Assembly (NCBI GenBank): GCA_026415395.1
Contig: JAOAHD010000020.1
Location: 62,001-126,000 of the forward strand
Direction of reading: 5' to 3'
From: Candidatus Binatia bacterium
GTDB lineage: Bacteria > Desulfobacterota > Binatia > HRBIN30
DNA: 64,000 bases
Under the pieces are notes generated by a model that had not been told where the DNA came from, searched no databases, and was given only the letters and a program-made list of their open reading frames with translations. A program made the translations under genes and the position numbers. Below are positions 1-64,000 of the stretch, one piece after another; position 1 is the first letter of the stretch, and every line of letters begins with the position of its first letter.

Positions 1-91
1 ACGTGCTCTGCAACGCTTGCAGACGTTCACTCACGGCCGAATCCACGTCGACGGCGATAAATGTTCGAATGTGCTTCCCTTCTTCGGTCAT
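1..91 (-). CDS. thpR: RNA 2',3'-cyclic phosphodiesterase (ThpR/LigT-like), N-terminal fragment
   Basis: Only the first 30 codons are inside the window; the gene runs off the left edge. The start ATG is at 89-91. The peptide begins MTEEGKHIRTFIAVDVDSAV and continues with SERLQALQ. The core FIAV(D/E) followed by an amphipathic helix is the usual start of 2H phosphoesterases of the ThpR/LigT family, which open 2',3'-cyclic phosphates on RNA ends. It lies 67 bp downstream of cinA on the same strand. A cinA-thpR-recA order is common in bacteria, which supports the call. No strong ribosome binding site is visible. The catalytic HxT motifs lie outside the window, so activity cannot be judged. Confidence 0.72.
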   Translation of the reverse strand, partial: MTEEGKHIRTFIAVDVDSAVSERLQALQST

Positions 92-158
92 CAATTTCCG
101 TCTCGGGGGCTGCGTGCCGGTGCACTGCCCGCACGGCCCCCCGGTGGGCTCTCGCAGT

Positions 159-1439
159 TTAACGGAAGCGAAAGGTGTCCGGCAGTCCCACCCCAATCGC
201 ATGGCGCCGCAGCCAGTCGAGCGCAATTTGCGAAGCGAGTAACTTGATCCAATCGCGCGTGCCCCACAATTGGTAGCGCCGCACGAACAGCTGGTCGGCC
301 GTGCTCAGCGCAAAACACACCGTGCCAACGGGCTTATCCGGCGAGCCACCTTCGGGGCCAGCAATGCCCGTGATGCTCAAACCAACGTCCGCCCCGAAGC
401 GCTCCCGCACCCCGCGTGCCATTTCCCCAGCGGTCTGCTCACTAACCGCGCCATAGGCTGCCAACGTCTCCGCTCGTACACCGAGCAATGCTTGCTTCGC
501 TTCGTTGCTGTAAGCCACCACCCCGCCGAGAAAGTACGTCGAGCTACCCGGAACATTGGTGATTCGGTGGCCAACGAGCCCGCCCGTGCACGATTCCGCC
601 ACAGCGAGTCGCCAACCCCGTCTGCGGAGCTCCTGGCCGACAACCTCTTCCATCGTGGCATCACCTTCGGCGTAGCAATACGCGCCGAGGCGCTCGCGTA
701 GGCGATCGCCCCATTCGGCAAGGTGGCGCTCCGCCTGCTGGGGTGAACCGTGTACGGTGAGCCGCACGGAAATTTGCGGAAAGGCAGCGCGGAAGTGCAA
801 ACGACCGCACTCTGCCGGCACCACGCCGGCAACCAATTCGTCCAACGCCGACTCGCTGATGCCAAACGTCTGAAACTCGCGGGTCAAATACACCACGTCG
901 CGCCCGCGGTGCTCCGTTAGCCACGGGAGAACTTGGTCCATGAACATCGGCTTCATTTCTCGCGGTACACCCGGGAGCGCAAACAAGTGGCGCAGCCCGA
1001 ACTCCGTATGCAAGTCGAGCCGAAAGCCCGGCGCTGTACCCAGCGGGTTGGGCAAGATCACCGCGCCCTGAGGAAAGCGAGCCTGCTTGAGATTGTTCTC
1101 CGGCATCTCGCGACCCATGGCCGCAAATCGCTGGCGGATACTGGCGGCAACCTGCTCGTCCAGAACAAGCGGCCGCTGCGCAAGTTCCGCGATGGCTTCC
1201 GTGGTCAAATCATCGGCCGTCGGCCCTAAACCTCCGGTGCTGATCACTACTTCGGCCTCGCGCATCGCCTCCTTCCAGGCCCAGATGATGCACCCCCGGT
1301 CGTCCCCCACGACAAGGATCGCAGGGACTTCGAATCCGGCCGCAAACAAGCGGTCGGCCAAGAAGTTGGCATTCGTGTCCACCGTGCGGCCGCTCGTCAG
1401 CTCATCTCCAGTACTAATGAGCGCAACTCGTTCGATCAT
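159..1439 (-). CDS. cinA: CinA family nicotinamide-nucleotide amidase / competence-damage protein
   Basis: A 426-residue two-domain protein of normal CinA length. Residues about 4-170 form the MoCF/MogA-like domain, with GDELTSGRTVDTNANFLADR and STGGLGPTADDLT. The C-terminal part from about residue 260 is the CinA amidase domain, with AESCTGG and the later SITGIAGPEGG. CinA-type enzymes deamidate nicotinamide mononucleotide in NAD recycling, and the N-terminal domain of some members hydrolyses ADP-ribose. I chose the ATG at 1437-1439, which begins MIERVALISTGDE. An in-frame GTG at 1464-1466 would add nine residues that do not fit the family. Neither start has a strong ribosome binding site. 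It is followed by thpR. Confidence 0.95.
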   Translation of the reverse strand: MIERVALISTGDELTSGRTVDTNANFLADRLFAAGFEVPAILVVGDDRGCIIWAWKEAMREAEVVISTGGLGPTADDLTTEAIAELAQRPLVLDEQVAASIRQRFAAMGREMPENNLKQARFPQGAVILPNPLGTAPGFRLDLHTEFGLRHLFALPGVPREMKPMFMDQVLPWLTEHRGRDVVYLTREFQTFGISESALDELVAGVVPAECGRLHFRAAFPQISVRLTVHGSPQQAERHLAEWGDRLRERLGAYCYAEGDATMEEVVGQELRRRGWRLAVAESCTGGLVGHRITNVPGSSTYFLGGVVAYSNEAKQALLGVRAETLAAYGAVSEQTAGEMARGVRERFGADVGLSITGIAGPEGGSPDKPVGTVCFALSTADQLFVRRYQLWGTRDWIKLLASQIALDWLRRHAIGVGLPDTFRFR

Positions 1440-1840
1440 ACCGTGAGCGTTACCCCATCGCTGCACGCGCTTCCAGGTGATGGACCGAGATCAACTTTTG
1501 CGCCGCTTCACACGGCCGCAGTTTGACCAGAAAACCGCGATGCCAGAACCTGGGCACCGATCTCTAAAGCAGAACGGGGCGTTCTCGCTCCGAGCCCAAG
1601 CGATCACCTGTCCACGGCAGTCGCTCGAGGGACTCTGGTTGGGCAGCGACATTTGTAGAGCGGCGCGCACACCTGCTTGCACGGCGAGCGAGCGTCAAGG
1701 CGCCCATCGCAGGCGGGCAGCGGATCCGCGCTCCGCCTGACACAATGAACCCAACGATGCACCCGTGGTCCGCGCGGGTTGGATCCGACCTGCCTGAGAG
1801 CTGTGGCTGCTCCCGTCGCTGCCGGGAGGGCTGCTTATAT
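1440..1840. other. Intergenic stretch between cinA and pgpA
   Basis: About 400 bp between two genes that both read leftward. Reading frames here have no recognisable protein. A short inverted repeat (CTCCCG, 7-base gap, CGGGAG, around 1813-1831) lies just past the pgpA stop and could be a weak hairpin, but it has no T-run. It may also hold the cinA promoter; I could not pick one with confidence. Confidence 0.4.
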
Positions 1841-2323
1841 TCAGCCGAGCCACAACACGGCTCGGAGGCAAATTTGCGTATACAGGCCAGCCACAACGTC
1901 GTCGAGCACAACTCCCCAGCCGCCACCGACTTCACGGTCGATCCAGGCCGCGGGAAACGGCTTCAGCACATCGAACAAGCGGAACAACAAAAAGGCAGCG
2001 CCGAGCACGCCCCAGGTTGGAGGAAGGAATAACGTTGCGGCAAGGTAGCCGGCGACCTCATCAATCACGATTTGCCGGCTATCCTTACCCCCAAAAATCG
2101 TTTCTGCCCGGCCAGCACACCAAGCAGAAAGTGCGATAAACAGCACGAGGCCGGCCAGTGCTGCCCACGTAGCGCAGGCTGCGAGATGCGCTTGGGCGAT
2201 TGCCAGCGGGATGGCTACGAGCGAACCGAACGTGCCTGGGGCAACCGGGATGTAACCCACGAATAGGGCCGATGCGAACAGCTTGATTAAAAGCGCCACA
2301 ACCCGGCCCCGCTCCCCGAGCAC
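1841..2323 (-). CDS. pgpA: Phosphatidylglycerophosphatase A
   Basis: A 160-residue membrane protein that removes phosphate from phosphatidylglycerophosphate to give phosphatidylglycerol at the inner membrane. All family motifs are present: APGTFGS near residue 28, IVIDEVAGYLAA near 85, FRLFDVLKPFP near 113 and GGGWGVVLDDVVAG near 133. Hydrophobic segments lie between them, and the length is normal for PgpA. The listed start is a GTG with no clear ribosome binding site; another GTG eight codons in (before ALLIKLF) is also possible. It lies about 80 bp downstream of atpE on the same strand and might be co-transcribed with the ATP synthase genes. Confidence 0.93.
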   Translation of the reverse strand: MLGERGRVVALLIKLFASALFVGYIPVAPGTFGSLVAIPLAIAQAHLAACATWAALAGLVLFIALSAWCAGRAETIFGGKDSRQIVIDEVAGYLAATLFLPPTWGVLGAAFLLFRLFDVLKPFPAAWIDREVGGGWGVVLDDVVAGLYTQICLRAVLWLG

Positions 2324-2402
2324 GCTAGAAATGGAGCGAGGAGGCGACGAGCCACTCGCTCACCGCCTCCCCGAACCAAAGTGCGTCTCCTGGCGCGCGC
2401 TT

Positions 2403-2711
2403 TCAGATTTTGCCTTGCAGGAAGAACGTGATGACAAGGGCGTAAATCGCCAAGGCTTCCATCATGGCCAAGGCGATAATCATCGGCGTTTGGATGCGAT
2501 CGGCTGAGTTGGGATTTCGCCCTATCGACTCCATCGCCGCCGCACCGGTACGCCCCTGACCCAGCGCCACACCTCCAGCGGCAATGCCGATGCCGAGGCC
2601 TGCGCCCAGACCAATCCACCCCCGCGCTGAGCCATCCTCTGCCGCGAGGGCCGGAAGGGCGACCGTCATCACGGTCACCAACCAAAAGAAGAACCGAACC
2701 AATGACTGCAT
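2403..2711 (-). CDS. atpE: ATP synthase F0 subunit c
   Basis: A 102-residue c-ring protein. It starts with a hydrophobic signal-like segment (about residues 5-23, ending ALPALAAEDG) found in some deltaproteobacterial c subunits. Two transmembrane hairpin helices follow, joined by the polar loop RNPNSAD. The ion-carrying glutamate is in MMEALAIYALV in helix 2. Helix 1 has a glutamine in GQG. The Ser/Thr that follows the Glu in sodium-binding rings is Ala here, so proton coupling is more likely; this is inferred from family knowledge. The ATG is preceded by a strong AAGGAGG about 7 bp upstream, which fixes the start. It forms an operon with atpB and the two upstream atpI-type genes; the F1 genes are 35 kb away. 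Confidence 0.96.
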   Translation of the reverse strand: MQSLVRFFFWLVTVMTVALPALAAEDGSARGWIGLGAGLGIGIAAGGVALGQGRTGAAAMESIGRNPNSADRIQTPMIIALAMMEALAIYALVITFFLQGKI

Positions 2712-2825
2712 ATCCAACCTCCTTTTCGAGTTTTCGCCGCTCCCGCCGTGCGCCCCACCTTCTCTGTCCTCCTCGCCACCAGTGGCGTGGCATGGGCGGC
2801 GTTGTCCACAAACTCTTTGCAAGCC

Positions 2826-3554
2826 TTATGCGTGCGCCTCCGCGTGCCCGTGCTCCCCGTCGTGGTCGTGATGAGCAATCGCCAGCGACAAGTACACAAT
2901 GCTGAGAATGGTAAACACAAACGCCTGGACCAAGGAAACAAAGGCGCCGAGAACGTAAAAGACCACGGGAATCACGAGCTTGGTTAAGTCGGTAAAGATT
3001 TCGAGCACCAGGTGATCGCCCGTCATGTTGCCGAAAAGACGCAAGCCCAACGAAACCGGACGAATCAAGTTGTCCGCAATTTCCAGCGGCAACATGAGCG
3101 GGGCAAGCCAAATAATCGGTCCGAGGTGATGCTTGAGGTACGCCATCCCATTTTGCTTGAGACCGAAGGTTACGTAAAACAGCAGCGACGTGACCCCCAG
3201 CGCGAACGTGACGTTAAAGTTGCTCGTTGGCGGCGCAAATCCGGGAAATAATCCGAGCAGGTTCGCCAGCAGAATGAAGATGAAAAACGTCGCGTACACG
3301 TGCAGATACTTCCGCCCGCCAGGACCGAGCACCCCCTCGATGAAACCGATGAACCACTCGACAAACACTTCCAAGGCATTGCGCCACGTCAACGTTGCGT
3401 CGGGAACCACCGGGTCTTGCGCACGCTGTGTCTGCTTCCGTGCAAGCCACGCCCACATCACCAGGAAGACCATCACCAGCGTCGCATGCACCGTGTGCGC
3501 CGGTAGGTCCCGCAGCCCGGGCACCAAGCTAACCCACATGAACGAGTGCTCCAT
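2826..3554 (-). CDS. atpB: ATP synthase F0 subunit a
   Basis: A 242-residue membrane protein forming the proton half-channels against the c-ring. The conserved motif LGLRLFGNM contains the essential arginine that releases the proton from subunit c. Several transmembrane segments are evident, with the family motif PTSNFNVTFALG in the middle. The C-terminus is an unusual His/Asp/Glu-rich tail (AHHDHDGEHGHAEAHA) that could bind metal or be a simple acidic extension. The start ATG at 3552-3554 has a modest purine-rich stretch upstream. Neighbours are atpE downstream and an AtpI-like gene 6 bp upstream, so these are one transcript. Confidence 0.96.
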   Translation of the reverse strand: MEHSFMWVSLVPGLRDLPAHTVHATLVMVFLVMWAWLARKQTQRAQDPVVPDATLTWRNALEVFVEWFIGFIEGVLGPGGRKYLHVYATFFIFILLANLLGLFPGFAPPTSNFNVTFALGVTSLLFYVTFGLKQNGMAYLKHHLGPIIWLAPLMLPLEIADNLIRPVSLGLRLFGNMTGDHLVLEIFTDLTKLVIPVVFYVLGAFVSLVQAFVFTILSIVYLSLAIAHHDHDGEHGHAEAHA

Positions 3555-3560
3555 AACTTC

Positions 3561-3947
3561 TCAGGCCTCCCTCCAGAGGCTCGACCAGTTGCTCGCTGCC
3601 GTGCTGGTCAAAAGGGCCAGCGTGAACATCGTCACCCCTGCGGCAAAGCTGAGTGGTTCCAGCGGCAAGCGGAACAGCACGACGGTAATGACTCCCAGGA
3701 ACAACGCGAATTTCCCGATCAGCGCGCCGGCGGCAACCCAACGTGCTCGCCCCCCGATTGCACCACCCTGCCGGGCACGGACCAAGGTGCGAACGAGCAC
3801 CGCCCATACGCCAAGGTTGGCCAGTGCCCACAAGGACCCAGCGGCCAAGCTTCCGGCGTGGCCAACTCCAGTCCACGCCGCAGACGCCGCTGCCGCTACC
3901 GACAAGGCGACGTGCCACTCAACCACGTTGCGGAGACTCAGATTCAT
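3561..3947 (-). CDS. ATP synthase subunit I-like membrane protein
   Basis: A 128-residue protein with four hydrophobic segments (about residues 10-30, 35-57, 68-90 and 98-118). Its position directly before atpB and its size match the ATP_synt_I (AtpI) group, small proteins thought to help c-ring assembly or magnesium supply. Sequence conservation in this group is poor, so the call rests mainly on topology and location. Its 5' end overlaps the preceding AtpZ-like gene by 29 bp, and its stop is 6 bp before the atpB start. This suggests translational coupling in the order AtpZ-like, AtpI-like, atpB, atpE. Confidence 0.72.
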   Translation of the reverse strand: MNLSLRNVVEWHVALSVAAAASAAWTGVGHAGSLAAGSLWALANLGVWAVLVRTLVRARQGGAIGGRARWVAAGALIGKFALFLGVITVVLFRLPLEPLSFAAGVTMFTLALLTSTAASNWSSLWREA

Positions 3948-4173
3948 CTTGCTTGTCCCGATTCCTCTCCAATCGCCGCAAAGCCCACAGCAAGCGGCTC
4001 AGTCCCCCAGCTAAACCAGCCAGCGTGAACAGCAAGGTCAGCCATGGGGCCGACCCGAGATAGCGATCTAAGTAATACCCTGCAATCACCCCGCCGACGA
4101 CGCTCGCCGCCAGTTCGGTTCCCGCCGCGACCAGCGGGGCGAGGTGCGCCAGGGTGCGCGGGTTCAACGCCAT
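3919..4173 (-). CDS. AtpZ/AtpI family small membrane protein
   Basis: An 84-residue protein with two transmembrane helices. The motif GGVIAGYYLDRYLGSAPWLT is typical of the AtpZ/AtpI group (putative F0F1 ATPase accessory subunit; the GxxxGxxxDxxxGT-type pattern is partly kept). The C-terminal tail is highly charged (RRLERNRDKQDESES). The ATG at 4171-4173 overlaps the hemL stop as TGATG; a TTG one codon earlier is less likely. AtpZ with AtpI is reported to form a Ca/Mg channel in alkaliphiles, but I cannot tell whether that holds here. It is the first gene of the F0 block. Confidence 0.78.
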   Translation of the reverse strand: MALNPRTLAHLAPLVAAGTELAASVVGGVIAGYYLDRYLGSAPWLTLLFTLAGLAGGLSRLLWALRRLERNRDKQDESESPQRG

Positions 4174-5465
4174 CAACCCCTCTCAACTCTCTGCAAAACT
4201 CTGCGCGCCGCCTGCACGGTAACGTCCACCTCCGCTTCGGTGTGGGCGAGCGAGAGAAACGCGACCTCGAACGGCGAAGGAGGGAGGTAAATCCCCTCGT
4301 GGAGCATGCCAAAGAACCAGCGACGAAACAGCTCCTGATCCACTGCCCGCGCCTCTTCCGCGTTCGTAACTCGCTCGACCCCGAGGAAGAGCGTCCACAT
4401 CGACCCCACCCGTTGCACGCAGCCCGGAATTCCGGCTGTGGTCAGAGCGCCACGCAAGCCGTCTTCCAAGCGCTGGCCGAGCTCTTCCAGTCGCTCGTAG
4501 GAACCGGGGCGCTGCAAAGCTGCAAGGGTACGGAGACCAGCCGCCACCGCCAAGGGATTTCCGGACAGGGTGCCGGCATGGTACACGGGCCCGAGCGGTG
4601 CCAAAAGCTCCATGATCTCACGCCGCCCGCCAAACGCCGCCAGCGGTAGCCCCCCTCCAACCACCTTACCGAAGGAACTCAAATCAGGTCGCAATCCATA
4701 GAGGACCTGCGCGCCGCCCCACGCCACCCGAAAGCCAGTCATCACTTCATCGAAGATAACCAACGCTCCGTTGCGGTGGCAGCACTCAATCAAGCCAGCG
4801 AGAAATCCTTCCGCCGGGGGAATCACCCCCATGTTCCCCACCACCGGCTCCACAATGGCAGCCGCAATTTCGCCGGGGAAGCGCGCAAAGCATGCTTCCA
4901 CGGAGGCCAAGTCGTTAAAGGTTGCCACCAGTGTGGTCTCGGCTACTCGCGACGGTACCCCTGCACTGTTGGGAACGCTCAACGTCGCTGCCCCGGATCC
5001 CGCACTGACCAGCAGGGCATCCACGTGCCCGTGATAACAACCATCGAACTTGATGATGCGGTCCCGTCCGGTGAATGCACGCGCCAGACGGATCAACGCC
5101 ATCGTGGCTTCGGTTCCGGAACTCGTCAGGCGCACCATGTCGAGCGAAGGCACCGCTGCGCAAAGTTGCTCCGCAAACTCCACCTCGCGCACGGTCGGTG
5201 CCCCAAAGGTCGTTCCATCACGCATCACATCATGAATAGCACGCAAGACCTCCGGAGCCGCATGCCCCAAGATGAGCGGCCCCCATGAGCCCACGTAATC
5301 GATGTATGAGCGACCCTCGACATCCCACACGAAGCAGCCTTTGCCACGCTGGATAAAGAGCGGCTCGCCCCCGAGCACGCGCCAGGCGCGAACCGGACTA
5401 TTGACCCCGCCCGGAATCGTTTGTTGGGCGCGGGCAAACAACTGCGCCGACAGCGAAGCGGACAT
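4173..5465 (-). CDS. hemL: Glutamate-1-semialdehyde 2,1-aminomutase
   Basis: A 430-residue class-III PLP aminotransferase-fold enzyme that converts glutamate-1-semialdehyde to 5-aminolevulinate, the C5 route into haem. Visible hallmarks are PGGVNSPVRA at the N-terminus, SSGTEATM (phosphate binding), ALVIFDEVMTGFR (the Asp that holds the PLP nitrogen) and SSFGKVVGGGLP with the Schiff-base lysine near residue 265. The ATG at 5463-5465 (MSASLSAQLFARA) gives the usual family length; the open frame extends about 99 codons further upstream, but that part looks non-coding. The stop overlaps the next gene (TGATG), so hemL is the probable first gene of the atp F0 transcript and diverges from dnaA. Confidence 0.95.
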   Translation of the reverse strand: MSASLSAQLFARAQQTIPGGVNSPVRAWRVLGGEPLFIQRGKGCFVWDVEGRSYIDYVGSWGPLILGHAAPEVLRAIHDVMRDGTTFGAPTVREVEFAEQLCAAVPSLDMVRLTSSGTEATMALIRLARAFTGRDRIIKFDGCYHGHVDALLVSAGSGAATLSVPNSAGVPSRVAETTLVATFNDLASVEACFARFPGEIAAAIVEPVVGNMGVIPPAEGFLAGLIECCHRNGALVIFDEVMTGFRVAWGGAQVLYGLRPDLSSFGKVVGGGLPLAAFGGRREIMELLAPLGPVYHAGTLSGNPLAVAAGLRTLAALQRPGSYERLEELGQRLEDGLRGALTTAGIPGCVQRVGSMWTLFLGVERVTNAEEARAVDQELFRRWFFGMLHEGIYLPPSPFEVAFLSLAHTEAEVDVTVQAARRVLQRVERG

Positions 5466-5714
5466 GCACCGGTCGCTAGCGTCTGCAGCTAGCGCGCTCA
5501 ATCGGCTCACCCCAGACGAGCACACCTCCCCGCGCAAACCCTTTTTCAAAAGCGCCCCAACGAAAACGCAGCCCCCCGCGAATCCGCATCCCACCACAGG
5601 CCAAACCCGGACCTCCGACCCAAGCGGGAGGAAACCCTCGCTCAGCTCGTGGGTGAAAACACTCCATTGCTGGGGGCGCCGACCGCTGTTGTCGACCGGC
5701 TTCCGCTTCCCTCG

Positions 5715-5815
5715 ACTATTTGTGGATAAGGTGTGGATCTGCGTGGTGGAAACTTCTCTCAAGTGATGGTATTTGTGTACCTAATGATCTTTTGTCCCCA
5801 GGTGTGGATACCGGC
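5715..5815. other. Candidate replication origin segment (DnaA-box cluster upstream of dnaA)
   Basis: Just upstream of dnaA there is a perfect DnaA box, TGTGGATAA, at 5721-5729 (the reverse complement of TTATCCACA). Two near-perfect copies follow in the same orientation: TGTGGATCT at 5732-5740 and TGTGGATAC at 5803-5811. The span between them is relatively AT-rich for this GC-rich window. Divergent hemL and dnaA flank it, and dnaN, gyrB and gyrA follow. This is the arrangement of many bacterial oriC regions. It may equally be only the dnaA autoregulatory promoter; skew analysis of the whole chromosome would decide. Confidence 0.55.
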
Positions 5816-7168
5816 GTGAAAGAGAAGCTTCGCCTGGTGTTGCAGCAGCTCCGCGACGAGGGAAGCACTCCGGAGGAGCAGGCTGCCCTTGCTGGGTTAC
5901 GATACGTTGCCCACGCTGATGATCGCTGCATCCTGGAGGTGAAGCCGCTGCTAGCCACCTTCGTTCGCGAGCGACTCTTGCCGCGTATCGAGCAAATGCT
6001 TGCCGAGGCACTGGGCCGGCCTGTGCACGTGTTCCTGCGTCCCGTTCGTTCTCCGCAGCGCGAACTGTTTCCCCTTCTCGATCACGGGGACGATACCACC
6101 CTGATCGACGAGTCCACTGGTCCCGGGGCATACACGTTCGAAAATTTCATTGTCGGCGCGAGTAATCAGTTTGCGCACGCTGCCGCCCTAGCCGTGGCCC
6201 GCAAGCCGGGCCAGCAGTACAACCCGCTGTTCATCTACGGCGGCGTCGGTCTCGGTAAGACGCACTTGCTCCGTGCCATTGCCCAGGCCCTTGCCACCCA
6301 ACACCCGGGCCTGCAGGTCCGCTACATGAATGCGGACTCCTTTATGGTCGAGGTGGTGCATGCCATTCGGAAAGACCAACTCCCGCAGTTCAAAGCGAAC
6401 TTTGCGCGGGTGGACGTACTCCTAGTGGACGATGTCCAGCTCCTTGCTGGGCGGGAGCGGACACAGCAAGAGCTCTTTCACCTCTTCAACCAGCTTTACG
6501 AGGCGGGAAAGCAAATCGTTCTCGCCGGGGATCAGGCGCCGCGCGATCTCGTGCAGCTCGAAGAACGGCTCCGCAATCGATTCGAGTGGGGTCTCGTTGT
6601 CGATCTGCAACCGCCTGACCTCGAAACCCGCATTGCCATCCTCCAACGAAAAGCCCAGTTCGAAGGAGTTGAATTGCCGTATCCTGTGGCGCTCGCTCTG
6701 GCAGAGAACTCGGGACAAAATGTGCGCGAACTTCATGGCCTACTCACTCGTCTCCTGGCCCTTGCCTCGCTCAGCAAAGAGGAACTGACCGTCAGCCTCG
6801 CGCAAAAAGTAGCCGCCATGAACTTGTCGGCTCCGAAACCGCTAACGCCCGAGCGGATCCAGGAAATAGTGGCCAACTTTTTCGGCTTGCGCCCGGCAGA
6901 TCTACGTTCGGCACGGCGCACTCGCGCCGTCGCCACGGCACGCCAAATTGCGATGTACCTCTGCCGCACCCACCTCGGCGCTTCGTTCCCCCACATTGGC
7001 GAGTGCTTTGGCGGGCGCGACCACACCACGGTGATGCATGCGGTGGAAGTCATCGAGCGCCGCCAAAGCGCCGATCCACGGCTGCGTGGCATGATCCAGT
7101 CGTTACGTGCCGCCCTTGAGGGCGGCAGCGCGCCAGCGTCGTTGCCGTGGAAAACATCTTCTGGTTGA
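5816..7168 (+). CDS. dnaA: Chromosomal replication initiator protein DnaA
   Basis: A 450-residue AAA+ initiator that binds DnaA boxes and opens the origin. The Walker A motif GGVGLGKTH is near residue 142, Walker B is VDVLLVDDVQLL, and sensor-2-type sequence RELHGLLTRL is visible. The domain IV DNA-binding signature GGRDHTTVMHAVEVIE is near the C-terminus. The N-terminal domain I (about residues 1-85) is only weakly like other DnaA proteins. The start is uncertain because the frame has no ATG near the N-terminus. I chose the GTG at 5816-5818, with a weak AGG about 11 bp upstream; a GTG at 5804 overlaps a DnaA box. DnaA boxes upstream imply autoregulation. Confidence 0.95.
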   Translation: MKEKLRLVLQQLRDEGSTPEEQAALAGLRYVAHADDRCILEVKPLLATFVRERLLPRIEQMLAEALGRPVHVFLRPVRSPQRELFPLLDHGDDTTLIDESTGPGAYTFENFIVGASNQFAHAAALAVARKPGQQYNPLFIYGGVGLGKTHLLRAIAQALATQHPGLQVRYMNADSFMVEVVHAIRKDQLPQFKANFARVDVLLVDDVQLLAGRERTQQELFHLFNQLYEAGKQIVLAGDQAPRDLVQLEERLRNRFEWGLVVDLQPPDLETRIAILQRKAQFEGVELPYPVALALAENSGQNVRELHGLLTRLLALASLSKEELTVSLAQKVAAMNLSAPKPLTPERIQEIVANFFGLRPADLRSARRTRAVATARQIAMYLCRTHLGASFPHIGECFGGRDHTTVMHAVEVIERRQSADPRLRGMIQSLRAALEGGSAPASLPWKTSSG

Positions 7169-7205
7169 AGTGAAGAGGCTATCGATGCCGGCACACTTTT
7201 TACCA

Positions 7206-7265
7206 CTTTCCACAACCGAAACTCAGCTCCAGCCCGCTTCTGCTGCGGCTTTTCACAAATCCACA
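7206..7265. promoter_or_regulatory. DnaA-box-like sequences between dnaA and dnaN
   Basis: The dnaA-dnaN gap holds CTTTCCACA (7206-7214), CTTTTCACA (7249-7257) and AAATCCACA (7257-7265). The first two differ from the relaxed DnaA-box pattern TTWTNCACA at one position; the last is weaker. They could be low-affinity DnaA sites extending the origin or regulating dnaN. Chance occurrence is possible. Confidence 0.3.
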
Positions 7266-7321
7266 GCGCACACGGTGACTACGGTATGTTGAACTGAAAG
7301 AAAAAGCGTAAGGAGAGAGCA

Positions 7322-8434
7322 ATGGAGTGTCACATCAGCAAAGACGAATTGCTCGGTGCACTGTACCTTGCCCAGGGGATTGCAGACCGTCGGGTTACGT
7401 TACCGGTACTGACCCATGTTCTGATTAACGTGGGCAGCAGGGAGGTCACCGTGCTTGCCACGGACCAGGAAATTGGTCTCCGCCGCACCTGTGATGCCTC
7501 GGTCGCGAAACGGGGAGCAGTCACAGCAAACGCCCGCGTCCTTTACGAGATCGTGCGCTCCCTGTCTGAGGGTGACATTGAACTCCGCGCGGGGGAGCGC
7601 CACCAACTGGAACTCAAACAAGGAAAGTCGCAGTTTCGTATCCTCGGCATCGACCCGCAGGAGTTTCCCGCGATGCCAGCCGCGGCAGAAACGAAAAGCA
7701 AGGGCCAATTTGCCATCGATGCTGAGGTCCTGCGCCGCATGCTGGAACTCACGCTTTTCGCGGCTTCCAGTGACGAGGCCCGCCCGGCACTGTGCGGGGT
7801 TTACCTCGAGCGGCGCGATGGTGCTCTGAACTTCGTGGCCACCGATGGTCATCGGTTGAGCTTGGTCACGCGCACCCTCAAGGGGATGCGCCCGGATACG
7901 GGAGTGATTCTTTCCCGAAAGGCGGTGGGCGAAATGATCAAAGTGCTCGATGCAGCGAGCGGCGAGGTGCAACTGACCTTCGGCACCGGCATTGTTTTCC
8001 TCACCGCTGGTAACGTGGAGCTAGCGATGCGTACGGTGCAAGCGGAGTTCCCAAGCTACAGTGCCGTGATCCCCAGCGAATCCCCGCGCCATGTGGCGAT
8101 CAACAATGCACCATGGAGTCAGGCACTGCGCCGTGTTGCCGTACTCGCCGTGGAGCAAACGCACCCGGTCCGTCTCACCTTCGAGACTGGCAGGGTTGAG
8201 CTTTCCACCAGAAACCCAGACATGGGCGAGGCACGCGAAGAAGTCGAAGCGGCATACACAGGCGACCCCTTTACGATCGGCTTTAATGCTCGGTACTTAC
8301 TGGACGTTCTCAACCTGTTTCCTGGCGACAGTGTCGTGGAGGTGGGCCTCGAAGACGACGAATCCCCCACGGTATTCCGCATTCCCGAGGAGCCGGACTT
8401 CCTCTACGTACTCATGCCCATGCGCTTGAACTGA
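7322..8434 (+). CDS. dnaN: DNA polymerase III beta sliding clamp
   Basis: A 370-residue clamp, the usual length, made of three similar domains that form a dimeric ring and tether polymerase and other partners to DNA. Recognisable parts are the N-terminal LPVLTHVLINV-type strand, FVATDGHRLSLVTR in domain 2, and the C-terminal VLMPMRLN ending, typical of DnaN, which carries the conserved M-P-(M/V)-R(L/-) tail next to the partner-binding cleft. The ATG at 7322 has AAGGAGAGAG 5-12 bp upstream. It follows dnaA by 153 bp and precedes gyrB by 143 bp, the standard dnaA-dnaN neighbourhood (recF is missing from its usual place between dnaN and gyrB). Confidence 0.97.
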   Translation: MECHISKDELLGALYLAQGIADRRVTLPVLTHVLINVGSREVTVLATDQEIGLRRTCDASVAKRGAVTANARVLYEIVRSLSEGDIELRAGERHQLELKQGKSQFRILGIDPQEFPAMPAAAETKSKGQFAIDAEVLRRMLELTLFAASSDEARPALCGVYLERRDGALNFVATDGHRLSLVTRTLKGMRPDTGVILSRKAVGEMIKVLDAASGEVQLTFGTGIVFLTAGNVELAMRTVQAEFPSYSAVIPSESPRHVAINNAPWSQALRRVAVLAVEQTHPVRLTFETGRVELSTRNPDMGEAREEVEAAYTGDPFTIGFNARYLLDVLNLFPGDSVVEVGLEDDESPTVFRIPEEPDFLYVLMPMRLN

Positions 8435-8568
8435 GGCCCAGTTCGGGCGTCGGACGAGGGCGGTGGCAAAAATTGTTTTGAAACGCTCGGAAAATCGAGT
8501 CTAAGTTACCAGATTTACGAGATTTTTTTTACTCGCTTCGAGTTGGCCCTAAGGCTTTGCTTTGCTAA

Positions 8569-11055
<2,487 letters not shown>

Positions 11056-11085
11056 CCGCGGCGTCAGCTTTTTAAGGACCGTGCC

Positions 11086-13587
11086 ATGGACGTAATCGAA
11101 AAAGGCCACCGGATCCCGGTGAACATCGAGGACGAAATGCGGCAGTCCTTCATGGACTACGCCCTGTCCGTCATCATCAGCCGCGCTGTCCCGGATGCGC
11201 GCGACGGGCTGAAACCTGTGCAGCGGCGCATCCTGTACGCGATGTACGACCTCGGCAACGACTGGAACAAACCCTACAAAAAGTCCGCGCGCGTGGTCGG
11301 TGACGTCATTGGTAAGTACCACCCACACGGCGATGCGCCGGTGTACGAGGCGGTGGCCCGCATGGCGCAAGATTTTTCCATGCGCTACCCACTGATCGAC
11401 GGGCAAGGAAACTTCGGGTCCATCGATGGCGATCCGCCCGCCGCCATGCGGTACACCGAGGTCCGCATGGCGCGCATTGCCAGCGAACTCCTCGCGGACA
11501 TCGACAAGGAGACCGTCGACTTTGTTCCCAACTACGACGAAACGCTGCAGGAGCCCGTTGTCCTCCCCTCGCGCATTCCGAATCTGTTGATCAACGGCGC
11601 CGCGGGGATTGCTGTCGGCATGGCCACGAGCATCCCGCCGCACAATCTCTCGGAAGTCATCGACGCTTTAGTGGCGCTGGTGGAGCGGCCGGAGCTGACC
11701 GCCGACGAGTTGATGGAGTACGTACACGGGCCGGACTTTCCCACCGGCGGCTTGATCCTCGGTCGCGAGGGAATTCGCGACGCATACCGAACCGGCCGCG
11801 GAGGCATTGCCGTGCGCGGGCGCGCGACCATCGAAACCGAACCCAAAAGCGGGCGCCAAAGCATCGTGATTACCGAGATTCCCTATCAGGTGAACAAGGC
11901 GCGGCTGATCGAGCGCATTGCTGAGCTGGTGAACGAGAAGCGCATTACAGGCATCGCCGACCTGCGGGACGAATCGGACCGCGAGGGACTCCGGATTGTT
12001 GTGGACGTCAAGCGCGACGCAGTGGCTGAGGTGGTGTTGAATCAGCTTTACAAACTCTCCGACCTGCAAACCACCTTCAACGTGACCATGCTGGCCATCG
12101 TCGACCGGCGGCCGCGCCTGCTGAACCTCCGCGATGCCTTGCAGGTCTTCCTGGACCATCGCCGGCAGGTGATCGTCCGCCGCACCGCATACGAGCTTCG
12201 GCAAGCCGAAGAGCGGCTCCACATTCTCGACGGTCTCAAGGTTGCGTTGGATCGCTTGGACGAGGTCATTCGGCTCATTCGCAGCGCTGCCGATCCAGCG
12301 GCCGCACGTGCAGAGTTGATGGATCGGCTGGCGTTGAGCGAGCGGCAAGCACAGGCAATTTTGGAGATGCGCCTGCAACGCCTGACGAGCCTCGAACGCG
12401 ACAAGCTGTTGCAAGAGCGGGAGGAGGTAATCGAGAGGATTGCCCGCTACCGCAGGATTCTTGCCGACGAGCGCGAAGTTTCTTCCCTCATTGTGGATGA
12501 ACTGCGCGAGGTGCAGAAGCAGTATGGCGACGCCCGGCGCACGGAAATTCTCGACCACGCGGAGGAGCTCTCCGCGGATGCGTTGATCGCCGATGAGGAG
12601 GTGGTAGTAACGATTTCCCACGCCGGTTACGTGAAGCGGAGCCCGCTCAGCGAGTACCGCTCGCAGCGGCGCGGGGGGCGAGGCCTGATTGGCGCGACCA
12701 CGAGAGAGGAAGACTTTGTCGAACACCTCTTTACCGCATCCACCCACGCTTATTTGTTGGTGTTCACCACCTCCGGCAAAGTGTTTTGGCTCAAGGTCCA
12801 TGAAATCCCAGAGTTTGCGCGCGCTGCGCGCGGCAAGGCAATTGTGAATCTTCTCCAACTCGGCAGCGACGAGAAGATTTCTGCGGTTCTTCCGGTGCGC
12901 CGCTTCGATGGTGGCGGCTATGTGTTCTTCGCAACGCGCAAGGGCACGGTGAAAAAGACGCCGCTGGTTGCCTTTTCGAACCCGCGCCGGGTTGGCATCG
13001 TGGCGATCGATCTCGAAGAGGGCGACGAAGTCATTGGCGTGCGCCTCACCGATGGGGAACGAGAAGTGATTCTTTCTACGGCCGAGGGCCAAGCCATTCG
13101 CTTCCGCGAAGCGGATGTCCGCCCCATGGGCCGTGCGGCGGCCGGTGTGCGAGGCATTACGCTCGACGAGGGCGATGTGGTGGTTGGCCTCGACGTGGTC
13201 GACCCGCAGGCGACCCTGCTGGCAGTTTCGGAGCGTGGCTTCGGGAAGCGCACACCGATGGACGAGTACCGGGTGCAGGCGCGCGGGGGCAAAGGGGTGA
13301 TCACGATGAAGGTCACGGAGCGCACCGGAAAAGTTGTCGGCGTGCAAATGGTGCACGACGACGAAGTCATGCTCATCACCGACACGGGTCGGGTCATTCG
13401 CTTCCCGGTGCGCGACGTGTCGGTGATTGGCCGCAATACACAGGGCGTGCGCTTAATCGACCTTGAAGGCGAAGAGCGTGTGGTCGCCGTGGCCCGTTTG
13501 GCGGAGCGTGAAGACGGCGTCGCCCCAGCCAACGGCAGCGACACGCAGAACGGCGAAGCTGCAGGCGAAGGCGAGACCATCCACTGA
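11086..13587 (+). CDS. gyrA: DNA gyrase subunit A
   Basis: An 833-residue breakage-reunion subunit. The catalytic tyrosine is Tyr123 in [10 protein letters not shown]. The C-terminal beta-pinwheel carries the GyrA box QRRGGRG, the mark of gyrase rather than topoisomerase IV. In the quinolone-resistance-determining region the motif reads HGDAPVYEA: residue 84 (E. coli Ser83) is Ala and residue 88 (E. coli Asp87) is Glu. Several lineages have Ala at the first position naturally. The ATG has AAGGA 8-12 bp upstream and lies 30 bp after gyrB, so the two subunits are co-expressed. The C-terminus ends in an acidic, low-complexity tail rich in Gly, Asn and Glu. Confidence 0.97.
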
Positions 13588-13627
13588 CGATCTGGGCGTT
13601 AGCGTGGCGCGAGCGGCATAGCGGCTG

Positions 13628-14683
13628 TCACGCATCCAACCCGGGGATGCCGAGCGACTGGATTTGCCGCGCATGGTCACCTTCTTCGTAACGCAGAAGC
13701 TCTCCGTAGCGGCGAAGCACCCGGTAGGCGAGCGCTGCCGCCAACACGCGGATGGGGTAATCCGCGGGCAAGCTTTGCAAGTACGGTTGGATGGTCAGAA
13801 AATCCGTCGCCCCGTAACGCTGCATAATGTCGCGCAGGCCACCGTTAGCGGGTCCGATGTTGTAGGCGAGTAGGGCCAAGAACAGGTCGCCGTTTTGTTG
13901 CTGCCAGTAGTAGCGCAGGGTCGCGGCTGCGAGGAGCGCGTTGTGGTGGGGGTTGTCCCAATCGAGTTTGTTGGCCCCCGTGATGCGCTTCACGACTCGT
14001 TCAACGGGCGCCGGCACCGCGGTGATTTGGAACAAGCCGTGCCCGCCGTCGGCGCTTTTTCTCGGCAAGAAGGAAGACTCTGTTGCGGCAATGCCGACCA
14101 GCAGCTCGCTGGGCAAGCGGAAGCGGACACTGGCTTCCTCGATTGCCGGTAGGTAGGGCGCCGCGCGCCGCAGGACGGTGGCAAGCTCGTCGAGCTTCGC
14201 CCGCCGGTAGGCGGCGTACACCTGATGGGCGATGCGTTCGCGCTCGCTTTCCGCGCGGGTAGCGAGATTGCGCTCGAGCTCCACGTAGGCACGCGTCGAG
14301 GCGTGCTGTGGGGCAAGCCACCAGGCGCTGGTCGCCAACGCCGCTGCCACGGCCAGCGGAGCGGCACGGTGCAGGTGGTGGAGCGGTGCCCTCGCCAGCG
14401 CCCAACCTGCCACGATGGCCACGGCGGAGACAAACGCGGTGGCCAAGCTTGCGAGTAAACGGAACCCTGGGCGCTGGACGGACCAGAAGAAGGAGAACGC
14501 TTGTCCAAACGCCCACACGGCCGCAGCGGCTGCGGCAGCGCTGAGAGTCGCCCACTCCAGGGTGAACCAGACCATGCGCGGCCACCCGGCCTGAAGCCAC
14601 GCAAGGCGGCCGCTGCTACTCCGACGTCGTGCCGTCCGCTTTTGCCGCGCTCGCGGCCGCCTCGCCTTCGTCCCCTCCGGCAT
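13628..14683 (-). CDS. Membrane-anchored lytic transglycosylase (SLT domain)
   Basis: A 351-residue protein. The N-terminus is basic (MPEGTKARRPRARQKR), followed by three probable transmembrane segments (about residues 38-64, 76-97 and 107-123). A periplasmic goose-lysozyme-like SLT domain follows. The likely catalytic acid is Glu202 in GIAATESSFLP, and GHGLFQIT and ALLAYNIGPANG are the usual downstream motifs. Such enzymes cleave peptidoglycan to 1,6-anhydro products. I chose the ATG at 14681-14683; the frame is open about 110 codons further, but that part lacks coding character. It converges on gyrA, 40 bp away. The triple membrane anchor is unusual, as most SLTs have a signal peptide or lipobox. 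The substrate is inferred from the fold only. Confidence 0.85.
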   Translation of the reverse strand: MPEGTKARRPRARQKRTARRRSSSGRLAWLQAGWPRMVWFTLEWATLSAAAAAAAVWAFGQAFSFFWSVQRPGFRLLASLATAFVSAVAIVAGWALARAPLHHLHRAAPLAVAAALATSAWWLAPQHASTRAYVELERNLATRAESERERIAHQVYAAYRRAKLDELATVLRRAAPYLPAIEEASVRFRLPSELLVGIAATESSFLPRKSADGGHGLFQITAVPAPVERVVKRITGANKLDWDNPHHNALLAAATLRYYWQQQNGDLFLALLAYNIGPANGGLRDIMQRYGATDFLTIQPYLQSLPADYPIRVLAAALAYRVLRRYGELLRYEEGDHARQIQSLGIPGLDA

Positions 14684-15058
14684 AGCCTCGAACCCGACTG
14701 CTAGCGGCCGCAGGTTGCGCCGGAAAGCGCGCTTCGTCGAGTTGCCCGAGGCACGCAGGGCCCCTTTGCACCGGCCCGTCCCGAACAAGCTGCGGGATTG
14801 GCATGGGTTGCGGCGGCCATCGACGAAACCGTCCCATGCATAACGTTGGTCATGACGGCGGAAGCAGCCAACGCGGTCCGGGTGAAATGGTGCGGAATCG
14901 CCAATCAACAGGCACGCACCGCTGCTTGTGGCGGCTTGAACCGCATCTGCCGGTCTGACGCGTTGCCGAACAGACACGCGCGATCCTGGGTGCAGTCGGT
15001 ACGCTCCGACCACCCCACGTTATGTGTCCTGCTGCGATCAACTGCGTTTCTGTTGCTG
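14684..15058. other. Non-coding gap between transglycosylase and decayed R-M island
   Basis: About 375 bp. Both strands have short open frames but none gives a recognisable protein. It marks the boundary between the conserved dnaA-gyrA block and the decayed restriction-modification island to its right. I see no repeats, tRNA or terminator. Confidence 0.4.
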
Positions 15059-16621
15059 TCACCTTAGCTTCGAAAAGGACGACGATCCCTTGCCAAGCAC
15101 CTCCACCAACTCGGCCAGCACGCGCACCTGCCCTTCGGCGCTTTCGCGGAGGACAATTGGGGCGAAATCCGCGTTCTCCGGCTCGAGGCGGATTTCCACG
15201 TCACGCCAGCCTTCGCGGTCGGCGGCCTTGCGGCTGCGGTAGCGCTTGACGGTGTAGCGCCCGCCTGTCTCGGGGTCGTGAATGTTGCGGTGTCAGACCA
15301 GGGCGATCTTTCCCTGGCGGCTCCCCTCGACCGGCGCCCGGAAGAGGCACCACGCTCCATCGGGAATCCGCGGCTCCATGGGGCGGTCCACCAACTGGGC
15401 GACGAACATGCCGGGCTGCAGCCACCGCCGCGAATCGGGTGCCACCCATTCCTCTGATGCGACGGCTTGGGGCTCACCGAAGGCGCCGGCTGCTGCCTTG
15501 AGAGTGAGGAGCGGCACGCAGGTGCGGTACTTCTCGTCCGCGCTCGAGGTTACGCGCCGGAAGGGCAGGACCTCCGCAGCCACCACTGGTGGTTCCGCCG
15601 CACCCTGTTCCGCCCACTTCTGCACCGAAGAGCTCCGCCTGCTCTAGGACCGTGAGCGTTGCCTTCTCCTGCTTGTCGGGCGGGTAGCCGTACTTCCGGA
15701 GCACCCGCTTGACCAGGCGGCGGAGGAGCGACCGCACGTTCTCGCGTTCGCGCGCTCGGTCCAGTCGATGGTGACGTTCCGCCGCACTGTCTCGACAAGC
15801 TCGCGGGCGATCTGCTTGAGGGTCGGCTCGCCTAGCACCGTGACCGCGCTGGCGTTGGTCTCGAGGGCATCGTAGAAGGCGAGCTCCTCTTCGGTGAGAC
15901 CGAGCACCTCACCTCTCCGGTCCGCTTTCCGCATCTCCCTGGCTAGGGCGGTCAGCTTCTCGATCACTTGGGCTGCCTCAACCGCTCGGCTCTGATACCG
16001 GCGGATCGACTGCTCCAACGGTTCGGCGAACGAGCGCGCCTGGACCACGTTCCTTCTGCGGCGAGTCTTGGTCTCGCCCGAAAGCAGCTTGCGCAGGAGT
16101 TCCACGGCGAGGTTCTTTTGCAGCATCCCCCGCACCTCGGCGAGGAACTCATCGGAGCGCATCGAGATGTCGGGCTTCTGGAGGCTCGCCGCAACGAAGA
16201 TTTCCACAACGCCTTCCGGGGCCACCGCGCGCGAGATGATCTGCCGCACGGCGTGATCGAGTTTCTCCTCCGGCCGTGCTTCTCGCGGCGCGCGCTTGGA
16301 GAGCACAGCCTGCACCGCATGGAAGAAGGCCACGTCGTCCCGAATCCGCAGCGCGGCTTCGTCGGGCACCGCGAGGGCGAAGGCGCGAGAAAGCTCCCGC
16401 CCGACCGCCGCAAGGAACCGGTCCTTGCCGTTCTCGTGGGCGAGGATGTGTTCCTGGGCGGCGGGGAGGAGCGCGAGTCGCTCCTCGTTCCGCCCCGTCT
16501 TCCAGGCGCGCCAGTCGAAGCCGTAAAAGAGGTCGCAGCAGACCTCGTACTTCTCCTGCATCAACGCCACGGCCTCGTTCTGGTTGATGGCTGTCGTGCT
16601 CGACCTCCGGATCCGGACCAA
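15059..16621 (-). pseudogene. Broken type I-like restriction subunit: HsdR C-terminal (DUF3387-like) domain fused to an S24 (LexA-like) peptidase domain
   Basis: Reading leftward, the first part matches the C-terminal half of HsdR ([20 protein letters not shown], then [35 protein letters not shown] and NVTIDWTER). The frame then shifts near 15750, continues with [20 protein letters not shown], and shifts again near 15625 into an S24-peptidase-like domain ([36 protein letters not shown]). A TGA at 15293-15295 interrupts that domain where a Trp codon is expected. The next frame segment, IHDPETGGRYTVKRYRS, runs to a TGA at 15059-15061. The helicase/nuclease front half is missing. Two frameshifts, a nonsense codon and the truncation show a dead gene. 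Confidence 0.85.
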
Positions 16622-17260
16622 GACGATCGGGCCGCCCGACCGGACACCCCACCGCAGGCTTGACTGTCACGTCCGTTGGCTCGGTGCGCGGGTCGCTCCC
16701 CAGGTAGGGAACGCCGTTCAGCTTGAGCCGGATACGGCTTCGTACACCGACGACCTACCCTTCCACGCGCGGGAGCGCGATTCCGGTTCCGACAACTCGT
16801 CGAAGTTGGGTGCCTTCAAGCTCCTCCCCACCACCTGCTGAGAGCACAGATGGGAGGTGAAGGCCCGAAGGCCGAGAATATGGCTCACCTCCTGGGTGGG
16901 CCTGCTCGCAATCCGCATCCCCACGGAGACGACGCAGTGGACATGCTTGCCTGGAGGTTCGCCCTCGCCCTTCCACTCCGTCTTGCGCAGCGCGTCCGCG
17001 AGTTAGCGGGAGGCGCTCGCTCGCCTCCCGCTCGGTCTCCCCGTCCACCGTGCTTTCTGCTTCGGCAAGGAGCTTGGTGTCGATGCGGAAGGTCAGCTCC
17101 TGCTGCCCGTCCGGGTTTTCCACTTCTTTGAAGGCATTCTCCTTGGCGATGTGCTCGTGGATCAGCTTGGCCAGGTCGGTGCTGTCGCAGACCACGATCG
17201 GCCGCCGCTTCCGGGCTTCCAGCGCACCGTACAACTCCCCTTGCCCGCTCTCCCGGTCGG
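16622..17260 (-). pseudogene. Remnant of a restriction-type SF2 helicase (Res-like)
   Basis: The leftward frame opens with YGALEARKRRPIVVCDST and continues DLAKLIHEHIAKENAF, then LTFRIDTKLLAEAEST. This is the region leading into the second RecA-like domain of DEAD/DEAH restriction helicases of the type III Res kind. A second frame carries the helicase end (SHILGLRAFTSHLCSQQVVG, RSLKAPNFDEL). Its motif VI normally reads QVVGRGLRR, but here the last arginines are altered. A third frame around 16640-16740 reads [20 protein letters not shown], which I do not recognise. At least two frameshifts and the absence of Walker A and B motifs show that only debris remains. It is sandwiched between an HsdR remnant and a methylase remnant. 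Confidence 0.72.
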
Positions 17261-19519
17261 CCGGGCAGAGGCGGAGGGGAAATTCACATCGCCACCACGG
17301 CAGAAAAGGTTGAAGTCTTCAATGTAGGGGGAGCAGAACACCAGATCCCATGTTTGTCCACCGACAACCTAGCCTTGCCTGCCGATACACAACGCCACAT
17401 TCTCCCCCGCGAGCATGTGGTGCATGACCTCGGGGCGCGGCATGCAGTGAAAGCCGCGCGAGCGGTCCGTGTAGTAGGCGTACCGCACATCGAAGGGGCG
17501 ATAGAGGATGGGCTTGATTTTATCCCGATTTAGGCCGGAATCTCGCAGGTCTTGTTGCGCCAGGGGCACTTTCCAATCACGCGCATCGTTGCCTAATCGA
17601 TATGCGTGCCGGGCTAGTTCGGGTCGCAGGCGGGAGAAGTTGAGTACCGTTGTCCACACCTCCTCGGGGGTCCAGTGGATGGTCAACCGGTCGCGGGCGG
17701 CGACGATGCCCACCCTGTAGGTGCGGAAGATGTCGGTCACCCTGGGGAAGGTGTTGCAGCGATCTAGATCGGCCTCCTCTCGCGGCACAAAGCGGCACAA
17801 AGAGGTAAAGCTTTGGCCTGGGGCGGATAACTTTTCACGGCGTGTTGGTTACGTTGTGGCACTTTAGCCAGGCTTACTTAAACTCCCGCGTGCCCCACAG
17901 GTCGGCATGGCGCACAACGGACTCGCCGCCTTTGCCCGTCTTCACGAAAAAGGCGATGGCCGCCCCTGCCGGATGTCGAAGACATTCTCGTCAGGGCTAC
18001 CATCGGGGCAGCGCTCTCGCTTCAGGGAGTTCCCGTGCAGGTCCAAGATGTAGATCTCGTCGAAGGTCTGCATCAGGCTGCGCCGCATGCCGCGGAAGGT
18101 GGGGTTGTCTAGGTAGGAGTGGTTCGTAATTAAGCCGGTCACGCCCTGCCCGGTCTGTTCGATCTTCCATTGGGCAAAGCGGATAAGCTTCACATAGTCG
18201 TCCTGCAGCCATTTAGGGTTCTTCTCCCCCAAAGGCTTACCGTCCACCTGCTTGTAGGTCTCGATCTGCTGGAGAATCCACTTCCCGTTGTTAGCCGAGT
18301 GCCCCGAATAGGGCGGATTGCCCAGGATCACCAGGATCGGAACCTTATTTGTCGACAAATTCCCGGACGGCCAGCTCGGCGGCCCGGGCCACGAAGGTCA
18401 TCGTGCCCGCCGCCGGGTCGAGCAGCGTCACCTCCTCGGAGGCCAGGCCGTCGGGCTTGCCGAAGTGCGACTTGAGCAGTTCTTGCAGGGAGCGGACAAT
18501 GTAGGAGACCACCGGGTCGGGGGTGTAGTACACGCCGCGGCGCTCCCGTTCCTCGGGGTCGTAGTGGGCCAGGAAACTCTCGTAGAAGTGCACCACCGAG
18601 TCGGTGCCGCGGCCCTCCCGGTAGTAGCGATCCATCATGGCGTTCACGTCGGCCACGGCCAGTACTTCGGCGATGTCGTCCACGATCCAGGCCATCTCTT
18701 CGGGGAGGTCGACTAGGGAGATGAACCGGAACAGGTCGCGCAGCACACCCACGGTGGGAGGGATGTGATCGAAGGCCGCCCCGCGGGAGAAGCCGTTGGT
18801 TGCTCGAGTACGGGCGGCGAATAGGCCATAAGTGATCGTCTGGGCATAGAGATCGGCAAAGTCTTCCCCGGTGAGACCGTCCATAAGGTTTTTGTGGAAG
18901 GCCTCATAAAACCCCAGGAGTGGACCATTTTGCGCTGTTTGTTCCTCGGCCAGCCGCTGCCGGACGATGTCCCGCAAGAAACGGGTGCGCTGGGCCGGTT
19001 CGACGGCCAGCTGTTCCGCGGTTAGGGGCCTCGGCAGGGAGAACCGGAGGAACTGTTCGATGAGCGGCCAGACCTGGACGGCGTTTTCCAGAGAGGGCAC
19101 CTGGTGCAGTTGGGCCAGGACGAGGGGCGGGCCAGTTGGGCCACGGCCACCCGCTGCCCGTTGCGGTAGAGGCGAAATTCGAGAAAGTTGGTCAGAATGA
19201 GGTTGGGGAAGGTGGTCAGATAGCGCCGCAACTGCTCGGAGACCTCAACCTGATCCAACAGCTCCTCGGTGGGCGGCTTGGCTTCGATTTAGCCCACTCT
19301 GCGGCTTGTCCCATCCCAGATGCGGAAATCGGGATTGCCGGCTTCTGTCGGGGGCGGTTGGATGGTCACCTGGATTTCTGGGCGCCTCATGACCTGGGCT
19401 ACAGCCTGGATGAGATCACGCAGCGCGGGGTAAAGGCTTTCCTCCCGCGCATCCCCCGTCTGGGTGACGTCGGTGAGCTTCTTGAGGTATGTTTTGAAAA
19501 TAGAGTTCTTCTGTGCCAT
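17261..19519 (-). pseudogene. Decayed single-chain restriction-modification protein (type ISP/IIG-like adenine-N6 methylase)
   Basis: Fragments in order match one large R-M methylase: the N-terminus MAQKNSIFKTYLKKLTDVTQ, then FPNLILTNFLEFRLYRNGQ, RGVYYTPDPVVSYIVRSL and motif I DPAAGTMTFVARAAE. The catalytic NPPYSGHS follows (NPPY codons at 18308-18319), then ITNHSYLDNPTFRGMR, DEIYILDLHGNSLKRE and finally ILYRPFDVRYAYYTDRSRGF. Damage seen: TAA at 19289-19291 where GY(I)EAKP expects Tyr; a frameshift in a C-run near 19125; a deletion with a frame change near 18350, between motif I and NPPY; a frame change near 17965; and stops near 17879 and 17840. Such enzymes methylate adenine and cut DNA in one polypeptide; this copy cannot be functional. 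Confidence 0.85.
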
Positions 19520-19527
19520 TTCTCACT

Positions 19528-19850
19528 CAACTGTTTGCCCCTATCGGCCCGCCCTTGACCCAGGTGCCATGAAACTGGTCCGGCAAGTTGCCTTCGGCGT
19601 CAATGTCGTCCTCGCCCAGGGGTTTCAGTACGTTTTGGCGGGCTTCGTCCAGCGGTCTTTATGCTTCTGGTTGTTCGGTCGGTGCGCCCTTTTGCAACTC
19701 CTCCCGAATCGCCTTGCGAAGCTCCTGATTCAACCACTTTTGAATGACGCGCTAGTTGTAGTTCATGAGGCGGTAGATGCCAAAATCCAGGTCGGCCAGA
19801 TCAAATTGGAAGAGTTCGTGAAGTAGGTTTTGGAACCTCTTTCGTGGTCT
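19528..19850 (-). pseudogene. N-terminal remnant of a type III Mod-like DNA methyltransferase
   Basis: Reading leftward gives FQNLLHELFQFDLADLDFGI and YRLMNYN, then a TAG, RVIQKWLNQELRKAIREELQ and another stop, then RPLDEARQNVLKPLGEDDID and AEGNLPDQFHG. This LFQFDLADLDFGIYR(I/L)MN block is a recurrent N-terminal module of large Mod-type adenine methyltransferases. At least two in-frame stops are present and the catalytic part is absent. It sits directly before the methylase pseudogene at 19519. Identification is from remembered family sequence, so the exact R-M type is uncertain. Confidence 0.62.
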
Positions 19851-20035
19851 CACGCCAATTCCCCCTTGCGTTGGCAAACGCATCAAAGTTCTTAACGTAT
19901 TTGATGGCGTAGGGCGGGACCGTGCAGATCATCTGCACCTTGCCCAGCCAGGGGTGCCGGAGTCTTTGCAGGCAGGGTAGGATTTGAAATTCGTGGTCAT
20001 GGTTGATTACGCAGGTTTGGTTCATCGAACAGGGT
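19851..20035 (-). pseudogene. Fragment of a DNA adenine methyltransferase around a degenerate DPPY motif
   Basis: A leftward frame contains LGKVQMICTVPPYAIKY followed by VKNFDAFANARG. Intact Mod-type methyltransferases have GKVQMIYIDPPYGIKYGSNF at this place, so the catalytic DPPY has become VPPY and neighbouring residues have drifted. Only about 60 residues remain. It lies between the RAYT pseudogene and another methylase remnant and probably belongs to the same eroded R-M cluster. The short length limits confidence. Confidence 0.5.
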
Positions 20036-20038
20036 ATT

Positions 20039-20615
<577 letters not shown>

Positions 20616-20678
20616 GTTCGCTTACCTGGTAAAATTGCCTTCAGCTAAGCTCACGCCCACGAGGTGTGTTGGCGGTAT

Positions 20679-20705
20679 CCCACGGCTTCGCCTCGAAGCC
20701 GTGGG
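20679..20705. repeat. Perfect 12-bp inverted repeat (hairpin)
   Basis: CCCACGGCTTCG, a CCT loop and CGAAGCCGTGGG form a perfect stem-loop. It lies 64 bp upstream of the RAYT pseudogene and is not followed by a T-run, so it is a poor terminator. CCGTGGG-type stems are common at IS200/IS605-type ends, and RAYT genes are often flanked by REP hairpins; either origin is plausible here. Confidence 0.75.
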
Positions 20706-20991
20706 TGGCTGAGTTCGCGCTGTTGGATCCTGCCGGAGAACCCATTTTCCTGCCGGTGCGCATGGCAACGCACCCTACCTTGTTCGCTGCGAGTCGATCA
20801 GAGCAAGTGCAACGGATGGCCGGGCGCGGCAAGGTGCAGGCGGTTCGCGACGTCGGTGCCCCGCATCTTCCGCGAGCGACGCCGCGGTTGCGCCGTTGAG
20901 GCGGGTCCGAGGGGTGCCCCGAGGTGGTCACGTGTCGATTCGTTGGGCTGCTTTCGTTGACAGGCGTAGGTGCTTTCTCTAGCGGCAGAGC

Positions 20992-21315
20992 ATGCGTTGG
21001 GTTTGGCTGCTGCTCGCGGCACTGTGTGTCGGTCTGGCCCCGGCAACCGAAGCTGGGGCAACGGGAGTACTTTCGTGCACTTCGCTTGTCGAGGGCGAGT
21101 TTGCAGCCACCGTGGAGGCTGCTCCGGTGCCGTCCCTCCGGAGCCGTGGCCAGCGCCCGGATCTCAAAGCGCTGCGGGGCGATGCCAGCCATGTCCGAAG
21201 CGGCGTCGTCGAAGCAAGCGCGGAACGACGGCCGCTAGCCCTGGTACGCGTTGCCCGCGACGCCCGCGCGACGGCGCACGCGCGGCACTTATTGCTGTGC
21301 GTATTGCGCTGCTGA
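20992..21315 (+). CDS. Possible small secreted protein, unknown function
   Basis: A 107-residue frame beginning MRWVWLLLAALCVGLAPATEA. This is a textbook signal peptide with a probable cleavage site after TEA. The mature part is Arg/Ala-rich and has Cys residues near its start and end (LSCTSL, LLLCVLRC). I do not recognise a family. It lies about 270 bp upstream of the metal-efflux operon on the same strand, where small periplasmic metal-handling proteins sometimes occur. No good ribosome binding site precedes the ATG, and most of the frame could be chance in GC-rich DNA; the leader-like start is the only real support. Confidence 0.35.
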   Translation: MRWVWLLLAALCVGLAPATEAGATGVLSCTSLVEGEFAATVEAAPVPSLRSRGQRPDLKALRGDASHVRSGVVEASAERRPLALVRVARDARATAHARHLLLCVLRC

Positions 21316-21588
21316 GTCAACGGCCTCGGTAACGCAACCGCTCGCGCCCAGTCGACACCGCAGCCGGCAGTAGCTGCGAAAACAGGGCGACGCCGCTGCG
21401 CATTCCTAGCCACACGTGGTGCGCGGGCAATTAGGGGCGGCGCCAATTCGTGCTCGTTTACGAGCGGGCGCCCGACCTCGTCCAGGGAAGATTCCAGGTT
21501 GGGAGTGCGCCGAAGCTTCCTGCGAGGGTCACAAGAGGAGTGAGATGAGAATAGAGTCCAACGGCTGGTTTTGCCTGCGGGAGGAACC

Positions 21589-22863
21589 ATGCGTGTGAAG
21601 AACGCTTGCGGCAGGTGGGGCATGCTTGGTGCGTTCCCGGCAGTTTTGTGTTGCGCCCTAGTCGCTGCCGGCAGTCCCGCCCCAGGGCAGGTGCTGTCGT
21701 GGCGGGAAGCCCTCGACCTCGCCGAGGCATCGCATCCGCGGCTGCGTGCGGCGCTAGCCGAGTTGGAGGGTAGCCGCGCGGCAGTGCGCACGGCGAGGGG
21801 GTTTCCTAATCCGCAAGTGGCGGCGGCAAGTGGGCGACAAGCGGTGCGCGTGGCGGGCAACGTTTCCGGAATGGCGCACGCCTTTGCTGCAAGCCAACTC
21901 CTGGACGTTGGGCCGGTGCGGTCCAGTCGCGTGTCCCTCGCGGAGCGCGAGGAACACCGTGCGGCGCTGCAGTTGGAGTTGGTTCGGCTCGAAGTCTTGA
22001 GCAATGCGCGCCGGGCGTTTTTCGAAGCCTTGCACAAGAAAGACGAGCTGGAACTTTTGGAGGACAACGTCCGGCTCGTGCAGGAACTCTTGCGCAAAGT
22101 GTCTGTCCGCGTGGCGGTCGGCGAAGGGGCTCGGCTGGAGGCGATTCGCGCGGAGGCGGAAGTGGCGCTGGCAAGCACCGCGGCCAATAAAGCCCAGCTC
22201 GAACGGGTCCGTACGCTGGCGGAGCTGCGGAACGCCATCGGACTGCCACCGGCTGCGCCGCTCGACGTGCACGGAGAACCTGATGCACCGCAAGCGTTAT
22301 CGCCGCTCGAAGTGATCCGTGCGGAAGTGGTGGGACATCATCCGTTACTCCAGCTTGGACGCGCTGAGGTGGAAGCGGCTGAGGCACGGCTCACCCATGA
22401 ACAAGCGTTGCGGCTCCCGCAGCCCTCCTTCGTTACCCAGGTCGACTACCCGCCGGACACTCCGGTTTACCTCTTCGGGTTCGAGCTCCCCGTGCCGTTG
22501 TGGAACTTGCGTCAAGGGCCCATCGCCGAGGCCCAGGCGGCGCTCCGCCGAGCACACGAAATAGCGCGCATGCGTGAGCTCGAATTGTTGGCCCGTTTGG
22601 AAAGCGCCTACCAGCGATATCAGATCGCAAACCAGCAGGTCCAAGCCATCGAAGGTGCGTTGCTGCGTGAAGCGCAGCAGGCGCTGGAAGCCACCGAGGC
22701 TGCCTATCGGCTCGGTGAGCGCGGGCTGCTCGATGTGCTCGATGCTCAACGAGTACTCCGCACCGTGCGCCTCAGCTTGGTGCAGGCGATTTACGATCGC
22801 CAAGCAGCCCTGATCGATCTTGACGAGCTGCGTGCTCGCGACCCACGCGAGCGCACCCCATGA
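21589..22863 (+). CDS. Outer-membrane channel of an RND metal efflux system (CusC/CzcC family)
   Basis: A 424-residue TolC-like outer-membrane factor. A signal peptide (MRVKNACGRWGMLGAF to about residue 34) is followed by SWREALDLAEASHPRLRAAL, the usual start of the first coiled-coil repeat. Long amphipathic helices follow, and a second repeat begins near ALSPLEVIRAEVVGHHPLL. The C-terminal RLGERGLLDVLDAQRVLRTV is typical of CzcC/CusC proteins. The ATG at 21589 has GGAGG 5 bp upstream; an upstream in-frame start is less likely. It is the first gene of the operon with the adaptor (20 bp downstream) and the pump. It lets the tripartite pump discharge outside the cell. Confidence 0.92.
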   Translation: MRVKNACGRWGMLGAFPAVLCCALVAAGSPAPGQVLSWREALDLAEASHPRLRAALAELEGSRAAVRTARGFPNPQVAAASGRQAVRVAGNVSGMAHAFAASQLLDVGPVRSSRVSLAEREEHRAALQLELVRLEVLSNARRAFFEALHKKDELELLEDNVRLVQELLRKVSVRVAVGEGARLEAIRAEAEVALASTAANKAQLERVRTLAELRNAIGLPPAAPLDVHGEPDAPQALSPLEVIRAEVVGHHPLLQLGRAEVEAAEARLTHEQALRLPQPSFVTQVDYPPDTPVYLFGFELPVPLWNLRQGPIAEAQAALRRAHEIARMRELELLARLESAYQRYQIANQQVQAIEGALLREAQQALEATEAAYRLGERGLLDVLDAQRVLRTVRLSLVQAIYDRQAALIDLDELRARDPRERTP

Positions 22864-22882
22864 AACAACCGGAAGGAGCGAC

Positions 22883-24058
22883 ATGCGCATGCGACAGAAT
22901 CTCCGGTCCTGTGGTCTTCCGCTGCTGATCTTGGGGCTCGTGCTCGGCTGCTCTTCGGGAGGGAGTCAGCCCGAGCCAGACCCCGCACGCACGGCTTCCG
23001 ACAACCCCTACGAGGTGAGTGCCTCCGAGGCTTTGCTCCAACGCTTGCAGCTCGGCTCGGCGCAGAGAAAACAGGTGAACAGAAAGATCCCCGTGCCGGC
23101 GCGGATCGAGGTAGACGAAACCCGCGCAGTCTTGCTCGGGTCCCCCGTGCTTGGCCGGGTGATTCAACTCCCGGTCCGCGAAGGCGAGCCGGTAAAACGG
23201 GGGCAGCTACTCGGCGTTTTGCATGGTGCTGATTTGACCTCGGCGCAGGAGCAGTTTTTGAAGGCACTCGCCAAAAAGCAGTTGGCGCAGCGCGCTGTCG
23301 AACGCGCCAACGTGCTGCTCGAAGGCGGCGTGATCGGCTCTGCCGAGGTCCACCGGCGGGAAGTGGAACTTGTCGAGGCCACTGCCGAGGTCGCCGCTCT
23401 ACGGGATCGCCTAGCCATGCTCGGCATGACCCCTGACGCCATTGCTTCCTTGGAAGCATCCCGCCGCATCGACTCGGCATTGCGAATCACAGCGCCCATC
23501 GATGGCACGCTGCTGGATCGCAAGGTGGTTCTGGGTCAGGTGGTGCAACCAGGCGAAGCGCTGTTCGAAATCGCTGACCTTTCGAACCTATGGTTGGTGG
23601 CCGATGTTCCAGAACAATACGCCTCGTTGCTGTTTCCCGGCCAAGCCGTAGAGGGAGAGATTCCCGCACTGAACGGATACGTCGTGCGGGGAACACTTTC
23701 GTTCGTCGCTGCCACCGTCGATCCGCAAACCCACACCATCCGCGTTCGCATGGATATTCCCAACCCTGATGGCAGGCTCAAGCCCGCGATGATGGCCAAG
23801 ATGGTTTTGCTCGGGCCGAGCGAGGAACGCACGCTGGTGCCGCTCAGTGCGGTGGTTCGCGAGGGGAATCAAGAGTTTGTGTTCGTTCAGGCGGGACCGA
23901 ATACCTTCAGGCTCCGTCCGGTAACCCTTGGCGAGGAGCTCGGCGACGAACGTGTAGTGTTGGCCGGCCTCGATGGGCACGAGCAACTTGTTTTGAACGG
24001 GGCCTTTCACCTGAACAACGAGCGGCGCGTGCAAAAGTTGCGTGGGGAGGCGAGCTAA
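22883..24058 (+). CDS. Periplasmic adaptor lipoprotein of RND metal efflux (CusB/CzcB family)
   Basis: A 391-residue membrane fusion protein. It starts with a lipoprotein signal ending LVLGC (acylated Cys23). The lipoyl/barrel-sandwich halves (VIQLPVREGEPVKRGQLLGV and ITAPIDGTLLDRKVVLGQVV) flank a helical hairpin rich in Ala, Glu and Lys (about residues 125-200). A beta-barrel (LWLVADVPEQYASLLFPGQ) and a membrane-proximal domain (PLSAVVREGNQEFVFVQ) follow. The ATG at 22883 has AAGGAG 6 bp upstream. The stop is 3 bp before the pump gene. It bridges pump and channel; no extra His/Met-rich metal-binding segment is visible. Confidence 0.93.
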   Translation: MRMRQNLRSCGLPLLILGLVLGCSSGGSQPEPDPARTASDNPYEVSASEALLQRLQLGSAQRKQVNRKIPVPARIEVDETRAVLLGSPVLGRVIQLPVREGEPVKRGQLLGVLHGADLTSAQEQFLKALAKKQLAQRAVERANVLLEGGVIGSAEVHRREVELVEATAEVAALRDRLAMLGMTPDAIASLEASRRIDSALRITAPIDGTLLDRKVVLGQVVQPGEALFEIADLSNLWLVADVPEQYASLLFPGQAVEGEIPALNGYVVRGTLSFVAATVDPQTHTIRVRMDIPNPDGRLKPAMMAKMVLLGPSEERTLVPLSAVVREGNQEFVFVQAGPNTFRLRPVTLGEELGDERVVLAGLDGHEQLVLNGAFHLNNERRVQKLRGEAS

Positions 24059-24061
24059 CCC

Positions 24062-27000
24062 ATGCTGAACGCTCTCATTCGTTGGTCGCTGCAGCAACGG
24101 GTGGTTGTCCTCGTTCTGGCGGTGATTGGCGTGGTGTTTGGTTTGCGGGCGCTGCAAACGTTACCGATCGACGCATTTCCGGATGTCACGAACGTTCAAG
24201 TACAAGTGGCAACCGAGGTGCCCGGGCGCTCGCCTGACGAAGTGGAGCGCATGGCGACGATTCCGGTAGAAATCACCATGACCGGGCTGCCGGGCTTGGT
24301 GGAAATGCGCTCGCAAAACGAGCCCGGCTTGTCGATCGTGACGTTGGTCTTCACCGACGACACACCGGTGTACTTCGCCCGCCAGCTCGTGGCCGAGCGC
24401 TTGGCCGAGGCGAAAGCGCGCATGCCGCAGGGGTTGTCGCCGGTGCTCGGACCGGTATCGACGGCCTTGAGCGAGGTGTATCAGTACACCTTGGAGCGGC
24501 CGGACGACGGCACGCGGCCGCTCACCAAGGAGGAACTGCTGGAGCGCCGCACTATTCAGGACTGGGTGGTGCGTCCACTCCTGCGCTCGGTACCGGGCGT
24601 GGCGGAGATTAACTCCACCGGCGGTTATGTGAAACAGTATCAGGTGCTCGTCGACCCCTTCCGGCTGCGGTTGTACGGAGTCAGCATTGCGGACGTGCAA
24701 GAAGCATTGGCCCGGAACAACGCCAATTCGAGCGGCGGTCTGTTGCCCCGTGGCCCGGAGATTCTCCTCGTCGGGGGCTTCGCCCTCATTCGCCATATCG
24801 ATGAGATCAGATCCATTGTGCTCAAGGAAGTGGGCGGCACGCCCGTGTTTATTCGCGATGTTGCCGAGGTGCGGGTCGGCGAAGAGGTGCGCTACGGCGC
24901 AATGGTGAAGGGTGGAGTGGGCGAGGCTGTCGGAGGCATCGTGATGATGGTGGCGGGAGGGAACGCCAAGGAAGTTGTGTCCGCCATCAAGCAACGGGTC
25001 GAAGAAATCAACCGAAAACAGTTGCTGCCGAACGGCTTGCAAATCGTGCCGTACTACGATCGCTCCAAACTGGTCGACGCCGCTCTCGCCACGGTGAGCC
25101 GGGTGTTGGTAGAGGGCATCGTTTTGGTTGTCGTCGTACTCTTTCTTTACCTCGGCGACGTGCGGTCAAGCCTGATTGTGATCGCCACCTTGCTGGTCAC
25201 ACCTGCAGTGACCTTCCTGTTGATGAACTACCTCGGCATGTCAGCCAACCTGATGTCGCTCGGGGGTTTGGCGATTGCCATCGGGCTGATGATCGACGGC
25301 TCCGTGGTGGTGGTGGAAAACGTGTTCTCGCGACTGTCCCACTCCGCACCTGGAAACCGCCTCCACGTCGTGCGCGAGGCGGCAAGCGAAGTGGGGGTGC
25401 CCGTGACCTTTGGCGTGGGCGTCATCATCCTCGTGTTCCTGCCGCTGATGACCTTGCAGGGCATGGAAGGCAAATTGTTCGCGCCCTTGGCTTACACCAT
25501 CGCGCTGGCCTTGGCGGTGTCGCTCGTGTTGTCGCTGACCTTGTCGCCGGTGCTGTGTGCCTATTTTCTGCGCGGTGGGCAGGAGCACGATACGAGGCTG
25601 GTCCGCTCGTTAAAGCGCCCGTACACGTGGTTGCTCCTTCGCGCCGTATCGCAGCCAGGCTATACGCTCGCTGCGGCGGCAGCGCTGTTTACTTTGGCGC
25701 TGTTGCTGTTCCCTTACTTGGGGACCTCGTTTATCCCCGAACTCAAAGAGGGCACGATTTCTCCCAACATCAACCGCGCACCGAACATTGCTCTCGACGA
25801 ATCCATTCAAATGGAGCTCGAGGCGCAGCGGCTGGTGAAAGACATTCCGGGCGTGGACTACGTCGTGTCCCGCTTGGGTCGGGGGGAGTCGCCCATCGAT
25901 CCCGCGGGCTACAATGAGACCGACATGATGATCGAACTTCTGCCGCCCGCAAAACGCGGCGGGCGAACGCAGGACGAAATTGCCGACGAGGTACGGCGGC
26001 GTCTGGCGGTGTTGCCCGGCGTGAACATTGTCATGGCTCAGCCTATCTCCGATCGCGTGGATGAGATGGTCACCGGTGTGCGGGCGGACATCGCTGTGAA
26101 AATTTTTGGCGAGGACCTGGACATCCTGCTCGAAAAGGCCAACGAGGTCGTCCGGGTCGCGAACACGATCCGGGGCACGGGGGAGATCAAAGTCGACCGT
26201 GTCGGCGGGCAGCACACGTTACGCATCGTGGTCGATCGTCAAGCGATCGCCCGCCACGGGCTCGATGCCGCCGATGTTCATGACATTATCGAGGCAGCCG
26301 TGGGCGGTCGCGGTGTGACGGAAATTTACGAGGGCGAGCGCCGGTTCCAAGTGGTCGTGCGCTATCCCGAGCACCTGCGCAACAGTGTGGCCGCGATTTC
26401 GAACATCACCGTGACCGGTCCGCAAGGCGAGCCGATTCCGTTGAGCGCGGTGGCGCGAGTAGAGGTTCAGGAGGGGCTCTCGCAGGTGCGGCGAGAGCAA
26501 GGGCGGCGGCGCATCGCTGTGGCGATCAATGTGCGCGACCGCGATCTCGGCGGCTACGTCAGCGAGCTGCAAAGAGAAGTGGAGCGACGGGTGTCGTTGC
26601 CTTCGGGGTACTTCTTCGAGTGGGGCGGGCAATTCGAGAACATGCAGCGAGCGCGTGCACACCTGGCGGTGATCGTACCGGTGACGATTGGTGCGATTTT
26701 CTTCTTGCTGTTCTTATTGTTCCGTTCCGTGCGCTTGGCGGCGCTGATTATTCTCGTGTTGCCCTTCGCCTCCATCGGAGGAGTGGTTGGCTTGTTCGTG
26801 ACTGGCGAGTACCTGTCGGTTCCGGCCTCCATCGGTTTTATCGCGCTGTGGGGCATTGCGGTGTTGAACGGTGTGGTGCTCGTGTCGTACATCCGCACGC
26901 TCCGCCAACAAGGCCTCCAGGTGGCTGCGGCAGTTGTCGAGGGCGCGCAGCGACGCTTTCGTCCGGTCATGATGACTGCCACGGTCGCTGCCCTGGGGTT

Positions 27001-27166
27001 GGTGCCGTTTTTGTTCGCGACCGGCGTTGGCGCGGAAGTGCAACGGCCGCTGGCGGTGGTGGTGATTAGCGGACTTGTCTCGTCCACGGTCCTGACGCTG
27101 GTCGTGCTCCCCGCTTTGTACCGTTTCTTCGACGTGGCTCCACAGGAGCAAAGCGCGGTCGAGTGA
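24062..27166 (+). CDS. Heavy-metal efflux RND transporter (CusA/CzcA family)
   Basis: A 1034-residue proton-driven pump of normal HME-RND length, with the duplicated layout of one transmembrane helix, a large periplasmic loop and a block of five helices. The N-terminus (RVVVLVLAVIGVVFG, LPIDAFPDVTNVQVQV) is typical of the family. The helix-4 signature reads AIGLMIDGSVVVVEN (residues about 402-416), with the Asp and Glu of the proton relay. The AIG...DGS pattern differs from the DFG...DGA of Zn/Co/Cd pumps and the AIG...DA of Cu/Ag pumps. From memory it is closest to the NrsA (nickel) class, so the metal is an inference. It is translationally close to the adaptor gene. Confidence 0.94.
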   Translation: MLNALIRWSLQQRVVVLVLAVIGVVFGLRALQTLPIDAFPDVTNVQVQVATEVPGRSPDEVERMATIPVEITMTGLPGLVEMRSQNEPGLSIVTLVFTDDTPVYFARQLVAERLAEAKARMPQGLSPVLGPVSTALSEVYQYTLERPDDGTRPLTKEELLERRTIQDWVVRPLLRSVPGVAEINSTGGYVKQYQVLVDPFRLRLYGVSIADVQEALARNNANSSGGLLPRGPEILLVGGFALIRHIDEIRSIVLKEVGGTPVFIRDVAEVRVGEEVRYGAMVKGGVGEAVGGIVMMVAGGNAKEVVSAIKQRVEEINRKQLLPNGLQIVPYYDRSKLVDAALATVSRVLVEGIVLVVVVLFLYLGDVRSSLIVIATLLVTPAVTFLLMNYLGMSANLMSLGGLAIAIGLMIDGSVVVVENVFSRLSHSAPGNRLHVVREAASEVGVPVTFGVGVIILVFLPLMTLQGMEGKLFAPLAYTIALALAVSLVLSLTLSPVLCAYFLRGGQEHDTRLVRSLKRPYTWLLLRAVSQPGYTLAAAAALFTLALLLFPYLGTSFIPELKEGTISPNINRAPNIALDESIQMELEAQRLVKDIPGVDYVVSRLGRGESPIDPAGYNETDMMIELLPPAKRGGRTQDEIADEVRRRLAVLPGVNIVMAQPISDRVDEMVTGVRADIAVKIFGEDLDILLEKANEVVRVANTIRGTGEIKVDRVGGQHTLRIVVDRQAIARHGLDAADVHDIIEAAVGGRGVTEIYEGERRFQVVVRYPEHLRNSVAAISNITVTGPQGEPIPLSAVARVEVQEGLSQVRREQGRRRIAVAINVRDRDLGGYVSELQREVERRVSLPSGYFFEWGGQFENMQRARAHLAVIVPVTIGAIFFLLFLLFRSVRLAALIILVLPFASIGGVVGLFVTGEYLSVPASIGFIALWGIAVLNGVVLVSYIRTLRQQGLQVAAAVVEGAQRRFRPVMMTATVAALGLVPFLFATGVGAEVQRPLAVVVISGLVSSTVLTLVVLPALYRFFDVAPQEQSAVE

Positions 27167-27450
27167 AGAGCGCCGCCCGCCATTGACCGTGTTCGCGGTT
27201 GGATACCCAGGGTGCAGAAGCGCCTCGGGCGACGAGGGGCCGAGCCCTCGCCGGTACCCACCCCCGGACAGCTACGGGGTGCACCGCGCGCGGAGCGTCG
27301 GTGCGGAGCCAAGCCCAAGCCGGTCTCGCATCGACGTTGTGGCTGATATGAAGGCCGGGCGCTCCTCTAATGCTTCCGCCGGTGGTTCTCCAGGTCGTCA
27401 CATTGGGGCCGACGGAACGGGGCTTGCCGACGCCGGTGCGGGCAGGTGCG

Positions 27451-27666
27451 TCAGCGCTCCCACACCACGTATTCGTCGAACTCCTGGCCGTCGAGGGTGA
27501 CGGAGTAAGGGCCGGCAACGAAGAAGTCCGCAATGTAAGGTTGCGGTTCCAGATGCAAACGCGCGCGGTCTTCCTCCAAGGCGCGGCGAAACTCGTCATC
27601 CGACGGGCGCGGAGCGCCCTTCGGCACGCGAACGATGGCTAGGGCTGTGGCGGTTGCGCGCGACAT
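27451..27666 (-). CDS. Small conserved-looking protein of unknown function
   Basis: A 71-residue frame starting MSRATATALAIVRVPKGAPR and ending YSVTLDGQEFDEYVVWER. The mix of charged and aromatic residues (DEFRRALEEDRARLHLE, PYIADFFVAGPYSV) looks like a real folded protein rather than a GC-rich chance frame. I do not recognise a family. It follows the SDR gene by 53 bp on the same strand and may be the last gene of the TetR/acyl-CoA operon. No clear ribosome binding site precedes the ATG. It converges with the metal pump gene, 284 bp away, and that gap shows nothing else I can identify. Confidence 0.5.
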   Translation of the reverse strand: MSRATATALAIVRVPKGAPRPSDDEFRRALEEDRARLHLEPQPYIADFFVAGPYSVTLDGQEFDEYVVWER

Positions 27667-27719
27667 CGATTGCAAAGTTGGCCGGATATAGTTTCGCCGC
27701 CCGGTGCTTGCAACTCCGT

Positions 27720-28520
27720 TCACGCCGAGGGCGGCATGGCGACACGCTTGGTATTGCGGCGGAGGATCCCTGGGGCCAACGCCCGCACGACGTAGCTGGC
27801 GCGGATAAACGGAGGAACCGTAATCTCCCGCTTCCCGGCCCTCAAAGCGCGCACCACGGCGTCGACCACGCGCTCCGGTGGGATCATCAAGCGCTTGGCA
27901 ACCTCGGGCATGCGCCGCCGCGCGGCCTCGTTGAAGAAAGGGGTGTCGATCGCTCCTGGGCAGACGATGAGCACGTGCACGCCAAAGTCTTCGACCTCGT
28001 ACGACAACGCTTCGGCCAGGCCCACTTGGGCAAACTTGGTCGCGGCATAGGCACTTTCGTCGGGCACCCCCAGCTTGCCGGCAACCGAGGCCATCATGAC
28101 GATCCAGCCGCGCCGCTGCTCGATCATCCTCGGCAGCAACGCTTTGGTCCAATACACGGTGCCGAAGTAATTCACTTGCATGATGTGCTCGATGTCGTCG
28201 ATGTCCCACTCGAGGAACGGCCGGTGTCCCCCGTACCCAGCGTTGTTCACCAGCAAGTCGACGCCGCCGAATTCCCCGACAACGCGTTCCGCGGCGGCGA
28301 ACACTTCATCGCGTCGCGCCACGTCGCAGGGCAACACCAACGCTTGCCCGCCTCGGTTCCGAATTTCCTGCGCCACGCGTTCGAGTTCCCCGCGCCGTCG
28401 AGCCACCAGGGCAACCGCCGCCCCTTCCCGCGCGAAGCGCTTCGCCAAGAGTTCGCCAATGCCGCTCGATGCGCCGGTTACGACCGCTCGGATGCCCGCA
28501 AACGACTCGAGCCGCGCCAT
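27720..28520 (-). CDS. Short-chain dehydrogenase/reductase (SDR)
   Basis: A 266-residue classical SDR. The nucleotide motif TGASSGIG is near residues 13-20, with NNAGYGG at about residue 91 and a catalytic set S...Y-A-A-T-K in ASVAGKLGVPDESAYAATKF. A basic residue pair after the second strand (ARRRGELE) suggests NADP preference. The ATG at 28518-28520 has an AGAGG about 10 bp upstream, while the open frame extends about 35 codons further upstream without coding character. The C-terminus is basic and hydrophobic (ALAPGILRRNTKRVAMPPSA). It lies downstream of the oxidoreductase and acyl-CoA dehydrogenase genes, so oxidation of a hydroxyacyl intermediate or alcohol is plausible; the substrate is unknown. 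Confidence 0.9.
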   Translation of the reverse strand: MARLESFAGIRAVVTGASSGIGELLAKRFAREGAAVALVARRRGELERVAQEIRNRGGQALVLPCDVARRDEVFAAAERVVGEFGGVDLLVNNAGYGGHRPFLEWDIDDIEHIMQVNYFGTVYWTKALLPRMIEQRRGWIVMMASVAGKLGVPDESAYAATKFAQVGLAEALSYEVEDFGVHVLIVCPGAIDTPFFNEAARRRMPEVAKRLMIPPERVVDAVVRALRAGKREITVPPFIRASYVVRALAPGILRRNTKRVAMPPSA

Positions 28521-28581
28521 GGCCACATCCTCTGCGAGCGGCTCTGCCACAGTCGAAGCCACTTGCCAAGCACCGCTGCGT

Positions 28582-29703
28582 TCAAGCGCTTTTGCGCGAC
28601 CATCCTTGCTGCACCTCGCCAGCAAACGTGGCCAGGGTCACCGGCTCGCCGATTCGGGCGGAATGATACGCGGCTTCCGCTAAGCGTTGCGCTTCGAGAC
28701 CCACCTCCAGGCCCGGCGCGGGTGCAGAGCCACTCCGCAAGGCGCGCAGGAAGCTTAAATCTTGCAGCAGGTACGCAATGCCAGCAAAGGGGGCGAGCTG
28801 CGGCGGCTCCACCGTAATCAACTTGCCAAAGCGCGCGAGCACCTCCTCGGCGGCGATGGTGGTCTCTGGCCCATCGCCAACCTGGTAAAGCACGGGTCCG
28901 AGAAAATCGAAATCGCTCGCCACAAAGCCCGTTCGGCAGAAAATCTCCAGGCGGCGGTTGGAGGGGCGCTGGACCATGTCATGCCAAACATTGACGAGTT
29001 GGGCTTGCAGCCCGCTGGCGAATTGCAACTCCACGGCCACGTAGTCCTCCACACCCTCGTAGCCCGCGATGTTGCGCGACCACGCTTGCAATCGCACGGG
29101 CGGGCCGAAGAGCCAGGCGAGCAAGTCGAGATCGTGCACGCCGTGCTCGATCAGCGTGCCCCCAGCCGTCAGCCGGCGATCCGCCCGCCACTGACTGTGG
29201 TGAACCCCGCGGATGGGGAACACTTGATCGTCGCGGAAGATGACGGCCATGGGCTCGCCGAACGAGGGATCGTGCAACAAGGCGCGCATGACAGTGTACA
29301 CTGCGGAAAAGCGCAGCACGAGTCCGATCTGGTGTGGCACGCCGTGGCGCCGCACCGCAGCGAGCATTGCGGCACCTTCGGCATACGACATCGCAAGCGG
29401 CTTTTCACAAAAGATGGCGAGGCCCCGCTCTGCCGCATGGTGCACGAACTCGGCGTGGAAGGCCGTCGGACAGCACACGAACACAGCATCCATGGCGCCG
29501 CGCTCGAGCAGATCGTGACCATCGGCGAACGACTCCCGGAAACCGAAGAGCGCCACCGCCTGCTCGCGCGCAGCGGGGTCTGGGTCCGCCACGGCCGCAA
29601 ATTCAACGTGGTCCGGAAGTACGCTGGCAATCTGCTGCAAAGCGGCAGCGTGCGTGCAGCCAATCACCCCAGCGCCAATCAAGCCGATGCGTGTGGCAGG
29701 CAT
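28582..29703 (-). CDS. Gfo/Idh/MocA-family NAD(P)-dependent oxidoreductase
   Basis: A 373-residue protein. The N-terminal Rossmann domain has GLIGAGVIG at residues 7-15 and the family EKP motif as CEKPLA (Glu100, Lys101, Pro102). The C-terminal alpha/beta domain contains GGTLIEHGVHDLDLLAWLFG, whose His-Asp pair resembles the catalytic H(D) of inositol and sugar dehydrogenases. Such enzymes oxidise hydroxyl groups of sugars, inositols or similar compounds, or reduce imines; the true substrate cannot be read from the sequence. The ATG at 29701-29703 is the first residue of the family start. It sits between two acyl-CoA dehydrogenases upstream and an SDR downstream in one leftward operon. Confidence 0.9.
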   Translation of the reverse strand: MPATRIGLIGAGVIGCTHAAALQQIASVLPDHVEFAAVADPDPAAREQAVALFGFRESFADGHDLLERGAMDAVFVCCPTAFHAEFVHHAAERGLAIFCEKPLAMSYAEGAAMLAAVRRHGVPHQIGLVLRFSAVYTVMRALLHDPSFGEPMAVIFRDDQVFPIRGVHHSQWRADRRLTAGGTLIEHGVHDLDLLAWLFGPPVRLQAWSRNIAGYEGVEDYVAVELQFASGLQAQLVNVWHDMVQRPSNRRLEIFCRTGFVASDFDFLGPVLYQVGDGPETTIAAEEVLARFGKLITVEPPQLAPFAGIAYLLQDLSFLRALRSGSAPAPGLEVGLEAQRLAEAAYHSARIGEPVTLATFAGEVQQGWSRKSA

Positions 29704-29786
29704 AGGAGCGGCAAGCTACTCCAGGTGCCTGCTCTGGCGCAAGGGAGCAGGCAAACGGGGAAGGATCGCGTGCGCGTGCTGCGGCC

Positions 29787-31010
29787 TCAGTTCAATTCTT
29801 TGCTCGAGTATCCCAGGATACGGCGCGCCACAATTAGCAGGTTGATTTGCTGGGTGCCCTCGAAGATGTCGTTGATTTTCGCATCGCGCATCCACTTCTC
29901 GAGCAAGTACTTGCGCGAGTATCCCAGCGGACCGAGCAACTCCACGGCTTTTTGCGTTACCTGGGTGACCGCCAAGCCCGCCTTGGCCTTGGCCATCGAC
30001 GCCTCGAGGTTGTTGTGGCGTCCTTGGTCCATGAGCCAGGCGGCGCGCCAGGTCAGCAGCCGTGCGGCTTGCAGGTTGGCTTCCATATCCATGAAATCCC
30101 GCTCGATCGCCGTAAGTTTGTTGCGCGCTACGCCGTAGCGGATCTTGATTCCTTGCTTCTCCAACTCGGCCCGCACGAAGTCGAGTGCCGCGCGGCCAAT
30201 GCCAATGGCACTCGCTGCCACCGCCGGGCGGGTTGCGTCGAAGGTGGCCATGGCGCCCTTGAAGCCTTCCGTCGAGCGTTGCACTTCTGGGCTACCGAGG
30301 ATGTTGTCGAGTGGAATGCGACAGTTCTCGAAGACGATCATCGCCGTGTCTGAGGCGCGAATGCCCATTTTGTCTTCCACTTTGACGACCGTCATCCCAG
30401 GCGTGCCGCGCTCGACCACGAACGCTTTGATGCCAGCACGCCCCGCCGACTTATCCACTGTAGCCCACACAACCACGAAGCCGTCGGATTCCTGTGCAGC
30501 CATCTTGCCGCTGGTGACGAAAATCTTCGTGCCATTGAGCACCCAGTGGTCGCCATCGCGCACGGCCGTGGTCGTGATTGCTGCGGTATCGGACCCGCAA
30601 TGCGGTTCGGTGATTGCCATGGCTCCCCACTTCGGTGGCCCGGAGCGGAATCGTGCGAGAAAACGCTCGCGTTGTTCAGGCGTGCCGGCAGCAGCCACGG
30701 CGGCACCCCCGAGGCCGGGATTGGGGATGGAGAGATAGAGGCCAGCGTCGCCCCACGACAGTTCCTCGATGCTCACCACGGTTTGTAGGTTGCGGACCGA
30801 CGGGGCGCCAGGCTCTCTCTTCCCTCCGCCGCCGAAGCTCACGGGGCTGGTCGCCTTGGACGCTTCCCACATCGCATTCAAAAAATCCCACGGCTTTTCG
30901 TGCTCCCGTTCATCGTACTCGCGGGCAATGGGGCGCATCATGTTCTCCGCTACCATGTGCACCATGTCGCGCGCTTGTTTGACCTGCGGGGGCAATTCGA
31001 AATCGATCAT
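29787..31010 (-). CDS. Acyl-CoA dehydrogenase
   Basis: A 407-residue flavoprotein with the three acyl-CoA dehydrogenase domains. The family motif around WGAMAITEPHCGSDTAAITT is present, and the C-terminal catalytic segment reads NDIFEGTQQINLLIVARRIL, with the active-site Glu in FEGT. It oxidises an acyl-CoA to the enoyl-CoA and passes electrons to ETF. The ATG at 31008-31010 has AAGGAG about 9 bp upstream. The N-terminal region is slightly longer than in short-chain enzymes. A second acyl-CoA dehydrogenase lies 24 bp upstream; paired genes often form hetero-oligomers. Both keep a glutamate in FEG, so neither is obviously inactive. Chain-length preference is not predictable here. Confidence 0.93.
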   Translation of the reverse strand: MIDFELPPQVKQARDMVHMVAENMMRPIAREYDEREHEKPWDFLNAMWEASKATSPVSFGGGGKREPGAPSVRNLQTVVSIEELSWGDAGLYLSIPNPGLGGAAVAAAGTPEQRERFLARFRSGPPKWGAMAITEPHCGSDTAAITTTAVRDGDHWVLNGTKIFVTSGKMAAQESDGFVVVWATVDKSAGRAGIKAFVVERGTPGMTVVKVEDKMGIRASDTAMIVFENCRIPLDNILGSPEVQRSTEGFKGAMATFDATRPAVAASAIGIGRAALDFVRAELEKQGIKIRYGVARNKLTAIERDFMDMEANLQAARLLTWRAAWLMDQGRHNNLEASMAKAKAGLAVTQVTQKAVELLGPLGYSRKYLLEKWMRDAKINDIFEGTQQINLLIVARRILGYSSKELN

Positions 31011-31034
31011 GACCGTTTCTCCTTCCTCTGCTTC

Positions 31035-32135
31035 TCAGGCAGTGAGCAATCCTTCGAAGGTGGCAAAACCGCGGGCATTGCGCAGGAAGAGCTCCACCAA
31101 GTGATCGCGGATGTAGCCGTGGCCACCCAAGATTTGCACGCCCCGATCTGCCACCATCAGCGCCATGTTGGCCGCGTACTGCTTGGCCAGCACCGCCTCG
31201 CGGGTGGCGTCTTCGCCGCGATCGAGCTTCCAAGCTGCCTCCCAGGTGAGCAGCCGGGCAGCGTCGATCTCGATCGCCATCTCCGCCAGCATGAAGGCAA
31301 TGGCTTGTTTTTGCGCAATGTACACGCCAAAGGCCTTGCGCTCTTTCGCGTAGTCGCGGGCGTACTCGAACGACGCGCGCGCCACACCCACGGCAGCCGC
31401 GGCCAACGCGACCCGCTGCAGGTTCAGCAACCGATCCACATTGCAACCGGCGGTTCCACCTAAACGTTGTTCGGCGGGAATCCGACACTGCTCGAACGCC
31501 ACTTCGTAAGTAGCTAGGCCTTTGAGCCCCATGTTCTTCTCGCGCTCCAAGATGCGCAGCCCCGGTGTGTTGCGCTCGAGCAAGAATACGCCGACCTCGC
31601 TGCTATCGGCAACTCGGGCAAACACTGCCAAATGCTCTGCTTCCGCCGCAAGCGGAACGAAGCATTTGGTTCCTTCGAGAATGTAGGAACCGTTTTTGGG
31701 CGTGGCCGTTACCGCAAGGGAAGCGAGATCGAAGTCCCAGCGGGGCTCCACCACGGCCGCCGTTGCGGCGGTAAACGGCGTGCCCGTGTAGCGCGGCAGG
31801 ATGGCGCGCTTTTGTTCCTCCGTGCCCGCTTCGATCACCGGCACCACGAGCAAGCGCGGCGCGAGCAGGTGGCAAGCAATGGAAAGATCCGCCCAAGCCA
31901 GCTCCTCGATCACCAGTGCGCTGGTCACGGCACTGTGAGCTTCGCCCGCCCCACCGTACGCCTCGGGAATGAGCGCTTGCGTAAGCCCCAACTCCCACCC
32001 TTGCTGCACGAGGGCCGAAGGGATTTCTCCCGTCTCGTCGCTCGGCCGTGCCAGGGGGCGCACTTCTTCGCGGGCGAAGGCAGCAACGGTGTCGCGGATT
32101 AGCTGTTGCTCTTCCGACGGTTCGAAACTGACCAT
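31035..32135 (-). CDS. Acyl-CoA dehydrogenase (second copy)
   Basis: A 366-residue acyl-CoA dehydrogenase. The N-terminal helical domain (FEPSEEQQLIRDTVAAFARE) is followed by the beta-domain, where the usual (S/T)EP.AGSD motif is altered to VVEPRWDFDLAS. The C-terminal helices contain RKAFGVYIAQKQAIAFMLAE and end RGFATFEGLLTA, which carries the likely catalytic Glu. The missing SD pair suggests a substrate unlike straight acyl-CoAs, or weaker FAD contacts. The ATG at 32133-32135 has AAGGAGG 7 bp upstream. The reading frame overlaps the TetR gene by 37 bp, so regulator and enzyme are coupled and the TetR protein probably controls this operon. Confidence 0.9.
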   Translation of the reverse strand: MVSFEPSEEQQLIRDTVAAFAREEVRPLARPSDETGEIPSALVQQGWELGLTQALIPEAYGGAGEAHSAVTSALVIEELAWADLSIACHLLAPRLLVVPVIEAGTEEQKRAILPRYTGTPFTAATAAVVEPRWDFDLASLAVTATPKNGSYILEGTKCFVPLAAEAEHLAVFARVADSSEVGVFLLERNTPGLRILEREKNMGLKGLATYEVAFEQCRIPAEQRLGGTAGCNVDRLLNLQRVALAAAAVGVARASFEYARDYAKERKAFGVYIAQKQAIAFMLAEMAIEIDAARLLTWEAAWKLDRGEDATREAVLAKQYAANMALMVADRGVQILGGHGYIRDHLVELFLRNARGFATFEGLLTA

Positions 32136-32779
32136 GATGAGATCCTCCTTTTGTCCTGCTGCGCCGGCACTCGTGGCCGAGCGCTCAGCCAGGTCAGAAA
32201 CTGCTCGCTGTTTTCATCGAGAGCTCGCTTGAGGTCGAAACTCGCCGGGTCTTGGTAGTATTGAATTTCCAAGCCCATGACGGCACCGGCAAACATGCCG
32301 GCGGCAAGCTGCGCATCGACTTCGGAACGAAAGCGCCCGAGCTGCTGGCCACGCTCGACGAGGCTGGCCACGAACGCGCGGAAGCGCCGCATCATGTCGC
32401 GAAACAGCTGCTCCAGCGCTGGATATGTGTCGAGCGCTTCGACCATCAAGGTGACGATCAAGCGCCGGTGGTTGCTGCGCGTGGCGTGCTCGTGACAAAT
32501 CCGCCCGAGCGCCCGGATGGAGTCGGCAGGGTCGTCCACGGAAGCGATTTCCTGCACCACCCGGCGCTCGAATTGGCCGACGCGGTGCTTCACAGACTCG
32601 AGCAAAAGCTCCTGTTTGTCCTTGAAGTGGTAATACAAAGCCCCCTTCGTCACCCCCGCCGCCTTGGCGATGCGTTCGATCGACGTTGCCGCGTAACCGT
32701 ACTTGGCGAAGCAATCGATGGCCACGTTCAACAATTCCCGCCGCGGATTCTCTCGGCTTGAGAGCCCCTGGGAAGGCAT
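32099..32779 (-). CDS. TetR/AcrR-family transcriptional regulator
   Basis: A 226-residue repressor-type protein. The N-terminal helix-turn-helix (residues about 15-60) includes AIDCFAKYGYAATSIERIAK and AAGVTKGALYYHFKDKQEL, both canonical for TetR. The C-terminal ligand domain is helical. The start codon ATG is inside a 20-bp palindrome (32777-32796), the likely operator, so the protein probably represses itself. Its 3' end overlaps the downstream acyl-CoA dehydrogenase gene. By analogy with FadR/PsrA-type TetR proteins, an acyl-CoA ligand is likely; this is inferred from the operon. It diverges from the radical SAM gene 228 bp away. Confidence 0.93.
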   Translation of the reverse strand: MPSQGLSSRENPRRELLNVAIDCFAKYGYAATSIERIAKAAGVTKGALYYHFKDKQELLLESVKHRVGQFERRVVQEIASVDDPADSIRALGRICHEHATRSNHRRLIVTLMVEALDTYPALEQLFRDMMRRFRAFVASLVERGQQLGRFRSEVDAQLAAGMFAGAVMGLEIQYYQDPASFDLKRALDENSEQFLTWLSARPRVPAQQDKRRISSWSVSNRRKSNS

Positions 32780-32796
32780 ACTGAACGTTTAGTATG
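32777..32796. promoter_or_regulatory. Palindromic operator candidate for the TetR regulator
   Basis: CATACTGAACGTTTAGTATG is a near-perfect 20-bp palindrome: arms CATACT/AGTATG around AACGTT, with one mismatched base pair at the G/T positions. It overlaps the start codon of the TetR gene. Palindromes of this size and AT-rich arms are typical TetR operators. Its overlap with the ATG implies autorepression, possibly of a leaderless or short-leader transcript. Confidence 0.65.
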
Positions 32797-33007
32797 TTCC
32801 CGCGTCCCGGGCAAGCTGGTTTCTCCGGTCAGCGCTGTTCGAGGAGAACCCGGGTAGTGCGTGCGCGCGGAGGCGAGAGGGTGGCGCCTGGGCCGGGTCG
32901 ACGGGTCACAACGAGCTCTGCAGGGTGGGGAGTGGTTCGGCGGAGGATGACTGTGCGGGTGCGGCTTGTTTCCGGGTGAGTTCCTTCTAGAAAGCCAACG
33001 CAGGCGA

Positions 33008-33865
33008 ATGCAGCAGCGCAATATGCTCACTGTGACCGATCATTCCCGGCAGCGGGCGGGGCTCCGCTACGTTTACCCGGTATTGTCGCGGCGCTCGGGC
33101 GGACTGTCTGTGGGGGTGAACTTGAACCCGAACAATGCCTGCAACTGGCGGTGTGTGTACTGCCAGGTGGAAGGTTTGCAGCGGGGTGCCGCGCCGCGCA
33201 TCGACGTTGCGCTGCTCCATCGCGAACTGGAGGACTTCATCCGGCAGGTAGTGTGCGGAGACTATCTCGAGCGGCATTTGCCGGTGGGGTTCCGTGTGCT
33301 CAAGGACATTGCCATCTCCGGCAACGGCGAGCCGACCACAGCGAAGGAATTTGCCGAAGTGGTCGAGACCATTGGCGCAGTTCGCACGCGCTTTGGCTTG
33401 GGCGCCGCGGTGAAAACTGTGCTGATTACCAACGGCAGCCAGTTACACCACCACGGTGTGCAGGTGGGGGTGCGCTCGCTTGTACAGTGGCAGGGTGAGG
33501 TGTGGTTCAAAGTCGATCGCGCCACAGCCGAAGGGTTGTGGGAAGTCAACCGCACGCGGATCCCCGTGGCGCGCGTGGAGGAGAATGTGCGGCTCTGTGC
33601 CGAACTTTGTCCGACTTGGATCCAGACCTGCTGGTTCGCCTGCGATGGACTCCCGCCGGCGCCGGCAGAGCTCGCCGCGTATCTAGAGTTCTTGCGCCAG
33701 GTGCAAGAACGCGGTGCCAAGCTGCGAGGGGTGTTGTTGTACACCTTGGCGCGTCCGTCGGCTCAACCCGAAGGAATTCGCCTTGCGCCATTGCCTGCCG
33801 AGGCCTTGGAACGCGTGGCGGAGCGCATTCGCGCGCTCGGGCTGGAAGTGCGCGTGAGCCCCTGA
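33008..33865 (+). CDS. Radical SAM protein, function unknown
   Basis: A 285-residue protein with the radical SAM cluster motif C-N-W-R-C-V-Y-C (Cys45, Cys49, Cys52), embedded in NLNPNNACNWRCVYCQVEG. Typical downstream motifs follow: DIAISGNGEPT for SAM binding and VLITNGSQLH in strand 3-4. It has no obvious extra cysteine-rich auxiliary-cluster domain. Overall layout resembles the COG0731-like or uncharacterised radical SAM proteins that keep GNGEPT. The ATG at 33008 has a weak AGG upstream; an ATG at 33023 is also possible. It is the first gene of a rightward pair with the GH15-like lipoprotein 78 bp away, and a shared transcript is possible but not certain. Confidence 0.85.
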   Translation: MQQRNMLTVTDHSRQRAGLRYVYPVLSRRSGGLSVGVNLNPNNACNWRCVYCQVEGLQRGAAPRIDVALLHRELEDFIRQVVCGDYLERHLPVGFRVLKDIAISGNGEPTTAKEFAEVVETIGAVRTRFGLGAAVKTVLITNGSQLHHHGVQVGVRSLVQWQGEVWFKVDRATAEGLWEVNRTRIPVARVEENVRLCAELCPTWIQTCWFACDGLPPAPAELAAYLEFLRQVQERGAKLRGVLLYTLARPSAQPEGIRLAPLPAEALERVAERIRALGLEVRVSP

Positions 33866-33943
33866 CGGCGGCGGCCTGAAAGCGCTATCGGTCACGGGCT
33901 TTGTTGAGCTCGAGATTTTGCATTGTAGGGAGGCAGAACTCGC

Positions 33944-36469
33944 GTGTTTGAACAGGGACTGCGAAAGCCAAGCTGGGTCGTGGTCATGGCCTTGGTGGGG
34001 GTGGCCCTGATCGGGGGTTGCGGCTCGGATGGCGAGCCGCCCGGAGGCGCGGGAGTGGCAGCGCGTCCGCCCTGCCCGCAATTGGGCGTGCTGCCGGATG
34101 CTCCCAACGTATTCGAACTCCAGTGGGGAGCGACGAATACGAACGCCGCCTTGGGCTCGGGAAACATGACGAGCACCCTGTCTCTTTGCGGGGAGATCAC
34201 TTCTCTCAAGTGGCCCGGCCCGAGCTATTACGACCAGCTCGATTACCTCACTTCAAACGAACCCGACGCTCGCTTAAAGCCGCATTTTGGCGCGTTGGAC
34301 AGTGCAGGGGCATTCCCCGGACTCGCCTATCGTACGCGGTCCGGCCAACGTGGTTTCACCTGGCTCCGTGATTTGCCGTGGGAACACCAGCAGCAGTACA
34401 CGAACGATGCTTCCAACGTGGCACTCACGATCATGCGGAACAACGCGCTCGGACTCCTCGTGCGAGCGTACCAGTTCATTCTTCCCGAGCGAAATGTCTT
34501 GGTGAACCACTACGAAGTGGAGCGCCAAGCCAACTCTCCTGTGCAAGAGGCGACGTTGATTTTTTACAGCAACTTTGCCCCAACGATGTCGCGTCAGCCG
34601 TTGTTCCCGGTGGCCGATTGGGCGCTCGACTTTAAAAACGACCATGCCGTGGTGTACGACGCGGGGGAGCGCGCTGTGCTCCATTACCTGCCGCAGAGCG
34701 AACGAGTCGATCAGCATCGGTTGGCGCGGGTGTCGCAAATTTTGCGCGAGCCCGGCCAAGGCAATGCCCTGCAAGAGCAAGTGGCCGCGCTGATCGGAGA
34801 GTTGGACGAGCCCGGTGTCTACATTGCCATGGGGGTCCGCGGGGGTGACGATGGGTACCAGTGCGGTTTCGACCAGACGGACATCTGTAAGCTGCAAAGC
34901 CGGCTAACGGAAAACACCATTCGGGTGTTCGACCTTGGTGACACGTTTGGCGAGTTCGTCCGCATGGCGTTCCAGTGCGAGCGCCAGATCACACACCCTG
35001 ATGGACCGCTCGGGGAGTGCCGCAGCCGCTTGGGTTGGGTGTATGAAGCGGAAAGCGCTTACAGCGATGCGCTCGACGGCGTGTTGTCCGGCTCTCCCAT
35101 CGCTGCCTGCCAAGCGAACGCGGCCTTGGCGAAGCGCTTGTTGTTCGCCGGCAACCAAGCGGAGGCGACGGTGGACATTGCCATCGCCGACACCCGCGAT
35201 CACGCGTATGGCATTTTGCGCGCTACGCGGGCGGAAGACGTCAATGCCCAACGTGCCGCCACCGAGGCGTGGTGGCAACGCTTTTTGGCGCCAGCGCGCT
35301 TGCCGAACACCGACGACCCGGTGGTGCTCGCGTTCGCCAAGCGTTCGCTGATCGTCATCCGCACGGCGATGGACGAAGCGAGCGGCGGCATCGTTGCCAG
35401 CGTGAACACGCAACCACCGTACGGTGAGGATTGGCCGCGGGACGGCGCCTTCATCAACTACGCGCTCGACATCGCTGGCTACCACGAGCTCGTAACCCGC
35501 CACAACAAATTTTACGCGCGGGTACAGCGCAAGCGGCCGGCAGACTGGTCGCCCTTGTACAGCTTTGGTCCCTGTAACCGCCAGCAGCCAACATATCCGG
35601 CTTGCGTCCCCGCTGGCACCGTGGAAGCCAACTATTACACCGATCCGGTGGCCGCGATCCCCGGCCTACCCCTGTCGTTCGAAATCGATGCTGCCGGACT
35701 CGTCGTGTGGACGTTGTGGGAGCACGCCAAGTTCCTGCAGGACCCAACCGAGCGCGCGCAGTATTTGGCCGATGTGTGCTCCTCGATCGCACTCGGAGCC
35801 ACCAACCTGGCGAACTGCAAGGACGAGAGCAACAACCTCCAATGTTACGCCAACGAGGATGACACGATTCCCCTCACCCAAAGTTTGCTCGGTGCGCAAA
35901 CGGTTTGGCTGGCGTTGCAAAGCGGTATCCAGGCAGCCGAGGCGTGCGGGTTCGAGCCGGGCGAGGTGGAACGTTGGCGTGCGCGGGCGCAAGAGCTCGC
36001 CGATGCAATCCCGCGGCATTTCCTGAAGCAGGAGCCAGTGCCCCATTTGGACGGACCCCGGGCGCCGTGGGTGATTTGGCCGGTGAAATTTCTGTCGCCG
36101 TCTGACCCGCTAGCGACCACGCACGCCCAGCGACTAAAGGAGCAAGGGATCGATCCGATCCTGAAGCGCACCGCGCCAGAAAGCGGCTACAATGCCGAGC
36201 CGCTGTTGGCTCTCGCATACTTGGCGCGCCAGCGGAACGATCAGCAAGCGCTTGCCGAGCTGCGCCGTGCCGTGCAATTTTTCGTGCGCAACCTCACCAC
36301 TAACGGCACCCTGCATATCTCGGAGGCGTATGGACGCGTGCAGGTTGACCGCAACGGCGACGGGGAGGCCCCGGATTACTGGCCGCAAAACGACGTGCCC
36401 CACGTGTGGGAGCACGCGTTACTCTACACCGCGGCGATGATGGCCTTTGGCGAAGGGCCGGTCGACTAG
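33944..36469 (+). CDS. Large GH15/glucoamylase-like secreted lipoprotein
   Basis: An 841-residue exported protein. The signal ends ALIGGC, with Cys26 as the lipid-attachment site. An N-terminal beta-rich region (about residues 50-300; GSGNMTSTLSLCGEITSLKW) leads into an (alpha/alpha)6-barrel-like part. There, YGEDWPRDGAFINYALDIAG resembles the WPRDGA signature of glycoside hydrolase family 15 and related glucodextranases. A conserved late acidic stretch, PQNDVPHVWEHALLYTAAM, could contain the second catalytic Glu. The start is the GTG at 33944, with GGGAGG about 13 bp upstream. It probably degrades or remodels an alpha-glucan or other glycan at the cell envelope. The exact family is tentative; overall similarity outside the WPRDGA region is weak to the eye. 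Confidence 0.75.
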   Translation: MFEQGLRKPSWVVVMALVGVALIGGCGSDGEPPGGAGVAARPPCPQLGVLPDAPNVFELQWGATNTNAALGSGNMTSTLSLCGEITSLKWPGPSYYDQLDYLTSNEPDARLKPHFGALDSAGAFPGLAYRTRSGQRGFTWLRDLPWEHQQQYTNDASNVALTIMRNNALGLLVRAYQFILPERNVLVNHYEVERQANSPVQEATLIFYSNFAPTMSRQPLFPVADWALDFKNDHAVVYDAGERAVLHYLPQSERVDQHRLARVSQILREPGQGNALQEQVAALIGELDEPGVYIAMGVRGGDDGYQCGFDQTDICKLQSRLTENTIRVFDLGDTFGEFVRMAFQCERQITHPDGPLGECRSRLGWVYEAESAYSDALDGVLSGSPIAACQANAALAKRLLFAGNQAEATVDIAIADTRDHAYGILRATRAEDVNAQRAATEAWWQRFLAPARLPNTDDPVVLAFAKRSLIVIRTAMDEASGGIVASVNTQPPYGEDWPRDGAFINYALDIAGYHELVTRHNKFYARVQRKRPADWSPLYSFGPCNRQQPTYPACVPAGTVEANYYTDPVAAIPGLPLSFEIDAAGLVVWTLWEHAKFLQDPTERAQYLADVCSSIALGATNLANCKDESNNLQCYANEDDTIPLTQSLLGAQTVWLALQSGIQAAEACGFEPGEVERWRARAQELADAIPRHFLKQEPVPHLDGPRAPWVIWPVKFLSPSDPLATTHAQRLKEQGIDPILKRTAPESGYNAEPLLALAYLARQRNDQQALAELRRAVQFFVRNLTTNGTLHISEAYGRVQVDRNGDGEAPDYWPQNDVPHVWEHALLYTAAMMAFGEGPVD

Positions 36470-36520
36470 CGCTTTCCCGCGCGTGGGTGCCGAACGAACG
36501 GAGGCGGAGTGACCGCCCGC

Positions 36521-36784
36521 TTACGCGGCACCCGCCGAAGTGCTCGAGCCCGAACGGCCGCCTGGCTGCTTGCGCGCAGGCGGACGCGTACCGCCCCCCA
36601 GGGCTTCGACGCTGGCGATAAATTGCTCGCGTGTCACCGTGGGCGACACGCGCTGCACCTTGGCAAGAATTTTCTCGCGCTCCGCCGCGGTGCGCGCGGC
36701 GCTGAAACGCGCCCGCAGCTTCGCCAATTTCTTGCGTCGGTTGCGGCGGCGGCGAATTTCCCAACGACGGTCTTGTCGAGCCAT
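36521..36784 (-). CDS. Small highly basic protein (DUF6800-like)
   Basis: An 87-residue protein starting MARQDRRWEIRRRRNRRKKL. It has a basic N-terminal coiled-coil-like helix, then EREKILAKVQRVSPTVTREQ, and a Pro/Gly-rich C-terminus. Short proteins of this design (RRREIRRRRxRRKKL...KILxKIxRISP) occur widely in uncultured bacteria and Planctomycetes and, as I recall, are grouped as DUF6800. The function is unknown; the charge suggests RNA or ribosome contact. The ATG is preceded by GGGAGGTT, which supports translation. It is 15 bp downstream of the Rieske gene and probably shares the ATP synthase transcript. Confidence 0.78.
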   Translation of the reverse strand: MARQDRRWEIRRRRNRRKKLAKLRARFSAARTAAEREKILAKVQRVSPTVTREQFIASVEALGGGTRPPARKQPGGRSGSSTSAGAA

Positions 36785-36799
36785 AACCTCCCTCTTGTG

Positions 36800-37234
36800 T
36801 CAGAACTGTCGATCCTGCTGTGCCGCGCGGCTGGCGAACACGTACACCACACCATCGCGAACAGCCACCTCGAGCCTCTGTAAAAACTTCCCGCAGGGCG
36901 GACCGGCAACACACTCACCCGATTCGGGCAAGTACAACGCCCCATGGGTGGCGCACTGCAAGTAACGGCCGTCAGTGGTGAAAAAGCGATTTTCTACCCA
37001 ATCGAGGGTCATCGGGACGTGGCAACAGCGGTTGACGTAGGCGTAAAACTTCCCGCTGTATTTCACGAGAAAACATTCTTCCTCGTTCCCGTCGACTCGG
37101 GCAAAGAATTTCTTCGTTGTGCGATCTCCAACCTCGTCGGCGCGGGCAACAGGGATCCACTCCTCGGAACTGGAAGGCACGGCCTCGCTGTATAGCCCCG
37201 GGGAGTTGTCGCGCAATGCAACGCCGTTGCTCAT
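36800..37234 (-). CDS. Rieske [2Fe-2S] domain protein
   Basis: A 144-residue single-domain Rieske protein. Cluster ligands are Cys70 and His72 in RCCHVPMTLDW and Cys94 and His97 in CATHGALYLPESGECVAGPP. The spacing matches soluble ferredoxin-like Rieske proteins. No signal peptide or transmembrane segment is visible, so it is cytoplasmic. The second Cys in RCCH is unusual. It may act as an electron carrier or small oxygenase component; no partner is evident nearby. The ATG at 37232-37234 is preceded by GGGAGGG; an in-frame start five codons upstream is less likely. It is 31 bp downstream of atpC on the same strand and probably the tail of the operon. Confidence 0.9.
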   Translation of the reverse strand: MSNGVALRDNSPGLYSEAVPSSSEEWIPVARADEVGDRTTKKFFARVDGNEEECFLVKYSGKFYAYVNRCCHVPMTLDWVENRFFTTDGRYLQCATHGALYLPESGECVAGPPCGKFLQRLEVAVRDGVVYVFASRAAQQDRQF

Positions 37235-37265
37235 CAGCCCCTCCCGCACCGCTCACCGGCAAAAC

Positions 37266-37682
37266 TCAGGAGACTTGCCGCAAACGGGCCGCTTGAAGCC
37301 GCGCCTCGGCCCAACGCTTGCGCGCGTCGGCTTCCACATATTCGGGTGACCCGAAGGCGGCACGTTTGAGCACGGCTTCGGCACTGGCCAGTTCCTCGCG
37401 CGTGGCTTCGGCGGAGATCTGCTCCGCAGCTTGAGCGTCGTCGGCAAGGATGGTCACGATGTTGTCGCGCACCTCGGCAAAGCCGCCGCGAATGGCAACC
37501 GCTGCCTCCCGTTGATCCTTGCGATAGCGGAGGACGCCCGTTTCCAGCGAGGATAGGAACGTGACGTGTTCCGGCAGCACGCCGAACTCACCCACGGTAC
37601 CCGGGGCGGTAACCTCCTGAACCTCGGTTTCCAGGAGCGGTTGTTTCGGGGTGACGATGCGGAGCAGGAGTCGACTGGCCAT
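37266..37682 (-). CDS. atpC: ATP synthase F1 subunit epsilon
   Basis: A 138-residue protein with the N-terminal beta-sandwich (LLLRIVTPKQPLLETEVQEV, APGTVGEFGVLPEHV) and a C-terminal two-helix hairpin (EQISAEATREELASAEAVLK). It links the gamma stalk to the c-ring and inhibits ATP hydrolysis through its C-terminal helices. The start ATG at 37680-37682 follows the atpD stop by only 3 bp. It is the last of the seven ATP synthase genes in this operon. Confidence 0.95.
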   Translation of the reverse strand: MASRLLLRIVTPKQPLLETEVQEVTAPGTVGEFGVLPEHVTFLSSLETGVLRYRKDQREAAVAIRGGFAEVRDNIVTILADDAQAAEQISAEATREELASAEAVLKRAAFGSPEYVEADARKRWAEARLQAARLRQVS

Positions 37683-37685
37683 AAC

Positions 37686-39966
<2,281 letters not shown>

Positions 39967-40000
39967 GGCGACGACAGGACTCCTCGCAGGACGTTAGGGT

Positions 40001-41509
40001 TTACGGCTGGAAGATGGCTTTGAATTCGTCCAGCACGGCGTTGATTTGTGCCTTCAACGCATCATCGAGCTGTTTTTTCTCGCGGATCGCTTGCAGGATT
40101 TCCGGATGCCGATTGTCGACAAAGCGATACAGCTCGGCTTCGTACTTGCGCACGGCCTCCACTGGCAAATGGTCCACATAGCCGTTGGTGGCGGCATAAA
40201 TAATCAGGATTTGCTTTTCCACCGGTAGCGGCTCGTACTGCCCCTGTTTCAACACTTCCACCAGCCGGCTCCCGCGCGCCAACTGGCGCTGCGTGGTGGC
40301 GTCGAGGTCCGACCCGAACTGCGCGAAGGCGGCCATCTCGCGGTATTGTGCGAGTTCGATGCGAAGCGAACCGGCGACTTGCCGCATGGCGCGAATTTGC
40401 GCATTGCCGCCGACGCGCGACACCGAAATCCCGACGTTCACGGCGGGCCGCACGCCGGAGTAGAAGAGGTCCGTCTCTAGGAAGATCTGCCCGTCGGTAA
40501 TTGAAATCACGTTGGTGGGGATGTATGCCGAGACGTCGCCCGCTTGTGTCTCGATGATCGGCAGCGCAGTCAGCGAGCCGCCGCCTTTCTCGTCGCTCAT
40601 TTTGGCGGCCCGTTCGAGAAGCCGCGAGTGCAGATAGAACACGTCGCCCGGATACGCTTCGCGGCCGGGCGGACGGCGTAAGAGCAACGAGAGCTGCCGG
40701 TATGCCACCGCGTGTTTGGAGAGATCATCGTAAATCACCAGCGCATGTCGCGCGGTGTCGCGGAAGTATTCGCCCATCGCACAGCCGGCGTAGGGAGCAA
40801 TGAACTGCAAGGGCGCAGCTTCGGAGGCGGTGGCGGCTACGACGATCGTGTAGTCCATGGCGCCAAAACGCGTGAGCTTTTCCACCACTTGCGCGACTGT
40901 AGAGCGCTTTTGCCCCACGGCAACGTAAATGCAAAAGACGTCGCCGCCTTTCTGGTTGATGATCGTGTCAACGGCCACGGCAGTCTTGCCAGTTTGGCGG
41001 TCGCCAATGATCAGCTCCCGTTGCCCGCGGCCGATGGGGATCATCGAGTCGATGGCTTTGATGCCCGTTTGCAGGGGCTCTTTCACCGGCTGGCGCCACA
41101 CAATGCCCGGGGCCTTCAGCTCGATCCGACGGGTCTCGGTGGCTTCGATCGGCCCTTTGCCATCGATCGGTTGGCCGAGCGCGTTCACCACCCGCCCGAG
41201 CAGCGCCTCGCCGACGGGCACTTCGGCAATGCGGCCGGTGCGCCGCACCTCGTCGCCTTCTTTGATCAGGTGCGCTTCACCGAAGATGGCGGCACCGACG
41301 TTGTCCTCTTCAAGGTTGAGCACCATGCCGTAGATGCCATGTGGAAATTCCAGCAGCTCACCGGCAGCAGCCTCTGCCAACCCGTAAATGCGCGCGATGC
41401 CATCGCCCGCCGACAACACGCGGCCCGTTTCGCGGATTTCAATTTCGCGTCCGTATTGGGCAATTTGCTGTTTGATGACTTCGCTGATCTCAGCCGGTCG
41501 GATTTGCAT
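40001..41509 (-). CDS. atpA: ATP synthase F1 subunit alpha
   Basis: A 502-residue regulatory nucleotide-binding subunit. It begins with [17 protein letters not shown], the helix that contacts the delta subunit. The P-loop is [20 protein letters not shown], and the arginine finger lies in the conserved [18 protein letters not shown] region. The length is normal for alpha. The ATG at 41507-41509 is preceded by a purine-rich GAGGAG about 6 bp upstream. It is 18 bp downstream of atpH and 34 bp upstream of atpG. Confidence 0.97.
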
Positions 41510-41527
41510 CGTTTTCTGGTCTCCTCC

Positions 41528-42070
41528 TCAGTGAGATACGCCCGCACCGAGACGGGCGACGAGTACGTGAAGTTGATTGGCCACGCTGGCATCGAAGACC
41601 TTGCCCTCGACTTCGACAACGAATCCGCCCACAAGGGAAGGATCTTCGGTGACCGTAGCAATCACCGTTTTTCCCGTGCGCTGTTGCAAGAGCTGCACGA
41701 TGCGGTCGAGCTGCGCTTGGGTCAGCGCCGCGGCACTGACAATGCGGGCACGGGTCCGGTTGTGTAGCTCGTCGAGCAGCCGTTCGTAGTGATCGCGAAT
41801 GGTGGGGAGTTCGCGCAGGCGCTTGTGTTCGGCGAGATAGTCGAGGAATCGGCCGAACAGGTCCGATAGTCGAAGCTGCTCCCGCACCACGCTGGTAAGC
41901 TGCCGGCGTTCCGGAGCGGTGAGTAACGGGTTGTTCCATGCCGAAGCCAGCTCCGGGCTCCGCACGAGCTCGGCAAGCTGGTTGAGCTCGCTTCCAATCG
42001 TGTCTTCCAGGTTTTGTTCGCGAGCGAGCGCGAACAAGGCTTTGGCGTACCGCCGGGCTACCGCACTCAT
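41528..42070 (-). CDS. atpH: ATP synthase F1 subunit delta
   Basis: A 180-residue protein of the OSCP/delta family. The N-terminal six-helix bundle begins MSAVARRYAKALFALAREQN, and the C-terminal domain ends with the conserved LVGGFVVEVEGKVFDASVAN, typical of delta subunits. It caps the alpha3beta3 hexamer and joins it to the b/b' stalk. The ATG at 42068-42070 overlaps the atpF stop as ATGA, so translation is coupled. A longer frame exists upstream, but it lies within atpF. Confidence 0.94.
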   Translation of the reverse strand: MSAVARRYAKALFALAREQNLEDTIGSELNQLAELVRSPELASAWNNPLLTAPERRQLTSVVREQLRLSDLFGRFLDYLAEHKRLRELPTIRDHYERLLDELHNRTRARIVSAAALTQAQLDRIVQLLQQRTGKTVIATVTEDPSLVGGFVVEVEGKVFDASVANQLHVLVARLGAGVSH

Positions 42071-42648
42071 CCCTGCACCTGCCGCACGAAATCTTCTACT
42101 GCCCGCTCTTGCTCTGCGCTGCCCCAATTGCGCCGCACAATCTCGCGGGCGATGGCCACTGCCTGTTGCACGAGTTCGCTCCGCAACTCTTCCTCTAAGC
42201 GCCGCAGCTCGGCGGCAACCGTGCGCTCGGCATCTTTGCGGATGGCTTCCGCCGTCCGCCGCGCTTGTTCGAGCACACGCTCCCGTTCGCGCGCCAAGTC
42301 GGCTTCCACTTGTTGGCGAAGCTGGGCCACTTCCGCATCGAGTTGGGCGAGCCTTCGTTGCCACTCAGCGCGCAGCTCTTCGGCTTCTTTGCGGGCGCGG
42401 GCAGCAGCCTCGAGCTCCTCCACCACTGCGGTATGACGCTCCCGCAACCATAGTCGCACTTGCGGCCACACATAGCGCGCAAGCAGCCAAACAAAGAGGG
42501 CGAAGTTGACGAAGGTGAAAAAGAGCGTGGCCCAGGGAATCCCACCGTGAGCTTCGTCGGCGCCATGGCCGCCTGGGCCTGCCGCCCAGGCTACCGCTGG
42601 GACACACGGTAGCGCGAGCCACCACCACCGCTGCCCGAGCATGCTCAC
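42067..42648 (-). CDS. atpF: ATP synthase F0 subunit b
   Basis: A 193-residue stalk protein. It starts with a signal-peptide-like leader (LGQRWWWLALPCVPAVAWA), then a transmembrane anchor (IPWATLFFTFVNFALFVWLL), then a long charged coiled coil rich in Glu, Arg and Ala. The C-terminus contacts delta (VAIAREIVRRNWG). The start is the GTG at 42646-42648, which overlaps the atpF' stop as GTGA and has GGGAGGTC a few bases upstream; an ATG two codons later is the alternative. The leader before the anchor is a feature of some deltaproteobacterial b subunits. Confidence 0.93.
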   Translation of the reverse strand: MSMLGQRWWWLALPCVPAVAWAAGPGGHGADEAHGGIPWATLFFTFVNFALFVWLLARYVWPQVRLWLRERHTAVVEELEAAARARKEAEELRAEWQRRLAQLDAEVAQLRQQVEADLARERERVLEQARRTAEAIRKDAERTVAAELRRLEEELRSELVQQAVAIAREIVRRNWGSAEQERAVEDFVRQVQG

Positions 42649-43079
42649 GCGACCTCCCTTCCGAGAAGCTGCCGCGCAATGACCCGCCCCACGGTTTCCG
42701 CTTCGCGCACGATGCTCTCACGCGCCGCTTTCAGCTCGCGGTGCAGTTGTTCGCGGGCTTCGTTGATCCGGGTTTGCGCATCGCTGCGCGCAGCCGACAC
42801 GATGCCCTGTTCTTCTTGAGCAATGGCTGAGCGCTGGTTCTGTAGTTTCGCCGTAATCTCCGCCCGCGCGCGGGCGAAGGCTTCCTCGTATCGTTGCCGG
42901 GCCTGCTCCGCTTCCGTCCGCCACTGCGACGCAAGCTGCCGGTTTCCCAGGGTGCGCTGATCGCGCTCCTCGAGCACGCGGAGCATCGGCTCCCACGCGA
43001 TGCGGCGCAGCACGAGCCACAAGACAAAGAACGAGATGAGCTGAACCAAGAACGTCCAGTCCGGAGGGAATGTCAGCAT
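42645..43079 (-). CDS. atpF': ATP synthase F0 subunit b'
   Basis: A 144-residue second b-type subunit. A single N-terminal transmembrane helix (FPPDWTFLVQLISFFVLWLV) is followed by a conserved WEPMLRVLEERDQRT segment and a long coiled coil to the end. With atpF it forms a b-b' heterodimer stalk, as in photosynthetic and many deltaproteobacterial enzymes. It is the first ATP synthase gene of this operon, so its upstream region (43080-43148) should hold the promoter. I could not define -35 and -10 boxes with confidence. Confidence 0.92.
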   Translation of the reverse strand: MLTFPPDWTFLVQLISFFVLWLVLRRIAWEPMLRVLEERDQRTLGNRQLASQWRTEAEQARQRYEEAFARARAEITAKLQNQRSAIAQEEQGIVSAARSDAQTRINEAREQLHRELKAARESIVREAETVGRVIARQLLGREVA

Positions 43080-43148
43080 GGCAGACCTGCCCAGTGAAAA
43101 ACTTGCTTAATCGAATGCATAAGAAAATGGCCTCAATCGGATTACGCA

Positions 43149-43198
43149 CGAACGCCTCTTCCGAGGCTAAAGCCGCGCGCCCCGGAAAGAGGCGTTCG
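43149..43198 (-). terminator. Inverted repeat downstream of bactofilin, upstream of the atp operon
   Basis: Left arm CGAACGCCTCTTCCG (43149-43163) pairs with right arm CGGAAAGAGGCGTTCG (43183-43198), with one bulged base and a 19-base loop. It begins 43 bp after the bactofilin stop and lies before the atp operon. It could end the bactofilin transcript (no strong T-run is seen) or be a regulatory hairpin for the atp leader. Confidence 0.5.
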
Positions 43199-43241
43199 CA
43201 TTGCTTCGTAGATTGTGAACGCAGCCTTGCCTAGCGAAGCG

Positions 43242-43787
43242 TTACTTCCCACCTCCTGCGGAAGTCGAAACCCCGGCAGGCCGTTCCTCCCGGGGGAATT
43301 GTGCAACCTTGGCGCGCTCGCCACTGGCGGAGGCAGCGCTCGTGGCCGCGGACTTCGCCTCGCCTTGGGCACCGCCCATCGAACAGCGCCCTTCGAACAC
43401 CACGCCTTCGTGGATGACCAGGCATGGAGTGGTGATGTTGCCGAGGAGACGCGCCGGAGCACGGAGCTCGACGCGCTTGCGTGCGACCACGTCGCCCGTG
43501 AGCCTCCCGGTCAGAATCACCGTGCCGGCGGTTATTTGCGCTTGGAGAACAGCGCTCTCACCGATAATCACCGCCTCCTGTGCTTGAATTTCCCCATCCA
43601 CCTGCCCATCGATGCGAACGCTCCCCTCGAAGCTCAACTTTCCTTCCACGCGGCTGCCCTTGCCGAGGTGCGCTTGCACGCTGGGCTCGGCCGGAGCAGG
43701 TTCGCCGGGCAGAACCGGAGAGTTGATAAACGCTGGCCTGGCATCGTCGGACCGCTGCGATTTGTCGTCCTTGCCAAATAGGGCCAT
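43242..43787 (-). CDS. Bactofilin (polymer-forming cytoskeletal protein)
   Basis: A 181-residue protein with the bactofilin beta-helix core (residues about 45-130). Its repeated pattern runs LGKGSRVEGKLSFEGSVRID, GQVDGEIQAQEAVIIGESA, ITAGTVILTGRLTGDVVA, ARLLGNITTPCLVIHEGVVF. The N-terminal tail (MALFGKDDKSQRSDDAR) and the Ala/Ser-rich C-terminal tail are disordered, as is common in this family. Bactofilins self-assemble into filaments near the membrane and help shape or polarise the cell. The ATG at 43785-43787 has AGGAGAAG about 9 bp upstream; the open frame extends about 20 codons further. It is followed by the atp operon on the same strand. Confidence 0.93.
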   Translation of the reverse strand: MALFGKDDKSQRSDDARPAFINSPVLPGEPAPAEPSVQAHLGKGSRVEGKLSFEGSVRIDGQVDGEIQAQEAVIIGESAVLQAQITAGTVILTGRLTGDVVARKRVELRAPARLLGNITTPCLVIHEGVVFEGRCSMGGAQGEAKSAATSAASASGERAKVAQFPREERPAGVSTSAGGGK

Positions 43788-44205
43788 AGCAAAACTTCTC
43801 CTCTCGGAGGGGATCTTAAAGCGCCCGGCGTATAACATGGCCCCCACTGCTTGTCAAAAAGCGTTCGCTTCCCGTTTTCTTAACTTTTCATGCGGGTTTT
43901 GTACGGCTGCCGCCCGGCCAGCCTCGGCGGGCGCGCTCGGGGGATGCGCGGGGAGGTAGGCGAAGTGCAGGGGACCCCCCACGAAAAACGTGGAGCGCGC
44001 GTGCTCCTTCTCGCTTGCGCTTGAGGGGCCGACGGCGCGGCGGCGGTGCACCTGGGCCGGGATTCGGGCCCATACATCGTTCTGGGGCGACGCGCGTGCT
44101 CTCCTGGGGCGGAGGCGGCGGCTAGAGGCAGCCACTTGGCCATTCCATCGGCACGACCCCCGCCTGGCGCATTGTGTGTGCGATCTCGCTATAGGGGCTC
44201 AGCCG
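43788..44205. other. Divergent intergenic region between bactofilin and thiI
   Basis: About 420 bp between two divergent genes. The first 60 bp next to bactofilin are AT-rich and could hold its promoter. The rest is GC-rich with overlapping open frames that look accidental. A run of open frame extends thiI leftward for 72 codons, but that part lacks the protein character of ThiI. No repeat or RNA gene seen. Confidence 0.4.
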
Positions 44206-45366
44206 ATGCAACGGGTTGTCGTGCACTATCACGAGATCGCTTTAAAACAGCGCAACCGCCCCTTGTTCGTGCGCCAACTGCTGCGCAACATCGAAGGCAT
44301 GCTCCGCGACACCCCGTGCTCGCGGGTGCGCTCGGCAGAGGGTCGGGTGGTCATCGATCTCCTGGATGCCAGTGCCTGGCCCACGGTGCGCGAGCGGTTG
44401 GGTTGGGTGTTCGGCATTGCGAATTTTGCTTTGGCCTGGAAAAGCGGGCGCGAGGTGGAGGCGCTGGCGGAAACGGCGCTGACCGCCTTGGGCAACGTGC
44501 CCGCGCAAACTTTTGCGGTGCGGGTGAAACGTGCCGATAAGAGCTATCCGCTGCCCTCTCCGGAAATTGCCCGGCAAGTGGGGCGGCTTTTGCAAGAGCG
44601 GTTGCATTGGGCTGTGGACCTCGAACAGCCGCAAGTGGAAGTTTTTATCGAGGTGCTGGCCCGTGAAGCCTTTGTGTCGGTTGAGCGGGTGCGCGGCCTG
44701 GGCGGGCTGCCGGTAGGCGTGAGCGGCCCGGTGATCTGCTTGTTGAGCGGTGGCATCGATTCCCCAGTGGCCGCTTGGCGGATGATGGGCAGGGGATGTC
44801 GGGTGGAGTTTGTGCACTTTTCCGGCACCCCGTACCAAGACCGCCGCAGCTTGGAAAAAGCCCAAGCCCTAGCCCGCATCCTGACCCGTTACCAATTACA
44901 GTCGCGCTTGCACGCGGTCGCCTTCGGAGAAATCCAACGTCAAATTGTCGCCTCCGTGGCCAGGCCGTACCGTGTGGTGCTCTATCGGCGCATGATGCTC
45001 CGCATTGCCGCGGCACTGGCCGGGCGGGTGCATGCAAAAGCGCTGGTCACAGGGGAAAGCCTGGGGCAGGTGGCCTCGCAAACGCTGGAGAACCTGGCCA
45101 CCATCGAGCGCGCGGTGGACCTCATGGTCTTGCGCCCGCTCATTGGCATGGACAAGAACGAAATCCGCGCGCAGGCAGAGCGCATCGGCACGTACGAAAT
45201 CTCCATCCAACCCGACCAAGATTGTTGCCAGCTTTTCGTGCCGCCACTGCCCGCCACCCGCACGAGTCCAGCCGAGGCAGAGCGAGCGGAACAGGCCCTG
45301 GATGTCGCAGCTTTGGTGGCGGAAGCCTTGGAGCGCGTGGAAACCTTCGAATACTCGTTTCCGTGA
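44206..45366 (+). CDS. thiI: tRNA 4-thiouridine synthase / thiamine biosynthesis protein ThiI
   Basis: A 386-residue protein. The N-terminal ferredoxin-like domain (MQRVVVHYHEIALKQRNRP) is followed by THUMP (about residues 60-165) and a PP-loop ATP pyrophosphatase domain with SGGIDSPVAAWRMM near residue 180. It adenylates and thiolates uridine 8 of tRNA and also feeds sulphur to thiamine thiazole. The C-terminal rhodanese domain of E. coli ThiI (Cys456) is absent, as in Bacillus-type proteins; DCCQLFVPP gives a CC pair that may serve. The ATG at 44206 is the family start. The next gene is 114 bp downstream on the same strand. Confidence 0.94.
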   Translation: MQRVVVHYHEIALKQRNRPLFVRQLLRNIEGMLRDTPCSRVRSAEGRVVIDLLDASAWPTVRERLGWVFGIANFALAWKSGREVEALAETALTALGNVPAQTFAVRVKRADKSYPLPSPEIARQVGRLLQERLHWAVDLEQPQVEVFIEVLAREAFVSVERVRGLGGLPVGVSGPVICLLSGGIDSPVAAWRMMGRGCRVEFVHFSGTPYQDRRSLEKAQALARILTRYQLQSRLHAVAFGEIQRQIVASVARPYRVVLYRRMMLRIAAALAGRVHAKALVTGESLGQVASQTLENLATIERAVDLMVLRPLIGMDKNEIRAQAERIGTYEISIQPDQDCCQLFVPPLPATRTSPAEAERAEQALDVAALVAEALERVETFEYSFP

Positions 45367-45480
45367 ACGCGCCAGCGCGCCGATGGCCCCCTGGCGTTGC
45401 CTTGCTTGTTCAGGCTTTCTACGAAGCAGGCCCACGATCACGGTTCAGCGCGGCAGCACTGGAAGAGGAGGCAGGAGGAA

Positions 45481-45984
45481 ATGGCGCAGTTGACGGCAGC
45501 AGAGTTCCGCGAGGCGATGCGCTTGCTCGCGGCAGAGCTTGGCGTGCAGCGCTTGCGGGACAAGTTGGTTCGGGTCGGTGCTCTGGTGAGCCGGCGAGGC
45601 AAACCCGACGCTGAGCAATTGGCCGAGCAGCTTTACTTGTTGAGCGGAGGCTTGCGCCGCCAGACCGCCGCAACCTTTGGCTTCTTTGCCATTTGGAACG
45701 AAACTCTCCACAGCAAACTCGGCAAGGAGGGCGAGGAGCGGCTCGAGCAGTTGGCCGAAAAGGTGAATGCCTGCCTCGATGAACACGAGGCAATTATCCC
45801 TGAGAAGGAAGCTGAACTCGAGCCCGCGCTGGCGGAATACGAAGCGGCCCTGCAAGCGGCGGTCGGTGCCGACCTCGCGTACTTCGACATGCTCCTCAAA
45901 GCCGTGCCGCCCGTAGCCGAACGGCTACGCAGCCGTCGGGCGCAAGCGCGCGCTGCCGAACTGCCGGGCTCCCCGGCGGAGTGA
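45481..45984 (+). CDS. Hypothetical helical protein
   Basis: A 167-residue protein, all-helical by eye, rich in Glu, Leu and Ala (AAEFREAMRLLAAELGVQRL; AEKVNACLDEHEAIIPEKEA). Its middle has a Tyr/Phe/Trp cluster (QTAATFGFFAIWNETLHSKL). I do not recognise a family. The ATG at 45481 is preceded by AGGAGGAA 3-4 bp upstream, and codon use looks normal, so it is probably a real gene. It follows thiI with a 114-bp gap and ends 2 bp before the thiolase gene, which reads the other way. It may be co-transcribed with thiI. Confidence 0.7.
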   Translation: MAQLTAAEFREAMRLLAAELGVQRLRDKLVRVGALVSRRGKPDAEQLAEQLYLLSGGLRRQTAATFGFFAIWNETLHSKLGKEGEERLEQLAEKVNACLDEHEAIIPEKEAELEPALAEYEAALQAAVGADLAYFDMLLKAVPPVAERLRSRRAQARAAELPGSPAE

Positions 45985-45986
45985 GC

Positions 45987-47162
45987 TTACAACCCGACGA
46001 TCGACACGAAGCTTACGCAGCGCCCAGGGGCGCCGCCGAGGTTGTGGGTGAGGCCGAGTTTCGGATTGGGGATTTGCCGCGGGCCAGCCTCGCCGCGCAA
46101 CTGCAACCACATCTCGTACATCATGCGCAGCCCGCTCGCTCCGATTGGATGCCCGAAGCTTTTCAGCCCGCCGTCGGGATTGATCGGTTGCGGCCCATCG
46201 CCATCGAAGCGGCCGTCGAGCACGTCGCGCCACGCCTGCCCGCGCGGGGAAAAGCCCATGTCTTCCATGAGCACGAGCTCGGTCGGCGTGAAGCAGTCGT
46301 GCACCTCGGCCATGCTGATTTCTTCGCGCGGATTGGTGACGCCGGCCTGCCGGTAGGCATCTTCGGCGCTGCGCACCACTTCGGGGAACGTGGTGAAGTC
46401 GTAGTTTTGGCTGAAGTAGCCCTCGGCCGGACCCGCCGCGAACGCCAACGCCTTGATGAAAATCGGTTTGTCCGTGTACTTGTGCGCATCTTCCGCGCGA
46501 CAGAGAATCGCCGCTGCGGCGCCGTCGCTCACCCCGGAGCAATCGAAAATCCCCAGCATCCCGGCCACGGGCGGAGCATTGCAAATGGTCTCCATCGACA
46601 CTTCCTTGCGGAACTGCGCCTTGGGGTTGCGCGCCCCGTTCTTGTGGTTCTTCCAAGCAATGCGTGCGAGCACTTGCTTGAGCGTGTCTTCCGGAACGTC
46701 GTATTTTTTCGCGTACGCCGGGGCCAGCAGCGAGAACGTGGCCGGCGCTGTCATGCTGGAGATCGTGCCATCGTGCGGCGGGTTGGCCATGGCCAGGCCG
46801 GAAAAGCCCGAGTCTTTGAGCTTCTCCACCCCGATGGCCATCACCAGGTCGTACGCACCGCTTGCCACCGCGTAGGCCGCGTTGCGCAGGGCTTCGCTGC
46901 CGGTGGCGCACATGTTTTCCAGGCGGGTGACCGGTTTGTAGGGAATCTTCAGCGCCTCGGAGAGCATGAGGCCAGAAAAGCCGCTGGCCATGGTGCCGAG
47001 CCAGTAGGCGTCGACCTGCTCCGGGTCGATGTTGGCTGAAGCGTACGCCTCGCGGGCAGCTTCGATGAGAAGGTCTTCCGGACCTTTATCCCAATGCTCC
47101 CCGAACGGAGTACAACCCATGCCGACAATCGCCACGCGATCTTTGATTCCCTTGCTCGCCAT
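45987..47162 (-). CDS. Thiolase-family protein (SCP2-thiolase/acetyl-CoA acetyltransferase-like)
   Basis: A 391-residue thiolase. It has the nucleophile region ENMCATGSEALRNAAYAV (Cys), the EVHDCFTPTELVLMEDMG segment with the His seen in lipid-transfer-type thiolases, GHPIGASGLRMMYEM, and a C-terminal GGAPGRCVSFVSIVG with the second Cys. It probably cleaves or condenses an acyl-CoA. The ATG at 47160-47162 has AGGAGG about 8 bp upstream. The HMG-CoA-synthase-like/DUF35 gene is 44 bp upstream. Thiolases of this type often need a DUF35 (OB-fold, Zn-ribbon) partner, as in actinobacterial steroid-aldolase complexes, which makes the two a functional pair by inference. Confidence 0.92.
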   Translation of the reverse strand: MASKGIKDRVAIVGMGCTPFGEHWDKGPEDLLIEAAREAYASANIDPEQVDAYWLGTMASGFSGLMLSEALKIPYKPVTRLENMCATGSEALRNAAYAVASGAYDLVMAIGVEKLKDSGFSGLAMANPPHDGTISSMTAPATFSLLAPAYAKKYDVPEDTLKQVLARIAWKNHKNGARNPKAQFRKEVSMETICNAPPVAGMLGIFDCSGVSDGAAAAILCRAEDAHKYTDKPIFIKALAFAAGPAEGYFSQNYDFTTFPEVVRSAEDAYRQAGVTNPREEISMAEVHDCFTPTELVLMEDMGFSPRGQAWRDVLDGRFDGDGPQPINPDGGLKSFGHPIGASGLRMMYEMWLQLRGEAGPRQIPNPKLGLTHNLGGAPGRCVSFVSIVGL

Positions 47163-47206
47163 ACAACGTTCCTCCTGAATTCGCTCGGGCTCTCTGCGCC
47201 GTGCGT

Positions 47207-48592
47207 TTAGCGCATCGGGCGCGCCTTCCAAAAGTAGTTGTGCATTCCTTGCGCCGTGTAGAGGCGGCGGAAAGTCATTTCTAGCTGATCGCCGATTTTC
47301 ACCTGCTTGGGGTCGACGTCGGTAAGCTCGCAGCTAAAGCGGCCACCGCCTTCGTAATCGGCCACCGCGACCACCACCGGAGGCTGCAGCGAGTACGCAA
47401 GATAGTCCAGGGTGTAGGTGGTGACCCGACAAGAGGTGTCCGCGTAGCGCTCTTCGCGCATTTGGTCCACCGCTCCGCAATGCACACACACGCGCTGCGG
47501 GGGCAGATGGCCAGTTTGGCAGCGGGTGCAACGCGAGCCCACGAACGCCATCTTCCATCGCTCGTGCCGGCGCATCACCGGCGCCGCCGGCCGCTCCGGG
47601 TCGGGCCGTCGTGGCGGCTCGAACGGCAGAATGCCCCGCCACTTGAGATAGGTGGGATACGCTAAGTCGTTCCGTTTGGAATCGATCCAGCGCTGCACCG
47701 CGCGCGGCTTCGCCGCCGAGCGCATCCGCTCCGTGACTTCGAAAACCAAGGCATCCACACCGTCGGCCTCGCTGACAACGAGGATGCGCTCGCCAGGCTG
47801 GGCCCGATCGAGCACATGCGCAAGGCCAAGCCCGACATGCGCCGCCCCGCAACGCCCAATTTGCGGCAGAAGTGGGTCGGCCGCTTTGCCAGCATCGAGC
47901 CCGAGTGCCCGCGGCAACAGCGCCAGCGTACGCGGGTTCACCCCGTCCAGCACCACGTGTGCGAGCGATGCCGGTGCCACGCCAGCAGCCGTGAGTGCCT
48001 CCTTGGTCGCTTCGAGCACTGCCGGCCCGAGCGTTTCCGCCGCAAAGCGCTCTTCCCAAGAGCGCGGGAACCGCTCCTCAGGGATGCGCCAAACATCGAG
48101 AATTTCGATCGTTCGCGTTGCCTTGCCAAGCAGGCGGGCAATGGCGTCGCTGTCGCTGCCGACGACAAAGGCCACGCCGGCATCGCCGCCTTGCGCTTCG
48201 CGCAGGCCACCTGGCGCTCCCACCGATACGTCGCTGGCGCACGCCAGGACTTTCCGCCCCGCGGCCGCCAAATCGAGAGCCAACGCTAATGCTGAAGCCC
48301 CGGCGCGCGTGGTGGCTGAGAGTTCGAAGCTGGCAATGGACTCCGGCAAGTCTAACGCCGCCTGAATGGTGGCAGCGTTGAGTTTCTCCGCGTAGGGCGG
48401 GCTGGTCGTGGCAAACACCAGGGTGTCGACAGTCAAGCCGCCGCGCAGCGCGTCGCGCCCTGCCTCCACAGCCAGCGACGCGGCGTCCTCGTCGTAACTC
48501 GCCACCGCGCGCTCGCCGCGACCCGCACCGATCGCTTGGCGCTGCAGGCGGAAGTAAGGGATGTAACTACCGTAGCGAACGATCCCGGCCAA
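47207..48592 (-). CDS. HMG-CoA-synthase-like protein fused to DUF35 (OB-fold, Zn-ribbon), lacking a catalytic Cys
   Basis: A 461-residue two-part protein. The first about 320 residues have the thiolase-like fold of HMG-CoA synthases (GIVRYGSYIPYFRLQRQAI at the start; VVLDGVNPRTLALLPRALG later). Where an active-site Cys would lie, the sequence reads ELSATTRAGASALALA. The rest is a DUF35 domain with a zinc ribbon (CTRCQTGHLPPQRVCVHC) and an OB-fold (TYTLDYLAYSLQPPVVVAVA). The start is a TTG at 48590-48592, supported by AGGAGG about 9 bp upstream. It likely acts with the adjacent thiolase: DUF35 binds acyl-CoA and contacts the thiolase. The missing Cys suggests a structural or acyl-carrier role. 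Confidence 0.87.
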   Translation of the reverse strand: MAGIVRYGSYIPYFRLQRQAIGAGRGERAVASYDEDAASLAVEAGRDALRGGLTVDTLVFATTSPPYAEKLNAATIQAALDLPESIASFELSATTRAGASALALALDLAAAGRKVLACASDVSVGAPGGLREAQGGDAGVAFVVGSDSDAIARLLGKATRTIEILDVWRIPEERFPRSWEERFAAETLGPAVLEATKEALTAAGVAPASLAHVVLDGVNPRTLALLPRALGLDAGKAADPLLPQIGRCGAAHVGLGLAHVLDRAQPGERILVVSEADGVDALVFEVTERMRSAAKPRAVQRWIDSKRNDLAYPTYLKWRGILPFEPPRRPDPERPAAPVMRRHERWKMAFVGSRCTRCQTGHLPPQRVCVHCGAVDQMREERYADTSCRVTTYTLDYLAYSLQPPVVVAVADYEGGGRFSCELTDVDPKQVKIGDQLEMTFRRLYTAQGMHNYFWKARPMR

Positions 48593-48668
48593 ACGAGAAA
48601 CCTCCTGTGCAATTGGTGAAAAACACGCTCATTGTATGCGCGGCGGTTTTTTCGGCAACCCTGGGGCC

Positions 48669-49304
48669 TTACCCGCCGAGCCGGTAAATTGCGGGCACTT
48701 GCGCAGGGCTGTTCGTGCTCACTTCGAGGTCGTGCAAGAGCCCGTCGCGGATGTCGTAAATCAGGCCGTGTACGGTGAGCTGTTGGCCGCTGGCCCACGC
48801 CTTTTGCACAATCGTGGTGTGGCAGGTGTTCGCAACTTGTTGCCGCACGTTGAGTTCGCACAAGCGCCGCAGGCGTTGAGTTTCGTCGAGCGTGTCCAGC
48901 ACGCCTGCGTGTTGCAAGTAGAGGTCTTTGATGCAGCGCAGCCAGTTGTCGATGAGCCCGAGTTCGCCATGCCCCATCGCATGGGCCACGCCGCCGCAAC
49001 CGTAGTGCCCGCACACGATAATGTGGCGTACCCGCAGAACTTCGACCGCGTACTGGAGTACGGAGAGGCAATTGAGGTCGCCATGCAGCACGATGTTGGC
49101 CACATTGCGGTGAACAAAAATCTCCCCAGGCAGGAGGCCGACAATTTCGTTGGGGGGCACGCGGCTGTCGGCACAGCCAATCCAGAGGTACTGGGGGGCC
49201 TGCTGGCGTGACAACCGCAAGAAAAACTCCGGGTCACGCTGCGTCATTGCTGCTGCCCAACGGCGGTTGTTTTCGAACAAGGGAGCTAAGGCGTCTGCTT
49301 TCAT
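48669..49304 (-). CDS. Beta-class carbonic anhydrase
   Basis: A 211-residue beta-carbonic anhydrase, normal length. Zinc ligands are Cys44 in GCADSRVP, His100 and Cys103 in HYGCGG; the Asp-Arg pair in CADSR is conserved. The enzyme interconverts CO2 and bicarbonate. The ATG at 49302-49304 is preceded by AAAGGAGA, and its first codon overlaps the upstream ammonia-lyase stop (ATGA), so the two genes are translationally coupled. No signal peptide is seen, so it is cytoplasmic. Confidence 0.95.
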   Translation of the reverse strand: MKADALAPLFENNRRWAAAMTQRDPEFFLRLSRQQAPQYLWIGCADSRVPPNEIVGLLPGEIFVHRNVANIVLHGDLNCLSVLQYAVEVLRVRHIIVCGHYGCGGVAHAMGHGELGLIDNWLRCIKDLYLQHAGVLDTLDETQRLRRLCELNVRQQVANTCHTTIVQKAWASGQQLTVHGLIYDIRDGLLHDLEVSTNSPAQVPAIYRLGG

Positions 49305-50326
49305 GAGTTCTCCTTTCTCTGCCTCGGGCTGTTTCCTGGTGGCGCCTCTGCCGAGTACACTGGAATTTGGGATTGAGTCCAGGGGAGACGATCGAGGTCG
49401 ACGTTCCCTCCGCTGAGAATGACAACGACTCGGCGATTGCGGATCAGCTCCACGAGCGGAGGCGCGCTGAGGGCGGCAAAGGCAATGGCCGCGCTTGCCT
49501 CGACGATCCACTTCGTGCGCTCCCACAAGAGGCGCATGGAACGCGCGATCGCGCTATCTTCCACCACGACCACGCCGGACAAGTGCTCCCGCAGGATGGC
49601 GAAGGTCCGCTCGCTCAGCTCAGCGTGCAGGCCGTCGGCGATCGTGCGCGCCTCGGGATTGCCCTGCCTTCGCCCACTCGCCAGCGAGCGCGCTGCATCG
49701 TCCGCCCCTGCGGGCTCGGCCGCGTAAATGCGTACGTGCGGGGCCTGAGCGTGGACCGCCAAGCACACTCCGCTGAGCAATCCTCCGCCTCCGACCGGTG
49801 CAACAACGAAGTCTACGTCGCCAAGCTGTTTCAACAACTCGAGGCCGAGCGTGCCCTGACCGGCAATCACGCGCGGGTCGTCGTACGGGTGCACGAATTC
49901 GGCGCCTGTCTGGAGCTGCACTTCCGCAGCCACACGCTCGCGGGCAGCTAGCGTGCGGCCGCAGGGAATGACTTGGGCACCAAAGGCGCGCGCGGCCGCT
50001 TCTTTGCTCCGTACCGCGCCCTCCGGCATCACCACGTACGCGGGAATGCCACGCAGCGCCGCAGCCCGGGCTAAGGCTTGGCCATGGTTTCCGGAACTGT
50101 GGGTCACCACGCCGCGCTTGCCAGCTTCGCTTGGCAAGGAAAACACCGCGTTGCAGGCGCCGCGGAACTTGAACGAGCCGGTGCGCTGGAACTGCTCGCA
50201 TTTGAACCAGAGATGGGCACCAAACTCGCGGCTCAAACTCGTGCAAGTATGGAGCGGCGTGCGGTGAACCCACGGCGCGATGCGCTCGGCGGCAGCGAGG
50301 ATATCGGGAAAGGTCACGTCCACCAT
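49301..50326 (-). CDS. PLP-dependent threonine/serine ammonia-lyase (IlvA/serine-racemase type)
   Basis: A 341-residue fold-type II PLP enzyme. Lys53 in TGSFKFRGA is the Schiff-base lysine, HSSGNHGQALARA is the substrate loop and VGGGGLLSG is the phosphate loop. It has no C-terminal ACT-like regulatory domain, so it is the catabolic or serine-racemase-like form rather than biosynthetic IlvA. It deaminates threonine or serine, or racemises serine; the sequence does not decide which. The C-terminal tail (NVDLDRLPWTQSQIPVYS onward) extends past the usual end and is rich in Pro and Ser. It overlaps the carbonic anhydrase start (ATGA) and starts 15 bp before the SDR gene's stop. Confidence 0.9.
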   Translation of the reverse strand: MVDVTFPDILAAAERIAPWVHRTPLHTCTSLSREFGAHLWFKCEQFQRTGSFKFRGACNAVFSLPSEAGKRGVVTHSSGNHGQALARAAALRGIPAYVVMPEGAVRSKEAAARAFGAQVIPCGRTLAARERVAAEVQLQTGAEFVHPYDDPRVIAGQGTLGLELLKQLGDVDFVVAPVGGGGLLSGVCLAVHAQAPHVRIYAAEPAGADDAARSLASGRRQGNPEARTIADGLHAELSERTFAILREHLSGVVVVEDSAIARSMRLLWERTKWIVEASAAIAFAALSAPPLVELIRNRRVVVILSGGNVDLDRLPWTQSQIPVYSAEAPPGNSPRQRKENS

Positions 50327-50341
50327 GCGCCGAGCGCGGGC

Positions 50342-51184
50342 TTAAAACGTTTCCGGGTCCCACATCGGGGTCCAGTTGTCCAGCGACAGCGCACCGTCCA
50401 CAACCAGCACGGCGCCGTTGATGTAACGTGCCGCGGGCGAGCACAAGAACAGCACCGCGGCGGCCACTTCCTCCGGGTCGGCGAGGCGGTGGGCGGGAAT
50501 GTCGCGTACGGCGAGACTTTCGTAGTCGCTGACTTCCGCCCGGCTAAATTCCTCCTCGCGCAAGCCGCGCGTGGACACCGTGCCGGGAGCGATCGCATTG
50601 ACGGTGACACCCCGCCGCGCCCAGTAGTACGCAAGGGTGCGGGTGAGGTTGACCACTCCGGCGCGTGCCGCACCTGAGTGCGCAAAAGCAGGCGCGCCGC
50701 GTTCGAATGAGTAAATGTGCACGATGTTCACGGCCGCGCCGAAGCCGCGGTCGAGCATGTGCCGGCCGACACGACTCAGCATGTTCCACGTGCCGTTCAG
50801 GTTCAGATCGATCACGGCCCGCCAGCCCCGATCGCTGATATCCAAGGGACGAGCGGGAAACTGCCCGCCGGCGTTGTTGACGAGAAAATCGATGGCCCCG
50901 AAGCGCTCGAGCGTCTGCGCAACAAGACGCTCCACTTGATCGATCTCGCGAATGTTCGTGGGCACCGCCAGGCACACGCTGCCGAGCGCCTCGATTTCCT
51001 GCGCTGTCGACGTCAGGGGCTCCGGTGTGCGAGCAGCAATCACCACGTTGGCCCCCAAGCGTGCAAACGCCAGGGCAATTGCCCGGCCGATTCCGCGTCC
51101 GCCGCCAGTGACCAAAGCGGTGCGGCCGCGAAACAAATCGGGGGCAAACACACTGAGGGCTGGATGCACCGTTTTGTTACTCAC
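50342..51184 (-). CDS. SDR, trans-2-enoyl-CoA reductase-like (PECR/DECR group)
   Basis: A 280-residue SDR. The cofactor motif is TGGGRGIGRAIALA (residues 27-33 for the glycines), followed by LVNNAGGQFPARP. Where a classical SDR has Tyr-x-x-x-Lys, this one reads AFAHSGAARAGVVNLTRTLA, with Arg174 in the Lys position. Human PECR has the same HSGAARAG motif, so this is probably a family trait rather than damage. PECR-type enzymes reduce trans-2-enoyl-CoA with NADPH. The start is a GTG at 51182-51184, overlapping the upstream gene's stop by 8 bp; there is no strong ribosome binding site, so coupling is likely. Later GTG codons are possible starts. Confidence 0.85.
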   Translation of the reverse strand: MSNKTVHPALSVFAPDLFRGRTALVTGGGRGIGRAIALAFARLGANVVIAARTPEPLTSTAQEIEALGSVCLAVPTNIREIDQVERLVAQTLERFGAIDFLVNNAGGQFPARPLDISDRGWRAVIDLNLNGTWNMLSRVGRHMLDRGFGAAVNIVHIYSFERGAPAFAHSGAARAGVVNLTRTLAYYWARRGVTVNAIAPGTVSTRGLREEEFSRAEVSDYESLAVRDIPAHRLADPEEVAAAVLFLCSPAARYINGAVLVVDGALSLDNWTPMWDPETF

Positions 51185-52010
51185 AATTGTGGCAACTGCC
51201 TGCTTGCGGCCGGGCGCTAGCTCGCTCCACCGGGATGGCTTTCGAGCCGGTGGGGACCCGGAAGTCCGCCGCGCTCCAGGTTTTGGGCGTAAAGGAAACC
51301 AACTCGCGAACGATGTATTGCTTCGGCGTGAGCACTTGCAGGCGAACAAGCACGCCTTCGTGCATGCCGCGCACTGCAGCGACTTGGTCAAAAGACTCGG
51401 GGTTGGCTTTGATTTGGGTCTGCAATTCGGCGAGGCTCTTGAGCACGGGCGCTAAGGCGCGAGGCTCGTCGGCAATCCATAGCCAAGCCGTGCCGGCTGG
51501 CGTTTGCAGCCTATAGCCGCGGGTGCGAAAGCCGTTGATCGTCGCCTCCTTTTGCAGCGGCTCGAGCTGCGGAAGCGGCGTGGGGCTGCGCGCAGGTGCA
51601 GGAGGCTTCCGCCATTCAATGTGCGCCTTGTGCTTCGGTTGCACCCATTCCATGGTGCCGCTGGCAAGGTCGACGAGCACATAGTTCGCCTTGTCGGAGC
51701 CCATCCCATCCACTCGCAGCCGCCCGTTCTGCAAGCGGAACTCGCTTTCCTCCACGCGCACACCGCTATCAGCCTGCTTGGCGAGGGTGAGCAAGCGTTC
51801 GATGGGCACGGCGAACACCTGCGCGGGCTCGGTGGCTTCGCTACCGAGAAGCGTAACCAAACGGCTGGTTTCCACTTCGATCCCCCGCGCGCGGATCAAA
51901 CCGGACGCCGCCGTTGGCTGCTGCGCGAGAATCGGTGCCTCCCAGCCGCTCCCGACGATGAGCGCAATACTGGCCAAGAGCTGAAGCGTGCGGTTCACTC
52001 CGAGCGGCAT
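51177..52010 (-). CDS. DUF4412-like secreted protein
   Basis: A 277-residue exported protein. A signal peptide runs about residues 1-29 (MPLGVNRTLQLLASIALIVG to ILA). The middle reads EFRLQNGRLRVDGMGSDKAN, YVLVDLASGTMEWVQPKHKA and INGFRTRGYRLQTPAG. This is the pattern of the DUF4412 family, in which a small set of residues forms a beta-sandwich thought to act in the periplasm. Function unknown. The ATG at 52008-52010 is the sensible start; a long upstream open frame has no coding character. It diverges from the Ca-binding protein gene and overlaps the SDR start by 8 bp, so the two are probably expressed together. Confidence 0.75.
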   Translation of the reverse strand: MPLGVNRTLQLLASIALIVGSGWEAPILAQQPTAASGLIRARGIEVETSRLVTLLGSEATEPAQVFAVPIERLLTLAKQADSGVRVEESEFRLQNGRLRVDGMGSDKANYVLVDLASGTMEWVQPKHKAHIEWRKPPAPARSPTPLPQLEPLQKEATINGFRTRGYRLQTPAGTAWLWIADEPRALAPVLKSLAELQTQIKANPESFDQVAAVRGMHEGVLVRLQVLTPKQYIVRELVSFTPKTWSAADFRVPTGSKAIPVERASARPQAGSCHNCE

Positions 52011-52191
52011 AATCCGGCCCTTTAGCACGAGGTGAACGCGTTGCTCTAGATACGAACGTTGTTCAAGCGCTTGGCACGCTAGCTCGTGAACCTGTGCTTG
52101 CGTTCGGGTGCTGCGTGTCGAGCGGAAGGGACTAGCGGCCAAGCCATCCAACGGACTCGAATTGCTCGGCGCGGTTGTTACAAGGTACGAC

Positions 52192-52962
52192 ATGAAGGGA
52201 ATTCGCCTGCTCCTTGCGGTTCTGCCTTGGTTGCAGCCCGCGTCTCTGCTCGCACACGAGGTGTTCGTGATTGGTACCACGCAACCTCGAAGTGGCGAGC
52301 TGCGGATTTGGCGGTTTGCGGAACGGGAGGTGCAAGTATACCGAGTTTTGTGCCAGAGCGGCACGTGCTTTTTCACCGCGTCGGACCCCGGCTTCACGGG
52401 GGATCCCGCGCATGGGGGTTCGACCGACGAAGAGCTTGCGGCTGACGGTCTTTCCCCCTTGCCGGACGACACGGACGTCTGGCTCGAGATCATCGCCATC
52501 GCGCCACAGGTGAAAATGGGCTTTGGTTCGGTCGTGCTGGCGGCGGGCGGCCAGGAGCGCGTCCTTCTGGGCCAGGGCCGGGCCCTGCACAACCATCCTT
52601 CCTGGCGGCTCGTTGTGCCGGAGGGCGCGTCGGGATCGTTTCCCGTCACCTTCCGGTTAACGACGACCAAGGCCGGTTTTTCTCCCTCCCCCGCTTACAC
52701 CGTGTACGTCACGGCTGCCGAGGCGTCGACTTCGCCCACGGCCACGCCGACTCCTGTGCCGCCCGCCTGCGTAGGGGACTGCGACAACAACGGGGAAGTC
52801 ACTGTCGAAGAGATCGTGCGCGCGGTGAACATTGGTTTGGGGTCTGGGCTGGTGGCGGATTGCACGGCAGTCGACCATGACGAGGATGGGACCGTAACGG
52901 TGGACGAAATCGTTGCCGCTGTGAATGCGGCGTTGTTTGGTTGTACGCCTGGGCCGCAGTAA
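52192..52962 (+). CDS. Secreted protein with two dockerin-like Ca-binding repeats
   Basis: A 256-residue exported protein. The signal peptide is MKGIRLLLAVLPWLQPASLL, cut after LLA. The mature N-terminal region (about residues 22-190; HEVFVIGTTQPRSGELRIW) is an unrecognised beta-rich domain. A Pro/Thr linker (STSPTATPTPVPP) leads to two EF-hand-like motifs, CVGDCDNNGEVTVEEIVRAV and DHDEDGTVTVDEIVAAV. Their DxDxDG loops are typical of dockerin type I repeats. Cys residues flank both (GDCDN, FGCTP) and may form disulphides. The start ATG at 52192 has AAGG about 7 bp upstream. It could attach to a surface scaffold or be a Ca-dependent secreted protein. Confidence 0.8.
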   Translation: MKGIRLLLAVLPWLQPASLLAHEVFVIGTTQPRSGELRIWRFAEREVQVYRVLCQSGTCFFTASDPGFTGDPAHGGSTDEELAADGLSPLPDDTDVWLEIIAIAPQVKMGFGSVVLAAGGQERVLLGQGRALHNHPSWRLVVPEGASGSFPVTFRLTTTKAGFSPSPAYTVYVTAAEASTSPTATPTPVPPACVGDCDNNGEVTVEEIVRAVNIGLGSGLVADCTAVDHDEDGTVTVDEIVAAVNAALFGCTPGPQ

Positions 52963-53093
52963 GCGGAGGAGCGCCACCTGAACGGGGCGGGTGCGGAGAG
53001 CCGAGCGACGATGGGCGACAGAACGGCGGCAGACTGCGCGCGACAATTGTAGTGTTGGGCGTGTGCGGGCGTGCAGTTGGCATGACGTCGGCT

Positions 53094-53117
53094 CAAGGGA
53101 AAAGAGCTTCTCCCTTG
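53094..53117 (+). repeat. Inverted repeat before the ABC transporter genes
   Basis: CAAGGGA (53094-53100) and TCCCTTG (53111-53117) form a 7-bp stem with a 10-base loop. It lies 130 bp past the Ca-binding protein stop and about 100 bp before the transporter start. It lacks a T-run; a terminator or chance palindrome are both possible. Confidence 0.35.
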
Positions 53118-53220
53118 CCGCCGTGATCGGCCTTACGTGTTCCGCGGGCTCCGCAGCCCCGGGCGGGAGGGCCAAGGGCAGATTGTGGCTCGCAAGAACA
53201 CGTGCTTCCATGGAGAGCTC

Positions 53221-53916
53221 GTGACATCTTGGAGCGAAGCCTGGAGCACGGCGCTTGCGCTGTTGTGGCGTGCCGACCCTGAGGTTGTGCAAGCCGTGTG
53301 GACCTCCTTGTACGTCTCCTTGGTTGCCACTGCCATCGCGGGAGTCACGGGGATTCCGTGCGGCGTGCTGCTCGCACGGTCTCGGTTCCCGGGACGTGGC
53401 ATCGTCGAGGTGACGATCAAGACGCTCACGGCCCTGCCCACGGTGGTCGTGGGCCTGCTGTTTTATGCGCTGCTGTCGCGGAGCGGGCCGCTGGGTGTCC
53501 TTGGCTTGTTGTACACGCCAACCGCGATCATCTTGGGCGAGGCGGCGTTGGTGTTTCCGCTGGTGGCGGCGCTGACAATGTCTCTGGTGGCCGAAGCGGA
53601 CCCGCGCATCGAAGCCACTGCCAAAACCCTCGGTGCCTCGCCGCGCCAAGCCGTGCTCACCCTGTTGTTCGAGCTGCGGTACGGGGTGGTGGGGATCGCC
53701 GTCGCGACGTTCGGGCGCTTGCTTGCGGAGTTGGGCGTCGCGCTGATGCTCGGCGGGAATATTCGCGGCTCGACGCGGACGCTCACGACGGCCATTGCGC
53801 TGGAAACCAGTAAGGGTGATTTTGCTTTGGCCCTCGCTTTAGGGTTGTTGCTCCTCCTGTTGGCGCTAGCCGTAAACTTGTTGGTATGGTGGGCGAGCCC
53901 GAAATTACTGCCGTGA
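53221..53916 (+). CDS. tupB: Tungstate/molybdate-type ABC transporter permease
   Basis: A 231-residue permease with about five transmembrane segments. It carries the EAA motif (EATAKTLGASPRQAVLTLLF) for ATPase contact and ALPTVVVGLLFYALLSRSGP, typical of tungstate TupB or molybdate ModB permeases. The start is a GTG at 53221, with GGAGAGC just upstream. The next gene, its ATPase, overlaps the 3' end by 31 bp. I see no periplasmic substrate-binding protein (TupA/ModA) next to it in the window. The metal preference (W or Mo) is inferred from overall similarity to TupB and could be wrong. Confidence 0.88.
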   Translation: MTSWSEAWSTALALLWRADPEVVQAVWTSLYVSLVATAIAGVTGIPCGVLLARSRFPGRGIVEVTIKTLTALPTVVVGLLFYALLSRSGPLGVLGLLYTPTAIILGEAALVFPLVAALTMSLVAEADPRIEATAKTLGASPRQAVLTLLFELRYGVVGIAVATFGRLLAELGVALMLGGNIRGSTRTLTTAIALETSKGDFALALALGLLLLLLALAVNLLVWWASPKLLP

Positions 53917-54971
53917 CCGCAACTCCCTTCGCCTTCGACATTCGTGGTTTGCATTTGACCGATGGAGCGAAAACCCTGCTGCGCATCGAACAGTTGCAAA
54001 TTCCGGCTGGGCGAGTGACCGCACTGGTCGGCCCCAACGGTGCGGGCAAGACCTCATTATTGGAATCCTTGGCCGGCTTGCGCGCAGCTCGCGCGGAATC
54101 GTTCCTCTGCCTCGGCACTGAATACGCAGGCGGGAACGGTAGTTGGTCCGCGCTCCGCCGCTCGGTGACGTACGTGGCGCAGCGGCCCTACCTATTTCGC
54201 CGATCCGTGTTTGCCAACGTGGCGTACGGGTTGCGCGTGCGCCGGGAGCCGGACCGGGCGCGCGTGTTTGCCGCGCTCAAACGCGTCGGCCTTACCGGTT
54301 ACGCCGACCGGCCAGCGTGGAAGTTATCGGGTGGCGAGGCGCAGCGTGTGGCGATCGCGCGGGCCCTGGCTGTGGATCCGCCGATCTTTTTGTTCGACGA
54401 GCCCACGGCAAATCTCGACCGAGATTTTGTCCCCACGTTCGAAGCGCTTCTCGGCACGCTTGTTCAGCAGGGACGCACCGTGGTGTTTTCCACCCACGCG
54501 CTCGATCAAGCGTATCGCCTCGGCCAGCAGATCCTGAGTCTCGACGGCGGGCAGATGGTTCCGTTCCCGCTGGCGAACGTTGTGCGTGGTGCGTTACGCC
54601 ACGCGGGCGATGAATGGGTGCTTGAGGCGGGGCCAATCCGCATCGTCTTGCCCCCGCCAGCAACTGCCGCGACGCGCGCAACCGTGGCCATCGATCCGGA
54701 AAGCATTTTGCTGTCGCGGCAGCCGCTGCAGTCGAGCGCCCGCAATTGCTTTCCCGGTGTCGTTACCCGCGTGGAAGGCTCGGCGCTAGGGTTTCTCGTG
54801 CAAGTGGATTGTGGTGTGGCGTTGGTGGCCCGCGTGACGGCTCGCGCTTTTGCCGAGCTCGGCCTCAACATTGGCGCGCGGGTGTTCGTCACCTTTAAAT
54901 CCACAGCCGTACACTGGATCGATCCCCCGGCAAATTCCGCGGCGTGGGAGAGCCGATCCGCCTGCCCATGA
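53886..54971 (+). CDS. tupC: Tungstate/molybdate-type ABC transporter ATPase with C-terminal Mop/TOBE domain
   Basis: A 361-residue ATPase. Walker A is VGPNGAGKTS, the ABC signature is LSGGEAQRVAIARALA, and Walker B is PIFLFDEPTANLD. The last about 70 residues (NCFPGVVTRVEGSALGFLVQ, VTARAFAELGLNIGARVFVT) form a Mop/TOBE domain of the ModC or TupC type that senses or binds oxyanion. It powers uptake through the permease encoded just upstream. It overlaps both neighbours: permease by 31 bp and miaA by 4 bp (ATGA). No regulator is visible. Confidence 0.9.
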   Translation: MVGEPEITAVTATPFAFDIRGLHLTDGAKTLLRIEQLQIPAGRVTALVGPNGAGKTSLLESLAGLRAARAESFLCLGTEYAGGNGSWSALRRSVTYVAQRPYLFRRSVFANVAYGLRVRREPDRARVFAALKRVGLTGYADRPAWKLSGGEAQRVAIARALAVDPPIFLFDEPTANLDRDFVPTFEALLGTLVQQGRTVVFSTHALDQAYRLGQQILSLDGGQMVPFPLANVVRGALRHAGDEWVLEAGPIRIVLPPPATAATRATVAIDPESILLSRQPLQSSARNCFPGVVTRVEGSALGFLVQVDCGVALVARVTARAFAELGLNIGARVFVTFKSTAVHWIDPPANSAAWESRSACP

Positions 54972-55885
54972 CGACCGCGAGCGAGCCCATCGTCGCCATT
55001 GTCGGCCCGACTGCGTCGGGGAAAACTGCCCTTGCCCTCGAGCTAGCGGAGGCCTTTGGGGCGGAAATCGTGAACGCCGACTCGCGGCAAGTGTACCGCG
55101 GGCTCGACATCGGGAGTGCCAAGCCGACGGTTGCCGAGCGGCAGAGGGTGCCCCATCACGTGGTCGACGTGGCAGCGCCCGACGAACCCTTCCACTGCGC
55201 GCGCTTTTTAGAACTCGCAGAGGCGGCGATTGCCGACATCCGGGGTCGCGGCTTGAGGGTGTTGGTGGTCGGCGGTACGGGCCTTTACGTGCGTGTGCTG
55301 CGCGGAGGGCTGTTTCCCGGGCCAGCACGCGATCCCGAATTGCGGGCCGCGTGGATGGCGCGGGAGGTGGAAAGCCCTGGCTTCTTGCACCGCTGCCTCG
55401 CGGCTGTCGACCCGGTGAGCGCTGCGCGCTTGCACCCCCGGGACCATGTGCGCCTGATCCGTGCCTTGGAAGTGTATGAAAAAACCGGCCGCCCCATGAG
55501 CTGGTGGCAAGCGCAGCATCGCTTTGGAACCGGACGCTATCCGCTCGTATTGCTCGGGGTCAGCGTGCCGCGTGCCGAACTATATCGTCGCATCGACGCG
55601 CGCTGCCGAGCCATGGTTGCATCTGGTCTGGTCGAAGAGGTGCGCCGCTTGTACGCACAGGGGTACGGCCCAGAGCTGCCCGCGCTGCAGAGCTTGGGAT
55701 ATCGCGAAATTGGCGCCTACGTTCGCGCGGAAATGGGTTTGGAGGAGGCGATCGCTGCTATGGCACGAGAGACGCGCCGGTTCGCTAAGCGGCAGCTCAC
55801 GTGGTTTCGGCGGGAGCCGGTGGTGGAGTGGTTGCCGCCGGAAGCCGAAATTTGGGAGGGCCGCTTGCGCACGTGGTGGCCTTGA
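54968..55885 (+). CDS. miaA: tRNA dimethylallyltransferase
   Basis: A 305-residue enzyme that adds a dimethylallyl group to A37 of tRNAs reading UNN codons. The P-loop is VGPTASGKTALALELAE, followed by NADSRQVYRGLDIGSAKPTV and VVGGTGLYVRVLRGGL. The C-terminal FAKRQLTWFRREP segment is typical. The start ATG at 54968 overlaps the tupC stop as ATGA, which makes a strong case against the longer GTG start at 54944. It ends 32 bp before the convergent glpK gene. Coupling to the transporter may be accidental. Confidence 0.96.
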   Translation: MTTASEPIVAIVGPTASGKTALALELAEAFGAEIVNADSRQVYRGLDIGSAKPTVAERQRVPHHVVDVAAPDEPFHCARFLELAEAAIADIRGRGLRVLVVGGTGLYVRVLRGGLFPGPARDPELRAAWMAREVESPGFLHRCLAAVDPVSAARLHPRDHVRLIRALEVYEKTGRPMSWWQAQHRFGTGRYPLVLLGVSVPRAELYRRIDARCRAMVASGLVEEVRRLYAQGYGPELPALQSLGYREIGAYVRAEMGLEEAIAAMARETRRFAKRQLTWFRREPVVEWLPPEAEIWEGRLRTWWP

Positions 55886-55917
55886 CCCGCGTGGGCGGCG
55901 GCAGCAGTGGCGAGCGC

Positions 55918-57378
55918 TTACAGCGGGCCCAATTGGGCAGCTTGGAGACAGCGTTGCCAGCGGGCAAAGCGCTCTTCCCGTTGTGCGGTTGCCCACTGCG
56001 GCACAAACACACCACCGCTACGCCAGTGCTGGCGGAGTTCCTCGCGCGTAGCCCAAAAGCCGACGGTAAGACCGGCGAGGAAGGCAGCACCCAGTACGGA
56101 CGCTTGCACCGAGGCGGGCCGCTCCACTTCACAGCCGAGCACGTCGGCAAGACACTGCAGGAGGAAGTCATTTGCAGCCGCACCGCCATCGACCCGAAGC
56201 CGCTCCGGGAAAGGCGCCCCCGCGTCGGAAAACAACGTGGAGAGCACCTCTCGACAGCGAAAGGCAATGCCTTCGAGCATGGCGCGGACGATGTGCGCGC
56301 GGCTGCTGGCGCGGGAAAGCCCGCCGATCACTGCGCGTGCCGCTGCAGCGATGTGCGGCGTGCCCAAACCCTGAAACGCGGGCACCGCCCACACGCCACC
56401 ACTGTCGGCGACGGAGCGGGCCAGGGCGCCGGCGTCGTCCAACCGCTCGAGAATGCCCAAACCGTCGCGCAGCCACTGAATCGCCGCGCCTGCGGCAATC
56501 ACCGTGCCTTCGAGGCAAAACGCTCGTTCGCCAGCCAAGCTCCACAACACCAGCGGATACGCACCATGGGGGGAAAAGGCGGGTTCAGAGCCCGTGTGCA
56601 CGTCGGCCATGCCCGAGGTGCCGAGGGTGATCTTGGCGCCGCCTTTGTGCCAGCAGAGTTCGCCGAACATCGCGGCTTGCTGATCGCCGGCAATGCTGGC
56701 CACAGGAATCGCGGCGCCGAACAACTCGCGCGAGGTGAATCCATAAACCTCGCTCGACGAGCAAATCCTGGGTAGGACTGCCGGAGGAATGCGCAAGACT
56801 TCCAAAACGTGACTCCACCAAGTGCCTTGGAAAGGATCGTACAAGGTGGTGCAGGAGGCGTTGGAGTGGTCGGTGACGTGGGCACTGCCCCCGGTAAGAT
56901 TCCAAACGAGCCAGGAATCCACCGTGCCAAAGCAGAGCTCGCCCCGCTCGCCGCGGCGGCGCAACTCGGGGCTCCTATCGAGAATCCACTCTAACTTGGT
57001 CGCCGAGGCCATCGCTGTGGTGATCACGCCTTGTTCCACGAGTTCCGCTGCGCGCTGCGCGGTGCGCGTGTCTTGCCAAACGATCGCAGGATAAACGGGC
57101 TGGCCGGTTGCGCGCTCCCACACCAGTGTGGTGGCGCGCTGCGTGCATACGCCGATGGCGGCGACCTTGGCCGCCTGGACTCCGGCGCAAGCCAGCGCCG
57201 CGCGACTGACCTCGAGGGTTTGTTCCCAGAGGGCCAGCGGATCTTGCTCTACCCAGCCGGCTTGCGGGTAAGCGGTGGTCAGTTCCGCGTAAGCTTGCCC
57301 GAGCACACGGCACTCGCGATCGAACACATACGCGCGAACGCCGGTGGTTCCCTCGTCGATGGCGAGTACGGCGCGCAT
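55918..57378 (-). CDS. glpK: Glycerol kinase
   Basis: A 486-residue sugar kinase family member. It has the ATP and substrate motifs LAIDEGTTGVRAYVFDRE, GWVEQDPLALWEQTLEVS, SIAGDQQAAMFGELCWHKGG, KITLGTSGMADVHTGSEPA and VDGGAAANDFLLQCLADVLG. The DGG and glycine-rich regions match the GlpK subfamily, and the length is slightly short. It phosphorylates glycerol to glycerol-3-phosphate. The ATG at 57376-57378 (MRAVLAIDE) is the family start. It is the last gene of the operon glpD-flavoprotein-glpK, 26 bp after its neighbour. It provides substrate for GlpD. Confidence 0.92.
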   Translation of the reverse strand: MRAVLAIDEGTTGVRAYVFDRECRVLGQAYAELTTAYPQAGWVEQDPLALWEQTLEVSRAALACAGVQAAKVAAIGVCTQRATTLVWERATGQPVYPAIVWQDTRTAQRAAELVEQGVITTAMASATKLEWILDRSPELRRRGERGELCFGTVDSWLVWNLTGGSAHVTDHSNASCTTLYDPFQGTWWSHVLEVLRIPPAVLPRICSSSEVYGFTSRELFGAAIPVASIAGDQQAAMFGELCWHKGGAKITLGTSGMADVHTGSEPAFSPHGAYPLVLWSLAGERAFCLEGTVIAAGAAIQWLRDGLGILERLDDAGALARSVADSGGVWAVPAFQGLGTPHIAAAARAVIGGLSRASSRAHIVRAMLEGIAFRCREVLSTLFSDAGAPFPERLRVDGGAAANDFLLQCLADVLGCEVERPASVQASVLGAAFLAGLTVGFWATREELRQHWRSGGVFVPQWATAQREERFARWQRCLQAAQLGPL

Positions 57379-57404
57379 AGCGTGTCTTCCGAAGAGCTGC
57401 CTCC

Positions 57405-58820
57405 TCAAAGCTCGGGCAGCAGCGTGCCCGGGTTCATGATGCCCGCTGGGTCTAACGCACCCTTGAGGGAGCGCAGCACCTCGACGCCCTCGCCCAGCTC
57501 GTGAACGAGCCAGGCCTTGCGGATCCGCCCGATCCCGTGGTGGTGAACGATCGAGCCGCCGGATTGCAGCGTGGCTTCCATGGCTGCGCGCCAGCAATCG
57601 AGGTAGGTTTGCTCGGCCGCTTCCTCCGAAGCGGGACGCGCGGCAAAGGTGAAATAAATATTGGTCCCTTGCGGGTAGCTATGGGAGCTGTGGCCGGAGG
57701 CGAGAAGCACGCCGGGCACCCGCTGCACTGCGTGCACGACGGAGTGGTACAAGCTCGCGATGCGATCCCAAGTGGCGCTAACTTCGATGGTGTCCACGAC
57801 CAGGCCCTTTTCGATCAACGACTCGAACGTGGGCACGCGGTTGCGCTCTTCGAGCCAGCGCTGCACCGGGTTGGGTCCGCACGCCTCGCCGCCAAGATGC
57901 GCGCAGACGCCCGCGCAAGCCGCTGCCTCCGCCGCCGTCAGCGCACCTGGGCCCTCGGAGAGCAGCAGCAGCAAACATTCGTTGCCGGTGCTCACGTCGG
58001 GAAAGTGGCGGGCACTCTCCAGGCCATCGTACAGCCGCACCATGGCTGGACGCCACCCGGCCCGCACAATTTGGCGAATGGCCTCCAGGCCGGTGGGCAT
58101 GTCGGCAAACCGAAACGACTGCAGGAGCACGCTTTCGGGAGTGGGGAAGATCTTCAGCGTGGCCTCGGTGACGATGCCGAGGGTGCCCTCCGCACCGAGG
58201 AAAAGCTGCCGGAGGTCGGGGCCTGCGCCCCAACGGGCACGTGGGGGGAGTTGCAGCAAACGGCCGTCCGGCAGCACGACGTCCAAGCCGAGCACAAGGT
58301 CCTCGATATTCCCGTATCGGGTGGAGTACTGCCCCGCGGCCCGTGTGGCGAGCCAGCCACCGACGGTGGACAGGGCAATCGATTGCGGAAAGTGCCCGCA
58401 GGTAAATCCGGCGCTGCGCAGTTCCTGTTCCAAAGCTTCGCCGAGTTTGCCGGCTTGCACGCGCACGTAAAGAGCGCGCTCGTTGAGCTCGAGAATTTGT
58501 GCCATCCGTCGCAGGTCGAGGACAATGCTGTTCCCAGTCGGCTCGATTGCGCCGCAAACTCCCGAGCCCCCGCCGTAGGGCACCACGGGCAAGCGGTGTG
58601 TCAGAGCGTAGCGCACGACTTCTTGCACTTGCTCCGTAGTCTGTGGGTACACCACAGCAAGTGGCGTGGTGGCGAGGCGGTGGTGCACGCCGCGGTAGAC
58701 GTTGAGGAACCACGTATCTCGTTGGTGCGCATGCAGCTCGGTTTCATCCCACCGCACCTGCTCCTGGCCAACGAGTGCGGACAAGTGTTGGCGATGCTGG
58801 TGGAGTTCCGCTTCACGCAT
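57405..58820 (-). CDS. FAD-linked oxidase, alkyl-dihydroxyacetonephosphate-synthase-like
   Basis: A 471-residue flavoprotein. The N-terminal FAD-binding part (PL-type: YGGGSGVCGAIEPTGNSIVL; QSIALSTVGGWLATRAAGQY) is followed by a cap domain and a C-terminal motif SIVHHHGIGRIRKAWLV. The triple histidine (about residues 425-427) is the hallmark of alkyl-DHAP synthase (AGPS) proteins. In AGPS these residues help swap an acyl for a fatty alcohol. Glycolate-oxidase-type enzymes usually lack HHH. Its place between glpD and glpK points to glycerol-phosphate or ether-lipid metabolism; a similar gene adjoins glpD1 in mycobacteria, as I recall. The ATG at 58818-58820 overlaps the glpD stop by 8 bp. Confidence 0.85.
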   Translation of the reverse strand: MREAELHQHRQHLSALVGQEQVRWDETELHAHQRDTWFLNVYRGVHHRLATTPLAVVYPQTTEQVQEVVRYALTHRLPVVPYGGGSGVCGAIEPTGNSIVLDLRRMAQILELNERALYVRVQAGKLGEALEQELRSAGFTCGHFPQSIALSTVGGWLATRAAGQYSTRYGNIEDLVLGLDVVLPDGRLLQLPPRARWGAGPDLRQLFLGAEGTLGIVTEATLKIFPTPESVLLQSFRFADMPTGLEAIRQIVRAGWRPAMVRLYDGLESARHFPDVSTGNECLLLLLSEGPGALTAAEAAACAGVCAHLGGEACGPNPVQRWLEERNRVPTFESLIEKGLVVDTIEVSATWDRIASLYHSVVHAVQRVPGVLLASGHSSHSYPQGTNIYFTFAARPASEEAAEQTYLDCWRAAMEATLQSGGSIVHHHGIGRIRKAWLVHELGEGVEVLRSLKGALDPAGIMNPGTLLPEL

Positions 58821-60501
58821 GGGCAACGCTCTCGACCGTGGGTTCGTGAACGGCACGGAAATGTTTGACGTCGGCCACATGGCGGCGGTAGGCCAACAGT
58901 TCAGCCGCTTTGCGCTCGTCGTTCCAGTTCAACCACTCTGCCATCCAGTCCGCCACGAGCGGGGCGGCCTCCAAACCATTGTGCGGGCCCCAGAGAAATA
59001 GGCGCGCGCGCCGTTCGAGAACGTCTTCGAGCGTGAGGGCCATCTCTTGGCGCACGTTGTAGAGAACCTCTGCGCGGGTGAGGCAACTTCCGTCCGGGCT
59101 CTCCGCTGCCAAGGCTGGGTCGGCAACCATGGCACCGGCAATCCAGTCGGCGTTGCTCCCGTAGAGCGACACAAGACGCTCGAGCACCTCCGGGCGAACG
59201 CCGCTCCACTTGTTGCGGAGAGTCGCCGCCAATGCAGAAAGGCTGTCGAAGTCGCCGCCACTGAGCGGTGTAGTGGCGCTATCGCCGACGGGGGCGGGCG
59301 GAGCCTTCCCCTGTTCTTGCAGGCGTTCGAGCATAAGCTGCAAAATTCGCTGCGCCATTTTTCGATACGTCGTGAGTTTTCCGCCGGCGACGGAGATCAG
59401 CCCGGTGGGTCCGAGCATGATTTCGTCCTTGCGGGAAATTTCGCTCGGCTTTCGGCCTTCCTCGTGCAACAAGGGACGCAGCCCGGCCCACGCTCCGACG
59501 ACGTCCTCGAGCCGAAGGGGCTCCACACGGAAAGCATGGTTGGCGGCAGCGAGCAAATACTCCGCGTCCTCCACAGTAATCGGCGGATCGTCGTAGCGCC
59601 CTTGGTAATCGGTGTCCGTGGTTCCGAGGTAGACGAAGTTGCCTTGCGGGATCGCAAACACGCTGCGCTTGTCGGCGGCATTCATGACCACGCAGCGGCT
59701 GATGTTCAGTCGTGAGCGCGGCAGGATCAGGTGAATCCCTTTGGTGAGGTGCAGGCGGCGAGGTTCGTTCATACCCTGCATGGCGCGAATTTCATCCACC
59801 CAAGGGCCCGTGGCATTCACCACGGTGCTGGCCCGCACAAGGAATTCGTCCCCAGTGACCTGGTCGCGCACCCGTGCGCCGGCAAGTTTTCCGTCCTCCA
59901 GATGCAGACCCACCACCGGTGAGTAGTTGGCGATCACGGCGCCGAGGCTGGCTGCGGCCTTTAGGGTTTCGAGAACCAAACGGGCATCGTCGGTGAGGTA
60001 TTCGTAGTAGAGGCCGGCACCGTAAAGTTTGTCGTCGCGCAACAGCGGCTCGAGGGCCAGCGTCTGCTCGCGGTCTAACATCCGGTTGCGCTCTTCCTTG
60101 GCCACGCCGGCAAGGTGGTCGTACGTAAATAACCCGGCGCGAATCTTGAGATATCCGGATCGGCTGTACACGGGTACCAGCATCTGCAAGGGCGCTGCGA
60201 GGTGTGGTGCTAAGCGCCGGAGCACCTTCCGCTCGGTTGCGGCCTCGCGGACCAAACGCACGTCGCCCTGAGGCAAGTAGCGCAGTCCGCCGTGGATGAG
60301 CTTCGAGGAGCGGCTACTGGTTCCTTGCGCAAAGTCGCGGCGCTCGACGAGTGCCACCCGCAGGCCATGGAGCGCAGCTTCACGAGCCACGCCAGCACCT
60401 GTGATGCCGCCGCCGATGACGAGCACGTCGTAGCTTTCCTCCGCCAGACGGCCGAGGTTGTATTTGCGGGTACGCGCCGACCACTCTCCCAGTGCTGTCA
60501 T
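58813..60501 (-). CDS. glpD: FAD-dependent glycerol-3-phosphate dehydrogenase
   Basis: A 562-residue membrane-associated flavoprotein. The FAD Rossmann motif is DVLVIGGGITGAGVAREAA, followed by SSRSSKLIHGGLRYLPQGD, a typical GlpD motif, then NATGPWVDEIRAM and FAIPQGNFVYLGTTDTDY. It oxidises glycerol-3-phosphate to dihydroxyacetone phosphate and passes electrons to quinone. The ATG at 60499-60501 gives the family-typical N-terminus; an upstream in-frame start adds 10 residues and is less likely. It is the first gene of the operon, with the AGPS-like flavoprotein overlapping its stop by 8 bp. No glp operator was recognised upstream. Confidence 0.94.
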   Translation of the reverse strand: MTALGEWSARTRKYNLGRLAEESYDVLVIGGGITGAGVAREAALHGLRVALVERRDFAQGTSSRSSKLIHGGLRYLPQGDVRLVREAATERKVLRRLAPHLAAPLQMLVPVYSRSGYLKIRAGLFTYDHLAGVAKEERNRMLDREQTLALEPLLRDDKLYGAGLYYEYLTDDARLVLETLKAAASLGAVIANYSPVVGLHLEDGKLAGARVRDQVTGDEFLVRASTVVNATGPWVDEIRAMQGMNEPRRLHLTKGIHLILPRSRLNISRCVVMNAADKRSVFAIPQGNFVYLGTTDTDYQGRYDDPPITVEDAEYLLAAANHAFRVEPLRLEDVVGAWAGLRPLLHEEGRKPSEISRKDEIMLGPTGLISVAGGKLTTYRKMAQRILQLMLERLQEQGKAPPAPVGDSATTPLSGGDFDSLSALAATLRNKWSGVRPEVLERLVSLYGSNADWIAGAMVADPALAAESPDGSCLTRAEVLYNVRQEMALTLEDVLERRARLFLWGPHNGLEAAPLVADWMAEWLNWNDERKAAELLAYRRHVADVKHFRAVHEPTVESVAHA

Positions 60502-60604
60502 GCAGTGTGTCGTCCTCTTGTCATCGAGCAAATTGTTGGCGGTACTCTCACTTGCAACCGCCCGTTTGTCAAACCAGGCACGACCGGCGCGCCCGCCCGC
60601 GATG

Positions 60605-60632
60605 GTAGGGGCAACGCATGCGTCGCCTGTGG
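60605..60632 (+). repeat. REP-like palindrome copy 1 (GTAG + 20-bp palindrome)
   Basis: GTAG (60605-60608) followed by GGGCAACGCATGCGTCGCCT, an almost perfect palindrome centred on GCATGC. The same unit occurs at 60975-60998. GTAG plus a hairpin is the layout recognised by RAYT transposases. Confidence 0.65.
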
Positions 60633-60670
60633 CGCGAGTGCCGAGTAGTGAGTGGCCAGTGGTGGCAATC

Positions 60671-60712
60671 AGCGACTAGCGACTAGCGAATAGCGAATAG
60701 CGAATGGTGAAT
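60671..60712 (+). repeat. Heptamer tandem repeat (AGCGACT/AGCGAAT)
   Basis: Two copies of AGCGACT (60671-60684) are followed by three of AGCGAAT (60685-60705) and a decayed copy GGTGAAT (60706-60712). A 7-bp period breaks codon phase, and no protein is expected here. Such arrays can vary in copy number between strains. It lies inside the repeat-rich gap between glpD and the CoA transferase. Confidence 0.8.
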
Positions 60713-60720
60713 GGCGGACA

Positions 60721-60732
60721 CGCCAATTGGCG
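60721..60732. repeat. Short perfect palindrome CGCCAATTGGCG
   Basis: A 12-bp perfect palindrome within the glpD-upstream repeat cluster. It could be part of an element mosaic or a protein-binding site; no stronger evidence is available. It is flanked by GGCGGAC direct repeats. Confidence 0.3.
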
Positions 60733-60791
60733 GACGCTGTTGCAGCCGGTGCCCCTACGTTGGCATCTTGCCATGCGGCACCGACGCCAAG

Positions 60792-60817
60792 GTAGGTACA
60801 GCCCCTTGTGGCTGCCC
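60792..60817 (+). repeat. REP-like element with GTAG and CAGCC/GGCTG stem
   Basis: GTAG (60792-60795), then CAGCC (60799-60803), a CCTTGT loop and GGCTG, then CCC. The stem is shorter than in the palindromic copies but keeps the GTAG-plus-hairpin order. Confidence 0.45.
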
Positions 60818-60876
60818 TCGTTACCGACCACCACGCCGCCGCTGCCTGCTCCACGGCCAATACCCTCACCCCTCAA

Positions 60877-60901
60877 GGGCAGGCACAAGGTGTGCCCCTA
60901 C
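60877..60901 (-). repeat. REP-like element in reverse orientation
   Basis: Read on the minus strand it begins GTAGGGGCACACC and ends TGCCTGCCC, an imperfect hairpin with GGGCA/TGCCC ends. GTAG (plus-strand CTAC at 60898-60901) again leads the palindrome. Opposed copies suggest the repeat group is arranged like BIMEs. Confidence 0.45.
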
Positions 60902-60974
60902 AATTTCTTCTTTGCGCTTGCCGGCGGCGCCGCACCCGGGCGTCGCCATCTTGGGACCCCGCACCAACCTCACC

Positions 60975-60998
60975 GTAGGGGCGACGCATGCGTCGCCC
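60975..60998 (+). repeat. REP-like palindrome copy 2 (GTAG + perfect 20-bp palindrome)
   Basis: GTAG (60975-60978) precedes GGGCGACGCATGCGTCGCCC (60979-60998), a perfect 20-bp palindrome. Copy 1 at 60605 differs by two bases. No coding role; the repeat unit is the best-preserved member in the window. Confidence 0.75.
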
Positions 60999-61244
60999 GT
61001 GGTGCCTTCATGGCAGAACGCCACCACACCGTCTCGCAAACTTTCGATCGCGACGCAGCCTGCAGGGGCGAGCGGCGGTTGCCCGGGTTGCTCGCGAGGT
61101 GTGGGGTGGTGAGGCAGGGACTACCGGGGCGCGGTTCCAACCCTACCTCTTTCGGCTGCCCGCTGCGGGCCATGGGCGGCTCGCCCTTAGCTAGCCGACG
61201 GCCTGCCCTTGGATTGGCGGAAAACCTCGGGTACAGAGCGGCGC

Positions 61245-62438
61245 ATGGCGGAGCTGCCGCTGGCTGGTGTGCGCATTCTCGCGTTTACGCAGCTCGGTGC
61301 GGGCCCGTACGCCATGATGGTGCTCGGGGACCTCGGTGCGGAGGTGGCGAAGGTGGAGGACCCCATCTCGGGAGGCGACGAGGCACGGCGCGTGCCCCCG
61401 GGCACGATCGCGGGCGACAGCTTGTATTTCCAAGCGCTCAACCGCAATGCGCGCTCGCTCACGCTAAATTTGCGCGTGCCCGAGGGGCAGGCCCTGCTGC
61501 GGCGCTTGGCGCGGGTGTGCGACGTGGTCTACTGCAACCTGCGCGGGGATCTGCCGGCTAAACTCGGCCTGGATTACGCGGCGCTCGGCCGGGAGAATCC
61601 GCGGCTGGTGTGCTGTGCGCTGTCGGGCTTTGGCAAGAGCGGGCCGCGCGCGAGCGAACCGGGCTACGACTTTCTCATTCAGGCACTGGCGGGCTTTATG
61701 AGTTTGACTGGCGAGCCGGATGGCGAGCCGCAACGTTGCGGCGTGTCGGTGGCGGATTTTGCCGGCGGCCTCATGTCCGCCGTCGGCGTGCTCGCGGGGC
61801 TCCTGAGAGCGCGCGCCACAGGAGTCGGCGGCGATGTCGACGTGAGCTTGTTGGATACCGCGGTGTCGATGCTCAATTATATGGTCACGTGGTGGTTCGC
61901 GCTGGGCCACAAACCGCAGCGCTTCGCCCGCGGCGCGCACCAAAGCTTGGTGCCTTCGCAAACCTTTGCCACGCGCGACGGCTTCCTCGTGGTGATGTGT
62001 ATGAAAGAAAAGTTCTGGCAGGAGCTGTGCGACTGCCTGGGAAAACCTGCGTGGACCGAGGATCCGCGCTTTGCCACCATGGCGGATCGCTTCCGCCATC
62101 GCCACGAGCTCCTGCCGCTGCTGGAAAAGGAGTTCCTGCGTCGCTCTACCGGCGAGTGGCTTACGCTGTTGCGCGGGCGCGTACCGTGTGCGCCGGTCAA
62201 TGACCTCGAAGCAGCGCTCGCCGAAGAGCAACTGCACGCGCGGGACATGCTGATCGAGGTTCCCCACCCGCACTGGGGCACCCTCCGGGAAGTTGGCTGC
62301 CCGATCAAGTTCGCGGGGGTGGACCCGAGTTACCAGGCCGCATCGGCCTGCGGTGCCGACACCGAACACATCTTGCGCACGTGGCTGGGCTTGGACGAAG
62401 CAGCCATTGCCGCTTTACGGCAAAAGCGCGCGATTTGA
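61245..62438 (+). CDS. Class III (CaiB/BaiF-type) CoA transferase
   Basis: A 397-residue protein with the type III CoA-transferase layout. It starts with PLAGVRILAFTQLGAGPYAM and DLGAEVAKVEDPISGGDEAR, has LNRNARSLTLNLRVPEGQAL, and the catalytic region is PGYDFLIQALAGFMSLTGEP, with the likely nucleophile Asp142. It moves CoA between carboxylic acids. The ATG at 61245 fits the family start; upstream codons add a short non-conserved extension. The next gene, an acyl-CoA dehydrogenase, starts 13 bp later, so activated acids probably pass directly to oxidation. The substrate is unknown. Confidence 0.93.
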   Translation: MAELPLAGVRILAFTQLGAGPYAMMVLGDLGAEVAKVEDPISGGDEARRVPPGTIAGDSLYFQALNRNARSLTLNLRVPEGQALLRRLARVCDVVYCNLRGDLPAKLGLDYAALGRENPRLVCCALSGFGKSGPRASEPGYDFLIQALAGFMSLTGEPDGEPQRCGVSVADFAGGLMSAVGVLAGLLRARATGVGGDVDVSLLDTAVSMLNYMVTWWFALGHKPQRFARGAHQSLVPSQTFATRDGFLVVMCMKEKFWQELCDCLGKPAWTEDPRFATMADRFRHRHELLPLLEKEFLRRSTGEWLTLLRGRVPCAPVNDLEAALAEEQLHARDMLIEVPHPHWGTLREVGCPIKFAGVDPSYQAASACGADTEHILRTWLGLDEAAIAALRQKRAI

Positions 62439-62451
62439 ACGAGCTCGAGAG

Positions 62452-63612
62452 ATGGACTTGCGCTTCACCCCGGAGCAAGAGCAGTTTCGCAGCGAGATCC
62501 GGCGCTGGCTGGCCGACCATCCGCCGCCACGCCTGCCGGTAGAGCTACCGTTGGCTGAGGAAGTCGCCCGGTTGCGCGAGTGGCAACGGACCCTCGCGGC
62601 AGGAGGTTGGGTGGGCGTGCACTGGCCACGTGCCTACGGAGGTCGCGGTGCGTCGTTGGCCGAGCACTACATTTTGCAGGAAGAGCTGGCGCGCGTGCGC
62701 TCCCCTGAGTTGATCGGGCGCATTGGCGTCAACCTGGTCGGTCCGACGCTTATCGCCCACGGCACCGACGAGCAAAAACGCCGCTACCTGCCTGCCATCC
62801 TGACCGCCGAGGAAATCTGGTGCCAATTGTTTTCCGAACCCGGCGCAGGGTCCGATTTGGCTGCGCTCCGCTGTCGCGCCGAACCGGCCGAAGGCGGATT
62901 TTGGGTAAGCGGAGAGAAGGTGTGGACGAGCTATGCCCAGTTCGCGCGCTGGGGCATTCTCCTCGCCCGCACCGGCGGGGGCCGGAAGAAAACGGAGGGC
63001 ATTTCCTTCTTGATTGTCGACATGCAGAGTTCCGGCATCGAGGTGCGACCGCTGCGGCAAATGACGGGCAGCGAGGAATTCAATCAGGTGCGTTTCGATC
63101 GCGTGTGGGTTCCACGCGCCCACCTGGTAGGCGAGGATGGCGCCGGGTGGTCGATTGCGCAAACCACCCTGTCGCACGAGCGTGGCACGTCGCCGCGCCA
63201 ACTGGTGATCCACCGCATCTTGCTCGACGAGATGCTCTCTCGCGCGCGTGCGGAGCAGCGCAGCGACCCGGTGTTCCGCCAGGAGCTCGCGCAAGCGTGG
63301 ATCGAGATGGAGTTGTTCAAACTCTTCAATTGGCGCGTGCTCACGCGCTTGCAGCGGAAAGAGAAGCTGGGTGCGGAAGCATCGGTCGTTAAGCTATTTT
63401 GGAGCGAGGCAAGCCAGCGCATGCACGAAACCGCGCTGCGTTTGCTCGGGCCCCGAGCGTTGCTGCTTGCCGACTCGCGCGCCCTCCAAGATGGGCGATG
63501 GACTCGGTCCTACCTCTACTATCGTGCCGCGACGATTTTTGCTGGCACCTCGGAGATCCAGCGCAACATCGTCGCGCAGCGGGTCCTCGGCTTGCCCCGC
63601 GAACCGGCTTGA
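62452..63612 (+). CDS. Acyl-CoA dehydrogenase (FadE-like)
   Basis: A 386-residue acyl-CoA dehydrogenase. It has DLRFTPEQEQFRSEIRRWLA at the N-terminus, WCQLFSEPGAGSDLAALRCR (the substrate/FAD loop) in the middle and IFAGTSEIQRNIVAQRVLGL at the end. The usual catalytic Glu position (FEGTxQ) is Ala here. Many FadE-type proteins of this branch use a Glu elsewhere or function as a partner subunit, so this is probably a natural variant. The ATG at 62452 lacks a strong ribosome site and relies on close coupling, 13 bp after the CoA transferase. Confidence 0.9.
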   Translation: MDLRFTPEQEQFRSEIRRWLADHPPPRLPVELPLAEEVARLREWQRTLAAGGWVGVHWPRAYGGRGASLAEHYILQEELARVRSPELIGRIGVNLVGPTLIAHGTDEQKRRYLPAILTAEEIWCQLFSEPGAGSDLAALRCRAEPAEGGFWVSGEKVWTSYAQFARWGILLARTGGGRKKTEGISFLIVDMQSSGIEVRPLRQMTGSEEFNQVRFDRVWVPRAHLVGEDGAGWSIAQTTLSHERGTSPRQLVIHRILLDEMLSRARAEQRSDPVFRQELAQAWIEMELFKLFNWRVLTRLQRKEKLGAEASVVKLFWSEASQRMHETALRLLGPRALLLADSRALQDGRWTRSYLYYRAATIFAGTSEIQRNIVAQRVLGLPREPA

Positions 63613-63718
63613 GGGGTGCTGGAATCCGCCACCTCTTCGCTTGCAACGAGGAACATTTGTCGGCAAAGTTGAGTGCCGACGGAAGGCGTGAGCGCCGTCA
63701 TGGGTGCGGGAGGGTGGC

Positions 63719-64000
63719 ATGAGTCGCAGGGAAAACAAATCCACAATGGTACCCCGCAACGCAGCGACCTTTGCGTACCGGCCGTTCTCCGTTTTGAAAG
63801 ACTTGGCTGCTGCGCTGGCCGTGAGCGATGGCCCGAAGAAAAGACTTGCGCAGCCGCAACCTGCGGAGCGTGAGGCGTCGTCGGGTAAAGGCGAGAGCAG
63901 CTTGAGCGACCTCGAGCTGTTTTGGCGCGAAATGGCGGGAGTCAGGCGTCTCTGGCCGGAGGGGACGAACCTCGTCGAGCGCCGGGGGCCGACTCGGGTG
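63719..64000 (+). CDS. Smr-domain protein, N-terminal fragment
   Basis: The final 94 codons of the window are open to the edge. The peptide begins MSRRENKSTMVPRNAATFAY and includes PFSVLKDLAAALAVS and LELFWREMAGVRRLWPEG. A basic, disordered N-terminal region followed by a LFxxAMxGVxxL motif is the usual N-terminus of bacterial Smr/YdaL-type proteins, whose C-terminal Smr domain (outside the window) acts as a nuclease. GGGAGGG about 2-8 bp upstream supports the ATG at 63719. It starts 106 bp after the acyl-CoA dehydrogenase. Confidence 0.6.
   Translation, partial: MSRRENKSTMVPRNAATFAYRPFSVLKDLAAALAVSDGPKKRLAQPQPAEREASSGKGESSLSDLELFWREMAGVRRLWPEGTNLVERRGPTRV

Follow-up and report, generated by a model that had tools for sequence, protein, structure and literature searches.

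What role is left for an HMG-CoA-synthase-like domain that has lost its catalytic residues, yet is fused to a DUF35 tail and encoded beside an intact thiolase? The question is raised by two genes in the window, by which we mean the 64,000-nucleotide stretch of contig JAOAHD010000020.1 (Candidatus Binatia bacterium) analysed here. Our preferred answer, to which we give a probability of roughly 0.6, is that the pair specifies a thiolase complex on the archaeal plan, in which a former synthase, now a pseudoenzyme, is fused to DUF35 and the reaction is a β-oxidation-type thiolysis. The original prediction of a thiolase paired with a synthase-like/DUF35 fusion is confirmed; both genes lie on the minus strand, as do all features given below.

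The open reading frame of the fusion (47207..48592) encodes 461 amino acids, which family and PDB matches identify as an inactive archaeal-type HMG-CoA-synthase domain followed by DUF35 (zinc ribbon and OB fold). Its TTG start at 48592 lies eight bases past an AGGAGG (48601..48606) that is the likely ribosome-binding site, and a start codon is found at the equivalent position in 8 of 10 relatives. The synthase-like domain (residues 1-323, 47624..48592) was delimited by a VIA match to 6esq_I and by phmmer to the same chain (residues 3-322, E 2.4e-30), and the DUF35 tail (residues 342-461, 47210..47569) by phmmer to 6esq_E, the DUF35 chain (residues 342-458, E 6.2e-8); chance resemblance is excluded in both cases. 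The OB-fold profile PF01796 scores 36.1 bits on the tail, above its cut-off of 27.1. The CxxC...CxxC segment at residues 350-374 (47471..47545) is a predicted zinc ribbon, with PF12172 at 22.2 bits falling just under its cut-off of 23.2; its cysteines are present in the window protein and, by pattern, in 149 of 158 fusions. The two archaeal-type HMG-CoA synthase profiles score below their cut-offs on the fusion, NF003274 at 170.6 bits (cut-off 244) and TIGR00748 at 121.1 bits (cut-off 353.35). The synthase fold is nevertheless kept in the AlphaFold model, which was built from 11 sequences and is poor and unreliable in its DUF35 part: the synthase domain superposes on 6esq_I with Z 39.1 and an rmsd of 2.4 over 310 aligned residues. 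The top structure matches, at Z 35.3-39.1, are the synthase-like chains of 6ESQ/6ET9, PhlABC-type complexes and MucABC, and the remaining entries among the matches listed reach at most Z 32.3.

The thiolase (45987..47162) is a 391-residue protein of the PRK06157/NF004810 type, scoring 622.4 bits against a cut-off of 403. It most likely starts at the ATG at 47162, which follows an AGGAGG at 47171..47176 (the likely ribosome-binding site), rather than at the TTG at 47231 of the ORF list; given this start, 44 bases separate the two genes. By alignment it has kept the nucleophile Cys85 (in NMCATG, 46908..46910), His288 (in HDCF, 46299..46301) and His338 (in GHP, 46149..46151), which become Cys87, His290 and His340 when numbered with two residues ahead of the Met; these are the Cys and His residues already recognized from the letters. 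Equivalent residues are kept in all 140 aligned partner thiolases of fusion homologues, a further 12 of the 152 partners having been left out of the count as too short.

The catalytic site of the synthase domain presents the opposite picture. A threonine had been read at the nucleophile position, in ELSATTRAGAS, and Thr95 (48308..48310) does align with Cys114 of 6ESQ chain I. The loss goes further than this, with Thr63 (48404..48406) at the position of Glu82 and Asp216 (47945..47947) at that of His238, which we take to be a catalytic residue. In the homologue alignment, neither Cys114 nor Glu82 is found in any of the 158 DUF35-fused proteins, and the His238 column holds histidine in only two, whereas all three residues are kept by 11 of 15 unfused synthases in that alignment. 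A nucleophile elsewhere in the domain would have told against the original prediction, but no alternative conserved Cys column was found there, the best containing cysteine in 90 of 158 fusions and alanine in the window protein. Because of the residues at these catalytic positions, we predict that the aligned fused proteins lack HMG-CoA synthase activity. The active synthases used for comparison come from one other phylum and from 6ESQ, because the 247 genomes searched in the window's own phylum yielded no synthase above the TIGR00748 cut-off.

The pairing of the two genes extends well beyond this locus. A thiolase on the same strand (more than 60 bits, within 700 bases) adjoins 152 of the 158 fusions; one of the others ends at a contig edge, and the five that have no such neighbor come from four genomes, each of which carries a thiolase elsewhere (best identity 56-88%). 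Distances among fusions and among their thiolases correlate with r 0.85 over 140 pairs, and when partners were swapped inside the 16 genomes from which at least two pairs had been fetched, the coefficient fell from 0.858 to a mean of 0.34 and a maximum of 0.75, with none of 2000 swaps as high. Correlated distances are also expected from linkage alone. Counting against our preferred reading, fusion and thiolase agree on which pair is their nearest relative in only 83 of the 140 cases.

From the gene pairing, the catalytic loss in all aligned fusions, the intact thiolase residues, the homology and the in-frame SDR/SCP2 fusions of some relatives (see below), all computed here, the thiolase and the fusion probably act as a single complex that breaks down acyl-CoA compounds. 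We infer for the window pair a physical complex in which DUF35 would staple the dead synthase to the thiolase, and in which the thiolase would be the working enzyme, most probably cleaving a 3-ketoacyl-CoA thiolytically in a β-oxidation-type pathway. The emptied synthase pocket would then provide structural support, and may extend the acyl-CoA cavity of the thiolase.

A somewhat unlikely alternative is that the synthase domain is a mere structural spacer that holds the quaternary structure without touching the substrate, as proposed for PhlA. The role of an inactive synthase domain had originally been called unexplained, which is not wholly so: the equivalent Cys and Glu are missing from PhlA, which was already known to be dead, and its authors thought PhlA and PhlB necessary for a folded complex (PMC6392133, in the section relied on here). 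The retained fold agrees with such a role, as does the same section's account of a bound product contacted by PhlC residues only. However, a single cavity common to the PhlA and PhlC sites is also described there for PhlABC, and the replacements in the fusions are specific: Tyr272, present in 12 of 12 active rows, is Gly in all 158 fusions (Gly249 in the window protein, 47846..47848), and Glu82 is Thr in 128 of 158. When the 141 columns conserved in the active set are ranked by loss of side-chain volume, Y272 and F112 come first; F112 lies two residues from Cys114, and both positions would line the synthase pocket. Emptying is not general across conserved columns, and, in favor of a spacer, volume is gained at some of them (G206, G279 and T186), the mean change being near zero.

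Improbable, in our estimate, is a retro-aldol complex acting on a hydroxyacyl-CoA in the manner of Ltp2-ChsH2 or Sal-Shy. A DUF35 tail is common to ChsH2 and Shy, ChsH2 likewise joins DUF35 to a MaoC domain that lacks catalytic residues (PMC11321319, in the part cited), and ring-hydroxylating dioxygenases adjoin some relatives of the window fusion. However, Sal catalysis is attributed to Tyr302/Cys304 in a YDCY motif and Ltp2 has a paired Tyr (PMC12329534, in the part cited), whereas the window thiolase reads HDCF and all 140 aligned partners have the His. The PDB ranking points the same way, with the Ltp2 chain 6ok1_A (E 2.3e-22) and a 9myr chain (E 2.9e-18) far behind 6esq_A (E 9.9e-63). The original prediction had likened the pair to steroid-side-chain aldolases; because the aldolase motif is absent, that comparison is weak and picks the wrong nearest relative, whereas its notion of a complex, with the DUF35 tail seated on the thiolase, draws support from homology and from the stable pairing. 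Some other, non-Cys chemistry in the synthase domain by different residues (e.g. decarboxylation, hydrolysis or isomerization) is about as improbable, for although many synthase positions are still conserved (D51, E153, R203, G269 and G301) and new conserved residues have appeared (e.g. Asp at 158 in 140 of 158), Cys and Glu are gone from every fusion and His from 156, the Cys and His columns hold no conserved replacement, and no Cys column has taken over.

Extended homologues and gene neighborhoods bear on the pathway of the proposed thiolase complex. Nine of the 158 homologues run on in frame into a dehydrogenase-like SDR, confirmed by Pfam in four, and seven of the nine also carry SCP2. Frames of 811-939 residues had been considered as fusions with thiolase, and this was rejected: the nine examined owe their extra length to the SDR, joined by SCP2 in those seven, and their thiolase is encoded by a gene of its own. 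In frames of 745, 839, 1121 and 1163 residues the additional part lies ahead of the synthase domain and, read from the frame ends, looks like an upstream stop-to-stop extension; frames of 611, 648 and 779 residues were left aside in this inspection. A paralogue in the window's own genome lies 9 bases after an SDR gene; among PDB entries this SDR is closest to a (3R)-hydroxyacyl-CoA dehydrogenase (2et6, E 3.7e-110 over two stretches). An acyl-CoA dehydrogenase, enoyl-CoA hydratase, MaoC, CoA ligase or similar gene lies near the fusion in 11 of the 12 annotated plasmid regions viewed, the twelfth having SDRs only. The window pair itself lies outside any obvious β-oxidation operon, which counts against our preferred reading; its upstream same-strand neighbors include an enoyl-CoA-reductase-like SDR and two genes that by eye resemble those for carbonic anhydrase and threonine dehydratase. 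A look for a conserved neighborhood at the loci of the closest relatives yielded little: L021 is a clear β-oxidation cluster, and genes of CoA-transferase-like and acyl-CoA-dehydrogenase-like type occur at L227. This survey used a small query set that left most other neighbors unnamed, and in several loci (e.g. L221 and L225) the fusion itself escaped the simple gene caller, so that absence is not implied.

A broader proposal is tentative, and we regard it as possible but doubtful. It would make the pair part of a widespread prokaryotic β-oxidation complex, in which the retired synthase would serve as an acyl-chain cradle, its catalytic and bulky pocket residues having been lost once, and DUF35 would dock it on the thiolase; some lineages would have added a (3R)-hydroxyacyl-CoA-dehydrogenase-like SDR and an SCP2 lipid-binding domain to that chain, giving a bacterial counterpart of peroxisomal MFE-2/SCPx that might pass bulky substrates from dehydrogenase to thiolase. 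On the tree the fusion label changes multiple times, and PhlA falls on the dead side.

Relatives on plasmids are labeled OB-fold domain-containing protein, 3-oxoacyl-[acyl-carrier-protein] synthase III C-terminal domain-containing protein, hydroxymethylglutaryl-CoA synthase, zinc ribbon or hypothetical protein, and are therefore read as biosynthetic or of unknown role. Their gene setting suggests instead that the fusions serve acyl-CoA breakdown with the neighboring thiolase. If so, the annotation would be corrected, and the family would show plainly, with active relatives as the contrast, how one enzyme can turn into a permanent component of another.

Among known systems, the steroid aldolases (ChsH1-ChsH2-Ltp2 and Shy-Sal) also use DUF35 to join a further domain to an enzyme of thiolase fold, but there DUF35 is fused to MaoC rather than to a synthase, and the partner enzyme is an aldolase whose motif is of the Tyr type. 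Delivery of acyl-CoA by DUF35 proteins is a published proposal (PMC2954200); in the portions cited, DUF35 is reported unimportant for activity in the steroid complexes (PMC11321319), and the flexible linkers of Shy-Sal are said to argue against channeling (PMC12329534), both of which count against our preferred reading. The benzoylsuccinyl-CoA thiolase BbsAB pairs a thiolase with a zinc-finger subunit in a catabolic role, according to the title of a published study, and in this resembles the window system; its chain 7PXP_C matches the window thiolase with E 3.3e-42. To our knowledge, BbsAB has no synthase-like domain, unlike the window fusion. The ibuprofen genes ipfD/ipfE are not claimed as a characterized member: by description only, and in a partial source, IpfE is an OB-fold protein and ipfDE a thiolase, with no synthase domain evident.

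The window system stands nearest to two known ones, the archaeal thiolase/HMG-CoA synthase/DUF35 complex and PhlABC/MucABC. The archaeal complex (6ESQ) has the same three parts, here encoded together, and is the best PDB sequence match for synthase domain, DUF35 tail and thiolase alike, as well as the best structure match for the synthase domain. Its synthase has Cys114 and Glu82 (PMC6392133, in the part cited) as well as His238, all three gone from the window fusion, and takes part in making HMG-CoA; its DUF35 is a separate protein, whereas here it is fused to the synthase. PhlACB of Pseudomonas protegens (PDB 5M3K) and MucABC (PDB 9VBO) combine inactive synthase-like, DUF35 and thiolase-like catalytic subunits, as here; a dead synthase-like subunit, PhlA, is thus already known, and MucA shows neither Cys nor Glu in the printed alignment. 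PhlACB acts in antibiotic biosynthesis and is active without added CoA, whereas the thiolase of the window is of the PRK06157 type and acyl-CoA genes surround most annotated fusion relatives. PpATase lacks the CoA-binding residues of 6ESQ, which counts against our preferred reading (both statements on the known enzymes are from the cited part of PMC6392133). PhlACB and MucABC are built from separate subunits, whereas in the window the PhlA-like and PhlB-like parts form one 461-residue frame.

On the minus strand of the window, a fused protein of 461 residues (47207-48592), which carries an HMG-CoA-synthase-like domain and a C-terminal DUF35 (zinc ribbon and OB fold) on one chain, is followed 44 bases downstream by a thiolase of 391 residues (45987-47162, minus strand), each gene with an AGGAGG at a plausible distance. 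In the Methanothermococcus complex 6ESQ, the HMG-CoA synthase chain matches residues 3-322 of the fused protein (E 2.4e-30), the DUF35 chain matches residues 342-458 (E 6.2e-8), and the thiolase is the best PDB match of the window's thiolase (E 9.9e-63). By profile score the window's thiolase is a member of PRK06157, reaching 622.4 bits where the cut-off is 403. Among named relatives, bacterium HR30 and a Candidatus Binatia MAG stand closest, with identities of 88% and 86% for the fusion and 98% for the thiolase. At loci L013 and L016 the thiolase has diverged far less from that of the window (98% identity) than has the fusion beside it (86-88%), and the median distance ratio for 220 close pairs is 1.75.

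The pairing of a thiolase with a fusion whose synthase domain is dead, that is, without its catalytic residues, is real and well conserved. The original prediction held that the synthase domain has no nucleophile cysteine, and the alignment bears this out, with Thr95 at the position of Cys114 of 6ESQ. Glu82 and His238, the latter of which we take to be catalytic, are replaced by Thr63 and Asp216. Catalysis is reported to require Cys114 and Glu82 (PMC6392133). We aligned 173 homologues whose BLAST matches cover the window protein from residue 40 or earlier to residue 300 or later, having dropped shorter pieces and rows whose core sits inside another row. Among these rows, which are not independent because near-copies and paralogues were retained, 158 extend past residue 430 and were defined as fusions; none of the 158 keeps Cys114, none keeps Glu82, and the His238 column is His in two, L195 and the window genome's own paralogue (L055). 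All three residues are present in 11 of the 15 unfused homologues, these 11 belonging to a Bryobacterales MAG's phylum, so the alignment is able to show the active site where it is present; the four unfused but dead rows are L136, L151, L152 and the split gene L123. The query in all homologue searches was a dead protein, and active unfused homologues were nevertheless returned. Nor is there a conserved column for an alternative cysteine elsewhere in the synthase domain, the best holding Cys in 90 of 158 fusions and Ala in the window protein.

The Tyr272 column is Tyr in 12/12 active rows and Gly in 158/158 fusions, as well as in five unfused dead rows, among them PhlA, a subunit of the PhlABC acyltransferase. 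Across the 141 columns that the active rows conserve, side-chain volume drops most at Tyr272 and Phe112, rises at others (G206, G279, T186) and shows a mean change near zero. For a tree we took 56 of the 158 fusions, all 15 unfused homologues, 6ESQ and PhlA, 73 rows in total, and excluded columns around the three sites; in it a branch with SH-aLRT 98 separates 12/12 active rows from 61/61 dead rows, and PhlA and its Priestia relative sit on the dead side. Being quick and rooted on the active set, the tree is no proof of a single loss, but these sequences are consistent with an active site that was lost once. The fusion label requires four changes because L136, L123 and L152 are placed among the fusions; either the junction with DUF35 would have been made or broken on more than one occasion, or these three are misplaced. 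Long branches lead to L152 and L153. Locus L151, on a Priestia megaterium plasmid, groups with PhlA and is an unfused trio (4992-7770), made up of a dead synthase resembling PhlA, a thiolase and a zinc-ribbon protein; a gene for a non-ribosomal peptide synthetase follows after a short distance.

A same-strand thiolase (>60 bits, within 700 bases) adjoins 152 of the 158 fusions, downstream of 151 and upstream of one. One of the other six lies at a contig edge, and the five without an adjoining thiolase belong to four genomes (two in G092), all of which carry such a thiolase elsewhere (best identity 56-88%; in G092 the tracing covers the first case, L078 being the second). The Cys, the His and Asp of HDCF and the His of GHP are kept in 140/140 aligned partners, those of the 152 with matches of >330 residues, and the PRK06157 cut-off is passed by five of seven scanned partners but not by those of L122 and the haloarchaeal fusion. 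The distances between fusions track those between their thiolases (r 0.85, 140 pairs), partner swaps within a genome reduced the correlation in 2000/2000 draws (43 pairs from the 16 genomes for which several pairs were fetched), and both proteins share the same pair as nearest relative in 83/140; since linkage alone could account for these figures, they show stable pairs rather than contact.

Matches at E 1e-20 or better, some partial or unfused, occur in 82/247 genomes of the window's phylum and 38/246 of an Acidimicrobiia MAG's phylum; in the phylum of the Bryobacterales MAG the figure is 27/149, and 9 of these genomes carry the fusion at full length. Plasmid-borne matches were found in Rhodococcus, Mycobacterium avium, Streptomyces, Variovorax, Azoarcus, Sphingobium, Novosphingobium, Paraburkholderia and haloarchaea, the last at 23-28% identity where the match is near-full-length; the one haloarchaeal member checked, from Natrialba magadii, is dead too. 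The window's own genome holds three fusion-thiolase pairs, and at L209 (genome G371) two fusion genes of the family lie <5 kb apart. The Actinobacterial L020 and L022 have lost the DUF35 zinc-ribbon cysteines, with the OB part well conserved.

Acyl-CoA dehydrogenase, enoyl-CoA hydratase, MaoC, 3-hydroxyacyl-CoA dehydrogenase, CoA ligase or CoA transferase genes are present in 11 of the 12 annotated fusion regions viewed; the twelfth, from Novosphingobium pentaromativorans, has SDRs and none of those genes in the stretch shown. In N. magadii the thiolase comes first, then the fusion, then 3-hydroxyacyl-CoA dehydrogenase and acyl-CoA dehydrogenase. The neighbours of the pair on Rhodococcus and M. 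avium plasmids (L140, L141, L146) include an AMP-binding protein, both subunits of a ring-hydroxylating dioxygenase and several enoyl-CoA hydratases, a setting that suggests a common pathway for aromatic or alicyclic acids. The chain runs on into an SDR in 9/158 fusions and then into SCP2 in seven of these nine (Pfam check: three of the seven with SCP2, one of the other two). Nine loci (L067-L075) have a fusion with its own SDR; in eight of them a second SDR plus SCP2 frame lies at most ~140 bases upstream, and the ninth, L074, begins at a contig edge. Nine bases ahead of one pair of the window's genome lies an SDR gene that in the PDB best matches a (3R)-hydroxyacyl-CoA dehydrogenase (2et6, E 3.7e-110 over two stretches); unlike this paralogous pair, the window pair has no such SDR neighbour, and the same-strand genes upstream of it resemble, as read by eye, carbonic anhydrase and threonine dehydratase. 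Another SDR upstream (50342-51184, minus strand) best matches peroxisomal trans-2-enoyl-CoA reductase (1yxm, E 9.3e-56), and L013 and L016 keep the order of an SDR of its cluster, threonine-dehydratase-like gene, fusion and thiolase.

Since catalytic residues are intact in the thiolase and lost from the synthase, the reaction of the pair, judged from sequence, is most likely thiolase chemistry, and the genes around relatives speak for cleavage and not for synthesis. The thiolase would be held in place by the dead synthase and DUF35, the emptied synthase pocket may enlarge the thiolase substrate cavity by analogy with the MaoC domain of ChsH2, and the SDR fusions suggest a hand-over from a dehydrogenase step. 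Against this proposal, DUF35 is reported not to be important for activity in steroid complexes (PMC11321319), the flexible linkers of the steroid aldolase Shy-Sal are reported to argue against channelling (PMC12329534), and PpATase reportedly lacks the CoA-binding residues of 6ESQ (PMC6392133).

A 2010 paper already noted that DUF35 occurs fused to domains of the thiolase superfamily, to SDR and to SCP2, and that PhlA is an inactive member (PMC2954200), and the absence of Cys and Glu from PhlA is published (PMC6392133); among titles and abstract openings of the open-access papers that our text searches listed, we found no description of the fused family as catalytically dead. In 6ESQ, CoA is reported to sit at an interface formed by all three proteins (PMC6392133), and DUF35 has been termed a molecular staple joining successive enzymes of sterol breakdown (PMC10398937). 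The MaoC domain of ChsH2, itself without catalytic residues, is described as extending the cavity for the steroid rings (PMC11321319). PhlA is, like the window fusion, a dead synthase-like protein, with Gly at the Tyr272 column common to both, and in PhlABC the sites of PhlA and PhlC are reported to share one cavity that PhlB closes (PMC6392133).
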